Assembly (NCBI GenBank): GCA_019244165.1
Contig: JAFATA010000073.1
Coordinates: 1-55,968 of the forward strand
Origin: Pseudonocardiales bacterium
Lineage (GTDB): Bacteria > Actinomycetota > Actinomycetes > Mycobacteriales > Pseudonocardiaceae
DNA length: 55,968 nucleotides
Direction: 5' to 3'
Positions 1-55,968 of the stretch are shown piece by piece. Each line of letters opens with the position of its first letter. Within the stretch, counting starts at the first letter, position 1. A program made the position numbers and the translations under genes. The notes below the pieces were generated by a model. It ran no database searches, was not told the DNA's origin, and saw nothing but the letters and a program-made list of their open reading frames with translations.

Positions 1-53
1 ACGCCGACCCCGCCGACCTGCACGCCTGGGCACAGCCACCCCCGCCCGGCTAA
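1..53 (+). CDS. Possible 3' end of an upstream gene
   Basis: Frame 3 is open from the window edge to a TAA at 51-53 and ends in a short proline-rich tail (AWAQPPPPG). Only about 16 codons are visible, so neither identity nor reality can be judged. The remaining bases up to 107 show no gene. Confidence 0.25.
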   Translation, partial: ADPADLHAWAQPPPPG

Positions 54-107
54 CACCGGCACCGTCACCCCCGCCACGGCGTCACCGCTGCGAACAGGTC
101 ACGCTGG

Positions 108-932
108 TTATCGCCACGCCTGATCACGAGAATTCCGAATAGTTACAGTACGCATGCGCGTGGGTACTGGGCGGCCGAACACCGTATCGAGAATCGTGTC
201 TACCAGGAACTTGCCGGACGTGAACGGGACGTCCTTATCAACGATGAGCACCTCGTACTGAAAAAAGGCGCGTTCGTGACGGGCGTCGGTGCTCTCGTTG
301 CGGTACACGCGACCTGGGTAGACAAACCGGAACGGGGGCGTATGCTCGCGCATGTATCGGACGCTCGCGCCGGTCAAATGCGGACGTAAGCACAGTCGAT
401 CCGCGCCAGTCTTGTCTAGATACCCCTCCAGCCAGAAGGTGTCCATGCTTTCTCGCGCCGGGTGATCAGGAGGGAAATTCATGTAGTCGAACTCGAACAG
501 CTCGCTACTGATCTCTGGGCCCTCGTAGACCTCGAAGTTCAGCGCCGCGAACGCGTCGTTGAGGTCGTACATCAACTGAATCGTCGGGTGCAGCCCGCCG
601 ACACCCACAACCGGCGCTGGCAGCGTGACGTCCAACGGCGTGGCGAGCGCCGGTTCGGAGTCGAGCAACTCCTGCTCCCGAACGGCCAATGCCTCCTGGA
701 CCTCTGCCTGCGCCTCCCCTAGGGCAACCCCGATCTGCTTGCGGTCCTTCGTCTCAATCGCTCCGATTGAGCGGCGGACCTCTAGCAGAGCCCCTGCCCT
801 GCCGACAACCTTACGGCGCACGTCGTCTAACTCAGCCATCGTCCGCGCGCCACGAATCTCCACCAACGCCCGCTCGCGTACGGTGGAAAGTTGCTGGAGT
901 AGATCTCTCTCTTCCGGAGGGCCGCTCATCAT
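108..932 (-). pseudogene. Truncated phenylalanyl-tRNA synthetase alpha-subunit-like protein
   Basis: The 274-residue product starts with a helical N-terminal region of about 90 residues, like the PheS tRNA-binding coiled coil. A class II synthetase core follows, with HPTIQLMYDLNDAFAALNF, YEGPEI, DHPARESMDTFWL, RPHLTGASVRYM and motif 2 around GRVYRNESTDARHERAFFQYE. PheS is normally about 340-350 residues. This one stops after FGRPVPTRMR, where the motif 3 half of the active site should begin, and ends in an unrelated tail (TVTIRNSRDQAWR). No pheT is adjacent. Start ATG 932 has no strong Shine-Dalgarno; an ATG one codon downstream is equally possible. It is either a decayed duplicate of the housekeeping pheS or a stand-alone PheS-like protein with another job. 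An active synthetase is unlikely. Confidence 0.75.
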
Positions 933-1085
933 CTCACATTTCAGGAGCTTGGTGCTGTCAAGCCGGTGAGAGTCGGATCTTATCGGACGTCGTCGCCGGG
1001 GCAGGCCGTGCCACCTTCGTCAGGGGTGGTGACTCCGAGTGGTTGGGATGAGACGCTGACGCGACGAGAACGGTCCGTTGCGAAA

Positions 1086-1154
1086 GTGAGGGGCACGGCG
1101 CGTAGCCTGTACTGACCTCCTCACCGAGATTTCCGCCCCCGGTGCTTCCGGGGG
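1086..1154 (+). promoter_or_regulatory. Leader of XRE regulator copy 1: promoter, inverted repeat and hairpin
   Basis: A -10-like TAGCCT lies at 1103-1108 and is bracketed by GTGAGG (1086-1091) and CCTCAC (1119-1124). A GC hairpin follows at about 1134-1154 (arms GCCCCCGG/CCGGGGGC, loop TGCTT). The same three elements in the same order precede the paralogue at 4269, although surrounding bases differ. That conservation argues for function, for example autoregulation or control of translation. Confidence 0.55.
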
Positions 1155-1173
1155 CATCGGTGGGGCGAAACCG

Positions 1174-2385
1174 GTGGGGAGTGGTGCTTCGGTGGACCTT
1201 GACGGCGCGCGCACGATCGGCCGACGGGTGCGCCAGATCCGCAAGTCCCGGGGCAAGCCACTGGCGGTGGTCGCGGGGCTGGCCGGGATGAGCAAGTCGC
1301 AGCTGGACCGGATCGAGCGCGGGGAAGTCGCGCTGGACCGCATCTCGCAGATCGTGGCGCTGGCAGGCGCGCTGCAGGTTGCGCCGGGGGACCTCATGCG
1401 GCTGCCGGTGCCCGCACCGGCCAACGGGCACACCGACTCCGCTACCGACGAGGTGCGGCTGGCGCTGCTGGCGGTCAGCCGCCGCCGGCCTGGGGGGCAG
1501 GTGGCTCCAGTGGAGGTGTTGGCGGCCCGGGTGAGCGCGGTGCAGGCTGCGTTGCATGAGTGCCGTCAGGCTGAGCTGGCCGCAGCGCTGCCCGGGTTGA
1601 TCCGGGACGTGCACACCAGTCTGGCCGCCGGGCGCGACGTCGCCAAGCTGCTTGATGTGGCGGTGCTGCTGCACGTGCAGGGGGTGAGCCACTGGCTGCG
1701 CATCGCGGGTGCCCCGCTGGACCTGCGCCGGGAGAACGACGTCACGCTGGCCTACCAGCTCGCCGAGCGGCGGGACACCCCGACCGCGCTGGGCCTAGTC
1801 GCATGCCGCGCGACGAAAGTGCTGTTGGACTCGGGAGCGTTCGAGCTGGCCAAAGTCGAACTCGAGGCGGTCGACGTGCCCACCACTACCCCGGAGTCAA
1901 TGCAGCTCGTGGGCGCGCTCGCGTTGTCACAGTCACGGGTCGCGGCAGCCGGCTCCCACCGCGCCGACGCCGAGGCGGCCTTGAAGCACGCCACGGAGCT
2001 GGCGTCGCGCACCGGGGAGGGCAGCGCCTACGGCCTGGGCTTCGGTCCCACCAACGTGAGCCTGTGGCGGATGGAAGCCATGCTGGAGATCGGAGACCAC
2101 GAGCTGGTCACCGCGCTCGCGCAGAACCTGAACCCCAACGCGCATCCCTACCTGGAGCGCCGGTCGGCCTACTGGCGCGACTACGGCCGGGCGCTGGCCC
2201 GGCTGCGGGGCCGCTACGACGACGCCGTGATCGCCTTCCGGCGTGCCGAGCAGATCCACCCGCACCGCGTGCAGCGGGACCCCTTCGCCCGGGAGGTGCT
2301 CGCCGAGCTGCTGCTCCGGTCCCGGCGCGACGCACTGGGCCGGGAGCTGCGGGGGATGGCCTACCGGGCCGGTCTGCCGGTGTAG
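1174..2385 (+). CDS. XRE-family transcriptional regulator with TPR-like C-terminal region (copy 1)
   Basis: Predicted DNA-binding protein of 403 residues. Residues of about 10-70 form a Cro/C1-type helix-turn-helix (GRRVRQIRKSRGKPLAVVAG, MSKSQLDRIERGEVALDRIS). The rest is an alpha-helical, alanine-rich region typical of actinobacterial regulators with a TPR-like sensor half. It is a clear paralogue of the protein at 4269-5513: the HTH is nearly identical and the LPVPAPANG linker and C-terminal RGxAxGxELRxMAxRAGLP are shared. GTG 1174 is the longest start. GTG 1192 (VDLDGAR) is also conserved in both copies and has GGGGA about 11 nt upstream, so it may be the true start. Small genes follow on the same strand. 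Confidence 0.85.
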   Translation: MGSGASVDLDGARTIGRRVRQIRKSRGKPLAVVAGLAGMSKSQLDRIERGEVALDRISQIVALAGALQVAPGDLMRLPVPAPANGHTDSATDEVRLALLAVSRRRPGGQVAPVEVLAARVSAVQAALHECRQAELAAALPGLIRDVHTSLAAGRDVAKLLDVAVLLHVQGVSHWLRIAGAPLDLRRENDVTLAYQLAERRDTPTALGLVACRATKVLLDSGAFELAKVELEAVDVPTTTPESMQLVGALALSQSRVAAAGSHRADAEAALKHATELASRTGEGSAYGLGFGPTNVSLWRMEAMLEIGDHELVTALAQNLNPNAHPYLERRSAYWRDYGRALARLRGRYDDAVIAFRRAEQIHPHRVQRDPFAREVLAELLLRSRRDALGRELRGMAYRAGLPV

Positions 2386-2479
2386 CCCGCCTGGGTGGCG
2401 ATCCCGGCCTCGGGATTACCCGCGATGGTTGATCAACGATGGTTGCCGGGCTGTCCCACAACGGTTGGTCCCGATAGGC

Positions 2480-2515
2480 GGCCCCGCCGGGTGCTCGCGA
2501 CACCACGGCGGGGCC
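2480..2515 (+). terminator. Strong GC hairpin after XRE copy 1
   Basis: Arms GGCCCCGCCG (2480-2489) and CGGCGGGGCC (2506-2515) pair perfectly. An inner GGTG/CACC extends the stem with one bulged A. It lies 95 nt after the regulator stop with no T-run, so it is a terminator or attenuator ahead of the small-gene cassette. A palindrome GTTGATCAAC sits just upstream at 2428-2437. Confidence 0.55.
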
Positions 2516-2549
2516 TTGATCCCAGACCTTACGAGGAGGTCGAGGACCC

Positions 2550-2648
2550 ATGACGCATCTTCGCAGGAGCGGGCCGGGTGGATCCCGCAACACCCCCGCT
2601 GACGGTCCGCTGAGCGAGCCATACCGATTGGCCGGTGAGACGCGGTGA
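2550..2648 (+). CDS. Small 32-residue ORF, translationally coupled to the next gene
   Basis: An ATG at 2550 preceded by GAGGAGG and GAGGAC opens a 32-codon frame (MTHLRRSGPGGSRNTP...). Its TGA at 2646-2648 overlaps the GTG of the next ORF in a GTGA junction. The ribosome-binding site and the stop/start overlap are the only support. No domain is recognised. It may be a small peptide or a leader that couples translation of the 151-residue protein. Confidence 0.45.
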   Translation: MTHLRRSGPGGSRNTPADGPLSEPYRLAGETR

Positions 2649-3100
2649 GGGGTGCGGCGCGGTGGGCGTTGTCCCCGATGGATTGCCAGGTGCACCTGCT
2701 GATGCCGGCGGCTGATCTTCCCTGGGGTGTGCTCAGGGCGCGGTGTGGTGAGGTGCTGCCGTCGGGGGTTTCCCACCAGCATGAGCGGTCCCGCTGGGGT
2801 GCGCACCATACGTGCCCGACGTGCGCGGTGATCGCAAAAAGGCCCGCGTCGATTCCGGCTGACCGGTGGGTGAGAAGCCCTCAAGGCACTCCTGAGCGTG
2901 GGAACACACCACGGGCGAGGTGGGTGCGCTGCCGGGTCGATGAGCGGGTGCACCTGCTCAGTCCCCGCTCTGTGCTCGAGCTCGTGGCGACCGGCTGCGC
3001 GGCGGCGTGGTGCGGCGCTCTGCTCATCACCCAGGAGCTGGCTCTGCGCGGAAGAGGGACACCGTGCCCGACGTGCCTGGCCGCCGCGTGTGCGTCATGA
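2645..3100 (+). CDS. Cysteine-rich protein with an internal duplication, unknown function
   Basis: The 151-residue protein has two similar halves. Each opens with a Cys followed by a VHLL segment (CQVHLLMPAADLPWG; CRVDERVHLLSPRSV), has further Cys residues, and closes with a CPTC knuckle (TCPTCAVIA; PCPTCLAAA). Paired CPTC motifs suggest two metal-binding, probably zinc, units, although no family is recognised. GTG 2645 is favoured by the GTGA overlap with the upstream 32-codon ORF; ATG 2678 is an alternative. Position after an XRE regulator and before the 76-residue gene suggests a small accessory operon. Confidence 0.55.
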   Translation: MRGAARWALSPMDCQVHLLMPAADLPWGVLRARCGEVLPSGVSHQHERSRWGAHHTCPTCAVIAKRPASIPADRWVRSPQGTPERGNTPRARWVRCRVDERVHLLSPRSVLELVATGCAAAWCGALLITQELALRGRGTPCPTCLAAACAS

Positions 3101-3155
3101 GCCCCGCTACGCGGCGGGACACGATCCCGCCTCTGTCTGAGAAAAGAGGTCACTC

Positions 3156-3386
3156 ATGAGCGTGGTGGAAGGCGCGACGGCGAACGCGGGTCGTGCGAAC
3201 CGTAGGACGATACCCGCCCAGTGCGGGGTACACGGGGGTCCGCGGGGTTTCACCAACGTGGTGGTAGAACGCAAAGAGAATGGCGATATCATTTTCGACC
3301 CCCATGTCACTGGCGAGTGCGTGATTATCTTTGATGAGGAGGCCGCAAGGGTGTTGTTCGACGTTCTCGGCAAGTGGCTGGGATGA
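3156..3386 (+). CDS. Small conserved-looking hypothetical protein (76 aa)
   Basis: Soluble 76-residue protein with a clear ribosome-binding site (AGAGG, 8 nt before ATG). The C-terminal half looks like an alternating beta/alpha fold (GFTNVVVERKENGDIIFDPHVTGECVIIFDEEAARVLFDVLGKWLG). It lies 55 nt after the CPTC-rich gene. The family is unknown to me. Good codon usage and its RBS support a real gene, perhaps the partner of the upstream regulator cassette. Confidence 0.6.
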   Translation: MSVVEGATANAGRANRRTIPAQCGVHGGPRGFTNVVVERKENGDIIFDPHVTGECVIIFDEEAARVLFDVLGKWLG

Positions 3387-3459
3387 TGCGCTCACCCGGT
3401 GGTTCTCTCCCGGGCTCGGGGCGGTTCAGCGGGCCAGCAAGGGGATGAGGACGGCGGCG

Positions 3460-3775
3460 TTAGGACTGCCCCAGCCGGGTGCCGCCCACCGCCGTGACCA
3501 GCGGATCAGACGCCGGCAGGTTTACCCCGGCAAGGGCGGACGCCATCGTGGCGGGCTGGCACGGCATGCTTACGGTGCCGTAATCGCCCGAGGCTGGCAC
3601 CAGGGGGACGCCCTCGGCGGCGGCGAGGGTGGTGAGTGCGTGCACCGCGCCTGCCTGGTCGGGGGAACCTGGTCGGGGGAAACGTGGGCTGATCGTAGGC
3701 GGCAAGATCCTGGTAGATGTTGCTGGCGTGGGCCGTCTCGCCGGCCGGCACGGGTGTTTCATACAGCACCAGCAC
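3460..3775 (-). pseudogene. Frameshifted fragment of a secreted serine protease (sedolisin/subtilase type)
   Basis: Two minus-strand frames together recall the catalytic region of S53/S8 peptidases. An upstream stretch (LYETPVPAGETAHASNIYQDLAAYDQ) lies in one frame. The other frame carries EGVPLVPASGDYGTV and NLPASDPLVTAVGGTRLG, which resemble the SSGDxG and PASxPxVTAVGGT blocks. The frame changes near FPRPGR and the reading ends at 3460. Signal peptide, pro-region and most of the catalytic domain are missing, so this is debris. The strand is chosen from motif content. Confidence 0.6.
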
Positions 3776-3823
3776 TCAAAAAGCTAACAGCAGCCCACTG
3801 ATCACCGTAGCCCCGATTGCGGC

Positions 3824-3976
3824 CTACCGGCTGCGCCACGTGCCATTACTGATCAAGCGACGTCGCGGCGGGAACGGTGTGACATCTCGTTGCGCGTCCT
3901 GGCGATCCAGTTCCGCAAGGCGAGCGGACATACGCCGGTACTGGCGCCTCGCCCGCATCCTGCGCAGCAGTTCCAC
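3824..3976 (-). CDS. Possible 50-residue basic protein
   Basis: GTG 3976 on the minus strand is preceded within a few bases by GGGGAGGGG, a strong Shine-Dalgarno. It opens a 50-codon frame that begins VELLRRMRARRQYRRMSARL, a probable basic amphipathic helix, and ends at TAG 3824. No family is recognised. The region is otherwise relic-rich, so it may be the tail of a lost gene. The inverted-repeat element at 4003-4092 lies just upstream. Confidence 0.3.
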   Translation of the reverse strand: MELLRRMRARRQYRRMSARLAELDRQDAQRDVTPFPPRRRLISNGTWRSR

Positions 3977-4002
3977 GACCCCTCCCCGAGGACAGGACCA
4001 TC

Positions 4003-4092
4003 GAGGCTTATTCAGCGATCTTGATCGACGGCTGATCGTTGCAGCTCAGCAGGTGTCTCACAAGATCGATAGCGCCGCCCTGAATAAGCCTC
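4003..4092. repeat. Nested inverted repeat, about 90 bp (MITE- or IS-end-like)
   Basis: Outer arms GAGGCTTATTCAG (4003-4015) and CTGAATAAGCCTC (4080-4092) are perfect 13-bp inverted repeats. Inner arms CGATCTTG (4016-4023) and CAAGATCG (4061-4068) pair as well. No transposase is present. The AT-rich outer arms stand out from the local GC content. It may be a miniature element, a remnant of insertion-sequence ends or a large operator. Confidence 0.55.
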
Positions 4093-4178
4093 ATCGTAAC
4101 GACGCCCGACCCGGGACCCTCCCCGAAATCTCAGCTGATCTGCGTCAACACTCCTGACCGCGACGGTCCATCGCGATA

Positions 4179-4250
4179 GTGAGGGACACGGCGCGTAGCC
4201 TGTACTGACTTCCTCACCAAGGTTTCCGCCCCGGCTAGCTCCCGGGGGCA
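4179..4250 (+). promoter_or_regulatory. Leader of XRE regulator copy 2: same promoter and hairpin architecture
   Basis: TAGCCT at 4196-4201 sits in an almost identical block to copy 1 (GGRCACGGCGCGTAGCCTGT). It is flanked by GTGAGG (about 4179-4184) and CCTCAC (about 4212-4217). A hairpin CCCCGG/CCGGGG follows at about 4230-4248. Its loop sequence differs from copy 1 while the stem is kept, which is the pattern expected for conserved structure. Confidence 0.55.
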
Positions 4251-4268
4251 TCGCGGTGAGGCGAATCG

Positions 4269-5513
4269 GTGAGGAATGGGGCCTCGGTGGATCTTGACGA
4301 CGCGCGCACGATCGGTCGGCGGGTGCGCCAGATCCGCAAGTCCCGGCGCAAGCCACTGCCGGTGGTCGCAGGCCTGGCGGGGATGAGCAAGTCGAAGCTG
4401 GACCGCATCGAGCGGGGAGAGGTCGCCCTCGACAAGCTCTCGGATATCGTCGCCTTGGCCGACGTACTCCAGATCGCCCCGTCCGAGCTGATGAGGCTGC
4501 CGGTACCTGCACCCGCTAACGGAGATACCGACAGCACCATTGAGGCGGTCCGGCGCGCGATGGAGGCGGTCGATCAGGGTCTGCCCGGGGGTTTAGTGCT
4601 CCCCGTCGATGTGCTGGCCGACCGGGTGGACCAGGTATACGAGATGAGGCGGCAATGCCAGTTTCGCCAAGCCGGTGCTGCCCTACCCAGCCTGATCCGC
4701 GACTTGCATACCTCGATCGCTGCCGGTCGTGACCTCACCACGTTGCTCCCGCTGACGGCGATGGCCCATGTGCACTTGACGCACATGTGGTTACGTGATG
4801 CGGGAGCCCCACCCGATCTGCGGCGGCAGGCAGTCGCGTTAGCGCGCACCGCCGCGCGTGAACACGGCGAGGTAACTACCTTGGCGATAGCCACATACGG
4901 CACGGTTTACGCGCTGATCGGCAGTGGAATGTTCGATCTGGCTCGGGCCAAGCTGGACTCGCTCACCCTGCCTGCGGTCACCCGGGGCACCGCTGGCGTG
5001 GTAGGCGAGCTGATGATGGCGCACTCATTGGTTGCCGCATTCGACCGGCGCCCTGGTGATGTAGCCGCGCCGATGGAGACTGCTGCCGAGTTGGCCGGAA
5101 GGTTCGGGGAGGCCACGAGAACGCATGATGAGTTCGGGTTTGCGTTCGGCCCGACAGCTGTCGGGCTATACCGGATGGATCTCGCGCTGGAAGCGAATGA
5201 ACCTGACCGTGCCCTGAGCATCGCTGCGGACGTGCATCCCGAGCAACATCCTTGGGCCACGCGGCAGGCTGCGTACTGGGTGCACTGCGGCCGAGCGCTA
5301 GCTCGGGTGCGGGGTCGCCGTGACGAGGCGGTCATGGCATTCCACCGGGCCGAGACGATCTCGCCGCACCACGTGCACCGGAATCCCATGGTCCGTGACG
5401 TCATCGCCACACTGCTGCCGGGCGCGCGCGGCGACGCGATAGGCAAGGAACTGCGGAGGATGGCCCACCGGGCCGGTTTACCCGGATGGCCCGGCTGGAC
5501 GGCGGTCCCGTGA
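4269..5513 (+). CDS. XRE-family transcriptional regulator with TPR-like C-terminal region (copy 2)
   Basis: Paralogue (414 residues) of the regulator at 1174. The Cro/C1 helix-turn-helix at about 10-70 (GRRVRQIRKSRRKPLPVVAG, MSKSKLDRIERGEVALDKLS) is followed by the same LPVPAPANG linker and a long helical half. The C-terminal half is much more diverged than the HTH, so the two probably read similar DNA sites but sense different partners. GTG 4269 is the longest start; GTG 4287 (VDLDDAR) with GAGGA about 11 nt upstream is the conserved alternative. It ends 138 nt before the probable mshB start. Confidence 0.85.
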   Translation: MRNGASVDLDDARTIGRRVRQIRKSRRKPLPVVAGLAGMSKSKLDRIERGEVALDKLSDIVALADVLQIAPSELMRLPVPAPANGDTDSTIEAVRRAMEAVDQGLPGGLVLPVDVLADRVDQVYEMRRQCQFRQAGAALPSLIRDLHTSIAAGRDLTTLLPLTAMAHVHLTHMWLRDAGAPPDLRRQAVALARTAAREHGEVTTLAIATYGTVYALIGSGMFDLARAKLDSLTLPAVTRGTAGVVGELMMAHSLVAAFDRRPGDVAAPMETAAELAGRFGEATRTHDEFGFAFGPTAVGLYRMDLALEANEPDRALSIAADVHPEQHPWATRQAAYWVHCGRALARVRGRRDEAVMAFHRAETISPHHVHRNPMVRDVIATLLPGARGDAIGKELRRMAHRAGLPGWPGWTAVP

Positions 5514-5538
5514 GCGGGAATGGTCATAGGATGAGCCG

Positions 5539-5643
5539 GTGTCTGCGGAGGGGATGCTGTCCGTGAGCTCGACCCCACCGACGTTGTGGGGCTGGTCTAC
5601 GTCGCTCGTGTCGAACTCACGGCTCCGGGACTGCGCACCGTGA
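5539..5643 (+). CDS. Putative leaderless short upstream ORF before mshB
   Basis: A -10-like TAGGAT (5527-5532) lies exactly 6 nt before GTG 5539, the spacing of leaderless actinobacterial messages. The frame runs 34 codons and stops at TGA 5641-5643, 8 nt before the chosen mshB ATG. It is out of frame with mshB and has a single Cys codon near its end. It could couple or attenuate mshB translation. Support is positional only. Confidence 0.35.
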   Translation: MSAEGMLSVSSTPPTLWGWSTSLVSNSRLRDCAP

Positions 5644-5651
5644 TCAGGACG

Positions 5652-6512
5652 ATGAGCGGGCGGCGGATGGTGGTGGTGCACGCGCATCCGGATGACGAGA
5701 CGTTGTGGACCGGCGGCACGATCGCCCGCTACGCCGCAGGTGGCATCGCGGTGAGCCTGGTGACCTGCACGCTCGGCGAGCAGGGTGAGGTGCTCACCGA
5801 CGAGTTGCGCGGCTTGGCTGCCGATCGTGCCGACCAGCTTGGTGGCTATCGGGTGGCCGAGCTGCGCGCGGCCTGTGCTGCGCTGGGCATCACCGACCAG
5901 CGGTTTCTGGGCGGGATCGGCCGGTGGCGCGACTCGGGCATGGTGGCGCAACCCGGCGCGAGGGCGCGCGCCCCGGCCGAGCTGCACCCGCGGGCATTCG
6001 CCGCCGGGATGCTCGCAGAACAGGCCGACGCCCTGGTCGAGGTGCTCGAGCAGGTGCGCCCCCAGGTCGTGGTGAGCTATGGCCCGGACGGCGGCTATGG
6101 GCACCCTGATCACGTCCGGGCCCACCAGGTGACGATGGCGGCGGTGGCTCAGGTCCCCGAGGTGGCCCGGGTGTTCTGGGCGGTGCGCCCGGTCTCGGCG
6201 GTGGCTGAGGGGATCGCCGCGCTGCAGGCGATCCCGGGGCTGCCTTTCCCGCTGCCGGGACCCCACGGGCTGCCCGGGGTGGCTGATGCCGAGGTGACCA
6301 CCGCCCTGGGCGTCGGCGCGTACCGGAGTGCCATGCTGGCGGCGATGCGCGCCCACGCCACCCAGATCAGAGTGTGGACTGCGGGGCACCACGCGGCGTT
6401 CGCGCTCTCCGACGGAGTGGCCCGGCCAGTGTTCGACACCGAGCACTTCACCCTCGTGCGGGGTGCGGAGGCGGGCGGGCGCGACGATTTGTTCGGTGGG
6501 CTGCCCCGGTGA
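5652..6512 (+). CDS. mshB: N-acetyl-GlcN-inositol deacetylase of mycothiol biosynthesis (PIG-L/LmbE family)
   Basis: MshB removes acetyl from GlcNAc-myo-inositol to make GlcN-inositol, the substrate for cysteine ligation in mycothiol synthesis, in the cytoplasm. The product of about 286 residues has the zinc motif VVVHAHPDDETLWTGG (His12, Asp15) near its start and the distal ligand motif GPDGGYGHPDHVRAHQ around residue 145. Length matches the family. ATG 5652 is preferred because it places the Rossmann strand at the N-terminus; ATG 5667 and in-frame GTG 5586 are alternatives. It overlaps the next gene by 4 nt. The downstream order membrane protein-fdxA-dapC matches the mycobacterial arrangement as I recall it, which supports mshB over a generic PIG-L deacetylase. 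Confidence 0.88.
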   Translation: MSGRRMVVVHAHPDDETLWTGGTIARYAAGGIAVSLVTCTLGEQGEVLTDELRGLAADRADQLGGYRVAELRAACAALGITDQRFLGGIGRWRDSGMVAQPGARARAPAELHPRAFAAGMLAEQADALVEVLEQVRPQVVVSYGPDGGYGHPDHVRAHQVTMAAVAQVPEVARVFWAVRPVSAVAEGIAALQAIPGLPFPLPGPHGLPGVADAEVTTALGVGAYRSAMLAAMRAHATQIRVWTAGHHAAFALSDGVARPVFDTEHFTLVRGAEAGGRDDLFGGLPR

Positions 6513-6940
6513 GCCTGCTGGCCCGCATTATCCTGGTGGTGCTAGTGGTCGATGCCCTCGAGCTGGCCGTGGTGGAGTTGTTGTACCTTCCGCTGCGGGT
6601 GGGTGCGGTGCCGTTTCCGATCACGATCCTGCTTGCTGCGGTGAGCACGCCATGGTTGGTGCGCAGCGCGGCGGAGCTGGGCGGACCCCGCGGGGCGGCG
6701 GCGCTCCCGCTGGTGGCGTGGGTGCTGGCGTTCGGTGTGCTCGGGCTCGGTGCAGTGGGCGGTGACGTGCTGCTTCCCGTGGATTGGCGCCCGGTGCTGC
6801 TGCTGGGTGCCGGCATGGTGCCAGCCGCTGTGGTGCTGGGCCGGGCACTGGGGGCTCGTGAGGGGCGGGGTCGTTGTGCCGGCGTTGGGGTAGACGGAGA
6901 TACTGTGCAGTTAGACGGCCCGTCTGGGTACCGTGAGTGA
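6509..6940 (+). CDS. Small integral membrane protein in the mshB-fdxA block
   Basis: The 143-residue product starts at GTG 6509 inside the mshB stop (GTGA overlap), so translation is coupled. About four hydrophobic segments are visible: residues 1-25 ([22 protein letters not shown]), 30-50, 65-88 and 95-118. A short hydrophilic tail follows. No catalytic motif is seen. An unknown membrane protein occupies the equivalent position next to mshB in mycobacteria. A 13-bp palindrome AGACGG-C-CCGTCT (6913-6925) lies in its last codons, upstream of fdxA. Confidence 0.7.
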
Positions 6941-6957
6941 GGAGCAGGAGAAACCCC

Positions 6958-7281
6958 GTGACATACGTGATCGCAGAGCCCTGCGTGGACGTCTTGGACA
7001 GATCGTGCATCGAAGAATGCCCCGTGGACTGCATTTACGAGGGCGGCCGGATGCTTTACATCCAGCCCGACGAGTGCGTGGACTGCGGTGCCTGTGAGCC
7101 TGTCTGCCCGGTGGAGGCCATCTACTATGAGGACGATGTCCCGGAGCAGTGGGGGGACTACACCAAGGCCAATGTCGATTTCTTCGCCGACCTGGGCTCG
7201 CCCGGCGGAGCGTCCCGAGTCGGCAAGGTCAACTACGACCCGCCGATGATCGCTGAGCTGCCCCCGCAGAACGAGGAGTGA
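6958..7281 (+). CDS. fdxA: 7Fe ferredoxin
   Basis: Small soluble electron carrier (107 residues) with [3Fe-4S] and [4Fe-4S] sites. The Cys pattern is clear: [21 protein letters not shown] in the first half and [21 protein letters not shown] in the second. A long acidic C-terminal extension is typical of mycobacterial/Streptomyces 7Fe ferredoxins. The GTG 6958 start has GAGGAGCAGGAG just upstream. Its last codons overlap the dapC GTG, so the two are coupled. Likely partners are cytochromes P450 or other redox enzymes elsewhere. Confidence 0.93.
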
Positions 7282-8384
7282 CATCGCCAGGCGCCACCCG
7301 CCTGGTCCTGCCGGACTTCCCCTGGGACAGCCTGGCAGGCGCAGCCCTCCGGGCGAGCGAGTACCCGGGGGGCGTGGTCGATCTGTCCGTGGGTACCCCG
7401 GTAGACCCGGTTCCCGACGTGGTGCGCGAGGCGCTGCAGTCCGCCTCGGCACTGCCCGGTTACCCGGCTACGCAGGGCACACCGGAGCTGCGCCAGGTCG
7501 TCGTCGGGGCGTTGGCACGCCGGTACGGCGTGACCGGTGTGCCGGCCGAGGCGGTGCTGCCGACGGCGGGCTCCAAGGAGCTGGTGGCCTGGCTGCCCAC
7601 GCTGCTCGGGCTGGGCCCCGGTGACCTCGTCGCGGTGCCGGAACTGGCCTACCCCACCTATGAGGTCGGGGCGGTCCTGGCTGGCGCCACCGCGATGCGT
7701 CTCACCGATGGCGAGCCGGCGCCGCCGGGCACCCGGCTGCGGTGGCTGAACTCGCCGCGCAACCCCACCGGCGACGTCGCGCCCGCCGAGGTGCTGGCCA
7801 GCGCGGTGGCCCAGGCCCGCCAGCTCGGCGCGGTGCTCGCCTCCGACGAGTGCTACCTGTCCCTGGGATGGGAGACGCAGCCGCTGTCGGTGTTGCACCC
7901 GCAGGTCTCCAGCGGGGATCACCACGGGCTGCTGGCGGTGCACTCGCTGTCCAAGTCCTCCAACCTCGCCAGCTACCGGGCGGGCTTCGTGACCGGAGAC
8001 CCCGAGCTGGTCGCCGCCCTGCTCGCGGTGCGCAGACATGCCGGGATGATGGTCGCCCGGCCGGTGCAGCAGGCGATGGTGGCCGCGCTGTCCGACGACA
8101 CGCACCTCGCGCGGCAGCGGGACCGGTATGCGGCCCGCCGGGCGCTGTTAGTGCCCGCGCTTGCGCAAGCCGGGCTGCGGGTGCAGCGCTCCCAAGGTGG
8201 GCTGTTCCTGTGGTGCACCGCGGGCGAGCCGTGCTGGGACACCGTGAACCGGCTGGCCGAGCGCGGCGTGCTCGTCGCCCCCGGTGAGTTCTACGGCCCC
8301 GCGGGTGCCCGGCATGTCCGGGTTGCCCTGACCGCCACCGACGAGCACATCGCCGCCGCAGTGCGCCGCCTGGCGGGCACGTAA
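7278..8384 (+). CDS. dapC: Succinyldiaminopimelate transaminase (class I/II aminotransferase)
   Basis: PLP-dependent fold-type I aminotransferase of 368 residues. It probably converts N-succinyl-2-amino-6-ketopimelate to succinyl-DAP in lysine/peptidoglycan precursor synthesis. The N-terminal [11 protein letters not shown] and [13 protein letters not shown] segments are typical of the DapC group. NSPRNPTG binds cofactor, and the [16 protein letters not shown] segment carries the Schiff-base lysine. GTG 7278 overlaps the fdxA stop. The fdxA-dapC pairing favours DapC over another aminotransferase, but substrate cannot be read directly. Confidence 0.87.
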
Positions 8385-8586
8385 CGGTACTGTCGAGTTC
8401 CCGGACTCCCGCCGCGCGCTACGCCATGCGCTGGGCGACGAGGGCATCGGTGTACGTTATGCCGTCACCAGCGCTCGGCTCGCTCCACGAAATCTCCCAC
8501 GCTGGGTGCCGCACCGATGCGGTATCCCTCGCCGAGATCACTGTGCCGGCCGGGATACCGACGACCAGCATGACGGCAACGGTCAG

Positions 8587-8616
8587 CTACCGACGCTAGC
8601 GACCACGCGTCGGTAG
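8587..8616. terminator. Perfect 10-bp hairpin
   Basis: CTACCGACGC (8587-8596) pairs with GCGTCGGTAG (8607-8616) across a 10-nt loop. It lies 200 nt after dapC and could terminate that operon. No T-run follows, which is common in high-GC actinobacteria. Confidence 0.45.
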
Positions 8617-8690
8617 CGGCTGCGCTGGGAGGCACGCCAGTCAGAATTGCCAGGCACCCGGCTGAGCGGGAAGGCACCGTCAGCGTTCTG

Positions 8691-8707
8691 CTGTCGCCGA
8701 GTTCGAC
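8691..8707. repeat. Orphan arm of the 41.9-kb inverted repeat
   Basis: CTGTCGCCGAGTTCGAC is identical to 17 nt of the left arm at 41875-41893, and the preceding GCGTTCT is also shared. No matching right arm occurs nearby. A match this long 33 kb away suggests a dispersed repeat family. Confidence 0.55.
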
Positions 8708-8938
8708 AGTATCGACATTTCAGAGCCCCTTCCCCGAAACGTCGGTGACGTCGGGCTCACGGACGCTCACGGACGCTCATTTTCGCTCGGTACGGTACCG
8801 CCGAACCCGCCCTCCGAACGTGTCTGGCCGTGCGCATCCTCGTTAGGCAGCGCACGCGGCCAGCCGGGCGTCGGGGTTGGCGTCACACCTAGCTCACCCT
8901 GACTGCGTGGATGTATGCCCTATGCAGGAAGGTTCCCG

Positions 8939-9364
8939 ATGCTGGCGATGCGCCCGGCGGTGGCAAGCGACATCGCGGCGGTGGAAGCCATGATCTACGC
9001 CCGCTGCGGATGGCTGGAAGAACGCGGCCTGCCGAGCTGGCGGGCACTCGCCCCGGAGCTGGCCGAGCCCGCCTACTACCTGTACACCTCGGTGACCGAC
9101 CCGGCCTACCAGCCGATCCGTCCGGGAACCCTGATGGCCTGGTGGGCGGTGGACAAGGCGGCCCGCGACGGCCGGGACTGGGTACGGCGCGGATGCCTGT
9201 TCCCCGGTTTGGTGCGCTACTACCGACGGCAGGGCTTCACCCTCGTGCATGAGGTCCAGCGCACCCACCACCGGGTCTACCTCATGGGTCGGCGCGCCGA
9301 GGTGCTGCCGGAACTGGCGGGGATGCTCGCCGCCGATCACCCGGTGAGCCCGGCGCGGCCGTAG
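8939..9364 (+). CDS. GNAT-family acetyltransferase with an apparent internal deletion
   Basis: The 141-residue product begins like an actinobacterial GNAT ([31 protein letters not shown]). It then jumps straight to the late domain ([57 protein letters not shown]). The roughly 40-45 residues normally between them, which hold the central sheet strands, seem to be missing. The frame stays open, so a protein could be made, but acetyl-CoA binding is doubtful. ATG 8939 has GAAGG 7 nt upstream. It stands alone and convergent to etfA. I infer a deleted, probably inactive paralogue. Confidence 0.65.
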
Positions 9365-9532
9365 CACCGGGGTCTCCGCCGAACGCCTTCGCCGCCAGGT
9401 GCAGGTGGATGACCTGGAGCAGCTGCGCATCGCCCTCCTCCCGGTAGTGACCCTCGCTGATCCGTTGCACAGCACTGGCGACTCACCGTCAGCACGCAGG
9501 GCCAACAGATCGAGCTGGTCGGCCCGTGATTC

Positions 9533-10489
9533 TCAGCTCTTGCGGATGGTGACGATCTCGGTGAGCTGGTGGGCGATGGTGAACAGATCGCCTACCACAC
9601 CGAAGTCGGCGATCTCGAAGATCGGCGCCTGCGGGTCTTTGTTGACCGCGACGATGGTGTGGGAAGTCTGCATTCCGGCGCGGTGCTGGATAGCGCCGGA
9701 GATGCCCAGCGCAACGTATAGCTGGGGGGAAACGGTCTTGCCGGTCTGCCCGACCTGGAACTGGTGCGGGTAGTAGCCGGAGTCGACCGCCGCCCGGGAT
9801 GCCCCGACCGCAGCGCCGAGCGCGTCGGCGAGCTTCTCGACCACCCGGAAGTTGTCCGCCGAGCCGACGCCACGGCCACCGGAGACCACCACGCTGGCCT
9901 CGGTGAGCTCGGGGCGATCGCCGCCCTCGATGAGCCGGCGTTCCAGGACCTTCGCGGTCCGCGCGCTCACCGCGGGGATCTCGATAGGCTGCTCAGTGGC
10001 CGCACCCGGGGTCTGGCGCGGTTCGATCGCACCGGCTCGAACAGTGATCACCGCGACCGGCGTGGTGGCCCGAGACTTGGCGAGGTAGGAGCCGCCGAAC
10101 ACCGAGTGCGTGGCAGTGCCGTCCGCGGCCAGCTCGACGACGTCGGAGAGCAGGCCGGATCCGGTGCGCACGGCAAGCTTGCCGGCGATCTCCTTACCGT
10201 CCGGCGAGGCGGCCAGGATCACCGCGACCGGCCGGACCGACGCCACCAGGGCCGCCAGCACACCGACGGCGGGAGCGGTGAGGTACCGATCGACCTCCTC
10301 GGACTCGGCGATGTAGATCTTGACTGCGCCGTAGGCGGCCAGCCGGTCCCTAAGCTTGCCGGCGATGCCAGGACTGGCTACCACCACGGCGGCCGGCTCC
10401 CCCAGCCGCGCTGCCGCCGTGAGCAGTTCGTTGGTGATCTTCTTGACCTCGCCGCCGGAATGCTCGACGAGGACCAGGACCTCTGCCAT
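9533..10489 (-). CDS. etfA: Electron transfer flavoprotein alpha subunit
   Basis: EtfA binds FAD and, with EtfB, passes electrons from acyl-CoA dehydrogenases to the ETF:quinone oxidoreductase. The 318 residues match family length. The N-terminal domain starts [17 protein letters not shown]. The C-terminal FAD domain carries [41 protein letters not shown] and [43 protein letters not shown] 10489 is 15 nt downstream of the etfB stop, so the genes form one unit. Enoyl-CoA hydratase further along fits fatty-acid oxidation. Confidence 0.96.
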
Positions 10490-10504
10490 GACGGTTCTCC
10501 TCGA

Positions 10505-11287
10505 TCAGATCAGCTTCTGGCCGATGAGATAGTCGGCGAGCATGGCCGCACCCTCACCCTCATCGGTGACGATCTGGCCAGCCACCCGCGGTGGGCACGG
10601 CGCGGACTCGATCACCGTCGAGGTGGCGTTGGCCAGCCCCACCTCGGTGCGCTCGACGCCCGCATCGGCCAACGACAGCGTGCTGACCGGCTTGCGCTTG
10701 GCGGCCATGATGCCCTTGAACGAGGGGTAACGCGGCTCGTTGATCTTCTCGTTCACGCTGATGACGGCAGGCAGCTCAGCCTGCAGGACCGTGATCGCGT
10801 CGTCGGTCTGCCGCTCGACGGTCACGGTTCGTCCCTGGAGAGTGACCGTGCGGGCGTGGGTCAGCTCCGGCAGGCCGAGCACCTCGGCAACCATCGCCGG
10901 AACCGCCGCCACGGTGCCGTCGGTAGCTTCGTTGCCCGCAATGATGAGGTCGACGTCGCCGAGAGTGCCGATGACCTTGGCCAGCGCCTTGGCGGTGGCA
11001 ATCGCGCAGGACCCGTGCAGGGTCTCATCGGATAGGTGCACCGCCTTGTCCGCGCCCATCGACAGCGCTTTGCGGATGGCCTCGGCGGCCCGCGGTGGAC
11101 CCATCGTGACGACGGTGACCTCGCCCTGGCCCGCCTCCTTGATCTTGAGCGCTTCCTCGAGCGCACGCTCGTTGATCTCGTCGAGGACGACCTCCGCCGA
11201 GGCGCGATCAAGAGTGTGGTCGGAATCGGTCAGCGTGCGCGCGGACCAGGTGTCCGGCACCTGCTTGATCAAAACCACGATATTCAT
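10505..11287 (-). CDS. etfB: Electron transfer flavoprotein beta subunit
   Basis: The 260-residue partner of EtfA binds AMP. It starts MNIVVLIKQVPDTW and contains DHTLDRASAEVVLDEINERALEEALKIKE and MGADKAVHLSDE. The ETF signature region (AVPAMVAEVLGLPELTHARTV, VERQTDDAITVLQAELPAVISVNEKINEPRYPSFKGIMAAKRKP) is intact. It lies 33 nt after the TetR-family gene on the same strand and 15 nt before etfA, which suggests a tetR-etfB-etfA transcript. Confidence 0.96.
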   Translation of the reverse strand: MNIVVLIKQVPDTWSARTLTDSDHTLDRASAEVVLDEINERALEEALKIKEAGQGEVTVVTMGPPRAAEAIRKALSMGADKAVHLSDETLHGSCAIATAKALAKVIGTLGDVDLIIAGNEATDGTVAAVPAMVAEVLGLPELTHARTVTLQGRTVTVERQTDDAITVLQAELPAVISVNEKINEPRYPSFKGIMAAKRKPVSTLSLADAGVERTEVGLANATSTVIESAPCPPRVAGQIVTDEGEGAAMLADYLIGQKLI

Positions 11288-11320
11288 GGCTCCAACGTTA
11301 TCGATCGGTAGCTCTGCGGC

Positions 11321-12073
11321 CTACGCGTGGTGACCGCTCTCACGGTGACTGGCCGGCGCTTCCTTGGCCTGGGCGAGCTTGGCTTGCACGCCGGCCAGCA
11401 GAAGCTCAAGGCCGTAGTCGAACCGCCCCGGCCGGCGCACGCCGTCCAGATGCGGGCTCACCGCGGTGATGGCGGGAATCCGCTCGGGCGGCAGCAGCGG
11501 GTAGTACTCGGTTTCCTCTCCGGGCCTCCCCTCACGCAGCGGGGCGATGCGCCCCATCTGTTGAAAACCGGCGGCGTAGGTGAACAGGGCAAAGAAGACG
11601 TCGGACGCCTCAGCAGGCAAGAACCCGCCCTCAAGGAGGAGCCCGATGGTTCGCTCAATGAGCAGCAAGCCGTGCGGGCCGATCCTGACCCGGCCGCTGT
11701 AGACCCGGGCCAGGTGGTGGTGGGCGGCCAAGGCCTGGTGGAAGCTGCGTACCAGCACGCGGAGCTGGGTCAGCCAGTCGCCTTCGGTGGCCGAGATGTC
11801 CACCTCCCCGAGCATCAGGTCGACCATGAGATCCACCAGCTCGTCCTTGTCGCGCACATGGTTGTACAAGGCCATGGGCGAGACTTCCAGCTCGGTGGCC
11901 AGCGCCCGCATCGTCAGGGCGGGGAGCCCCTTCTCGTCCACCAAGCATAGCGCGGCCCGCACGACCCGGGCTCGGGACAGCGGTGGCGGCCGCGTGTAGT
12001 CCTTACTGGGGTCAACATCCACCCAGGTCGTCGGCTCGGAACGGCCCCGAGAGGTACCAGGCTGGTCGTTCAC
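11321..12073 (-). CDS. TetR/AcrR-family regulator
   Basis: The 250-residue repressor-type protein has a helix-turn-helix at about residues 25-75 (LSRARVVRAALCLVDEKGLPALTMRALATELEVSPMALYNHVRDKDELVDLMVDLMLGEV). Its large ligand domain resembles the classical TetR C-terminal domain (LLIERTIGLLLEGGFLPAEASDVFFALFTYAAGF). GTG 12073 is chosen because GGGAGG lies about 7 nt upstream; a longer frame to 12166 lacks an RBS and would cover the operators. It precedes etfBA by 33 nt and is divergent from the ECF sigma gene. Two TGTAC/GTACA inverted repeats upstream suggest autoregulation. Confidence 0.88.
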   Translation of the reverse strand: MNDQPGTSRGRSEPTTWVDVDPSKDYTRPPPLSRARVVRAALCLVDEKGLPALTMRALATELEVSPMALYNHVRDKDELVDLMVDLMLGEVDISATEGDWLTQLRVLVRSFHQALAAHHHLARVYSGRVRIGPHGLLLIERTIGLLLEGGFLPAEASDVFFALFTYAAGFQQMGRIAPLREGRPGEETEYYPLLPPERIPAITAVSPHLDGVRRPGRFDYGLELLLAGVQAKLAQAKEAPASHRESGHHA

Positions 12074-12105
12074 GATGATCCTCCCTCGTCTCCCGCTTCC
12101 CAGGA

Positions 12106-12176
12106 TGTACAACGTACACCCGGTCGGGCGATAGCAACTTTCGCGATCCAGTATAACACTGTACACCCAACGTACA
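12106..12176 (-). promoter_or_regulatory. Promoter and two operator-like inverted repeats for the tetR gene
   Basis: Operator 1 is TGTAC-N3-GTACA (12106-12118). Operator 2 is TGTAC-N7-GTACA (12160-12176). On the minus strand TTTGTA lies 17 nt from TATACT, a good -35/-10 pair that overlaps operator 2; operator 1 then falls in the 5' untranslated region. The layout suits TetR autorepression and could also affect the divergent sigma gene. Confidence 0.6.
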
Positions 12177-12272
12177 AAGTACTTTTGATATACAGCGTCT
12201 TACCCGACGCCGCGCTGACCTGATCACCATCCGGGCACTTGCCCTCGTGCCCAGACGTCGCCGGGGGTACCG

Positions 12273-12863
12273 ATGACAACCACCACCAGCCCACCTGACA
12301 CCGCCCGAAGTACCACTGACCTGCTCGCACGGGCGTGCGACCGGGACCCACAGGCGTGGGAGGAGATCATGCGCCGGTACAGCGGTGTGGTGTTGGCGAA
12401 GGTCCGCTCGTTCGGTCTGCAAGAAGCCGACGCACTCGATGCTGTGCAGACGACCTGGTTACGGCTGGCGGAGAACTGCCACCAGATCCAGTTTCCCGAG
12501 CAGCTCGGCGGGTGGCTGGCCACCACCGCGAGCCGCGAGTGCCTGCGCATCCTTCGCTATCACGCACTGCACACCGTGACTCCGGACGAGGTGGCGGCGC
12601 AACGGGAGGCTGACCCGTCCGTGGGCCCGGAGCAGCACGCCGTCGACGCAGACACGGCAACGCGGCTGTGGAACCTTGTCGCGACGTTGCCGACCCGCCG
12701 CCAGCGGCTCATCCGGGAGTTGTTCCTCAAGGATCCACGACCGTACACCGAGGTCGCCCGCACTACGGGAATCCCGGCCGGCGGCATCGGACCCACCCGG
12801 GCGCGGGCCCTGACCCAGCTGCGGCGCCGGCTCGATGAGTACGAGCTGGGCCGGCGGAACTGA
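12273..12863 (+). CDS. ECF-type RNA polymerase sigma factor
   Basis: The 196-residue sigma-70-family factor has region 2 at about 15-85 (LLARACDRDPQAWEEIMRRYSGVVLAKVRSFGLQEADALDAVQTTWLRLAEN) and region 4 at about 125-185 (LVATLPTRRQRLIRELFLKDPRPYTEVARTTGIPAGGIGPTRARALTQLRRRL). It would direct core polymerase to a small regulon. No anti-sigma gene is next to it; the neighbour is a convergent permease gene 3 nt away. ATG 12273 follows GGGGG. Confidence 0.9.
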   Translation: MTTTTSPPDTARSTTDLLARACDRDPQAWEEIMRRYSGVVLAKVRSFGLQEADALDAVQTTWLRLAENCHQIQFPEQLGGWLATTASRECLRILRYHALHTVTPDEVAAQREADPSVGPEQHAVDADTATRLWNLVATLPTRRQRLIRELFLKDPRPYTEVARTTGIPAGGIGPTRARALTQLRRRLDEYELGRRN

Positions 12864-12866
12864 CCA

Positions 12867-13757
12867 CTATGCGGCGTCCACTGGGTCGGGTTGCCGGAGT
12901 GATCCCGCTGGTGGCTGCGGCACGCTCAGGAGGACCATCATGACCAGTCCGGCAACCGCTGCGCCGATCAACATGGGGGTGGGTACCTTCAGCAGCGCTA
13001 GCGCCGAGGCGAGTAAGACCGCTGGGATCACCGGCCGGATGAGGGCCGCAGGACCCCGGGCGGACAGCCGGGCGCCAAGGTAGACACCGGGCAGCGCGCC
13101 CAGCAGCAGCGAGATGGTGACGGCCAGGTGGACATCGCCGTAGAGCAGGTGACCGACCGTGGCGGCGGCCACCAACGGGATTGCCTGGACCATGTCGGTA
13201 CCAACCAACTGAGCTGGGCGCAGCTGGGGGTAGACGACCAAGAGTGATGCGATGATCAACGAGCCGGCACCGACGGAGGTCATACCGACGGCGAGGCCGC
13301 TGATCACGCCGATCACGACGGTGCGCAGCGGGCGGATCAGCGGTGGCCCCTCCTTGTGCTCACCCCGGTGGTTGGCACGGCGGTCGAGCACCTGGCGCAG
13401 CAGCGTCATCCCTATCGAGGCGCACAAGGCGCCGCCGATGGCCAGCTTCAGGTCAGCCTGCATGGCCGGGGCGTGCCCGATCGAGCCGACGATCACCGCA
13501 CCGGCGAACGCGGCAGGCACCGAGCCCACCGTCAGCCAACGGACCAGCCGCCAGTTCACGGAACGGTAGCGCAGGTGCACGGCTGCGCCGACGGGCTTCA
13601 TGACCAGCGAGGCGAGTAGGTCGCTGGAGATCGCGGCCAGCGGCGCGACCTGGAAGAACAGCACAAGCAACGGGGTGAGCAACGCACCGCCGCCCATACC
13701 GGTGAGGCCGACCAGAAGGCCGACCACCAGCCCGACGACGACGAGATCGAGGTGCAT
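12867..13757 (-). CDS. TauE/SafE-family membrane permease
   Basis: The 296-residue polytopic inner-membrane protein has about eight hydrophobic segments. The N-terminal LVVVGLVVGLLVGLTGMGGGALLTPLLVL is the family's glycine-rich first repeat. A second related repeat lies near residue 150 (VIGVISGLAVGMTSVGAGSLIIASLLVVYPQLRPAQLVGTDMVQAIPL). The family exports sulfite, sulfoacetate or related organosulfur anions; substrate is unknown here. It is convergent with the ECF sigma gene. About 280 bp upstream, towards rbsK, contain no gene. Confidence 0.9.
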   Translation of the reverse strand: MHLDLVVVGLVVGLLVGLTGMGGGALLTPLLVLFFQVAPLAAISSDLLASLVMKPVGAAVHLRYRSVNWRLVRWLTVGSVPAAFAGAVIVGSIGHAPAMQADLKLAIGGALCASIGMTLLRQVLDRRANHRGEHKEGPPLIRPLRTVVIGVISGLAVGMTSVGAGSLIIASLLVVYPQLRPAQLVGTDMVQAIPLVAAATVGHLLYGDVHLAVTISLLLGALPGVYLGARLSARGPAALIRPVIPAVLLASALALLKVPTPMLIGAAVAGLVMMVLLSVPQPPAGSLRQPDPVDAA

Positions 13758-14038
13758 CGAGGGTACCTGTTTTCACAACCGGCCCCCTCAAATTTGGATC
13801 AACTCAGCCATACGTTGACGGGAGGTCGAGCAATCGCGGCAAACCTCGCAAAGGATAGCTAAGCGGACGGCAACCCGGGAACTCAACGAGGTAAACACCG
13901 GCGGTCGTTCCGGTGAACCACATGCGAGCACTCGACGTGCGCGGCGATCGGTTCAGCTTCTCAGCTCGGTATCGCTGATCAGCACATCAGCCCGTCGGGC
14001 CGCCGCCCGACACAGCGTCCGCGTGGTGGGATGGACCC

Positions 14039-14875
14039 GTGAGCGTGACGGTGGTGGGCAGCGTCAACCTCGACCTGGTGGCCGCACTGCCGCGGCTGCC
14101 TGACCGCGGCGAGACCCTCATCGCCACCGGCTTGACCCGCACCCCCGGCGGCAAGGGGGCCAACCAGGCACTGGCTGCCCGCCGCCTGGGACTGCCAGTC
14201 CGGCTGCTCGCCGCGGTGGGCACCGACCCCGAGGCCGACGCCGCGCTGGACTTGCTTCGCCGCGAGGGAGTCACGCTGGACCGGCTGCAGCGGGTCACCG
14301 AGCCGACCGGGCTGGCGCTGATCGCAGTCGATACCGCGGGCGAGACCACCATCGTCGTGGTCCCCGGCGCGAACGCGGCACTGCAGGTGGATCCGCAGGA
14401 TGTGGCCGGCGCCGAGGCGGTGCTCACCGTGCTGGAGGTACCCGAGCGGGCCGTGGTCGCCGCCGCCCAGCACGCCACCGGGCTGTTCGTGCTCAACGCA
14501 TCCCCGGCCCGCCCGGTGCCACCCGACGTGCTGGCCCGCGCCGACCTGGTGGTGGTCAACCGTGCCGAGCGTGCCGCGCTGCCCGGGCTGCACGCCGCCC
14601 GAGCTCTCGCCGTCACCGACGGACCGCGCGGCGCGGTGCTGCTGCGCGAGGGCCAGCAGGTCGCGACCGCGCTCCCCCCACGGGTCACCGCCGTGGACGG
14701 CACCGCTGCTGGTGACGCCTTCATCGCCGCCGCGCTCGCAGGACTGCTGCACGGGCTACCCGACGCCGAGTTGCTCGCCCGGGCTTGCGCGGCGGGCGCG
14801 CTGGCGGCCACCCGGCCCGGCGCTCAACCGTCCCTGCCGACCGCCGCCGAGATCGACGAGGTGCTTGCCCGGTGA
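14039..14875 (+). CDS. rbsK: Ribokinase (PfkB family)
   Basis: ATP-dependent sugar kinase of 278 residues, probably D-ribose to ribose-5-phosphate. The N-terminal PfkB signature VVGSVNLDLVAALPRLPDRGETL is followed by TPGGKGANQALAARRLG. The C-terminal signature VDGTAAGDAFIAAALAGLL has the catalytic aspartate. The 4-nt overlap with the nucleoside hydrolase gene points to joint ribonucleoside salvage: the hydrolase frees ribose and the kinase phosphorylates it. The product is slightly shorter than typical ribokinases but all motifs are present. Confidence 0.9.
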   Translation: MSVTVVGSVNLDLVAALPRLPDRGETLIATGLTRTPGGKGANQALAARRLGLPVRLLAAVGTDPEADAALDLLRREGVTLDRLQRVTEPTGLALIAVDTAGETTIVVVPGANAALQVDPQDVAGAEAVLTVLEVPERAVVAAAQHATGLFVLNASPARPVPPDVLARADLVVVNRAERAALPGLHAARALAVTDGPRGAVLLREGQQVATALPPRVTAVDGTAAGDAFIAAALAGLLHGLPDAELLARACAAGALAATRPGAQPSLPTAAEIDEVLAR

Positions 14876-15795
14876 CCGTACCAATGATCATTGATACCGA
14901 CCCCGGAGTGGACGACGCGGTGGCGCTGATGCTGGCCGTGGCCAGCCCGGAGGTGCAACTGCTCGCCGTAACCACGGTGTTCGGCAACGCCAGCGTGGAG
15001 ACCACCACCGCCAACGCGCTGCGGCTGCGGGCCCTGGCGGGGCTCGGTCAGCTGCCGGTGGCCGCCGGCGCCGGCCGGCCGCTGGTGTACCCGGCCCGGT
15101 CGCGGGGTGCCCGCGGGCACGGTCGAGACGGCCTCGGGGGGCGGGCCGATCTGCTGCCGGAACCGCGCGGAGGAGTCAATGCCCTCGGCGCCGTGGCCCT
15201 GATGGCCACGCTGTTGCGGGGTGCGGTCACCCCGGTGACGCTGGTGGCCATCGGACCACTGACCAACATCGCGCTGCTGCTCGCCGTGCACCCCGAGGTG
15301 AAGCCCCGGATTGACCGCATCGTGACCATGGGGGGCAACCTCGGCGGCCCCCCACCCGAGTTCAACATCAACTCTGATCCTGAGGCGGCCCGCCGGGTGC
15401 TCGTCGAGGAAGATGTACCGATCACCCTGGTTCCCCTGGATCTGGCCCTGCGGGTGACGGTTGACGGTGCCTGGCTTGCCAAGCTGGCGGCGGCCGGGCC
15501 GCGCTGCGCCGCGCTGGCCGGCGTCATCAAGCATTACCGGGACCTCTACGGGAAGCATCGCTGGGCGCCGGTAGCGCTGCACGACTCGTTGGCCATGCTG
15601 GAGGCAGCCGTCCCGGGCACGCTGGCCACCACACCGATGGTCCTGCAGGTGGTCTGCGGCCACGGAGGCGACCGCGGTACCGTGCTGGTCAGCAGCGCCG
15701 CGCGCAGCGCTCAGCGCGTCGTTCAGGTGGCACGCGACGCCAACCCGGTGTCGATCAACGCTACGATCCTGAACCGGCTCCGAGTTCTGGGGTGA
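14872..15795 (+). CDS. Inosine-uridine preferring nucleoside hydrolase
   Basis: Ca2+-dependent N-ribosyl hydrolase of 307 residues that splits nucleosides to base and ribose. The metal-binding N-terminus IIDTDPGVDDAVALMLA is diagnostic. VAIGPLTNIALLLAVHPEVKPRIDRIVTMGG and EFNINSDPEAA follow, as does the late HDSLAM motif with the catalytic His/Asp. GTG 14872 overlaps the ribokinase stop; ATG 14884 is an alternative. Its last 35 bp overlap the convergent VanZ-like gene. Confidence 0.92.
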   Translation: MTVPMIIDTDPGVDDAVALMLAVASPEVQLLAVTTVFGNASVETTTANALRLRALAGLGQLPVAAGAGRPLVYPARSRGARGHGRDGLGGRADLLPEPRGGVNALGAVALMATLLRGAVTPVTLVAIGPLTNIALLLAVHPEVKPRIDRIVTMGGNLGGPPPEFNINSDPEAARRVLVEEDVPITLVPLDLALRVTVDGAWLAKLAAAGPRCAALAGVIKHYRDLYGKHRWAPVALHDSLAMLEAAVPGTLATTPMVLQVVCGHGGDRGTVLVSSAARSAQRVVQVARDANPVSINATILNRLRVLG

Positions 15796-16363
15796 GGCCG
15801 TGTTGCTTTCGTGAATGCCGTCGGGCCTGCAGCCAGCACCCCACCACAGCCACCAGCACCCCGAGCACCCCACCGGCGGTGTTGTGCACCAGGTCCCGGA
15901 CCTGACATTCGCCGCCGCCGGTAGCGCCCTGCACGAACTCCACGAAGGCGCTGATGAGCACGCAGGATGCCGCGACGGGCAACGGCCGGCGGGTCGCCAG
16001 CGTGCCACACACCGCGAACGGCATCAGCATCACCACGTTGAGCTGCTCGTAGAGATGGGCCAACGACAGGCTGCCCACCGCGCAGAGCCGCAACGTCGCC
16101 AGCGGGTTGAGGCCGCCCGCGGGATAGTGCCCGAACGGCCGCACCACGGTGAGGGACAACGCCAGCGCCAGGCCGCACCCGGCAAGCACTGCCGGCATCG
16201 GGGCCCAACCCCGGCGGCGCGCCAGCCACCAGGCCACGCCGCCGAAGAGCACTGAGCCGGGCACGAAGGCAGCCGGCACCTCAAGGTGGTGCAGCAGGAC
16301 GTTGAGCAGGTTGTGGGGGTTAAGGTCTGGGCCGTTGGACACCGTATGCACGCTATCGGGCAC
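15761..16363 (-). CDS. VanZ-like family membrane protein
   Basis: The 200-residue protein has about five hydrophobic segments (around 30-50, 55-75, 105-125, 130-150 and 165-185). It carries the VanZ-type pattern LNVVMLMPFAVCG and the EFVQG...RDLVHNTAGGVLGVL block. VanZ-like proteins are linked to teicoplanin resistance, but most chromosomal members have no known role. GTG 16363 is the start taken. The 3' end overlaps the nucleoside hydrolase gene tail to tail. Confidence 0.8.
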   Translation of the reverse strand: MPDSVHTVSNGPDLNPHNLLNVLLHHLEVPAAFVPGSVLFGGVAWWLARRRGWAPMPAVLAGCGLALALSLTVVRPFGHYPAGGLNPLATLRLCAVGSLSLAHLYEQLNVVMLMPFAVCGTLATRRPLPVAASCVLISAFVEFVQGATGGGECQVRDLVHNTAGGVLGVLVAVVGCWLQARRHSRKQHGLTPELGAGSGS

Positions 16364-16380
16364 TGAGTGCTCTATGAACC

Positions 16381-17184
16381 TCAGCGCCCGATGAACGTCG
16401 CCTTACCGGGGCCGTGGTCCAGGAACGAGCGCATTCCCCTCGCGCGGTCCTCGGTGTAGGCCAGCGCGGCAAAGGCCTCGGTCTCCAGCCGCAGACCCGC
16501 GTTGAGGTCAACATCCAGTCCGTCGTCGATGGCCGCCTTGGCCGCCGCCAATGCCCGCGCCGGCCCCGCGACGAACTGCGCGGCCCAGCGCCACGCCGCA
16601 GCGTACACGTCCTCGGGGGCGACCACCTCGTCGACCAGGCCGATCCGCAGCGCCTCGTCCGCTTCGACCAGGCGGCCGGTGTAGATCAGCTCCTTGGCCC
16701 GGGCCGGGCCGATGAGCCGGGGCAGCCGCTGGGTGCCGCCGGCTCCCGGGATAATCCCCAGCAGGATCTCCGGCTGCCCGACTGTGGTGTCCCGCGCCGC
16801 GATCCGCCGGTCACAGCACAGCGCGAGCTCGTAGCCACCGCCCACCGCGGCACCCCTGATTGCGGCCACGGTCGGCTTCGGGATGTCCGCCACCACGCTC
16901 AGCGACGAAGAGATCGTCGCCGCCTGCGCCGCGAACTCGGCCGCTGGCGTCATCGCCATTTCCTTGATGTCGGCCCCGGCCGCGAACACCCTCTCGCCGC
17001 CGTAGACGATCACCGCCCGGATCTCCGCGCGATCCGCCGCCTGGTGCGCAGCGGCGGCGATCTCCGCCTGTACCTGCCGGCTCAGCGCGTTCACCGGTGG
17101 CCGGTGCAGCCGGATCGTGCCGATGCCACCATCCACGTCGAGCCTGACGAACTCCCGGACGAACTCGCTGTCCACCATGTCCAT
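16381..17184 (-). CDS. Enoyl-CoA hydratase/isomerase family protein
   Basis: Crotonase-fold enzyme of 267 residues, probably hydrating trans-2-enoyl-CoA in beta-oxidation. Visible blocks are RLHRPPVNALSRQVQ, FAAGADIKEMA (oxyanion-hole region), the AAIRGAAVGGGYELALCCDRRIAA helix, GIIPGAGGTQRLPRLIG with the catalytic glutamate region, and ARGMRSFLDHGPGKATFIGR at the end. ATG 17184 is chosen 16 nt after the ABC ATPase stop. The ABC-ech pairing resembles mycobacterial echA17 and its neighbouring ATPase gene. Confidence 0.92.
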   Translation of the reverse strand: MDMVDSEFVREFVRLDVDGGIGTIRLHRPPVNALSRQVQAEIAAAAHQAADRAEIRAVIVYGGERVFAAGADIKEMAMTPAAEFAAQAATISSSLSVVADIPKPTVAAIRGAAVGGGYELALCCDRRIAARDTTVGQPEILLGIIPGAGGTQRLPRLIGPARAKELIYTGRLVEADEALRIGLVDEVVAPEDVYAAAWRWAAQFVAGPARALAAAKAAIDDGLDVDLNAGLRLETEAFAALAYTEDRARGMRSFLDHGPGKATFIGR

Positions 17185-17200
17185 GCACGCTACCGGCCGC

Positions 17201-18031
17201 TCAGCGGAGATGGGCGAAAAAGCGCTCCCCGGCACGCCGCAGCACGAGATCGACACCGAAGGTCTTCGACAGGTTGTCCTCGGTCAGCACCGCCTCGAGG
17301 AGGCCTTGAGCGACCACCGCCCCGTCTCGCATCAGCATGGCGTGCGTAAAGCCCGGCGGGATCTCCTCGACATGGTGGGTCACCAGCACCGTCGCGGGAG
17401 CATCGGGATCGACGGCCACCGTGGCCAGCCGTCCCACCAGATCCTCGCGACCGCCCAGATCCAGCCCAGCCGCAGGCTCATCCAGCAGCAGCAGCTCCGG
17501 ATCGGTCATCAGGGCTCGGGCGATCAGCACCCGCTTGCGCTCTCCCTCGGACAGGGTGCCGAAGCGCCGCTGCGCCATCCCCTCGATACCGAACGCGGCC
17601 AGCAGCCCGGCAGCCCGCGCGGTGTCGATCTCCTCGTAGCGTTCCCGCCACCGGCCGAGCACCGCGTAGCCGGCGCTGACCACCAGGTCGGATACCACCT
17701 CATCCCCGGGGATGCGGCTGGACAGCGCCGCCGAGGAAAACCCGATCCGCGGACGGAGCTCAAACACATCGACGCGGCCCAGCCGTTCCCCCAGCACGTG
17801 CACCATCCCCCAGCTCGGATGCAGCTCGGTCGCGGCCAGCCGCAGCAGGGTGGTCTTGCCGGCGCCATTGGGGCCCAGCACGACCCACTTCTCGTCCAGC
17901 TCCACCCGCCAATCCACCCGCTCGAGGAGCGTGCTGGTGCCGCGCCGAACGCCTACCCCGTCCATCCGCACCACAAGATCAGTGAGGTCCACGGGGGTGG
18001 TGCTGGGTCCTCGCTTATCCCACGTGGTCAT
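17201..18031 (-). CDS. ABC transporter ATP-binding protein
   Basis: Single nucleotide-binding domain of 276 residues. Walker A is GPNGAGKTT, the Q-loop region is RIGFSSAAL, the signature is LSEGERKRVLIARAL, Walker B is ELLLLDEPAAGLD and the switch His lies in LVTHHVEEI. Signature LSEGE and overall form match the ModF/YlmA-like cytoplasmic ATPases that lack an adjacent permease. None is seen here. It probably shares a transcript with the enoyl-CoA hydratase gene. Its substrate, or a non-transport role, cannot be deduced. Confidence 0.9.
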   Translation of the reverse strand: MTTWDKRGPSTTPVDLTDLVVRMDGVGVRRGTSTLLERVDWRVELDEKWVVLGPNGAGKTTLLRLAATELHPSWGMVHVLGERLGRVDVFELRPRIGFSSAALSSRIPGDEVVSDLVVSAGYAVLGRWRERYEEIDTARAAGLLAAFGIEGMAQRRFGTLSEGERKRVLIARALMTDPELLLLDEPAAGLDLGGREDLVGRLATVAVDPDAPATVLVTHHVEEIPPGFTHAMLMRDGAVVAQGLLEAVLTEDNLSKTFGVDLVLRRAGERFFAHLR

Positions 18032-18120
18032 CCGGCCATTGTGCTCACCGGCACAGTGTTGACCGGTGGGGGCTGACCGGTGGGGCCGAATGTCGGACCG
18101 GGCAGGCAGGATGGCTTTCC

Positions 18121-20193
18121 ATGAGCCACCCGCATGTTGGCTGGCCCTTCCCGCTTGGTGCCCACGCCGAGGGCGGGGGGGTGCGCTTCGCGGTGGTCTC
18201 CGATGTCGCCGAGGCCGTCGAGGTGTGCCTGTCGTCAGCCGAGGGCGAGGAGCTCCGCGTGCCGCTGACCGAACGCACCTTCGGGGTGTGGCACGGGCTG
18301 CTGCCCGGTGTGGGTCCCGGACAGCGCTACGGCTACCGGGTCCACGGGCCCTGGGACCCGGCGCGTGGCCTGTGGTGCAACCCGGCCAAGCTGCTGGTCG
18401 ACCCCTACACCCTGCGGGTCGAGGGCACCGTGAGCGGCCTGACCGCCGCGCTGGGCTACCGGGGCGATCCGGCCGGGCCGCGCAGCGAGGTCGACTCGCG
18501 GGGCAGCGTCCCGATGTCGGTGGTCACCGTCCGTGGCGGCCCGGACACCGGCGCCCGCCCGGATGTGCCGTGGGAGCAGACGGTGATCTACGAGCTGCAC
18601 GTGCGCGGCTTCACCCGCACCCACCCCGAGGTGCCGCCCGCGCACCGGGGCACCTATCTGGGGCTCGCGCACCCGGCGGTGATCTCCTACCTCACCGGTC
18701 TGGGTGTCACTACCGTGGAGCTGCTGCCGGTGTGCGCGTTCTGCCCGGAGGCGCCCCTGCTGCGCGCCGGGTTACCCAACTACTGGGGCTACTCGCCGCT
18801 GGCCCTGCTCGCGGTGCATCCGGGATACGCCGCGGTACCCGGCGCTGAGGTGCAGGAGTTCCGCACCATGGTGGCCGCGCTGCACGCCGCGGGACTGGAA
18901 GTCATCGTCGATGTGGTGGCCAACCACACCTGCGAGGGGGACATAGATGGCCCCACCCTGTGCTACCGGGGACTGGACGCGCCCGCCTACTACCTCACCC
19001 ACGACCTCACCGGCTGTGGCAATACCCTGGACAGCGGCTCCCCCACGGTGATCGCGCTGATCACCGACGCGCTGCGGTACTGGGCGGGCGAGCTGGGCGT
19101 CGACGGGTTCCGCTTTGATCTGGCCAGCGTGCTGGGGAGGCCTCGGGGCGGGCCGTTTGACCCGGCCGCCCCGCTGTTCACGGCGATCGTCTGCGACCCG
19201 CTGCTGCGCACCCGCAAGCTCATCGCCGAGCCCTGGGACGCCACCGGCGAGGGCTACCGGGTCGGCGGGTTCGGTGTGCACTTCAGCGAGTGGAATGGGC
19301 GCTACCGGGACGTGGTGCGCGATTTCTGGCGCGGTGTCCCCGGCGTCAGCCAGCTCGCCTCCCGGCTGGCGGGCAGCTCGGACCTCTATGCGGCAAGCGG
19401 GCGCCGGCCGTGGGCGTCGATCAACTACATCACCGCGCACGACGGGTTCACGCTGCGTGACCTGGTTTCCTACAACCGCAAACACAACGAAGCCAACGGG
19501 GAGGGCGGCACCGACGGCACCGACGACAACCGGTCCTGGAACTGCGGTGTCGAGGGGGAGACCGAGGACCTGGCGATCCAGCGCCTGCGCAGTCGCCAGG
19601 CCCGCAACATGCTGGCTACCCTGGTGCTGTCCACCGGCACCCCGATGCTGCTGGCCGGCGATGAGCGCTGGCGCACCCAGCGCGGCAACAACAACCCCTA
19701 CCGGCTCGACGACGAGACCTCGTGGCTGGACTGGTCCACAGACTCGGGCCGGGAGGCGATGACCGCGTTCACTCGCCGCCTGCTCGCGCTGCGCGCCACG
19801 ACGCCCGCGCTGCGCCAACCGGAGTTCTTCGAAGGCCGTGCCACCCCCCACGGCACCCCCGATTTAGTCTGGTTCCGTCCCGACGGCCACGTCATGCAGC
19901 TGGGCGACTGGCGAGACGCTCACCGGCAGACGCTGGGCATGTGGATCGACGGGGCTGACGTGCGCTCCCACCCACCCCCACCGACCACCGACTCGTGGCT
20001 GCTGGTGTTCCACGCCGGCTCGAACCCGATCACGGTCACGCTGCCGAGCCCGGAGTACGGCGAACGGTACGAGCCGGTCCTGGACACCAGGTTCCCGGAG
20101 GGAGTACCGGCGCGCCAGCGCGGCAGGCGGCCGGGTACCCGGATGACCGTGCCCGCCCGAACCCTCCTGGTGTTCCGCGCGGTGCGGGGCTAG
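18121..20193 (+). CDS. glgX: Glycogen debranching enzyme
   Basis: GH13 isoamylase-type enzyme of 690 residues that hydrolyses alpha-1,6 branches left by phosphorylase. An N-terminal CBM48-like domain (PLGAHAEGGGVRFAVVSDVAEAVEVCL) precedes the barrel with YELHVRGFTRTHP, DVVANHT, DGFRFDLASVLGR (nucleophile Asp) and LIAEPWD (acid/base Glu). YITAHDGFTLRDLVSYNRKHNEANGE and WLDWS are GlgX hallmarks. The gene is convergent with glgP, with stop codons overlapping by 4 bp, so the two degradative genes are paired. Confidence 0.95.
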   Translation: MSHPHVGWPFPLGAHAEGGGVRFAVVSDVAEAVEVCLSSAEGEELRVPLTERTFGVWHGLLPGVGPGQRYGYRVHGPWDPARGLWCNPAKLLVDPYTLRVEGTVSGLTAALGYRGDPAGPRSEVDSRGSVPMSVVTVRGGPDTGARPDVPWEQTVIYELHVRGFTRTHPEVPPAHRGTYLGLAHPAVISYLTGLGVTTVELLPVCAFCPEAPLLRAGLPNYWGYSPLALLAVHPGYAAVPGAEVQEFRTMVAALHAAGLEVIVDVVANHTCEGDIDGPTLCYRGLDAPAYYLTHDLTGCGNTLDSGSPTVIALITDALRYWAGELGVDGFRFDLASVLGRPRGGPFDPAAPLFTAIVCDPLLRTRKLIAEPWDATGEGYRVGGFGVHFSEWNGRYRDVVRDFWRGVPGVSQLASRLAGSSDLYAASGRRPWASINYITAHDGFTLRDLVSYNRKHNEANGEGGTDGTDDNRSWNCGVEGETEDLAIQRLRSRQARNMLATLVLSTGTPMLLAGDERWRTQRGNNNPYRLDDETSWLDWSTDSGREAMTAFTRRLLALRATTPALRQPEFFEGRATPHGTPDLVWFRPDGHVMQLGDWRDAHRQTLGMWIDGADVRSHPPPPTTDSWLLVFHAGSNPITVTLPSPEYGERYEPVLDTRFPEGVPARQRGRRPGTRMTVPARTLLVFRAVRG

Positions 20194-22793
20194 GTGGCCA
20201 GGTGGAGCAGGCCGAACTCGGCGGGGGTGGCCATCAACGGGTGTCGCGGCAGGACGCGCACGGTGTATCCGAGCAGCCCGGCATGCGGCAGGGGCAAGGT
20301 CGCCTCGAACCGGGCCTCCTCGCCGTCGTCCTTGGCGGAGTCCCGGCAGTCACGGGTACCGACCGACTGCATGGTCACCACACAGCAGTCCCACAGCTCG
20401 TCGTGGTCATCGACCCGGCCGACGATGGCCTGGACGTCCACGTCGCAGGACTGCAGCCCGGCCAACGCGACCGCCGCGCGGATGGTCATCTCCGAGCCCA
20501 GCTCCGGGGTGTCGGGCAGGCCCGAGATGTCCACCTGCGCGACCCGAACCCGGGGCCAGGCGGCGCGCAGCCGCGACCGGTACTCGGCCAGCACGCGTGC
20601 CCCGGTGAAGGAGTCGGCAGACACCTCCGTGGCCGAGCGGGCGGCCGGCGCGTAGAGGCGCTCCACGTATTCCTGCACCATCCGGCAGGCTTGCAGCTGG
20701 GGGCGAAGTGAGGTCAGGGTATGGCGCACCATGGACACCCAGCGGGTCGGCACACCGCCCGCGCCACGGTCGTAGAACCGGGGGGCGACCTGCGTGGCAA
20801 TTAGCTCATAAAGCGCGTGCGCCTCCAGGGCGTCGCGCCGTTCCGGGTTCTCGACGCCGTCCGCGGTCGGGATCGCCCAGCCGTTCTCCCCGTCGTAGAA
20901 CTCATCCCACCAGCCATCTCGGATGGACAGGTTCAGCCCACCGTTGAGCGCGGATTTCATCCCCGAGGTGCCACACGCCTCCCACGGCCGCAGGGGGTTG
21001 TTCAACCACACGTCGCACCCCCAGTACAGGTGGCGGGCCAGCGACATGTCGTAGTCGGGCAGGAACACCATCCGGTGCCGCACATCCGCCGCGTCGGCGA
21101 ACCGCACGACCTGCTGGATCAGCGCCTTGCCTCCGTCATCGGCGGGGTGGGACTTGCCAGCGATGATCAACTGCACCGGACGCTGGGGGTCCAGCAACAG
21201 GGCCCGGAGCCGTTCCGGGTCGCGCAGCATCAGGGTAAGCCGCTTGTAGGTGGGTACCCGGCGGGCGAAACCCATGGTGAGCACGTGGGGATCGAAGACC
21301 TGCGAGGTCCAGCCCAGCTCCGGCGCGGAGGCACCGCGCTCCAGCCAGGCGGCCCGGACCCGCCGGCGAACCTCGTCCACCAGCTTGGCGCGCAGCACGC
21401 AGCGCAGATCCCACAGCAGGGTGTCGGAAGCCAGGGCGATCGCACCGTCCGCCTCGCTGCTGCCGGAGTCCCCGAGCAGTCTGGTGATCTCCCGCGCCGC
21501 CCAGGTCGGGCCGTGCACCCCGTTGGTGACCGAGCAGATGGGCACCTCCTCGACGTCGAACTGCGGCCACAGCCCGCGGAACATCGCCCGTGACACGGTG
21601 CCGTGCAGCCGTGAGACGCCGTTGGCGCGCTGGGAAAGCCGCAGACCCATGTGCGCCATGTTGAACATCTCGGGGTTGTCCTCGGCGCCCAGTGCCAGCA
21701 CCCGGCTGACCTCGAGGCCGGGCAGCAGCGCAGCCTCGCCGGATGCGGCGGCGAAGTAGTGCTGCACCAGCTCTATGGGGAAGCGATCGATCCCGGCGGG
21801 CACGGGGGTGTGCACGGTGAACACGGTGCCAGCCCGCACCGCCGCCAGAGCCTCGTCGAAGCTCAACCCCTCGCCGCTGATCAGTTCCCGGATCCGTTCC
21901 AGACTCAGGAACCCGGCGTGGCCCTCGTTGGTGTGGAACACCTCAGGGTTGGGATGACCGGTAAGCTGGCAGAACAGCCGGATGGCGCGGAGGCCGCCGA
22001 TCCCAGCGAGGATCTCCTGCGTGATCCGGTGATCCTGGTCACCGCCGTAGAGCCGGTCGGTAATCCCGCGCAGCTCGTCAGGATTGTCTTCGATGTCGCT
22101 GTCTAGCAACAGCAGCGGCACGCGCCCGACGTCGGCCCGCCAGATCCGCGCTCGCAACGCCCGCCCACCGGGCATGCTGACCGCCACCAGCAGCGGTGCG
22201 CCGGTGCCGTCGGTCATCAGGTGCAGCGGCAGGCCCTGCGGGTCCAGCGCCGGGTAGTGCTCCAGTTGCCAGCCATCCAGTGACAACGACTGGCGGAAGT
22301 AGCCCGAGCGGTAGAGCAGCCCGACCCCGATCAGCGGCACTCCCAGGTCTGAGGCGGCCTTGAGGTGATCGCCCGCCAGCACGCCCAGGCCACCGGAGTA
22401 GAACGGCAGCACCTCGGAGACGCCGAACTCCATGGAGAAGTAGCCGATCGCCGCGGGCAGGGTCTGCGTCCGTTCCTGGGTCCGTTGCTGGTACGTCCGT
22501 TGGTGGTACCACCGGGGTGCCTCCAGGTAGTGGCGCAGGTCCTGGGCAAGCGCTCGGGTGCGGGCCACCACGGTCTCGTCGGCGGCCAACGCGGTGAGCC
22601 GCTGGATGGGGATCTCCCCCAGCAACCGCACCGGATCCCCGTTGACGGCAACCCAGGTGTCCGCGTCCAGCGAGGCGAACAGCTCCTGGGTCGGCGGGTG
22701 CCAGGTCCACCGCAGATTGGCGGCCAGCGTCTCTAGCGCCGCCAGCGGCCTCGGCAGCTGGGCACGGACGGTGAACCGGCGCAGTGCTCTCAT
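20190..22793 (-). CDS. glgP: Alpha-glucan (glycogen) phosphorylase, actinobacterial long type
   Basis: PLP enzyme of 867 residues that releases glucose-1-phosphate from glycogen ends. The N-terminal domain (RAQLPRPLAALETLAANLRWTWHPPTQELF) is that of the DUF3417-containing phosphorylases. ITNGVHGPTW-like SVTNGVHGPTWA, the FVPDY-like VFLPDYDMSLARHLYWGCDVWLNNP and EACGTSGMKSALNGGLN (PLP lysine) are all present. In mycobacteria glgP neighbours glgE; here 9 kb of accessory DNA separates them. Confidence 0.95.
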   Translation of the reverse strand: MRALRRFTVRAQLPRPLAALETLAANLRWTWHPPTQELFASLDADTWVAVNGDPVRLLGEIPIQRLTALAADETVVARTRALAQDLRHYLEAPRWYHQRTYQQRTQERTQTLPAAIGYFSMEFGVSEVLPFYSGGLGVLAGDHLKAASDLGVPLIGVGLLYRSGYFRQSLSLDGWQLEHYPALDPQGLPLHLMTDGTGAPLLVAVSMPGGRALRARIWRADVGRVPLLLLDSDIEDNPDELRGITDRLYGGDQDHRITQEILAGIGGLRAIRLFCQLTGHPNPEVFHTNEGHAGFLSLERIRELISGEGLSFDEALAAVRAGTVFTVHTPVPAGIDRFPIELVQHYFAAASGEAALLPGLEVSRVLALGAEDNPEMFNMAHMGLRLSQRANGVSRLHGTVSRAMFRGLWPQFDVEEVPICSVTNGVHGPTWAAREITRLLGDSGSSEADGAIALASDTLLWDLRCVLRAKLVDEVRRRVRAAWLERGASAPELGWTSQVFDPHVLTMGFARRVPTYKRLTLMLRDPERLRALLLDPQRPVQLIIAGKSHPADDGGKALIQQVVRFADAADVRHRMVFLPDYDMSLARHLYWGCDVWLNNPLRPWEACGTSGMKSALNGGLNLSIRDGWWDEFYDGENGWAIPTADGVENPERRDALEAHALYELIATQVAPRFYDRGAGGVPTRWVSMVRHTLTSLRPQLQACRMVQEYVERLYAPAARSATEVSADSFTGARVLAEYRSRLRAAWPRVRVAQVDISGLPDTPELGSEMTIRAAVALAGLQSCDVDVQAIVGRVDDHDELWDCCVVTMQSVGTRDCRDSAKDDGEEARFEATLPLPHAGLLGYTVRVLPRHPLMATPAEFGLLHLAT

Positions 22794-22931
22794 GCGCGGA
22801 CTCTAACCCGGGCGCGAGGCCGATCTGCTGGGCATCCAGGGGCGCCACACGTGGCGTAGGCACGGCGGTGGTTCTCCAGGCGTGGTGCGCCGTGGCGCGT
22901 GACAAACCGCACCATGATGGCACGCGTGCGC

Positions 22932-25634
22932 TCATCCGCGCTGGCTTTGGACGGGCACCAACGACGGCAGGGCCGCAGCGCTAACCTGGTGCTCTGTTAC
23001 AACGGGACAAGGTATCCGATTGGCAATCCACTTTTGGAGCCGGGCGTCCCGGAATTGATACACCGGGCCAACCGTTCGCAGGATCTGACGCCGACGAGCA
23101 TCCTCAAGAAACTGCACCAAAGGCGTCGGAGTGTTGTCTCGACGGTTCAGCTGTGCGCTGGCGAGCGCAGCCGCCCAGGTGCCGGAGGACACCAACCCGG
23201 AACCGAGCCCGGCCACGAGCCCGCCTACGAGCCCGTACTCGAGCCCATCCGGGAGCCCGTGACCGAACCCGTACGCCAGCCCCACCACGAGTCCAGCGAC
23301 GAGTCCAGCCACGCACCCGCCCTGACGTTCCTGGTGCCACAATGACTGCGGATCGAGCGGACGCGTAACCGCTGTGAATGGTCTGGACCACAGCAGGAGC
23401 CCAGCTGTCAGCCCGAAGCCGAGCCCAACCGCGAGGTCGAATATCAACTCAGACCTGTCCCCTGTTGTGAACAGGTGCCAAAACCAGAGAAGGGGCCCGG
23501 CCACGAGCCCGCTCAGGAACGTTGGGATAGGAGTTCTGCTCCCCCGGAGCTCACTCCGCGGCTCAGCAGGTCGTCCACCGAGCATGACAATGAGAACGTA
23601 AACGATGCCGTAGCCCCCGGTGCTCACGATTGCGATCATGATCCCCATGAGAAGAACCGTGGAGGTAGGAGTGCTGCTCCCCCGGAGCTGGCTACCCTGC
23701 AGAGAAGCCCATCCACCGACCACGATCACCAGCAGGTACCCGATTCCGACCAGGAATCCGTACTTGAGACCGGTCACAAGCTGCTCGTACGCGAATCCGT
23801 ATCCGAGCCCGGTCACGAGCCCAGCCACGAGCCCGATCACCAGTCCGGTGTGCAGGTTCGTGCGGCGGTCAGTGTGGGTATAAGCCCTGTTCCATTGCAG
23901 CCACCCCAGCCGCTGAGGCGGTCCGCCCCCCAGCGCAAATCCCAGCCCGATCACGAAACTAGACACCAGCCCGATCAGGAGCCCGATCACGAGCTTGTTC
24001 GGAAGCGTGGCCGTGAGGAGGTTCTGAAGTCCGGTCGCGATCCCGGCTCCGGCACTAAGAAGAACGACCATAGGGATGTCGGTCCTGCTCCACCGCTGTG
24101 GGGAAGACCGCTCACCGGGTGGGGACACGAGGAAACCGGGCCCAAACATAAACGCATACCCCAGTCCCCAGGTGAAGAAGACGATCGCGAATGTGATCAG
24201 GTGCCCGGCCTGGAACGCAGGGAGAAGATGCATGTAAGCGATAAGTCCGGGTATGGGACCCACCAGGAGCGCAGAGACCAGGACCAGGACGGCTACCGTG
24301 GCAAACGCCCTGGGCCATGCCGACATCCACCACAGGGTTCGCCACCACGCCAGGTCACGGGTCCTGTCCTTGTTCATCCGGCGCGCCAACTGCCCCAGCC
24401 CTCGTCGTGCCTGCTCCTCGGTGTATGCCGGGTGCTGGGAGTACGCGGCGGTCAGCAACCGGTCCAGAAGGTGGTCCTCGACCGCCTTCCGAGTGGGGAA
24501 CCGGCAATCGTCAAGGAACTCGTCGACCTTCTCCCCGGAGCTATAGGTCTCCCGGATCAGGGTCAGCATCAGCGGAGTCGCCAGGGCCTGAGCCAGCGTG
24601 CCCTTGGGGTGCTTGCGCAGGTGATCGATCACGAGCTGCCAGGGGACGGGCGGCGGGTCGATCTGGCCGCTAGCCAGGTACTGCGCCGCCTGCCTGGAGT
24701 CGATCGGCAGCAGCTCCAGCGCCGCTGCCCCCCGCAGGGGGCGGCCGCCGCGGACCGCCTCCTCTAGTTCCCCGGTGCGGGCAAGCACGACTAGTCGGAA
24801 GGTGGCCTGCTGATCCAGCGCGCGCAGCGCCACTGGGCGCAGCGCCTGGGGTATCTCAGCCAACCCATCCAGAATCACCGCCAGGTGACCGCCCTCGATA
24901 AGCTCCATCGCGGCATCCCGACCGTACTCCGGAGCCTGCAACAAGGCGTAGTCGCGCGCCAGGCAAGCAGCCAGCCACTCGGCGAAACGTTCCACGGTGG
25001 GGTCCCAGCCCTGCGGGGTGACCAGCACCGGCACCGGCACCCGCGCCCGATCCCTCGACGTCACCCCAGCCCGATGAGCCAGCGCAGCACGCAGCAGCAC
25101 AATCCCGGCGGCACTCTTCCCCGTGCCCGGTTTGCCCAGGATGACCATCCGCCCCGACCCTAGGCCGCCGTACACCCGGTGGAGATCGGCGAGCGTCCCA
25201 GAGCGCAACTGTTCCGCGGTGACCGCCACCATCCCAGGCAACGGCTCACACCGCATTCCACCAGATTCGCCGATCACCTCCGCGATCGGGCCTGTCACCG
25301 AGCGGAGTGGCCATCGCCACTGCACGGGAATCAGCGCCGGGTGGGTCAGCCCCTGCTCGGCGATGGCCCGATCCCACTGCCGGCACAGCTGCTCGGCCAG
25401 CTCATCGGCCGCCCGCTGCAACGGCAACGGCGGGGCACTGGTGCGTTGCGCTAGTCCCCACAGCCACCCAACGGCGCTAATACCCAGAGTAACCACGGCG
25501 ATGACCGTGCCAATCCGCGCGCCGATCGAATCCGCGGGGCTGAAGTGGACTCCCACCATAGCTAGCCCAACCGTCGCCGCGACGATCAGCAAAAACCCAG
25601 TCCAGCACCAGAGGGGCAGCCGGCCGAGCGTCAT
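22932..25634 (-). CDS. Membrane-anchored NACHT (STAND) NTPase with a glycine-rich polytopic C-terminus
   Basis: The 900-residue protein has two N-terminal transmembrane helices (about 10-30, 40-62). A NACHT NTPase follows with Walker A GKPGTGKS (167-174) and Walker B LAVILDGLAEIP (251-262), then a helical domain to about 440. The C-terminal 400 residues hold a dozen or so hydrophobic segments rich in repeated GL-x2-GL-x2-G units (GLVAGLVTGLGYGFAYEQ). A short cytosolic tail (VQFLEDARRRQILRTVGPVYQFRDARLQKWI) closes it. The latter recalls the winged-helix-like end of other actinobacterial NACHT proteins. STAND proteins are signal-activated switches, several in antiphage defence; a role here is inference. 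It lies 76 nt after the methyltransferase relic with its own promoter. Confidence 0.85.
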   Translation of the reverse strand: MTLGRLPLWCWTGFLLIVAATVGLAMVGVHFSPADSIGARIGTVIAVVTLGISAVGWLWGLAQRTSAPPLPLQRAADELAEQLCRQWDRAIAEQGLTHPALIPVQWRWPLRSVTGPIAEVIGESGGMRCEPLPGMVAVTAEQLRSGTLADLHRVYGGLGSGRMVILGKPGTGKSAAGIVLLRAALAHRAGVTSRDRARVPVPVLVTPQGWDPTVERFAEWLAACLARDYALLQAPEYGRDAAMELIEGGHLAVILDGLAEIPQALRPVALRALDQQATFRLVVLARTGELEEAVRGGRPLRGAAALELLPIDSRQAAQYLASGQIDPPPVPWQLVIDHLRKHPKGTLAQALATPLMLTLIRETYSSGEKVDEFLDDCRFPTRKAVEDHLLDRLLTAAYSQHPAYTEEQARRGLGQLARRMNKDRTRDLAWWRTLWWMSAWPRAFATVAVLVLVSALLVGPIPGLIAYMHLLPAFQAGHLITFAIVFFTWGLGYAFMFGPGFLVSPPGERSSPQRWSRTDIPMVVLLSAGAGIATGLQNLLTATLPNKLVIGLLIGLVSSFVIGLGFALGGGPPQRLGWLQWNRAYTHTDRRTNLHTGLVIGLVAGLVTGLGYGFAYEQLVTGLKYGFLVGIGYLLVIVVGGWASLQGSQLRGSSTPTSTVLLMGIMIAIVSTGGYGIVYVLIVMLGGRPAEPRSELRGSRTPIPTFLSGLVAGPLLWFWHLFTTGDRSELIFDLAVGLGFGLTAGLLLWSRPFTAVTRPLDPQSLWHQERQGGCVAGLVAGLVVGLAYGFGHGLPDGLEYGLVGGLVAGLGSGLVSSGTWAAALASAQLNRRDNTPTPLVQFLEDARRRQILRTVGPVYQFRDARLQKWIANRIPCPVVTEHQVSAAALPSLVPVQSQRG

Positions 25635-25676
25635 GCTCAGTAGTCTGCCGTAAACGTTCCGGCTAGCCTAAGGAAT

Positions 25677-25705
25677 TAATAACGCTCGGTTCACGGACGT
25701 TTCAA
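25677..25705 (-). promoter_or_regulatory. Promoter of the NACHT gene
   Basis: On the minus strand TTGAAA (25705-25700) is separated by 17 nt from TTATTA (25682-25677). This is a rare near-consensus pair in this GC-rich window. The transcript would start about 35 nt before the NACHT ATG at 25634, so the gene need not depend on the lasso operon. Confidence 0.6.
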
Positions 25706-25710
25706 GATCG

Positions 25711-26744
25711 TTAGCTGGGTGCAAGGCCGATCTGCTGCCCTTGCGGCGTGACGGTGAACCGCCAACGGTCGACGGTGGGCTCGCCGGCTGCGACCCACTG
25801 CCAGTAGGCCGTCTCCACCTCGGTCCAGAGCAGGCGGGGGCCGAACTGGCGTACCTGGTATGAATCGGCGGCGACGTCCGGCACGTGGCGCACGCTCGCC
25901 CAGGAGCGCGACCAGGGATCGAGGAACCACAGCACGCCTTCGTCTGAGTGGCGACCCGCGGGGCGGTAGAGGTGCCGGCATCGCGGCACGCGGATGCCGA
26001 TGGCGACGCGAACGTCGTAGTGCCCCGCAACCCGATAGGGGTGCAGTCCCGCAACATCGTGAAGGACGCCGGGCCGACGAGTCGGCCCTTCGCCGTGCCG
26101 TCCTGGCCCACGGTGAACGTGAGCAGCGCGCCGTTGTAGTACGGCGTATCCCAAGGCGTGACGATCCGCCCGCCGGGCCGGGTTTGTGCGATCCACGCAT
26201 ACGGCACCTCGCTGACCGCCGCCGTGGACAGAATCCGGTCATAAGGGGCGTTTGCAGGATAGCCTTGAGCACCGTCACCAGTGACGACGGCGACGCGGCC
26301 GAACCCTGCGGTGGCCAGCGCGTCCTTGGCGCGTCCAGCGATCCGCGGATCAACCTCGATGGTGGTGACCTGGTGCGCACCGAGGCGGGCGGCTAGCAGC
26401 GCGGCGTTGTAGCCGCTCCCGGTGCCGATCTCGCAGACAACCATCCCGAGCTGGAGATGTCGTGGCCGGTCAGCTCGGGTTCCAACCGGCTCGCCGTCGT
26501 CCACCTGGGTGATGACGGCTTCGTCGGCGTAAGCCAGCTGCAGCCAGGTTTCCGGATCGTCCTCGCGGCGCAGCGGAATGAGGTCGTTGATGTCATCGCA
26601 TCGCTCGTCCTCACGCCACACAGTGTCGGGGATGAACTCATGCCGAGGGACCGCGAGGAGCGCGTCTCGCCACTGCGGTGCCAGCATCGCGCGCACGGTC
26701 AGCTCCTCAACCATCTGTCGCCGCAGTAGCGCGGGATCGGTCAC
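25711..26744 (-). pseudogene. PIMT-like O-methyltransferase of RiPP clusters, scarred by deletion and frameshift
   Basis: The N-terminal part (LLRRQMVEELTVRAMLAPQWRDALLAVPRHEFIPD) and SAM motif CEIGTGSGYNAALLAARLGA match protein-isoaspartate-like methyltransferases of the FxLD type. Two scars are visible. Between ITQVDDGEPVGTR and the SAM motif the SxPxxVAxML stretch is missing (about 20 residues, in frame). After PASFTMLR about 25-30 residues are lost out of frame. The reading resumes in another frame as GLHPYRVAGHYDVRVAIG and runs to WRFTVTPQGQQIGLAPS (stop 25711). Unshifted, the frame runs to 25668 with meaningless sequence. The GTG start overlaps the cyclase-GNAT stop by 4 nt, so it was the third gene of the lasso operon. 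Relatives make aspartimide or methyl ester in lasso, lanthi- and graspetides. Confidence 0.75.
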
Positions 26745-28690
26745 TGTCCTGTGATCAATCCGCGAACGGCGGAAGGTGCTGAGAAGTCCTCGCTGAGTGC
26801 GTCCATCAGGATTTCGTCGCAGACCTCTCCAAGCCAGTAGCCGGACTGCCGGAGTCGCCCGGCAGGTTTGAACCCCGCGCTGGTGTAGGCGCGAATCCCA
26901 GCGGTGTTAGGTGCGAGAACTTTCAGCCAGATCATGCGCAAGGCAGAGACGTGGAAGCCGTAGTCGAGGGTGAGCAGGGTCGCCTCGGTGGCCAGCCCCC
27001 GGCCCCGTGCGGCGGCCCCGAGCACAATGATGAACTCGGCGGTCCGTACTTGGTGCTCTACCAGCAAGGTGGACAGGCCCACCGGACCGGGCTCACCGTC
27101 CAGGTCGTAGACGGTGAAGCGGACCTGGTTGAGAGAACCGCGGACTTGGTGACCGTAGCCCTCGGTGCGGTTCTCCAGGGAGTCTGGGACTTGACGACCG
27201 TAACCGAGGATCGCGCCGGGGTCATTGCTACCCTTGGTCGTCCGAGTCGCGATGGCCGGCGGCAGCAGGTCGCCGACTGCCATCGTGAGCAAGGGCTTGT
27301 AGCGCCACGGATCCCCACGCTGCCATGGCGGCACCGACAAGGCTGCCGCGATGACCGAGGAGTCGGTGTAGGGGTTGTGGATCGTCAGTCCAAACGCCTC
27401 GGCGAACTGGGCGTCCGCGCGGGCCGTGCGGCCCACCGTCTGGACCTCCCGCAGGGTTCGGGTGTTCGCATCCAACCGGTGGGTCACACGGCCCTCGCTG
27501 ACACCGTCATCCTGAGTGGCGAGGTCGATCGCCTGTGGTGTCAGCCAGTCCGCCGCTGCTGCGGTGTGTCCCCGCGGCAACGCTGCGGCAAGCAATGTCC
27601 ACGGGCTACAGCGTTGCAGCCGTGCCCATCCCAGTGTGTGGCCGATCAAGCGTATCCACCGGCCGGATCGGACGAGATCGGTGAGGTAGCCGTGTGGATG
27701 CAGCAGGCTGTCACCTCCATCGCCAGTCAGGTGGCAGTCACTGCCCAACTCAGCGAGCAAGGTGAACTCGGCGGCCAGCCGGGAGTAGCTGACAGTCGAC
27801 GGCGCGGGCTCATCGGTGGCGGGCACTCGGTCCAAGCCCGAGTACGGCAGGTGCTCGTTGGTCAGGTGCAGCAGCCTGTGCGCGATCCGGCTGCCGGCGT
27901 GCCGGACGGCGGCTTGGGCGTAGCCGAGGTCGCCGCCGCAGTCGGGTAGCCCGTCCGGGTGCAGCGTCACTGCAGTGACCGTCTTGGCGGGCGGGAGGTG
28001 TTCGCACGCCAGGAAACACAGCGACGTGGAATCCAGACCGCCGCTGAGATCGCATGTCGGAGTACTGGTCGTGGCGACGCGGGTCGCGACGCCACCCTCA
28101 AGCGCGTGGCGAAGGCGCTGGGCGGCCCCTGTCACGGTGTCGGGACGGATGAGCCACAACGGCATTACCACCAGGCCGCCGCCAGGTCGCATCGTGATCC
28201 GCGTCCCGGGAGGGGCAGCACGGACACCGGTAAACGGCGACCCGGACCCGCTGGCCGAGACCGCCGAGTCGGCGAGCGCACCGGCCAGCCATCTGACGTC
28301 GACGCCCGCGCCGGTCAGCTCCGCCAGTGCCCGCGCGCTGGAACCCCACGCGATCCCGCCGCCGAACGTGGTGGTGTAGAGGGGGCAGGCGCCACCGAGG
28401 TCGGTGAACACTGTGAGCTGCCGGTGATCTGCCCGGATGACGGTGTAGGCCCCAGGGCGGGCGGTGACCGCGTCTGTTAGCGCGTCCACCGCAAAGGTGA
28501 TGTCGGTGCCGCCGCACGGACCGATCACCGCAGCCCGCGAACTGCCCTGGTCAATGACACGGGCCTGGTGGCCAAGACACTGGCCGACGGCCCACAACGG
28601 GAACGGGCCGTCCCACAGCAGCCGCGCTCCCGCCGGTCGTGGCGATGGGGAGCGGAGTGTGGCGCCCGCATAGCCACCGAACCAGCACAT
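26741..28690 (-). CDS. Lasso peptide macrolactam cyclase fused to a GNAT acetyltransferase
   Basis: The protein has 649 residues. Residues 1-490 are an asparagine-synthetase-like lasso cyclase: MCWFGGYAG start, TDLGGACPLY, ATP-pyrophosphatase loop CDLSGGLDSTSL (about 215-225), LTGDGGDSL, and HNPYTDSSVIAAALSVPPW, ending near AIATRTTKG. The usual cyclase C-terminus beyond TTKG is absent. From about 497 a RimJ/RimL-type GNAT follows in frame (LGYGRQVPDSLEN, VRFTVYDLDGEPGPVG, motif A FIIVLGAAARGRGLATEATLLTL, NTAGIRAYTSAGFKPAGRLRQSGYW). In albusnodin clusters the acetyltransferase is, to my knowledge, separate. ATG 28690 is chosen for GGAG 6 nt upstream; TTG 28702 extends it by four. Predicted jobs are leader-freed core cyclisation and lysine acetylation. 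Confidence 0.85.
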   Translation of the reverse strand: MCWFGGYAGATLRSPSPRPAGARLLWDGPFPLWAVGQCLGHQARVIDQGSSRAAVIGPCGGTDITFAVDALTDAVTARPGAYTVIRADHRQLTVFTDLGGACPLYTTTFGGGIAWGSSARALAELTGAGVDVRWLAGALADSAVSASGSGSPFTGVRAAPPGTRITMRPGGGLVVMPLWLIRPDTVTGAAQRLRHALEGGVATRVATTSTPTCDLSGGLDSTSLCFLACEHLPPAKTVTAVTLHPDGLPDCGGDLGYAQAAVRHAGSRIAHRLLHLTNEHLPYSGLDRVPATDEPAPSTVSYSRLAAEFTLLAELGSDCHLTGDGGDSLLHPHGYLTDLVRSGRWIRLIGHTLGWARLQRCSPWTLLAAALPRGHTAAAADWLTPQAIDLATQDDGVSEGRVTHRLDANTRTLREVQTVGRTARADAQFAEAFGLTIHNPYTDSSVIAAALSVPPWQRGDPWRYKPLLTMAVGDLLPPAIATRTTKGSNDPGAILGYGRQVPDSLENRTEGYGHQVRGSLNQVRFTVYDLDGEPGPVGLSTLLVEHQVRTAEFIIVLGAAARGRGLATEATLLTLDYGFHVSALRMIWLKVLAPNTAGIRAYTSAGFKPAGRLRQSGYWLGEVCDEILMDALSEDFSAPSAVRGLITGQ

Positions 28691-28756
28691 CACGGTCTCC
28701 AATCCCGCAGCCGAGGCGGTGCCCCGGTGGGTGGACCCGGGGCACCGCCCGCAGGC

Positions 28757-28852
28757 TCAGTTGTAGGTGTAGCGCTTGTCGTCCCTGCCGGCGCCGCCTT
28801 GGCCGCGGGTCACATCCGCCGCGTCGCCCAGGTCCACCACGAACTCGTCCAT
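28757..28852 (-). CDS. Albusnodin-like lasso peptide precursor (31 aa)
   Basis: ATG 28852 follows AAGGAAGGA by 9 nt, a strong ribosome-binding site. The 16-residue leader (MDEFVVDLGDAADVTR) carries the Thr at -2 typical of lasso precursors. The 15-residue core is GQGGAGRDDKRYTYN. Gly1 can form an isopeptide with Asp8, giving an 8-residue ring, and Lys10 sits where albusnodin is acetylated. The core shares GQGG, an acidic residue 8, DKR and YN with albusnodin as I recall it. The cyclase-GNAT gene starts 66 nt downstream. A longer in-frame start at 28906 would add a YxxP-containing stretch but has no RBS. Confidence 0.85.
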   Translation of the reverse strand: MDEFVVDLGDAADVTRGQGGAGRDDKRYTYN

Positions 28853-28960
28853 GACGATCAATCCTTCCTTAGGCTCCGGCTCTGGTATCTGGTATCGGCC
28901 GGACATGGCCGAGTGAACGCGCGCAGGCCGCTTCGCAGAAGCGCATGTGCAGGTGATGCC

Positions 28961-28987
28961 GTTCGTGTGCAGGTTCTGCACACGAAC
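28961..28987. promoter_or_regulatory. Perfect palindromic operator between lasso precursor and XRE regulator
   Basis: GTTCGTGTGCAG (28961-28972) and CTGCACACGAAC (28976-28987) are exact inverted repeats around GTT. A partial copy of the half-site (GCATGTGCAGGTG) lies just to the left near 28943-28956. On the precursor side, TTCACT and TACCAG spaced 17 nt could be a minus-strand promoter. The site is well placed to bind the HTH regulator encoded divergently at 29051. Confidence 0.65.
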
Positions 28988-29050
28988 TGGTCTGCAGGAT
29001 GAGGCGGTTCTAGCCTGGACGGGGTCCGGTGCGATCACGCGGGAGTCGCC

Positions 29051-30364
29051 ATGGGAGGGTGTGACGCTCATCCGTGGGTCTCCGTCCGAGCCCGGGAGCT
29101 GATCGCCGCCCGCGACGTCGGAGGCGTGGTCAGGCTCGCGCGCCAAGCACGCGGCTGGCGGCAGATCGATCTTGGCAAGCACACCGGATATTCGGCCTCG
29201 ACGATCTCCCGCCTGGAGACCGGCCGCCGGGGATCTTTTGATGTGGGCATGCTGCACCGTGTCACCCGCGCGGTGGGGATACCTCCCGAGGTGCTCGGCG
29301 CGTTGCTGGGCATCCCTGCCGCTGTCCCCGCTAGGGTGACCGGGATCATCGGTCGACCGGCGGAAGGCGACCCTGTGCGCCGTCGCGTGCTCATCACCGC
29401 AGCAGGACTTACGGTCCCGCAATGGATGCTGGCAAGGCTTGACGACGCGCTGGTGTTGCTGCCCCCGCCGGCCCGGCCGACCACCCCGTCCGAGATCGCC
29501 GGTCGGCTGGCCCAGGCCCGCACATGGTTCGACGCCAGCGACCTCGTTTACCTCCTAGCCGATCTACCCGACCTGCTCGCCACCGCTCACCACGCAGCGG
29601 AGAACGGCGACCCAGACGCCTACACCCGTCTGGCTGCCTGCTACGACCTAGCGACCGAGGCACTGAGCAAGATCGGACATTACGGCACCAGCCGCATCAC
29701 CGCCGACCGCGCCACCATCTTCGCGGAACGCTCCGGCTCCCCGATCGCGATGGCCGCCGCCGCCCGCTGCCTCAGCATCGTCCTGCGCCACGAAGGTCGC
29801 CACCAGATCGCCGACCAGATCACCCTCGAGGCAACCACACGCCTGGAGGCGACCGGGCTGATCCTCCCCGCGCAGTCCGCTGCCTACGCCCAGATGCTGT
29901 GCACCTGCGCCTATAACGCCGCGCAGGCCGCTGACCGCGACCGCGCGCTAGAGTTGATCGCTGAGGCTGAGCGGGCCGCCGCGCGGTTGCCGGAGCACCC
30001 CGTTGCTGGGCAACTGCTCACCGTCACCCCCGCCCAGGTCACTCTCTACCGCGTCGGCGTGCACTGGTCGCTGGGCGACGCTGGCGCGGCCCTGAACGCC
30101 GGACGAAGACTCCACCCGGGCCAGTTCCCCACCCCCGAACGACGCGGACGGCTGCACACCGACCTCGCACGGGCATGGTGGCAGTGGGGAAAGCCCGACC
30201 AGGCCGCGCGGGCGTTGCTGGCCGCGCACCGGCAAGCACCCGCCGAGGTCCGCGACCGACCGTCGATGCGCGCGATCGTCAGCGACCTCCTCGAGCGGCA
30301 TCCCCGGGTGGCCAGCGTGCGTGAACTCGCCGTCACCGTGGGCCACCACACGATCGGTCGATGA
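29051..30364 (+). CDS. XRE-family regulator with TPR-like domain, divergent from the lasso operon
   Basis: The 437-residue protein has a helix-turn-helix at about 20-75 (VRLARQARGWRQIDLGKHTGYSASTISRLETGRRG). A long helical C-terminal region follows (residues 150-420, many A/L-rich TPR-like repeats such as QSAAYAQMLCTCAYNAAQAADRDRALELIAEAERAAARLPE). It differs from the twin regulators at 1174/4269 in HTH and linker. Divergent position and the shared palindrome make it the likely regulator of the lasso locus; activation versus repression cannot be told. ATG 29051 has no obvious Shine-Dalgarno. Confidence 0.85.
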   Translation: MGGCDAHPWVSVRARELIAARDVGGVVRLARQARGWRQIDLGKHTGYSASTISRLETGRRGSFDVGMLHRVTRAVGIPPEVLGALLGIPAAVPARVTGIIGRPAEGDPVRRRVLITAAGLTVPQWMLARLDDALVLLPPPARPTTPSEIAGRLAQARTWFDASDLVYLLADLPDLLATAHHAAENGDPDAYTRLAACYDLATEALSKIGHYGTSRITADRATIFAERSGSPIAMAAAARCLSIVLRHEGRHQIADQITLEATTRLEATGLILPAQSAAYAQMLCTCAYNAAQAADRDRALELIAEAERAAARLPEHPVAGQLLTVTPAQVTLYRVGVHWSLGDAGAALNAGRRLHPGQFPTPERRGRLHTDLARAWWQWGKPDQAARALLAAHRQAPAEVRDRPSMRAIVSDLLERHPRVASVRELAVTVGHHTIGR

Positions 30365-30518
30365 CGGTGCGCTCGCCCAGCAAGGCGATCGCCGTTGTTT
30401 CCCCTCGACGTCGTCACCCGGGCCACCCTGCCGCACTGCACTGCCTCGCCGCCGCGATCCTCATCCCGGGTCTGCGGCACACTCGGTGCCGACCGCCGCA
30501 CCCGGGAGGAACCCGACC

Positions 30519-30956
30519 ATGCCCGACCTGCACGACGTCGCCCAACTGGCCGCAGCCAACGGACACCTCGCCGTCGTCTCCACCGTCCGCGCCGACGGCA
30601 CGGTGCAGGCGTCGCTGGTCAGCGCCGGGGTGAGCACGCATCCGACCACCGGGCAGCAGGTGCTGGCGTTCGTCGCGGCCGGCCGGGTCAAGCTGGCCAA
30701 CCTGCGCGCCCGGCCGAGGGCCACCGTGACGCTCCACCATCGCTGGAAGTGGCTTACGGTCGAGGGCACCGCCGACCTCGCCGGGCCCGACGACCCCCAG
30801 CTCGGTCTACGCCCTGAGCAGCTGACCGCGCTGCTGCGCGCCATCTTCGTCGACGCGGGCGGGACCCACGACGACTGGCCCACCTACGACCGCACCATGG
30901 CCGAGGAACGACGGGTCGCCGTGTTGATCGAGCCGACCCGGGTGTACGGCAACTGA
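30519..30956 (+). CDS. Pyridoxamine 5'-phosphate oxidase-like flavin/F420-binding protein
   Basis: Split-barrel protein of 145 residues: LAVVSTVRADGTVQASLVSAGV, AFVAAGRVKLANLRARPRATVTLHHRWKWLTVEGTADL and the late EERRVAVLIEPTRVYGN are the usual PPOX blocks. Actinobacterial relatives use FMN or F420 to reduce diverse substrates. ATG 30519 is fixed by GGGAGGA 8 nt upstream. It lies 150 nt after the XRE gene and before gene relics; a link with lasso biosynthesis is not evident. Confidence 0.82.
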   Translation: MPDLHDVAQLAAANGHLAVVSTVRADGTVQASLVSAGVSTHPTTGQQVLAFVAAGRVKLANLRARPRATVTLHHRWKWLTVEGTADLAGPDDPQLGLRPEQLTALLRAIFVDAGGTHDDWPTYDRTMAEERRVAVLIEPTRVYGN

Positions 30957-30999
30957 TCACCGGGCCTGTGCCCACGACCGGAATCCGAGCGCCGCGGTA

Positions 31000-31251
31000 T
31001 TGCGTGGCGAGGGCAGTGCGGTCGAGCGGATCAGCGCCTACCTGCTCCTGCAGCGAGACGTGCTGCGCGGCTGCCCGGTTGGTCGGATGGCCGGTGACGC
31101 CGAGGTGCTCCATTCCGCTGCGCTGCGCGAGGTGCTGGCCAGGACCTTCGACCGGGTCCGCGAACTGGCCGTTGAGGCGCTCAGGGACGACGTGCGGCGG
31201 GCCGAGCTGCGGTGCCGGCCGCGAGGAGCCCATGACATATTGACCGCATGA
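31000..31251 (+). pseudogene. C-terminal fragment of a TetR-family regulator
   Basis: The frame reads VERISAYLLLQRDVLRGCPVGRMAGDAEVLHSAALREVLARTFDRVRELAVEAL, which resembles the ligand-binding half of TetR proteins (RDVLRGCPVGRL...DPELR). The DNA-binding N-terminus is absent upstream, where only about 40 nt separate it from the PPOX gene. Its TGA overlaps the ATG of the following ORF. I interpret it as a truncated relic. Confidence 0.55.
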
Positions 31252-31558
31252 CGATCATCCGCGAGCGCGTCCGCGCCCGTGGCAGCGCGCTCGACAACCG
31301 GGCTGGCCTCGTCTGCAAGGCGTACAGTGCGGACCTGGGTGCGGAGACCCGGGCTCTCGGGCCGGCACCGACGGCCTCGGTCACCCATGCGGTCGTGCGC
31401 ACCACCCCCGTTCCCGCCGAGGCGGACCTGATCAAGCTTGTCGCGCGGCTCACGGCGCGAATCACCGAACGATGCCAGGACGAGCGGGGGCATCTCGCGC
31501 TGGCCGGTATCGACCCGACGACGTGGCAGATGGTTGAGTTCACAACGGTCAGCGAGCT
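31248..31558 (+). CDS. Doubtful hypothetical ORF
   Basis: ATG 31248 overlaps the TetR-relic stop. The frame (MTIIRERVRARGSALDNRAGL...) is open to 31688, but its last part runs out of frame over a phosphotriesterase relic, so only the first about 100 codons could be meaningful. No family is recognised and no ribosome-binding site is seen beyond coupling. It may be another relic. Confidence 0.25.
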
Positions 31559-31561
31559 AGA

Positions 31562-31793
31562 CGCGGCAACCAGTTACTCGTCGGCGGGGACACCACCGCG
31601 GCAGCCGCCCGAGCGGTCCCGGTGGTATGTCCGGCCTGCTCACCCGGTTCGGTCCCGCGCTGGTTCGGTCCCGCGCTGCGCCGCCTGATCGGCGAGGACG
31701 CATACCGCGCAATCCTCATCGACAACCCCGCCCACGCATTCGCCAACCGGCATGACGACGATGCCGCCGTGGGCCACCATGCGATCGGTTGAT
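31562..31793 (+). pseudogene. Relic of a phosphotriesterase-family amidohydrolase C-terminus
   Basis: Three frame segments join to give the end of a phosphotriesterase-like protein. RRGNQLLVGGDTTAAAAR is followed after a shift by SGPGGMSGLLTRFGPAL, and after a second shift by RRLIGEDAYRAILIDNPAHAFA. The second shift is caused by a 16-bp tandem duplication (31646-31677). Metal-binding barrel strands are missing upstream. Confidence 0.5.
31646..31677 (+). repeat. 16-bp tandem duplication in the phosphotriesterase relic
   Basis: GGTTCGGTCCCGCGCT occurs twice head to tail (31646-31661, 31662-31677). Sixteen is not a multiple of three, so the copy shifts the frame. It looks like a slippage event in a gene already under decay. 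Confidence 0.85.
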
Positions 31794-31888
31794 GGGTGCA
31801 GTTACGAGTGCCACATTCCGCGCGCCGGCCGGCCGCTACCGGCAGACTGGAGAACGACGCTGGGAGGCGAGGCGGAGGGGCGGCAACG

Positions 31889-33859
31889 GTGAGTGGTCGG
31901 ATCGCCATCGACGATGTGATGCCCGTCGTCTCGTGTGGGAAGTATCCCAGCAAGGCGGTGGTCGGCGAGCACGTTCCGGTCGGTGCCACGGTGTGGCGCG
32001 AGGGGCACGACGCGGTGGGCGCCACGGTGGTCTGGGAGGGTCCCGGCACGGCGCCGGCCCGCGAGATCCGGATGCAACCCGGGCCACCGGGCACCGACCA
32101 GTTCCTGGCGACGGTGGTGGCGGACCGGGTGGGCTGGTGGAGCTTCCGGGTGGATGCGTGGGCCGACCCCTGGGAGAGCTGGCGGCACGCGATCGAGGTG
32201 AAGATCGACGCTGGCCAGACCGCGGCGGAGCTGGAGAACGACCTGATCGTGGGGGCCCAGCTGCTGGAGCGAGCGGCTCGGCTGTCCGCCACACGGACTA
32301 ACCAGGGCGCGCTGCGGGCTGCCGCAGCGGCGTTGCGGGACACCGGGCGTCCCCTCGACGAGCGGGTCGGGCCGGCGCTGAGCGCACCGGTGACGCAGAG
32401 CCTGGCTGCCAACCCGATCCGGGATCTGCTCACTCAAGGCCCTACCCACCATGTGTGGGTCGATCGCCCCCGAGCACTGTTCAGCGCCTGGTATGAGTTC
32501 TTCCCGCGATCCACCGGCGGCTGGGACGCCCAGGGCAACCCGGTGCACGGAACCTTCACGACGGCCACCCACGAGCTGGACCGGATCGCCGGCATGGGTT
32601 TCGACGTGGTGTACCTACCACCGATCCACCCGATCGGCGAGGTGTATCGCAAGGGCGCCAACAACGTCATGCAGGCCGGAGACGACGATGTCGGCTCACC
32701 GTGGGCGATCGGTTCGGCCGAGGGCGGGCACGACGCGGTACACCCCCGGCTGGGCACCCTGGAGGACTTTGCGGCCTTCGTCGCCAGGGCCGGCGAACTG
32801 GGCATGGAAGTCGCGCTGGACTTCGCGCTGCAATGCGCCCCGGATCACCCCTGGGCCAAGGAGCACCCGGAGTGGTTCACCATCCGCCCGGACGGGACGA
32901 TCGCCTACGCGGAGAACCCACCCAAGCGCTACCAGGACATCTACCCGCTCAACTTCGACTCCGACCCCCGCGGCATCTACGCCGAGATGCTGCGGGTGAT
33001 GCTGTTCTGGATCCAGCGCGGGGTGCGGATCTTCCGGGTGGACAACCCGCACACCAAGCCCCCGGACTTCTGGCAGTGGCTGATCTGGCACGTCAAGGAC
33101 CGCTACCCGGATGTGCTGTTCCTCTCCGAGGCGTTCACCCGCCCGGCTCGGCTCTACGGGCTGGCTCGGCTGGGCTTCACCCAGTCCTACACCTACTTCA
33201 CCTGGCGCACCAGCAAACGAGAGCTCACCGAGTACGCGACAGAGCTGGCGTCCCGCGTGGACGAGATGCGACCGAACTTCTTCGTCAACACCCCGGACAT
33301 CCTGCACGCCTCACTGCAGCGGGGCGGGCCTGGCATGTTCGCTATCCGGGCCGTGCTGGCCGCCACGCTGTCCCCGTCGTGGGGTGTCTACTCCGGCTTT
33401 GAGCTTTTCGAGAACGCACCGGCCGCACCGGGCAGCGAGGAGTACCTGAACAGCGAGAAATACCAGCTGCGCCCCCGGGACTTCGCCGCCGCGGCGGCGG
33501 CGGGCCGATCCCTGGAACCGTGGATCGCCCGGCTCAACGCGATCCGGCGGGCCCACCCCGCCCTGCAACAGCTGCGCACGCTGCGGTTTCACCGCGTGGA
33601 CAGTGAGTCGCTGCTGGCGTACTCCAAGACCGACCCGGCCAGCGGGGACACCGTGATCTGCGTGGTCACCCTGGAGCCGTTCAGCACCGTGAGCGCAACC
33701 CTCTGGCTGAACCTGCCGGCGCTGGGCCTGGGCTTGCAGGACCGTTTCGACGTCTACGACGAGGTCAGCGGCGAGACCTACCACTGGGGAGAAGCCAACT
33801 ACGTGCAACTCCAACCCTGGCGCGCGGTGGCCCACGTGCTGTGGCTGCGCCACCCGTGA
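31889..33859 (+). CDS. glgE: Alpha-1,4-glucan:maltose-1-phosphate maltosyltransferase
   Basis: GH13_3 enzyme of 656 residues that extends alpha-glucan with maltosyl units from maltose-1-phosphate. The N-terminal dimerisation/S domains begin [23 protein letters not shown]. The barrel shows [53 protein letters not shown] (nucleophile Asp) and [11 protein letters not shown] (acid/base Glu). GTG 31889 is preferred because GGAGGGG precedes it; the frame is open back to 31796. With TreS, Mak and GlgB in the same window the full route from trehalose to glucan is encoded. Confidence 0.96.
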
Positions 33860-33899
33860 GTGGCGATGCGACCTCTGACTCGCATCGCCACTCACGGGT
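33852..33899. terminator. Perfect 19-bp stem after glgE
   Basis: ACCCGTGAGTGGCGATGCG (33852-33870) and CGCATCGCCACTCACGGGT (33881-33899) pair exactly around a 10-nt loop. The glgE stop lies in the left arm. There is no T-run. It probably terminates glgE, but its length and perfection also fit a repeat element like those at 41.9 and 52.7 kb. Confidence 0.65.
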
Positions 33900-33921
33900 T
33901 CTCCACAGTTACGCTGAACCG

Positions 33922-34623
33922 GTGACGATCGACGTAACGGGGGAGTTCGACGCCGCTGCGGCACGTTACGACCGGCTGGTCGGCGCAAGCCCCGGCTATC
34001 ACCGCAACCTGGCGCGCTCCGCCCGCCGGATGCACCTGCCCGGCTCCGGCGCCGGGTTGCACCTGCTAGACCTGGGTTGCGGGACCGGGGCCTCGACCCT
34101 GGCGCTGCTAGCGGCCGCGCCCCAGGCCAGGATCACCGCGGTGGACGCCTCGGCCGGCATGCTCGCCCAAGCCCGGCAGGCCGACTGGCCAGCACGGGTG
34201 TCGTTCGTGCACGCTCGGGCCGAGGAACTGGCCGCAGCCGGGGTGCGGGGACCCTTCGACGGGATCTTCGCCGCGTACCTGGTGCGCAACCTGCCTGACC
34301 CGGACCCGGTGCTGGCCGAGCTGCGCGCAGCGCTGGCGCCCGGGGCACCGCTGGCGATCCATGACTACACCCTGGATGGTCAGGTGCGCAGCCGCGCGAT
34401 CTGGACCGCGGTGTGCTGGACGGTGATCATCCCCACCGGGAAGATGCTCACCGGTCGGGCCGCGCTCTACCGCTACCTATGGCGCAGCGTGCTGCGTTTC
34501 AACACAGTGGACGCGCTGGCCACCCGGCTGCGCGGGCACGGCCTGGTCGATACCCAGATCGCCACCATGCCAGGCTGGGAGCGCGGCATCGTGCACACCG
34601 TCGTGGCCCGGCGAGCGGCGTGA
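33922..34623 (+). CDS. Class I SAM-dependent methyltransferase
   Basis: The 233-residue enzyme has the SAM fold: motif I LHLLDLGCGTGASTLALLAAAP, acidic VDASAGMLAQAR, and post-motif FDGIFAAYLVRNLPDPDPVLAELRAALAPGAPLAIHDYTLDG, resembling UbiE/menaquinone-type methyltransferases. TACGCT lies 6 nt before GTG 33922, so the message may be leaderless. The stop overlaps the FAD oxidoreductase start, and a Rieske protein gene follows convergently. Together they suggest modification of a lipid or carotenoid-like substrate. Confidence 0.83.
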   Translation: MTIDVTGEFDAAAARYDRLVGASPGYHRNLARSARRMHLPGSGAGLHLLDLGCGTGASTLALLAAAPQARITAVDASAGMLAQARQADWPARVSFVHARAEELAAAGVRGPFDGIFAAYLVRNLPDPDPVLAELRAALAPGAPLAIHDYTLDGQVRSRAIWTAVCWTVIIPTGKMLTGRAALYRYLWRSVLRFNTVDALATRLRGHGLVDTQIATMPGWERGIVHTVVARRAA

Positions 34624-36173
34624 GGGCGCCCGGCGGCGGGCAATGGCCGGGCCGGGACCGGCGGGCGGTGTGGCATCCACCGCAGGCCGGTCAACCCTGG
34701 GCTGAGGGGCCGCCGCCCCGAGTCGCCGTCGTCGGCGGTGGGATCGCTGGCGTCGCGGCCGCCGTAGCGCTGGCCGAACGTGGCGTGCAAGTGCAGCTCC
34801 TGGAACGGGAGCAGCAGCTCGGCGGCCGGCTGCGCGGCTGGCCGACCACGCTGGCCGACGGGTCCACGGTCACCATGAGCCGCGGGTTTCATGCCTTCTT
34901 CCGGCAGTACTACAACCTGCGTGCGCTGCTGCGCCGGGCCGATCCGCTGAACCGGGCGCTGGTGCCGATGGCGGATTACCCGCTGGTCGATGCGCGGGGC
35001 CACCGGGACTCCTTTCAGGGGCTGCCGCGCACACCACCGTGGAACGCGGTGGCCTTCGCGCTGTTCAGCCCCACCTTGCCGTGGCGGGAGCTGGTCAGGC
35101 GGATCGACCCGGTGGCCGCGCTGCCGCTGCTCGACGTGTCCGTGCCGGAGGTCTACTGGCGGTTGGACGACCAGGACGCCATGACGTTCCTGCAGCGGGT
35201 GCGCTTCCCGGACGCGGCTGCGCACCTGGCGTTTTCAGTGTTCTCCCGCAGCTTCTTCGCCGATCCCCGGGAGCTGTCAGCGGCCGAGCTGGCCACGATG
35301 TTCCACATTTACTTCCTGGGCTCGGCCGAGGGCCTGGTGTTCGACGTGGCCGCCGAACCGTTCCCGCAGGCGCTGTGGGACCCGATGAGCGACTACCTGA
35401 CCGCGCTGGGCGTCCTGGTGTGCCCCGGCGTGGCCGTCACACAGGTGGCACCCGGGCGGGCGCGGCGCTTCGCCTTGCGCGCCGATGATGCCGCGGAGGA
35501 CCTCCCGGAGGTGGACGCCGTCGTGCTCGCCGCCGACGTGACCGGGTTGCAGGCGCTGCTTGCCGCCTCACCCGAGCTTGGTGAGCCGTCCTGGCGGGCG
35601 CGCATCGCGCGTTTGCGCACCGCCCCGCCGTTTCTGGTGTCCCGGTACTGGCTGCAGCGCCCGGTGCGCGCCGAGCGCCCTGGGTTCCTAGGCACCAGCG
35701 GATTCGGGCCGCTGGACAACGTCAGCGTGCTGGAACGCTTCGAAGGCGAGGCGGCCCGCTGGGCGCGCCGCACCGGCGGCTCGGTGGTGGAACTGCACGC
35801 CTACGCGCTCACCGGGGATCCGGAGCAGGCCAGGCGGCGGCTACTCGAGGAGCTGTGGCGGGTCTACCCGGAGACCGCCACCACCACGATCCTCGACGAG
35901 CGCCACGAGCTGCGCGCCGACTGCCCGCTGTTCGCGCCGGGGACCTTCGCCGAGCGGCCCACCGTGACCACCCCCGACCCGACCGTGGTCCTCGCCGGCG
36001 ACCTCACCCGGGTCGATGTGCCCGTTGCCCTGATGGAGCGGGCGGCGACCAGCGGGTTCCTCGCCGCCAACGCGCTGCTGGGCAGGTGGGGGTTGCGCGG
36101 GCACCCGCTGTGGACCGTGCCGCTCCGGGGCCGGCTGGCCCCGCTGCGCGCCGCGGCCGCCCGGTTCGGCTAG
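34620..36173 (+). CDS. FAD-dependent oxidoreductase of the carotenoid desaturase/amine oxidase superfamily
   Basis: The 517-residue flavoprotein has the dinucleotide-binding motif VAVVGGGIAGVAAAVALAERGVQVQLLEREQQLGGRLRGW at about 35-75, and a late FAD motif VVLAGDLTRVDVPVALMERAATSGFLAANALL. The SRGFHAFFRQYYNLRALLRRADP segment recalls CrtU-like carotene desaturase/isorenieratene synthases. GTG 34620 overlaps the methyltransferase stop (GTGA), so the two are co-translated. No other carotenoid gene is in the window, so the substrate remains open. Confidence 0.82.
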   Translation: MRAPGGGQWPGRDRRAVWHPPQAGQPWAEGPPPRVAVVGGGIAGVAAAVALAERGVQVQLLEREQQLGGRLRGWPTTLADGSTVTMSRGFHAFFRQYYNLRALLRRADPLNRALVPMADYPLVDARGHRDSFQGLPRTPPWNAVAFALFSPTLPWRELVRRIDPVAALPLLDVSVPEVYWRLDDQDAMTFLQRVRFPDAAAHLAFSVFSRSFFADPRELSAAELATMFHIYFLGSAEGLVFDVAAEPFPQALWDPMSDYLTALGVLVCPGVAVTQVAPGRARRFALRADDAAEDLPEVDAVVLAADVTGLQALLAASPELGEPSWRARIARLRTAPPFLVSRYWLQRPVRAERPGFLGTSGFGPLDNVSVLERFEGEAARWARRTGGSVVELHAYALTGDPEQARRRLLEELWRVYPETATTTILDERHELRADCPLFAPGTFAERPTVTTPDPTVVLAGDLTRVDVPVALMERAATSGFLAANALLGRWGLRGHPLWTVPLRGRLAPLRAAAARFG

Positions 36174-37153
36174 CCCGGCCAGCGCCCGCTGGTCCGCAGC
36201 TCATAGCGACGCTGCGCGTAGGCCAGGTCATCACGCCACAGCCGGGCGGCTGCCCAGCGCATTGCCGGGCGCATCACCGGGGAGGCGCGGCGGGCCAGGG
36301 CGAACCCCGGGCGGGGCGAGCTGGCGATGGTCGTCTCGATCACCGCGGTTCGCGGATGGCCAGCGTCATCGACGCCCAGCGGAACGGCGTGCGTCTCGAC
36401 CACACTCCCGGCGCCCTCTCCCTCCAGGATGTCCATCACCACCGTGCGCGGTTCGGGGCAGCTGAACGCGGCCCGCACCGGAACCCCGATCCGCCGGGTG
36501 AGCCGGAAGGCAACCTCAACCACGAACCGGTCGAGCTGCTCACTGGGCTCCTCGACCACCTGCAGCCCCACGAAGGAGTACGGGTGGAACCAGCTGCCAT
36601 GCCAGGGGTCAAGCCGGTTGGCGACCACATCCTCCGGCTCGCAACGCCCGATCCCGGTGAAGACTGCCTCCAGGCTGGTCTGCGGGTCGGGCCGGCGGTG
36701 CAGCACCGGTTCGGGCAGCGGATCCTCCCCCCCGACGGCGTCCAAGCGCACCCAGGCCAGCACCCCGTCGTCGTGGGTCGGGAACGGATCCCACCCCGGC
36801 ACCCCCCGGGCACCGATCGCCAGACCGTGCCAGCGGCACACCAGCTTCCCGCCCGTCACCGCCGCCCGGCACAGGGGCGCGCCCAGGTGCGGGCACTCGC
36901 CGGGCCCGGCGTGCAACCCCCCGTCGGGAGTGCGCCAGGCGACGACTTCCAGGCCCGCCACCTGACGCCCGAACGGCCGGTCGCCGCGGACCTCCCGGCT
37001 CGCGGCGAGCACGTACCAGTTGCCCGAGGGCCGAGCCTGCGCCCGTTTCAGCGCCGCCTCGATCAGACCGGGCCGGGCAGGCCGCCAGGTGGGTTGCTGC
37101 TCAGCCCAGGTCCACGCCGGCAGCCGCCGCAGCGGCACTCCCCCTTCGACCAT
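36170..37153 (-). CDS. Rieske [2Fe-2S] protein (DUF5914-like)
   Basis: The 327-residue protein has a Rieske domain at about 45-145 with cluster ligands CPHLGAPL and CRWHGLAIG. The C-terminal 180 residues resemble the DUF5914/aromatic-oxygenase-like part (NRLDPWHGSWFHPYSF, FRLTRRIGVPVRAAFSCPEPRTVVMDI). ATG 37153 is taken; the frame is open to 37201. Its stop overlaps the convergent FAD oxidoreductase by 4 nt, and such Rieske partners occur beside CrtU-like flavoproteins. It may supply electrons or hydroxylate the same substrate. Confidence 0.8.
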   Translation of the reverse strand: MVEGGVPLRRLPAWTWAEQQPTWRPARPGLIEAALKRAQARPSGNWYVLAASREVRGDRPFGRQVAGLEVVAWRTPDGGLHAGPGECPHLGAPLCRAAVTGGKLVCRWHGLAIGARGVPGWDPFPTHDDGVLAWVRLDAVGGEDPLPEPVLHRRPDPQTSLEAVFTGIGRCEPEDVVANRLDPWHGSWFHPYSFVGLQVVEEPSEQLDRFVVEVAFRLTRRIGVPVRAAFSCPEPRTVVMDILEGEGAGSVVETHAVPLGVDDAGHPRTAVIETTIASSPRPGFALARRASPVMRPAMRWAAARLWRDDLAYAQRRYELRTSGRWPG

Positions 37154-37278
37154 GTGCTCATCATCCGCCTTTTTACGTTGCCCGAGCGGCCCAGGGACCA
37201 CTGTAATGAGGAAGGCGGGGCGGCCACGGGGACAGAGGCCAAGGGGACGGCAGGGATGGGGATCATGGAGGGGAAGCG

Positions 37279-39021
37279 ATGTCGCCCGACGGCTACCTGG
37301 TGGAACCGCAAGCCGACGACTTCGAGCCTGCCACGGCAGCTCCGACCGACCCGTACTGGTACAAGCGAGCGGTCTTCTACGAAGTCCTCGTCCGGGCGTT
37401 TCACGACCACGACAGGAACGGCGCCGGCGACCTGATCGGTCTCACCCACAAGTTGGATTACTTGGAGTGGCTGGGCATTGACTGCCTGTGGCTCCCACCC
37501 TTCTACGACTCCCCGTTGCGCGACGGCGGTTACGACATCTCCGACTTCCGGGCCGTATTGCCCGAGTTCGGCACCGTCGAGGATTTCGTGGTGCTGCTCG
37601 ACGAGGCGCACAAGCGGGGGATCCGGGTGATCACCGACCTGGTCATGAACCACACGTCCGACCAGCACCCCTGGTTTCAGGAGTCCCGCCGCGACCCGGA
37701 AGGCCCCTACGGCGACTTCTACGTGTGGAGCGACAAGGACACCGTCTACCCGGACGCCCGGGTCATCTTCGTCGACACCGAGACGTCGAACTGGACGTAT
37801 GACCCGGTACGCGGCCAGTTCTACTGGCACCGGTTCTTCTCCCACCAACCCGACCTCAACTACGACAACCCCGAGGTCGGCGAGGCGATGCTCGGCGTGC
37901 TGCGGTTCTGGTTGGACCTTGGCATCGATGGTTTCCGGCTGGACGCGGTGCCCTACCTGTTCGAGGAGGAGGGCACGAACTGCGAGAACCTGCCGCGCAC
38001 CCACGAGTTCCTCAAGCGCTGCCGTAAGGTGGTCGACTGCGAGTACCCGGGGCGGGTGCTGCTGGCCGAGGCCAACCAGTGGCCGACGGACGTCGTGGAG
38101 TACTTCGGCGACCCCGCGGCGGGGGGCGACGAGGCGCATATGGCGTTTCACTTCCCCTTGATGCCCCGCATCTTCATGGCGGTACGCCGGGAGTCCCGGT
38201 TCCCGATCTCCGAGATCTTGGCCCAGACCCCGCCCATCCCGCGCAACGCCCAGTGGGGGATCTTCCTGCGCAACCACGACGAGCTGACCCTGGAGATGGT
38301 CACCGACGAGGAACGCGACTACATGTACAGTGAATACGTTAAGGATCCTCGGATGCGGGCGAACATCGGTATCCGTCGACGGCTGGCGCCGCTGCTGGAC
38401 AACGACCGCAACCAACTCGAGCTGTTCACCGCGCTGTTGCTGTCGTTGCCCGGCTCACCGGTGCTCTACTACGGTGACGAGATCGGAATGGGGGACAACA
38501 TCTGGCTGGGGGACCGGGACTCGGTGCGCACTCCGATGCAGTGGACACCGGACCGCAACGCGGGATTTTCCGGCTGCGACCCGGGCCGCATCTACCTTCC
38601 GGTGATCATGGACCCGGTGTACGGGTACCAGGCGGTCAACGTCGAGGCGCAGTCGGCGTCGACGCAGTCGCTGCTGAACTGGACCCGGCGGATGATCCAG
38701 GTGCGCCGCGAGCACCCGGCCTTCGGGCTGGGCGACTTCACCGAGCTCGGCTCGTCCAACCCCACTGTGCTGGCCTACCGCCGCAGCCACCTTGGCGAGG
38801 GCGACACCAGTGATGACATCGTCCTCTGCGTGAACAACCTGTCCCGCTTCCCGCAGCCCGTGGAGCTCGACTTGGGTGAGCATGAAGGAGGGGTACCCGT
38901 GGAGCTGACCGGCGGCGTGCGCTTCCCGCCGATCGGCGAGCTGCCCTACCTGCTCACGCTGCCCGGCCACGGCTTCTATTGGTTCCAGATCGTGTTTTCG
39001 GACGCGGGGCGCGAACCGTGA
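37279..39021 (+). CDS. treS: Trehalose synthase (maltose alpha-D-glucosyltransferase)
   Basis: GH13_16 enzyme of 580 residues that interconverts trehalose and maltose. Blocks seen: [77 protein letters not shown] (nucleophile Asp), LLAEANQWP (acid/base Glu) and [19 protein letters not shown] precedes ATG 37279. The gene overlaps mak by 4 nt, the usual actinobacterial arrangement, so maltose is passed directly to the kinase. Confidence 0.97.
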
Positions 39022-40430
39022 TCACTCCCAGTGCCACTGAGCTGCTCGCGGAGATCGCCGACTCGCTGACGGCGATGCTGCCCGAGCAGCGCTGGTTTGC
39101 TGGCAAGGGCCGCCCGGTGCGCGGGGTCAGCCCGGTGCGCGCCACCGATCTCGCCGGAGCCGATCCCCGGTTGGTGCACGCCGTCATCGAGGTCGACCAG
39201 GGTGAGCAGCATCGAGACCGCTACCAGCTCCTGCTCGGGGTGCGCAGCGACCTGCCCGACAACCTCGGGCACGCCTGGGTGAGCGCCTGCGGGGACCAAG
39301 CGGTGTACCAGGCGATCTACGACCCCGACCTCACCGCCGTGCTGCTGGAGCTGATGGCCCAGGGCAAGGACCTCGACGGGCTGCGCTTTCTCGCCGAGCC
39401 GGGCGCCACGCTGGACCCCAAGCAGCGCTCCCGCCCGGTGGGGGCGGAGCAGTCCAACACCTCGCTGGTCTACGGGCAGGCCTGCATCCTCAAACTGTTC
39501 CGCAAGATCACCGCTGGTCGCAGCCCGGATCTGGAGCTGCACCGCGCGTTGGCTGCCGTGGGCTGCCAGTACATCGCGACGCCGCTAGGCGGCATCGAAG
39601 GGGAACTGGATTCCACTCCGGTCACCTACGGCATGCTCACCAAATACCTGCGCAACGCCGCCGAGGGCTGGGCGATGGCGACGGCGAGCATGCGGGATCT
39701 GCTGGCGGAGAGCCTGTTCACCGAGGGCGCTTCCGGCCCGGGGGGACCCATCGATCCGGCGGAGGCTGGCGGCGATTTTGCCTCCGAGGCACACCGGCTC
39801 GGCCAGGCGGTGGCCAGCGTGCACGCCGATTTGGCCACCGCGCTGGGGAGCTCCCCGGCTCCCCCCGGATACCTCGACGCGCTGGTCGATGGCATGCACG
39901 GCAGGCTGGACAGCGTCCTGAGGCAGGTGCCTGAGCTCGCCCCGCATGAAGACGCGCTGCGGGCGGCCTTCGACGCGGTGCGTGATCTGGAGGGTCCGGT
40001 GCTGGTGCAGCGGATACACGGCGATTTGCACCTGGGTCAAGTGCTGCGCAGTGTCACCGGCTGGGTGCTGATCGACTTCGAGGGTGAGCCGATGGCACCG
40101 CTGGATGCCCGCACCGCTCCCGCCTCCCCGCTGCGGGACGTCGCCGGGATGCTGCGCTCCTTCGACTATGCCGCCAACTACGCGCCGCTGGGCGACGTCG
40201 ACCCCGAGCAGCGCGCCGCAGTGACACTGGCCTGGACCACCCGCAACCAGGACGCGTTCTGCGACGGCTACGCGCAAGCCGCCCCCGACCCCCGCAAGCA
40301 GACCGTCCTGCTCCGCGCCTTCGAACTGGACAAGGCCGTCTACGAGGTCAACTACGAGTACCACAACCGCCCGCCGTGGCTGCCGATCCCGTTAGGGGCC
40401 ATCACCCGGCTCACCACCGCCCACCCCTGA
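39018..40430 (+). CDS. mak: Maltokinase
   Basis: ATP-dependent kinase of 470 residues making maltose-1-phosphate for GlgE. The N-terminal cap begins [27 protein letters not shown]. The aminoglycoside-kinase-like core has [28 protein letters not shown], which carries the catalytic and metal-binding Asp residues. GTG 39018 overlaps the treS stop. Length matches Mak/Pep2. Confidence 0.95.
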
Positions 40431-40646
40431 TCAGGCGGCGGCCTCGTAGGCTTCCAGCGCGCGGGTGAATCCCGCGAGGCAATGACGCAGCCCGGCCTCG
40501 CTCATCCGCATCGCCAGCTCACCGTAGCTGCCCAGGGTGAACTCGATGGTGTCATCGTGCGGAAACACCAGGTAGCTGATCTCGACGTCGTCCTCCACCC
40601 CTACCCAGGAGGCCACCTCCACCGATGGCCGCTCAATGTATTGCAT
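40431..40646 (-). CDS. Small hypothetical protein divergent from the XRE-DUF397 pair
   Basis: The 71-residue protein (MQYIERPSVEVASWVGVEDDVEISYLVF..., ending LRHCLAGFTRALEAYEAA) is probably a small beta-alpha fold. ATG 40646 has AGGAGAG about 11 nt upstream; the frame is open to 40691. A divergent small ORF beside a WhiJ-like regulator is common in actinobacteria. A 13-bp palindrome (40712-40724) lies between them. Function is unknown. Confidence 0.6.
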   Translation of the reverse strand: MQYIERPSVEVASWVGVEDDVEISYLVFPHDDTIEFTLGSYGELAMRMSEAGLRHCLAGFTRALEAYEAAA

Positions 40647-40711
40647 GTCCCCGCTCTCTCCTGCTTGCCGCCGCGTAGTATCGCGGCGCATCTCCGTCCC
40701 GTACAGTGAGA

Positions 40712-40724
40712 ACGTAGACTACGT
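40712..40724. promoter_or_regulatory. Palindrome between divergent genes
   Basis: ACGTAG-A-CTACGT is a perfect inverted repeat in the 107-nt divergent space. It is the best candidate operator for the XRE protein that starts 30 nt downstream. Confidence 0.45.
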
Positions 40725-40753
40725 ACGCGCTTTACGCAAGAGGGGGCCGTCCG

Positions 40754-41617
40754 ATGAGCCAGCGGCAGATGAACACCGAGCGGGTGCAGGTGGCGGCGAC
40801 GTTGCGGCGGATGCGCGAGGAGGCGGGCCTGAGCCGGGAGCAGGCCGCCGGGGTGCTCAGCTGCACCGCCTCGAAGATCGGCGATCTAGAGACCGGCCGG
40901 TCAGGCCCCAAACCCCTCGAGCTGGCCGCGCTGCTGGACCGCTACGGCATCACCGGCGAGGAGCGCGAGGAACTGATCGAGTTCGCCCGTGCCTCCCAGA
41001 CCCGCCGATCCCGGGGCGGCCACTGGGTCACGATCCCGGTCAGCCACCGCCGGTTCTCCGACCTGGAGCGCCAGGCCACCTCGGCGATCTTCTACTCCGG
41101 TGAGATCATCCACGGCACGCTGCAGATCGAGGCCTACGCCTGGGCGCTGCTGCGCCGGAACATCCTGGAGTCGCCGGAGGTGCGGGAGCGATTGCTCAAA
41201 CTGCGGCTGGGACGCAGCGCCGAGTTGAGCCGCACCCACCGCCCACCGCTGCGGTTGTGGTGCATCCTCGGCGAGGCCGCGCTACGCTCCGGGGTCGGCG
41301 GCCCGGCGGTGATGCGCGAGCAGCTCGAACACCTGATCACCATGACCACACTGCACGACAACGTGGTGGTCCAGGTGCTGCCGCTGGGCTCCGGGGTGCA
41401 CGACTTCATGGGGCTGACCGTGACGCTCTACGATTTCCCGCCGCCCGCGCCGCGGATGCTGCATTACGACAGCGTCGGGCGCGGCGTCGTGCAGGACGGA
41501 AAAGACGAGGTGTCCGAAGCAGCGCATATGATGGATCTGCTTCGAGCCAAGGCCCTCGGCCACGAAGAAAGCACCGAGTTCATTCAGGACATCATCAGGG
41601 AACTAGAGGAGAGCTAA
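40754..41617 (+). CDS. WhiJ-like XRE regulator with DUF5753 domain
   Basis: The 287-residue protein has an N-terminal helix-turn-helix (ATLRRMREEAGLSREQAAGVLSCTASKIGDLETGRSGPKPLEL, about 12-60). A DUF5753-type sensory domain follows (FYSGEIIHGTLQIEAYAWALL, RSAELSRTHRPPLRLWCILGEAALR, MTTLHDNVVVQVLPLGSGVHDFMGLTVTLYDFP). Such proteins form pairs with small DUF397 proteins; in Streptomyces the WhiJ/BldB relatives control development. The DUF397 gene starts 3 nt after its stop. Confidence 0.92.
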   Translation: MSQRQMNTERVQVAATLRRMREEAGLSREQAAGVLSCTASKIGDLETGRSGPKPLELAALLDRYGITGEEREELIEFARASQTRRSRGGHWVTIPVSHRRFSDLERQATSAIFYSGEIIHGTLQIEAYAWALLRRNILESPEVRERLLKLRLGRSAELSRTHRPPLRLWCILGEAALRSGVGGPAVMREQLEHLITMTTLHDNVVVQVLPLGSGVHDFMGLTVTLYDFPPPAPRMLHYDSVGRGVVQDGKDEVSEAAHMMDLLRAKALGHEESTEFIQDIIRELEES

Positions 41618-41620
41618 CAC

Positions 41621-41815
41621 ATGCCCCTCGTTACCGGCGAGTGGTTCCTGCCACGGCGAAGTTGGAACAACTCCTATTGCGTAGAAACCAAATTCACTAA
41701 AGACGCAGTTTACGTGCGCAATAACCGGCGTCCGGACGCGGGGACCGCGGTCTTCGACCACGCTGAGTGGGCCGTGTTCATCGCCGGCGTCAAAGACGGC
41801 GACTACGACCTCTAG
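41621..41815 (+). CDS. DUF397 protein, partner of the XRE regulator
   Basis: The 64-residue protein matches DUF397 by W-x-P-R-R-S-W-N-N-SYCVE near the start and AVFDHAEWAVFIAGVKDGDYDL at the end. GAGGAG lies 9 nt before ATG 41621, within the end of the regulator gene. Together they resemble an antitoxin-like regulatory pair in which the small protein binds the HTH protein. The CVE segment, usual in the family, is kept. Confidence 0.9.
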   Translation: MPLVTGEWFLPRRSWNNSYCVETKFTKDAVYVRNNRRPDAGTAVFDHAEWAVFIAGVKDGDYDL

Positions 41816-41874
41816 AACCGACCCACCCCCGCGGCGCTGCCACCCCGCCGCCGCAGCGGTCCCCACCCGCGTTC

Positions 41875-41945
41875 TCCTGTCGCCGAGTTCGACCTTAGGG
41901 CTGTTGTCGTGCACCTCTACAGCTCTGTCGAACTCGGCGACAGGA
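41875..41945. repeat. Inverted-repeat element with 19-bp perfect arms
   Basis: TCCTGTCGCCGAGTTCGAC (41875-41893) and GTCGAACTCGGCGACAGGA (41927-41945) are exact inverted repeats separated by 33 nt. Inside, AGGGCTGT and ACAGCTCT extend the pairing. It follows the DUF397 gene by 59 nt and precedes a leaderless promoter. One arm recurs at 8691-8707. It could be a terminator or a MITE-like dispersed repeat. Confidence 0.75.
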
Positions 41946-41998
41946 CGGCGAGGCGCACCGGGTGAGCCGGGTTGCGTGCTGGTGTCTAGAGTCGGCCC

Positions 41999-43099
41999 AT
42001 GGTTACCGAAAGCGAGGACTACCGGGCATGTATTGAGGCGCTCGCGGCACTGAGCGAGTACGAACCCGACGCCGCCGTCGGGCTCCTCGAACCGCTGCTC
42101 ACCGACCAGGACTGCCGCTGCCTCGGGGAGGCGGCGTTTTTGCTCGGCGTGGCCCGGCTGGCGCAGCCCGAACCCGAGGAGACCTGCCACCGGGCCGCCG
42201 CCGAGGCCTTCGCGGTCGCCGCGGAGCAGCGCCATTCGGCCTACTCACCTACCGCCGCCTACCGCTACGCCACACTGCTGGACAGCGCCGACGGTGAGGC
42301 CACCCGCGCCGCGTGGCGGCGGGTCGCCAATCTCAGCCTCTGCGCCTACTCCCCGGTGGCGCATTTCATGATCGGGCACAGCCTGCACCGGGACGGCCTC
42401 GACGCCGAACGGTCGATGATGAGCGCCCTCACCAGCTGCGACCCGGAGTACGCGCCCAGAGCCGCGATCTGGCTGCTGGAGCAGGACGCCCGCGCCGGGC
42501 GCTCAGACCGCGCCCAGTGCCTCGCGGGTACCATCAATGACTTCAAGCCCACCTTCGTGCACCGGGACTTCCACTACCACCAGTGGCTGGTGCCGCTGTG
42601 GCGAAGGCAGCTGCTCAATCACGCCTCCCCGCTCGACGTGCTGCGCGCGACCCACGCGCTCGCCCAGTTCGATGGCGTTACCCGGTCCCCCACGCTAGCG
42701 ACGATGCTGCGCGACCACATCCGAGCCCAGATCCGGGCCCAGAGCAACGGCGAGGAGCCCGCCGAGCTGGGCCTCGCTGCGGATCCGACCGAGCGCCCAC
42801 CCTGGTGGATCGGCACCGTCGCCACCCACCACGACGAGGGCACTCTGGACGAGCTGGCCCACGAGCTGTTCTGGGTGATCAACAAGCTCTATGCGCATCC
42901 CGCCCTCGCATACGCCGAGGGCACGGTCGAACAGGCGGACGCCATGGTGCGCAACATCGTGCACACCATGGACGAGTTCAGCTGGGGACCGCTGCTGCAC
43001 GAGGACTTCCGGCAGCGGGTCAACCGCGTGCTGGAGGAGGAGGTCCTGCCACCGGGCTGGACGGATCTCCGTCGTAGCGGGGCGCTACCATCCGGCTAA
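41999..43099 (+). CDS. TPR/Sel1-like hypothetical protein
   Basis: The 366-residue protein has helical, alanine-rich repeats in residues 1-170 (AAVGLLEPLLTDQDCRCLGEAAFLLGVARL, AYSPTAAYRYATLLDSADGEATRAAWRRVANLSLCAYSPVAHFMIGHSL). A distinct C-terminal half follows (PPWWIGTVATHHDEGTLDELAHELFWVINKLY). No enzymatic motif is seen. TAGAGT lies 6 nt before ATG 41999, so the transcript may be leaderless. A ribbon-helix-helix gene starts 9 nt after its stop. Function is unknown. Confidence 0.75.
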   Translation: MVTESEDYRACIEALAALSEYEPDAAVGLLEPLLTDQDCRCLGEAAFLLGVARLAQPEPEETCHRAAAEAFAVAAEQRHSAYSPTAAYRYATLLDSADGEATRAAWRRVANLSLCAYSPVAHFMIGHSLHRDGLDAERSMMSALTSCDPEYAPRAAIWLLEQDARAGRSDRAQCLAGTINDFKPTFVHRDFHYHQWLVPLWRRQLLNHASPLDVLRATHALAQFDGVTRSPTLATMLRDHIRAQIRAQSNGEEPAELGLAADPTERPPWWIGTVATHHDEGTLDELAHELFWVINKLYAHPALAYAEGTVEQADAMVRNIVHTMDEFSWGPLLHEDFRQRVNRVLEEEVLPPGWTDLRRSGALPSG

Positions 43100-43108
43100 G
43101 CTAGCCCT

Positions 43109-43438
43109 ATGGCGGTCAAGAAGATCAGCATCTCGCTCGACTCCGAGGTTTTCGACCGCGCCCGGCGTGCCGCCGAAGCCGAGGGCATTGCGCTCTCAGC
43201 CTGGCTGTGTCAAGCGGTCGAGGAAGCTGCTGGGCTGGCCGAAGCCCGCGCCGCGCTGGCGGAGTACATCGAGGTGTACGGGCCGCCCGACGAGGCCGCC
43301 ATGGCCGAAACCCGCGTCCGGCTGGACAAAGCTGGTGTCGGGCAATGGGAGACCCCCGACGAGGCCGCCGCCCGGATAGCCGCGCTGGCCCGGTTGCGCG
43401 GCGAGCTTCCCGGGGAAGTCCAGCGGCGCGCCGGATGA
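43109..43438 (+). CDS. Ribbon-helix-helix antitoxin-like protein
   Basis: The 109-residue protein starts with an RHH DNA-binding segment (AVKKISISLDSEVFDRARRAAEAEGIALSAWLCQAVEEAA) followed by a helical tail that would bind a toxin. The expected PIN toxin downstream is reduced to a C-terminal scrap, so it is an orphan antitoxin or a solo regulator. It lies 9 nt after the TPR-like gene. Confidence 0.8.
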   Translation: MAVKKISISLDSEVFDRARRAAEAEGIALSAWLCQAVEEAAGLAEARAALAEYIEVYGPPDEAAMAETRVRLDKAGVGQWETPDEAAARIAALARLRGELPGEVQRRAG

Positions 43439-43537
43439 CTCTCCAGCACAACGCCGCGGTGCTCACCTCCGACCCCAAAAGACCTCGCCACGCTCGCCAG
43501 CGTCGCCGAGTACCCAGTCCGCCTGCTTACCGTCTGA
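43435..43537 (+). pseudogene. Remnant of a PIN-domain toxin
   Basis: ATG 43435 overlaps the antitoxin stop and opens MTLQHNAAVLTSDPK. One frame later the text continues DLATLASVAEYPVRLLTV to TGA 43535. This is the typical end of a VapC PIN domain (AVVLTSDPxDL...). The N-terminal catalytic part is gone and a single-base shift splits the rest. Confidence 0.6.
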
Positions 43538-43717
43538 GCCGGGAGCTGACCCAAGAACGGTTCCGCGGAACACCTTGATCAGCTGTTGAGACGCTGAAGC
43601 GGCTCAGGGGCCGTCGATGAAGAAGAGGTGGTGGTGCCGGAACCGGGGCCGGGTCGGCCAGGAAACCTCGGGTCAATGTCACAGGCTCGGCGGCCCACGG
43701 TTGCCCAGAACAGGACG

Positions 43718-44134
43718 TCACCGCGCGCCCGTGAACGGGTTGAGCAGGCGTGCTCCGGTGTTGGCGACATCGCTGATATTGCGGGTGACGAGCGTCCAAC
43801 CGTGCACCTTTGCGGTTGCGGCCAGGAGGCCGTCGACGACGGGAACCGGATCGGGGACGTTGAGTCTGCCCCATTCCTCGGCTACCTCCGCGGTGATGGG
43901 AACAACACGGTCGGAGTAGGCGTGCAGCAGACCTCCCAGCCAACGGCCGAAGACTGCGGCTTGGGCCTGATCACGTCGTTGCAGCCGGCAGATCCCCTGC
44001 CGGATCTCCCCGAGGGTGAGCACGCTGAGATACAGCTGTCGGGACTCGACGGAATCGAACCAGGCGGCTACCCCCGCGTTGGGGACGGGTCTGCGCATCT
44101 CCGACAGGACGTTGGTGTCGAGCAGAAAACTCAC
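43718..44134 (-). CDS. vapC: VapC/FitB-type PIN-domain toxin
   Basis: Predicted Mg2+-dependent ribonuclease of 138 residues. Acidic residues are in place: FLLDTNVLSEMRR (first Asp), TLGEIRQGI (Glu), PVVDGLLAATAKVHGWTLVTRN (Asp, Asn/Asp pair). GTG 44134 overlaps the antitoxin stop by 4 nt. The intact domain contrasts with the two broken PIN genes at 43.4 and 52.3 kb. Targets are unknown; relatives cut tRNA or rRNA. Confidence 0.92.
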   Translation of the reverse strand: MSFLLDTNVLSEMRRPVPNAGVAAWFDSVESRQLYLSVLTLGEIRQGICRLQRRDQAQAAVFGRWLGGLLHAYSDRVVPITAEVAEEWGRLNVPDPVPVVDGLLAATAKVHGWTLVTRNISDVANTGARLLNPFTGAR

Positions 44135-44385
44135 CGCGGGTCAGTGAGGTCGATCGCGCGAGCGGACTGGCCTGGCCGGACAATCTCCAGAGCGTCGAGG
44201 TCCGGGGCTGACCTGAGGTAGTCCTTGAACTCCACCTCGGCGCCCGTCATCCTGCGGTACTCGGCGATGTCGAGCACCACGGCGACCTCCTCCCCATGCC
44301 GGGTGACGAACTGCGCGCCCTGCGCTTGGGCAGCTCGCACGACCTCGCTGAAGCGCTGCTTAGCCTCTTGGAGCTGCCACCTCAT
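44131..44385 (-). CDS. Phd/YefM-family antitoxin
   Basis: The 84-residue protein has the Phd fold (MRWQLQEAKQRFSEVVRAAQAQGAQFVTRHGEEVAVVLDIAEYRRM) and an acidic toxin-binding tail. ATG 44385 is fixed by GGAGG 5 nt upstream; the frame is open to 44397. It is encoded before and coupled to the PIN toxin. An AATCTAG/CTAGATT palindrome just upstream fits autoregulation by the complex. Confidence 0.9.
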   Translation of the reverse strand: MRWQLQEAKQRFSEVVRAAQAQGAQFVTRHGEEVAVVLDIAEYRRMTGAEVEFKDYLRSAPDLDALEIVRPGQSARAIDLTDPR

Positions 44386-44399
44386 CGGATCCTCCAAGG

Positions 44400-44429
44400 A
44401 ATCTAGTCTGTCTAGATTAGCTCAGACTA
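44400..44429 (-). promoter_or_regulatory. Operator-like palindromes of the toxin-antitoxin operon
   Basis: AATCTAG (44400-44406) pairs with CTAGATT (44412-44418). TAGTCTG (44404-44410) pairs with CAGACTA (44423-44429). The overlapping AT-rich inverted repeats lie 15 nt before the antitoxin start, typical for Phd/YefM sites. Confidence 0.6.
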
Positions 44430-44932
44430 CCGTACACATCGCTCCACTCAGCAGCCTGAGCTTTCAAACAGCCTGCGCCTATGCCCACCAGCACGAGGGT
44501 GCGAGATAAGGCGAGACGTTGCGGGCGACAGTCGTGCAGCGGCCTACGCCGCCGTCTTGGAAGCCATCGACACAGGCGTCTCCAGGCTCCTCAAGTCGGA
44601 CGTCGGTGATGTCGAGTTCACGGACAGCACCGACCTGAAGATCAACGCCCTGACCGTGCGGGTCTGCCTTCCACATCGGTGTCCCGAGGTCCTCCTCCCC
44701 CGGCACGCACCAGGTGCTGGACCGCTGGCGGGGGGAACGGATACCGGCCGGTGCACCCAGTCAGGTCCAGCCGCACCTCCAGCACAAACCCGCCCGCAGC
44801 GCGCGTCACCCGGGGTGATCACCTTCGGCAAGTGCCGTTGCAGTGCCGGGCAGCGCGTCTTGGCGCCCCACCCAGCAGAACGGCGCGCAAACCGACACAC
44901 TGGGAGCAAGGCAGACCCGGGAGGACATCACC
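44430..44932. other. Interval with a possible gene relic before glgB
   Basis: No complete gene is seen. On the plus strand about 44537-44665 reads AAYAAVLEAIDTGVSRLLKS then DVGDVEFTDSTDLKINALTV, which looks coding but has no start and no recognised family. Downstream are palindromes TCACCC-G-GGGTGA (44816-44828) and GGTGATCACC (44824-44833). glgB promoter elements must lie here but none is clear. Confidence 0.4.
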
Positions 44933-47119
44933 GTGCACGCGGCAGACCACGCTACTTCAGCACCACCGGCCGACGAGCTGCACCGGCTCCTGGCCGGCGA
45001 ACACCACGACCCGCATTCGGTCCTCGGGGCCCACCCGCACCCAGAGGGCACCGTGGTCCGGGTGCTGCGCCCGCACGCCGATGAGGTGATGGTGATCACC
45101 GACAGTGGGGAATACCCGCTGGTGCACTGCACCGAGGGACTTTTCCACGGCGTGACACCAGGTCCGGGCGACTACCGGCTGCGGGTGCGCTACGGCGAGC
45201 ACACCGAACTCACCGATGACCCCTACCGCTGGCTACCCACGTTGGGCGAGATTGACCTGCACCTCATCAGGGAAGGCCGCCACGAGCGGCTGTGGGAGGT
45301 GCTGGGGGCACACCTGCGGAGCTATCCCACGCCGGGTGGCGTGGTCGAGGGGACCTCCTTCGCGGTGTGGGCGCCGCACGCCCGGGGCGTCCAGGTGTGC
45401 GGCGACTTCGACAACTGGTCCGGGGCGGCCACCCCGTTGCGCTCGCTGGGCTCGAGCGGAGTGTGGGAGATCTTCCTGCCCGGCGTCGGTGCCGGCACCC
45501 GCTACAAGTTCCGCCTGCTGGGCCCCGACGGGAACTGGCATGAGCGAGCCGACCCGATGGCCCGCGCCACCGAAGTCCCGCCGAACACCGCCTCGGTGGT
45601 GGCCGGCCCCTCAACCCACCAGTGGAGTGACGCCGTGTGGCTCGCCGAGCGGGCGAAGGGCCAGCCGGTGACCAAGCCAATGAGCATCTATGAGGTACAC
45701 CTGGGTTCCTGGAAGCAGGGTCTGGGGTATCGGGAGATAGCCCACCAGCTGGTCGAGTACCTGCAAGCGACCGGGTTCACCCACATCGAGCTGCTGCCGG
45801 TGGCCGAGCACCCCTTCGGGGGTTCCTGGGGATACCAGGTCACCTCCTACTACGCGCCCACAGCGCGCTACGGCTGCCCGGATGACTTCCGGTATTTCGT
45901 CGACACCCTGCATGCCGCCGGGATCGGGGTGCTCATGGACTGGGTGCCCGGACACTTCCCGCGCGACGAGTGGGCGCTGGCCCGCTTCGACGGTGCACCC
46001 TGCTACGAACACTCCGACCCGACCCGGGCGTCGCACCCGGAGTGGGGCACCCTGATCTTCGACTACGGGCGCAACGAGGTCCGCAACTTTCTGGTGGCCA
46101 ACGCGCTGTACTGGCTCGAGGAGTTCCACCTCGACGGGCTCCGCGTGGACGCCGTGGCCTCGATGCTCTACCTCGACTACTCCCGCAAGGCAGGTGAGTG
46201 GTCACCCAATGTGCACGGTGGGCGGGAGAACCTGGAAGCGGTGTCCTTCCTGCAGGAGATGAACGCCACCGTCTACAAGCGGCACCCGGGGGTGGTGACG
46301 GTTGCCGAGGAGTCCACTGCCTGGCCCGGCGTCACCCGTCCGACGCATGTGGGCGGTCTGGGCTTCGGCTTCAAGTGGAACATGGGCTGGATGCACGACA
46401 CCCTCGGCTACGTCGGCCATGATCCGGTGTACCGCAGCTACCACCACAACGAGATGACCTTCTCGCTGATGTACGCCTGGAGCGAGAATTTCGTGCTGCC
46501 GCTCTCGCACGACGAAGTGGTGCACGGCAAGGGCTCGCTGTGGAACCGGATGCCGGGTGACGACTGGAACAAGGCCGCTCACTTGCGATGCCTGCTGGCC
46601 TACATGTGGGCGCACCCCGGTAAGCAGCTGCTGTTCATGGGCGGCGAGCTCGGGCAGCCCGCGGAGTGGGCGGAGACCCGGTCACTGGACTGGAACCTGC
46701 GCTACCACCCGCTGCACGGCGGGGTGCTGCGGTTGGTCGGCGAGCTCAACGCCACCTACCGATCACACCGCGCGCTCTACAGCCAGGACGCCGACCCGGC
46801 CGGCTTCGAGTGGATCGACGCCAACGACGCGTGGGGCAACGTCTTGAGCTTCTTGCGCTGGGGGGACGACAGATCGGTGGTGGCCTGCCTGGCGAACTTC
46901 GCCGGAAACCCGCACGAGAGCTACCGGGTGGGGCTGCCCCGTCCCGGACGCTGGCGCGAGGTGCTCAATACCGACTCCGAGAGCTACGGTGGCTCTGGCG
47001 TCGGCAACTTCGGCGAAGTGGTGGCCAGCGAGACGCCGTGGCATGGACGGCCCTACTCCGCAGTACTCCGGCTGCCACCAGCCGGAACGCTCTGGCTCAC
47101 CCCAGAAGAGGAACGTTGA
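44933..47119 (+). CDS. glgB: 1,4-alpha-glucan branching enzyme
   Basis: GH13 enzyme of 728 residues that introduces alpha-1,6 branches. Two N-terminal beta domains ([38 protein letters not shown]) precede the barrel: [40 protein letters not shown] (nucleophile Asp), [14 protein letters not shown] (acid/base Glu) and [18 protein letters not shown] 44933 is chosen for GGGAGG about 9 nt upstream. It completes the GlgE route. Confidence 0.97.
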
Positions 47120-47248
47120 GTATTCAATCGATGACCATCTGTTGTCGATGTTCCACGCAGAGTCAGCCCAATGGCCCCGGTGCTGGCGCTGCTGCGATTG
47201 TAAGGTGAGGTGCGGCTCGGGGTTGTTGATTCGGTAGGGTCGACCACG

Positions 47249-48820
47249 GTGGGACAGGACCACACAGAGAGACCCGGTGACACAGGCAGACCCGGGGACT
47301 CGGGCCGTTCCTCCTCGTTAGCGGCTGCGTTCGCCCAGGAGTGGGTGCAGGCTATCGCCGCTGGCGCCTCCATGCCGATGTCGCTTGCCGAGGCCCGGGA
47401 CTACCTCTCTGATCTCTCCGAGGCCCTGCTGACCGCGCTCTCCGACCTGCACTTGCTCAAGCAGCGGCTGAGTCACCAGACACTGCATGACCTGCAGACC
47501 GGTCTGCCCAACCGGCAGTATCTGCTCACCCATCTGGAGAAGGTGCTGGAGCAGCGTGAGCCCTCAGACGTGGTCACCCTGATGCACCTGGACCTGGACG
47601 GCTTCTCAGCGATCAATGACGGGCTAGGTCACCACGCCGGTGATCGGCTGCTGGATGTGGTAGCCAGACAGCTGGAAAGAGTGGTCGCGGACCAGCAGGC
47701 GATGGTTGCCCGGCTCGGCGCCGACGAGTACGCAATCCTGTTCGAACCCCGAAACTCGGCACTGGACGTCGGCGCCCTTGCCGAGGCCATCAACACCGAA
47801 CTCGCCGAACCGCACTACCTCGACGGAACCGGGATGTCGGTTACCGCGAGCATCGGCGTCGTGCAGCGACAGGTTGCCGGGGCGGAGGCTGAAGAGCTGA
47901 TGCGCGCCGCCACCGCCACGCTGCGCCGGATGCGCAGCCGGGGCACGCGGCAGTGGGAGCTGTTCGACCCCGACCTCGATGCCGCCCATGGGGTGCAGCT
48001 CCGGCTGGCCGCGGCGATGCCTGGCGCCCTGGAGAGCGGCGAGCTGCAGGTGACCTACCAGCCGGTGGTCATGCTGGACGCTGGTCGGCTGGTGGGCGTC
48101 GAGGCGGCACTGAGCTGGCAGCATCCGCAACTTGGCGTGCTGCCCCACGACCAGTGCGTGCACGCCGCGGAGCGGACCGGCCTGGTGCATGAGGCTGGCC
48201 AGTGGGTGCTGCGCGCCGCTGCCGAGCAGGCCCTCTGCTGGCGGCGGCGCCTCGGTGACGGCCTGCCGCCGATGGTGGTCAACCTCAGCCACTCCCAGGT
48301 GCAGGACCGCGGCCTGGTGCCGAGGGTCAGCGCGGTGCTGCGCGAAACCGGCCTACCACCGGCTGGGTTGGAGCTGCGGGCACCGGTGGTGGCGATCCGC
48401 ACGGTCGCCGGCGAGCTCGCTGGCGTTGGTGGCGCACACGCCGAACACAACGTGCAGGCGCTGAGCAAGCTGGGCCTGCACGTCGGGCTCTACGACTTTG
48501 GTGGCGGCATCGGCGGGCTGCGCTGCCTGGCGGATCTGCCGGTGCGCACGGTGCGCATCGCCCAGCCGGTGTCCGCGCAGGTGGCCGCCGATCCATCCCG
48601 GATCCTCTCTCAGGCGGCGCAGGCATTGGTGCACATCGTCCGCGGCGCGGGGATCGACGTGGTCGCCTTCCCGGTGGACAGCGCCGAGCAGGCCGCATGC
48701 TGGCCATGGATCGGCGCCAACTGGGGCCTCGGCGCGCTGTACGGCCCGCCCGGGCCGCCGCACACCCTCGAGCCCTTGCTTAAAACAGTGCCCGGGCCAG
48801 GGCGCGGCGCGCTGAGGTGA
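47249..48820 (+). CDS. GGDEF-EAL protein with degenerate active sites
   Basis: The protein of about 523 residues has an N-terminal helical segment, then a GGDEF domain ([19 protein letters not shown]; signature [12 protein letters not shown], that is GADEY) and an EAL domain. The latter starts [24 protein letters not shown], so EAA replaces EAL. The later DDFG site is YDFGGGIGG, and the usual catalytic Lys region reads [10 protein letters not shown]. No inhibitory RxxD is visible. Cyclase activity is possible; phosphodiesterase activity is unlikely, so the EAL half may only bind c-di-GMP. GTG 47249 has TAGGGT 8 nt upstream; GTG 47210 with AAGGTGA is the alternative start. The last 41 bp overlap the convergent thioredoxin gene. 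Confidence 0.85.
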
Positions 48821-49730
48821 CCCGGGGGTCGTCCGGGGCAAAGAGCGAGAAGAGTTCGACCAGGTGCGCTCTAGCCCGGTCGCAGTCCTCTCCGCTCAGC
48901 CGCCGCACGGCACCGACCAGCCGCTGGAACGCCCGCTCCGGCGCCCCGGCGGCCACCTCGGCATCAGCCGCGGCGATCTGCGCGTCGACGTCGTCGGGTG
49001 CGGCATCGGCCTTGGCCACCGCCGCGGGGTCGACTGAGTGCACCCGCGCCAGGAAACGGGTCTGGGTCAGCGCGGCCCTGGCCTGCTCGTTAGCCGGCTC
49101 GATGTCCAGGATCTGCTGGTAGGCGGCTTCGGCGGCGGCGTAGTCACCGCGGGCCAGCGCGGCTTCGGCGGCACTTAGTCGCGGGTCCTCAGGCTCGGCG
49201 CCAGGCGTGTCTGCCGAGGTCCGCTGAGCAGCCTGCTCAGCGGGCCGGATACCGGGCAGTCGATCACGCAGCGCATCGAGCAGCTCGGTGAGCCACTGCT
49301 TCACCTGCGGCTCAGGAAGGGCACCGCGAAAGGCGGTAACCGGCTGACCGCCAGCGATAGCGATCACGGTGGGAATGGACTGGACACCGAAGAGCTGGGC
49401 GATCTGTGGGTTGGCGTCGATGTCGACCTTAGCCAGCACCCACGCGCCACCCCATTCCGCGGCGAGCCGTTCGAGCACCGGGGACAGTTGCTTGCACGGA
49501 CCGCACCAGCTCGCCCAGAGATCGACCACCACGGGCACCTGCATGGACCGGTCGATGACATCAGTCTGGAAGCTGTGCTCGGTAACGTCGCACACCCACG
49601 TGCTGTCGCCGCTGGCCGGGGACGCGCCGGGGGTCTCGCGCCGAGCAGCCGAGTCGGCTCGGGCTTTGAGGGCAGACAGATCGACGGCACCGGACAGGGC
49701 CATGGTCTGCTGCGGGTTAGGCCTGCTCAC
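48780..49730 (-). CDS. Thioredoxin-TPR protein (CnoX/YbbN-like)
   Basis: The 316-residue protein resembles mycobacterial Rv1324 by its [14 protein letters not shown] start. A thioredoxin domain (about 45-150) carries an intact WCGPC in [20 protein letters not shown] and the cis-Pro in SIPTVIAI. The second half holds TPR-like repeats ([36 protein letters not shown]). The family works as redox-active chaperone holdases. GTG 49730 is chosen because it starts [18 protein letters not shown]; the longer frame lies in repeats. Neighbouring glgB and thiolase match the mycobacterial order. Confidence 0.88.
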
Positions 49731-49776
49731 GCCGTCTATCCTGGCATGGGCGCCCTCCGGGGAGGGAACCCACTGC

Positions 49777-49836
49777 GTCGAACTCCTTTGGGTTGAACTC
49801 CTTTGGGTCGAACTCCATGGGGCCGAACTCCATGAG
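49777..49836. repeat. Four tandem 15-bp repeats
   Basis: Units GTCGAACTCCTTTGG, GTTGAACTCCTTTGG, GTCGAACTCCATGGG and GCCGAACTCCATGAG run head to tail. They lie between the mutase stop (49852) and the thioredoxin gene start (49730), inside the likely leader of the latter. The first two and the last two units form subtypes, which suggests two rounds of duplication. Confidence 0.8.
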
Positions 49837-49851
49837 GCGGAGCACCAGGCC

Positions 49852-51579
49852 TCAGAACCGGGCCGGTTCCCGGTACTCACCCCACTGGGCTTTGAGCGCC
49901 CCGCAGATCTCACCGAGCGTGGCCTCAGCCCGCGCCGCGTCGAGCATCGGCTCGATGAGATTGCCCTCACCGGCTGCCGCGGCGACCAGGGCCGCGAGAG
50001 CCCGATCGAGCGCGGTGGAGTCCCGGCGGGCGCGGCGCGCTGCCAGCACCCGGTTCTGCTCGAGTTCCACTTCGTGGCTGATCCGGAGAATCTCCAGCTC
50101 ACCGGTGACCGATCGCCTCGCCGTGTTGATCCCGACGATTTTTTTGTCACCCTTCTCCAGCGCACGCTGGTAGGCGAACGACGCATCGGCGATCTCGCCG
50201 GTGAACCACCCGTCCTCGACGCCGCGCAGGATTCCGGAGGTCATCTCGCCGATCGGGTGCTGGCCCGAGGGCACCGCGGCCGCGGCCATGTCCTTGATCC
50301 GGGTGAAGATCCGCTCAGCGTCAGCCTCGATCCGGTCGGTCAGCGCCTCGACGTACCAGGAGCCACCCAGCGGATCGATCACGTTGGCGACCCCGGACTC
50401 CTCCATGATCACCTGCTGGGTGCGCAGGGCGATCTCCGCATTGCGCTCCGTGGGCAGCGCCAAGGTCTCATCCAGGGCGTTGGTGTGCATCGAGTTGGTA
50501 CCGCCCAACACCCCGGCGAGCGCCTCGATCGTGGTACGCACCACGTTGTTGTAGGGTTGCTGAGCGGTGAGCGAGACGCCCGAGGTCTGGGTGTGGAAGC
50601 GCATCCACAACGCCTTGGCGCGCCGGGCGCCATAGACCTCGCGCATCCAGCGGGCCCAGATCCGCCGGGCGGCGCGGAACTTCGCGATCTCTTCGAAGAA
50701 GTCCATCTGCGCGTCGAAGAAGAAGGTCAGACCGGGCGCGAAACGGTCGACGTCCAGCCCGCGGGAACGGCCCAGCTCCACGTACCCGAAGCCATCGGCC
50801 AAGGTGAATGCCAGCTCCTGGGCAGCCGTCGCGCCAGCTTCCCTGATGTGGTAACCCGAGATCGACAGCGGCTTGTAGGCCGGAATCCGCTCCGTGCAGA
50901 ACTCGAGGAGGTCCCCGATGAGCCGCAGGTGCGGTCCCGGCGGGAACAGCCACTCCTTCTGGGCGATGTACTCCTTGAAGATGTCGGTCTGCAGGGTGCC
51001 GTTGAGCTTGGTGATATCCGCGCCCTGCCGTTCCGCGGCGACCAGGTACATGCAGAACATCGGCACTGCCGGACCCGAGATCGTCATGGACACGGTGGCC
51101 TGTTCCAACGGGATACCGTCGAACAGCACGTCCAGGTCGGCGGCGCTGTCGATCGCCACCCCGCAGTGCCCGACCTCGCCGAGGCAGTGCGGATCGTCGG
51201 AGTCGCGACCCATCAGGGTCGGCATGTCGAAGGCCACCGACAACCCACCCCCGCCGTTGCGCAGGACCTGCCGGTAGCGCTCGTTGGTCTGGCGGGCGTT
51301 CCCGAAGCCAGCGAACTGGCGGATCGTCCAGGTGCGTCCCCGGTAGCCGGTGGAGTGCACACCGCGGGTGAACGGGTACTCCCCCGGCCAGCCGATCCGC
51401 TCGAATCCCGTGACCCTCTCGCCCTCCCGCGGCCCGTACACCGGGTCGACCTCCACTCCGGACAGGGTGGTGAAGTCCCCGTCGCGGAGTCCTCCCGCCG
51501 CCTGGGCCTGTGCGTACCGGCGCTGCCAGCGTTGCCGACCGGGCTGTGGGTCCGGGTGTCCAACCTCGTAGGACGTCAT
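49852..51579 (-). CDS. Acyl-CoA mutase large subunit (methylmalonyl-/isobutyryl-CoA mutase family)
   Basis: The 575-residue protein covers the substrate-binding barrel of B12-dependent acyl-CoA mutases: [127 protein letters not shown] and [18 protein letters not shown]. It ends before any cobalamin-binding DxHxxG domain, so a separate small B12 subunit is needed; none is in the window. TGYRGRTWT rather than TMYAFRPWT argues against classic methylmalonyl-CoA mutase and for an isobutyryl-CoA or related mutase. ATG 51579 has GGGGAG 6 nt upstream. MeaB and an epimerase gene are close. Confidence 0.88.
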
Positions 51580-51774
51580 GAAGGCTCCCCTGCAAATTTG
51601 TTTACCACCCAATAGTATGGCGCCCTACTACCGGCTCTCAGGACGTGTCTCGGAGGTCTCGTCGTCCGTGATCGACTCTGCTGCCGATACACGGAGAGCA
51701 CCAAGATCGGGACTGTCCGGGACACGACTTAGCCCGCCTCCTTCGGGGCGCTACGGTGCCTTACCGTTCAACCC

Positions 51775-52287
51775 ATGACGTCGCATCACCCCTTGCCGTT
51801 CGACCCGATCGAGCGGGCCGCGCAAATCTGGCACGAGCGCATCGGACCAGCCGCGACGATGGCCGCAGTCACCAACGTGATGCGCGTGCAGCAGATTCTG
51901 CAGGCCGCCGTGGACACCGCGCTGCGCCCGCACGGCCTGACCTTCGCCCGGTACGAGGCACTAGCGCTGCTGGTGTTCTCCCGCCACGGCAGCCTGCCGA
52001 TGAACGTGATGGGCCAACGGCTACAGCTGCACCCGACCAGCGTCACCAACATTGTGGACCGGCTGCAGGCCGATCACCTGGTTCAGCGCAAAGGCCACCC
52101 CACCGATCGGCGCACCACCCTGGTCACGATCACCGAAGCCGGCCGGCAGCGTCAGCAGAAGGCCACCGTAGCGCTCACCGACATCGACTTCGGCCTCGTG
52201 GGACTGAACACCGCGCAAACCGAACAGCTCACCGCGCTGCTCACCCAGGTGCGCCGGGCCGCGGGGGACTTCATCGACTCCACCTGA
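51775..52287 (+). CDS. MarR-family regulator
   Basis: The 170-residue winged-helix protein has LTFARYEALALLVFSRHGSLPMNVMGQRLQLHPTSVTNIVDRLQADHLVQRKGHPTDRRTTLVTITEAGRQ, the MarR recognition helix and wing with the conserved DRR. It is divergent from the mutase gene. TACCGT lies 7 nt before ATG 51775, which suggests a leaderless message. An imperfect inverted pair (GACGTGTCTCGGA about 51652; TCCGGGACACGAC about 51717) in the 195-nt gap could be its operator controlling the mutase. Confidence 0.9.
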   Translation: MTSHHPLPFDPIERAAQIWHERIGPAATMAAVTNVMRVQQILQAAVDTALRPHGLTFARYEALALLVFSRHGSLPMNVMGQRLQLHPTSVTNIVDRLQADHLVQRKGHPTDRRTTLVTITEAGRQRQQKATVALTDIDFGLVGLNTAQTEQLTALLTQVRRAAGDFIDST

Positions 52288-52292
52288 GCGAG

Positions 52293-52709
52293 CTACCCGT
52301 GACCCGTAGCGGCCACTACATCGTCGATGTGCACGTAACGGACACCACTACCGATCTGCTTCCATTGCAGGTCGTTGCCCACAACCACCGCAGCCGAGCA
52401 GAGAGCCGTCGCGCAGACCAACGCATCGGGTGTGCGCAGCCCGTGCTCCGCGCGAAGCGCCGCCGCCCGCTCGGCGACCGCGAGATCCACTGGCAGCACC
52501 GTGCAGAGCAGGCCCATGAAGAGCCGCACGGCAGCCTCCGCCTCCCGATTACCAGCCCGCAGCGGCCCGGTGAGCAGTTCGGTCGCCGTGACCGTTGAGA
52601 TCACCAGATCGACCGTCCCAGCTTGTGCTGCCGCAACCACCGGGAGCAGCACCGCGCACCGCGGATCGACCGCGGGGCGCTCCAAGTAGTAAATGCTTGG
52701 GGCGTCGAC
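52293..52709 (-). pseudogene. PIN-domain (VapC-like) gene that has lost its start
   Basis: The reading begins VDAPSIYYLERPAVDPR, with the first catalytic Asp, and continues VDLVISTVTATELLTGPL, LRTPDALVCATALCSAAVVVGND and DDVVAATGHG. No ATG or GTG lies between the in-frame MeaB stop and VDAPS. The only start, TTG 52685, would drop the catalytic Asp. No antitoxin is present. The 28-bp palindrome sits just where the N-terminus should be, which suggests the 5' end was removed at that junction. Confidence 0.7.
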
Positions 52710-52724
52710 GGGTGCCCACGCGCC

Positions 52725-52784
52725 CTGGGTGGCTCTTCAAGGCCGGCCAACCCCCTGGTTGGCCGGCCTTGAAGAGCCACCCAG
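52725..52784. repeat. 28-bp perfect palindrome (4-nt loop) at the end of meaB
   Basis: Arms 52725-52752 and 52757-52784 are exact inverted complements around CCCT. The left arm starts CTGGGTGGCTCTTCAAGG and the right arm ends CCTTGAAGAGCCACCCAG. The last codons and stop of meaB lie inside. It would form a very stable RNA hairpin, so it can act as terminator. Its length and perfection also suggest an insertion or repair product. Confidence 0.85.
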
Positions 52785-53774
52785 CTCGGCGATCAGCTCG
52801 GCGGCTGCTCGATAGACGTCCAGCTCGCCCAGCACGACTCGCTTGGCCAGCCCCTGCAGCGCCCCAAAGGTATTACTGTCCCGCCGCAAGTCACCGAGCT
52901 TGGCGCGCAGCTGCGCCAGCGCGATCGCCTCGACCTCGGCCTCGGCGCGGCGCTGCCGGCGGGCCTCCAGCTCGCCGTGGCCGCGCATCCACCCCCGGTG
53001 CTCCTTGATCGCCCCGAGCAGTTCCGCAACGCCCTCGGCCCTGGTCGCCACCGTGCGTACGATCGGAGTTCGCCAGCTGGGACCCGCCACGCCCCGCCGG
53101 CCGAGCGAGATCATGTACTTGAGGTCTCGGACGGTCTGGTCGGAGCCCTCCCGGTCCGCCTTGTTCACCACGAAGACGTCGGCGACCTCGAGGATCCCCG
53201 CCTTGACTGCCTGAATCCCATCCCCCATCCCCGGTGCCAGCAACACCACGGTGGTGTCCGCCACGGCGACGACGTCCACCTCGGCCTGGCCCACGCCCAC
53301 GGTCTCCACCAGCACCACGTCGCAGCCAGCGGCGTCCAGGACCCGCAGTGCCTGCGGGGTCGCCGCAGCGAGGCCGCCCAGGTGTCCCCGGGTGGCCATC
53401 GAGCGGATGAAGACACCGCTGTCGGTCGCGTGCTCCTGCATCCGTACCCGGTCACCGAGCAGCGCGCCCCCTGAGAACGGCGACGAGGGGTCGACGGCGA
53501 GCACCCCGACCGTCTTGCCGACCGCCCGCAGCGCCGTGACCAGCACACCGACGGTGCTCGATTTGCCCACTCCGGGCGCGCCGGTGACGCCGATGACGTC
53601 AGCCCTCCCGGTATCGCGAGCCAGCGCGGCGGCGAGCGCGCGCAGTTCCGGGGCGCCATCCTCGACCAGCGAGATCAGCCGGGCGACCGCCCTGGCCTGG
53701 CCCTGCCGCGCGTGGCTGACCAGCTCGTCGACGTCATAGCGGCGTCGTAGCGGCGCTAACTCACGCTGCGTCAC
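52737..53774 (-). CDS. meaB: MeaB/ArgK-family G3E GTPase, mutase chaperone
   Basis: The 345-residue GTPase protects and reloads B12-dependent acyl-CoA mutase. Walker A is [16 protein letters not shown], switch residues lie in [22 protein letters not shown] and [15 protein letters not shown], Walker B-like [16 protein letters not shown], and the base motif is [12 protein letters not shown] 53774 overlaps the thiolase stop by 14 nt. The final about 15 residues ([13 protein letters not shown]) are encoded by the palindrome and are not family-like. It lies near the mutase but is separated from it by marR and a PIN relic. Confidence 0.93.
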
Positions 53775-54960
53775 TGCGCGGCGCCCGGAGGATCAGCGCG
53801 TCGCCCTGGCCACCACCTCCGCACAGCGACGCCGCGCCCACGCCGCCACCGCGCCGACGGAGCTCCATCGCCAGGTGAAGCGCTAGCCGGGCGCCGGACG
53901 CGCCGATCGGGTGCCCCAGCGCGATCGCCCCACCGTGGGGGTTGACCCGCGCCGCGTCGATGCCGAGCTTGCGGGTGGACACCAAGCCCACCGCGGCGAA
54001 CGCCTCGTTGATCTCGACGATGTCGAGATCGCTCACCTCGATGCCCTCCTTGCGACAGGCCAGCAGGATCGCATTGGCGGGCTGCTCATGCAGGCTGGAG
54101 TCATCAGGCCCGGCCACCATGCCGTGTGAGCCGATCTCGACCAGCCAGCTCAGGCCAAGCTCGGCCACCTTGGCCTTGCTCATCACCACGACCGCGGCGG
54201 CCCCGTCGCTGATCGGGGAGGACGACCCGGCGGTGATGGTGCCATCAGCGGCGAACGCCGGGCGCAGCTTGCCCAGGCTCTCGGCGGTGGCATCCGGCCG
54301 GATACCCTCGTCGGCGGCCACCACGATCGGATCCCCCTTGCGCTGCGGCACCCGCACCGGGGTGATCTCCTGCGCAAACAGTCCCTGGGCCACCGCAGCT
54401 GCGGCCCGCTGGTGCGAGCGCGCGGCGAACTCGTCCTGCTCGGCCCGACTCAGCTGGTGGCGCGCGTTGTGCTTCTCGGTGGAAGCCCCCATCGAGACTT
54501 GGTCGAAGGAGTCGTGCAGGCCGTCGTAGGCCATGTGGTCGATCATGGTGACGTCGCCGTACTTGAATCCGGAACGCGACTTGGTCAGCAGGTGCGGCGC
54601 CTGGGTCATCGACTCCTGCCCGCCGGCCACGACGACGTCGCACTCGTCGGCCCGGATCAGCTGATCGGCCAGCGCGATCGCGGTCAGTCCCGACAGGCAG
54701 ACCTTGTTGACCGTCAAGGCCGGCACGTCCATACCGATACCGGCGTGTACGGCCGCCTGCCGCGCGGGGATCTGACCAGCCCCCGCCGTCAGCACCTGAC
54801 CCATGATCACGTACTGCACCTGATCGGGTGTCACGCCCGCGCGTTGCAGCGCGCTCGTGATGGCGAATCCCCCGAGCTGGACGGCGGAGAAATCCTTGAG
54901 CTGACCGAGCAGCCGACCCATCGGGGTACGGGCTCCGGCCACGATGACAGAACCGCTCAT
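53761..54960 (-). CDS. Acetyl-CoA C-acetyltransferase (thiolase)
   Basis: The 399-residue thiolase starts [23 protein letters not shown]. The nucleophilic Cys is in [16 protein letters not shown], followed by [14 protein letters not shown]. The C-terminal [21 protein letters not shown] and [12 protein letters not shown] carry the catalytic His and Cys. It condenses or cleaves acetoacetyl-CoA; the mycobacterial neighbour equivalent is fadA4. ATG 54960 is chosen over 54978. It precedes and overlaps meaB. Confidence 0.94.
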
Positions 54961-55047
54961 GGCGCAGACCTCCGGCAAGAGTCTGATCAGGGGCTTGTTC
55001 CGACCTTACCGCGCCCCTGGCCCTCGCACCGGCCGTAGGCTGCACCC

Positions 55048-55503
55048 ATGGCACCACTGCCCTCCTTCGTCACAGCAATTGATCACGTCGGCGTGGCCGT
55101 GCCCGATTTCGCCACAGCCGTGGAGTTCTACCGCGTGCACTTCGGGCTGGAACTGATCCACGAGGAGGTCAACGAGGAGCAGGGGGTGCACGAGGGCATG
55201 CTGCGCGCCCCCGGCGAGGACGGCACGGCTGCCGCGCTCCAGCTGCTCGCCCCGCTGCACCCCACCTCCACCATCGCCAAGTTCCTGGACCGCAGCGGCC
55301 CCGGCCTGCAGCAGCTGGCCTATCGGGTCACCGATATCGAGGTGGCCATGGCCACGCTGCGCACCGCGGGCCTGCGGCTGCTCTACGACGCCCCACGCCG
55401 CGGCACCGCCGGTTCCCGGATCAACTTCGTGCACCCCAAAGACGCCGGTGGCGTCCTGATCGAGCTGGTGGAACCACCAGAGCCTCAGCAAACGGTCGAA
55501 TGA
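55048..55503 (+). CDS. mce: Methylmalonyl-CoA epimerase (VOC fold)
   Basis: The 151-residue metalloenzyme interconverts (S)- and (R)-methylmalonyl-CoA. VOC repeats are visible: AIDHVGVAVPDFATAVEFYRVHFGLELIHEEVNEEQGV (metal His) and GLQQLAYRVTDIEVAMATLRTAGLRLL, with the terminal INFVHPKDAGGVLIELVE supplying the Glu. TAGGCT lies 6 nt before ATG 55048, consistent with a leaderless transcript. It is divergent from the thiolase. Confidence 0.94.
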   Translation: MAPLPSFVTAIDHVGVAVPDFATAVEFYRVHFGLELIHEEVNEEQGVHEGMLRAPGEDGTAAALQLLAPLHPTSTIAKFLDRSGPGLQQLAYRVTDIEVAMATLRTAGLRLLYDAPRRGTAGSRINFVHPKDAGGVLIELVEPPEPQQTVE

Positions 55504-55654
55504 TCTATCGCGGGTGACGGCCGTCGGCGGCGATGTCGGCGGCGGCGTTCGCCGGTTCCGGTCAGGTGCGAGCAGCTAGCGTAGACTCCCACCGTCAGGA
55601 CGTCGATGCACGCCACTTCCCTGATCGTTGGCCGTTTCTGGCACGCTGACCGAT

Positions 55655-55968
55655 GTGCCTCAATCCATCTCGGTCATGTTCACTTCTCCTGATGGCTTTC
55701 GTCTTGCTGGCACGTTTCTCATGCCGGGCGGTGCTCGCCGAGGTGCCGTTCTGGTGCACGGTGGCGGTGTCACTCGCGAGGAGGGTGGTTTCTTCACCCG
55801 CCTAGCGGTAGTACTGGCCGGGGCTGGGGTGGCCTCGCTGCGGTTCGATCTACGGAGTCATGGCGAGAGCAAAGGCCGCCAGGAGGATCTGACGCTCGCG
55901 GGTGTGCTCGGTGATATCCGTGCCGCCGTTAGCTGGGTTCGTAGTGAGACTGGTATGCAGCGGGTAGC
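55655..55968 (+). CDS. Alpha/beta hydrolase, N-terminal part (cut by window end)
   Basis: The frame from GTG 55655 or ATG 55676 stays open to the window edge (about 104 codons). It reads PDGFRLAGTFLMPGGARRGAVLVHGGGVTREEGGFFTRLAVVLAGAGVASLRFDLRSHGES, a typical serine-hydrolase N-terminus with the HGGG oxyanion region and RFDLRSHGES. The nucleophile elbow lies beyond the window. Substrate is unknown. Confidence 0.75.
   Translation, partial: MPQSISVMFTSPDGFRLAGTFLMPGGARRGAVLVHGGGVTREEGGFFTRLAVVLAGAGVASLRFDLRSHGESKGRQEDLTLAGVLGDIRAAVSWVRSETGMQRV

Follow-up and report, generated by a model that had tools for sequence, protein, structure and literature searches.

The window, by which we mean the whole stretch of 55,968 nucleotides analysed, lies on contig C29 of a 3.7-Mb assembly of an uncultured Pseudonocardiales actinobacterium (85 contigs, 88% complete, 4.4% contamination) and carries a lasso peptide cluster that runs on the minus strand, with a 31-codon precursor gene first and a 649-codon frame after it. 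The precursor gene A (28757..28852, minus strand) matches NF033525, the albusnodin family of lasso peptides, with 43.2 bits against a cut-off of 30. The stop codon of the long frame is overlapped by the GTG of a gene for a PIMT-type (TIGR04188-like) methyltransferase (25711..26744, minus strand; frame 25668-26744), which is broken into two pieces in different frames. Divergent from the cluster stands a helix-turn-helix regulator gene (29051..30364, plus strand; Pfam HTH_31), of which a 47% identical copy adjoins the cluster at one related locus, L080, and the end adjoins the cluster remnant at another, L051. The surroundings are those of glucan metabolism: glgX / a glucan phosphorylase-like gene (18121-22793) and a glgE-like gene (31796-33859) flank the lasso locus. 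A 900-residue protein encoded at 22932-25634 on the minus strand has no Pfam or NCBIfam match; inspected by eye, it shows extended hydrophobic segments and the nucleotide-binding motif GKPGTGKS.

Precursor A consists of a 16-residue leader, MDEFVVDLGDAADVTR, and the core GQGGAGRDDKRYTYN, the cleavage point having been placed tentatively from a threonine at -2 and from the relatives. We also considered a longer leader, given that the frame is open upstream of the ATG; the purine-rich AAGGAAGGA in front of this codon favours the 16-residue form. The core lines up with the cores of 17 relatives and has Gly1, Asp8 and Lys10 just where the earlier note on this DNA had placed them. Lys10 occupies the family position, and Glu8 accompanies it in 16 of the 17 relatives, the exception being L087, in which the pattern is shifted by one; at position 8 the window precursor has Asp. 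Because most of the precursors compared were collected with a pattern that already requires an acid and a lysine (L082 was added via a looser pattern), this tally leans towards these residues. A profile search with NF033525 returned 18 matching places, namely the window and the same 17 loci. In this family, leader removal falls to the B protein, and ring closure, between Gly1 and the side chain of an acidic residue, to the cyclase; Lys10 receives its acetyl group from the GNAT, apparently prior to folding. Judging from conservation, position 8 probably supplies the ring acid. Passages in two reviews (PMC9266682; PMC8498205) describe albusnodin as acetylated at Lys10 and its genes as an ACBT cluster.

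The 649-codon frame (26744-28690, or 26741-28690 including the stop codon, minus strand) translates into 649 residues in which a cyclase is followed by a GNAT acetyltransferase. Residues 1-488 (27227..28690) match NF033561, the albusnodin/ikarugamycin macrolactam cyclase, with 504 bits against a cut-off of 300, over profile positions 1-496 of 561. Positions 497-561 are missing, and the tail of about 80 residues that follows the RTTKG motif is gone, leaving the cyclase short of full length. At the joint (27226..27227, minus strand), the cyclase sequence ...RTTKGS meets the GNAT sequence NDPGAILGYG..., with one codon between those for RTTKG and NDP and the exact break point uncertain by about one codon. 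Residues 489-649 (26744..27226) lack the first 30 or so residues of a GNAT and match Pfam Acetyltransf_3 only from profile position 52 of 138 on, so that the acetyltransferase is present fused behind the cyclase and without its start. As assembled, the fused frame is real: it is open across the joint over all 649 codons, far beyond chance. The translation and the NF033561 and Acetyltransf_3 matches thus confirm what had been noticed at first, a cyclase that ends after RTTKG and runs in frame into an albusnodin-type GNAT, and the scores for NF033525 (43.2 bits) and NF033561 (504 bits) uphold the assignment to an albusnodin-like lasso locus. Searches of contig C29 for the B protein (leader peptidase/RRE) yielded neither a PF13471 (B2-type) nor a PF05402 (PqqD-type) match, and the cluster lacks the B gene of an albusnodin-family cluster.

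Alignments with separate homologues marked the absent cyclase tail and GNAT N-terminus as conserved parts. The cyclase search scored the 7990 candidates sharing most words with the query; from the best 120 of its 190 matches, the 111 sequences of 540-660 aa were used. In each of these 111 full-length cyclases, RTTKG is followed by 80 or more residues (median 85). Among the 56 columns conserved to at least 95%, the 48 that precede the cut are all kept and the 8 that follow it are lost. K486, just spared by the cut, pairs with Lys443 of beta-lactam synthetase, which we take to have a catalytic role. In the GNAT alignment (108 of 120 sequences used), 58 of 59 near-invariant columns within the remnant are kept and 7 are lost with the missing start. 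The closest GNATs, P0125-P0128, stand alone, measure 188-193 aa and are 87-92% identical to the remnant. The closest cyclase among the matches listed, P0003, is 79% identical and keeps its tail to profile position 535. Its frame runs on past this position, and its last 60 residues match the B remnant of L051, read out of frame, at 85%; B-gene DNA therefore follows the P0003 cyclase, and the shift at the end of its frame is either a lesion or an error.

We examined gene order at 21 loci: 19 stretches from 18 genomes of the family, L009 on contig C26 of the same genome as the window, and L051. Cyclase, B and GNAT are separate and in the order C-B-T, with the B frame between the other two, at 17 of them. 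The cyclase gene itself is damaged in some of these 17: it is interrupted by a TGA in L083 and lies in pieces in L091 and L009. As for the remaining four, L086 ends within B at a contig edge, L092 holds B and T only, L093 holds T only, and L051 is broken. The text of a review (PMC8498205) gives the order ACBT for albusnodin, in agreement with the C-B-T of the relatives. According to tblastn spacing, the stretch from RTTKG to NDP measures 1,057-1,219 bp in the 17 relatives (median, 1,104), and what it encodes, from the end of the cyclase through B to the beginning of the GNAT, is precisely the block missing from the window. The earlier note had suggested a new lasso enzyme architecture and had named separate full-length cyclase and GNAT genes in all relatives, with this fusion unique and no product detected, as evidence that would tell against it. 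Separate genes are what we found, in 17 of 21 loci, with the other four contig-cut, partial or broken. A new architecture was set aside as the leading interpretation, given that the relatives compared possess what is missing at the joint, a whole gene included. A frameshift or sequencing error at the joint was also ruled out, since about 1.1 kb is gone rather than one or two bases. The deletion product that the same note had offered as its alternative fits the comparison, given that the missing block equals the C-to-T stretch of the relatives; the loss of B and the broken methyltransferase gene next door go unmentioned in that note.

We consider it most likely that the fusion was left behind when about 1.1 kb was recently deleted, in frame, from a decaying albusnodin-type cluster; it would then be a scar and not a new kind of enzyme. 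The ancestral cluster would have had the order A-C-B-T. A single deletion would have taken the cyclase tail, the whole B gene and the GNAT start, joining what remained of cyclase and GNAT into one frame of 649 codons. Lacking B and the cyclase tail, the locus would fail to produce a lasso peptide; any fusion protein translated from it would be inactive or at most bind ATP or acetyl-CoA. Our sequence comparisons thus lead us to predict a dead cluster. Several observations count against a scar: the frame is open, the conserved columns before and after the joint are nearly all kept, K486 is spared, the precursor is intact, a second fusion exists (P0124, described below), and dN/dS relative to L051 is below 1, at 0.38 for the cyclase (288 codons) and 0.16 for the GNAT (159 codons). 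We assume that these dN/dS values mainly reflect evolution prior to the deletion.

Deletion also fits the condition of the orthologous cluster in L051 (JAFAXZ010000125.1), which comes from another Pseudonocardiales MAG, of the same genus. L051 shares 85% DNA identity with the window over cyclase and GNAT and has the end of the same divergent regulator (82% identical), but its lesions differ. The end of the regulator is joined to the start of the cyclase, window positions 28665 and 30122 meeting at L051 position 3546, so that L051 lacks precursor A and the beginnings of both the regulator and the cyclase. Through another deletion, cyclase residue ~320 runs straight into mid-B, and the GNAT N-terminus contains a TAA. 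These differing deletions in the orthologous cluster of a related genome fit loss of the pathway in this lineage. They bear as well on another idea, in which misassembly of a MAG produced the joint and C, B and T are in reality separate genes of the organism. The state of the assembly, with its 85 contigs, incompleteness and contamination, and the presence of B in the closest relatives make such an error conceivable, but the joint is in frame and in unique sequence, its DNA has no repeat evident by eye, and the different deletions of L051 in the same cluster fit real decay. We consider an assembly error unlikely.

Decay extends to the gene that adjoins the fusion. Both pieces of the PIMT gene match NCBIfam TIGR04188, the graspetide type that it resembles best, below the cut-off. 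Four other copies from the genus, one of them from the same genome, show that 24 residues are missing between the two out-of-frame pieces. Leaving aside the window gene itself, its four best matches within the genus share 64-68% identity with it. An intact PIMT beside the lasso genes, as expected for an aspartimide-containing lasso peptide, is thus absent from the window locus, and we ruled out aspartimide modification by this neighbour because its gene is broken. The genome as a whole has 25 matches to the PIMT, the window copy included. The ATP-grasp family TIGR04187 is matched 23 times, in six cases above the cut-off, and several of these matches are neighbouring pieces in different frames. 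The genome contains many graspetide-type loci, some of them apparently broken. Three of its other lasso-type loci, L011 (contig C59), L010 (C12) and L014 (C58), have PIMT-like genes within a few kb that are 36-40% identical to a relative's intact PIMT; these are possible candidates for aspartimide lasso peptides.

The fusion was also sought in other proteins and genomes, in searches that extend to relatives with short exact words in common, or to a single genome per species. The GNAT-region search, which admitted proteins of 0.55-1.75 times the fusion length (2022 candidates), returned two matches, P0123 and P0124. P0123, a GNAT of the same clade as that of the fusion, lacks 15 residues between two GYG motifs that P0125 has. 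P0124, a metagenomic protein of 529 aa, was the only one with both domains. Like the window fusion, it joins a cyclase of the same family and a GNAT in one frame without B, but its cyclase is cut much earlier, at profile position 339 of 561 and before RTTKG, and its GNAT is nearly complete. The search for the same fusion elsewhere, as the earlier note had proposed, thus produced one other cyclase-GNAT fusion but not the same joint: P0124 is an unrelated protein with a separate joint, which suggests that cyclase-to-GNAT deletions arise now and then in A-C-B-T clusters. None of the best 120 of the 190 cyclase matches carried a GNAT (phmmer), and no other protein among the matches listed in the cyclase and GNAT-region searches had the window joint. 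Among 394 genomes of the class, 17 had a match, that of the window included, and in all seven same-contig pairs of C and T outside the window's own genome the two were apart; these counts are lower bounds, given that at most 3 candidates were scored per genome, as are those of a companion search that scored at most 4. In the literature on albusnodin and on cyclase-acetyltransferase fusion, no title or opening of an abstract among those listed reported such a fusion.

These searches weigh on the proposal that the fusion is a working two-headed enzyme, which closes the ring, acetylates Lys10 and relies on B supplied by another locus, for instance on contig C26. This contig carries a second albusnodin-like cluster (L009, 6647-9800) in which A, B and T are open and the cyclase is broken by a frame change and a TGA; the genome therefore has a B protein, and the open frame and conserved residues of the fusion point the same way. 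Against it stand the loss of a cyclase tail found in 111 of 111 relatives and of about 30 GNAT residues, the absence of B from contig C29, the lack of the joint in any other match listed, the 0 of 7 same-contig pairs fused in the 394 genomes, and the broken PIMT gene next to it. We regard a two-headed enzyme as highly improbable, and would give equally little credence to its fuller form, in which a tail-less cyclase and tethered GNAT are fed by the C26 B protein and two damaged clusters jointly make one or two acetylated lasso peptides.

Structure prediction for the whole fusion yielded a confident cyclase part and a poor GNAT part; the junction was also poor and was set aside, with no evidence drawn from it. 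As a mixed alignment may have been at fault for the GNAT part, we folded this part alone. Its acetyl-CoA core was then modelled confidently, and its first 29 residues were without order because their partner segment is gone. The GNAT part is 56% identical to PDB 9iy3 ('Iterative acetyltransferase on lasso peptides from Actinomycetes'), of which chain residues 34-193 are matched but the first 33 have no counterpart in the remnant; neither entry codes nor words led to a paper for this structure. A conserved, confidently modelled acetyl-CoA core (58 of 59 columns) would suit a fusion in which the cyclase is dead but the acetyltransferase still works and has been retained for protection from a related peptide that can be acetylated, and a 2026 review (PMC13352647) describes lysine acetylation as a self-resistance mechanism for triculamin and lariocidin. 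The remnant has nevertheless lost its first 30 or so residues, including 7 near-invariant positions, and the genome has other GNATs of the same type on contigs C26 and C7, making such a role extremely improbable.

Genome mining would list this locus as a cyclase-acetyltransferase fusion; comparison shows that it is most likely a scar, in an albusnodin-type cluster that carries different deletions in two related genomes. Should the fusion work after all, the cyclase tail would be dispensable, and acetylation and cyclisation could be tethered. Compared with the A-C-B-T cluster of albusnodin in Streptomyces albus, the window has the same precursor family (NF033525), cyclase family and GNAT type, with Gly1, an acid at core position 8 and Lys10. 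It differs in having lost B, the end of the cyclase and the beginning of the GNAT, in that C and T form one frame, and in that Asp8 replaces the Glu8 of 16 of the 17 family loci.
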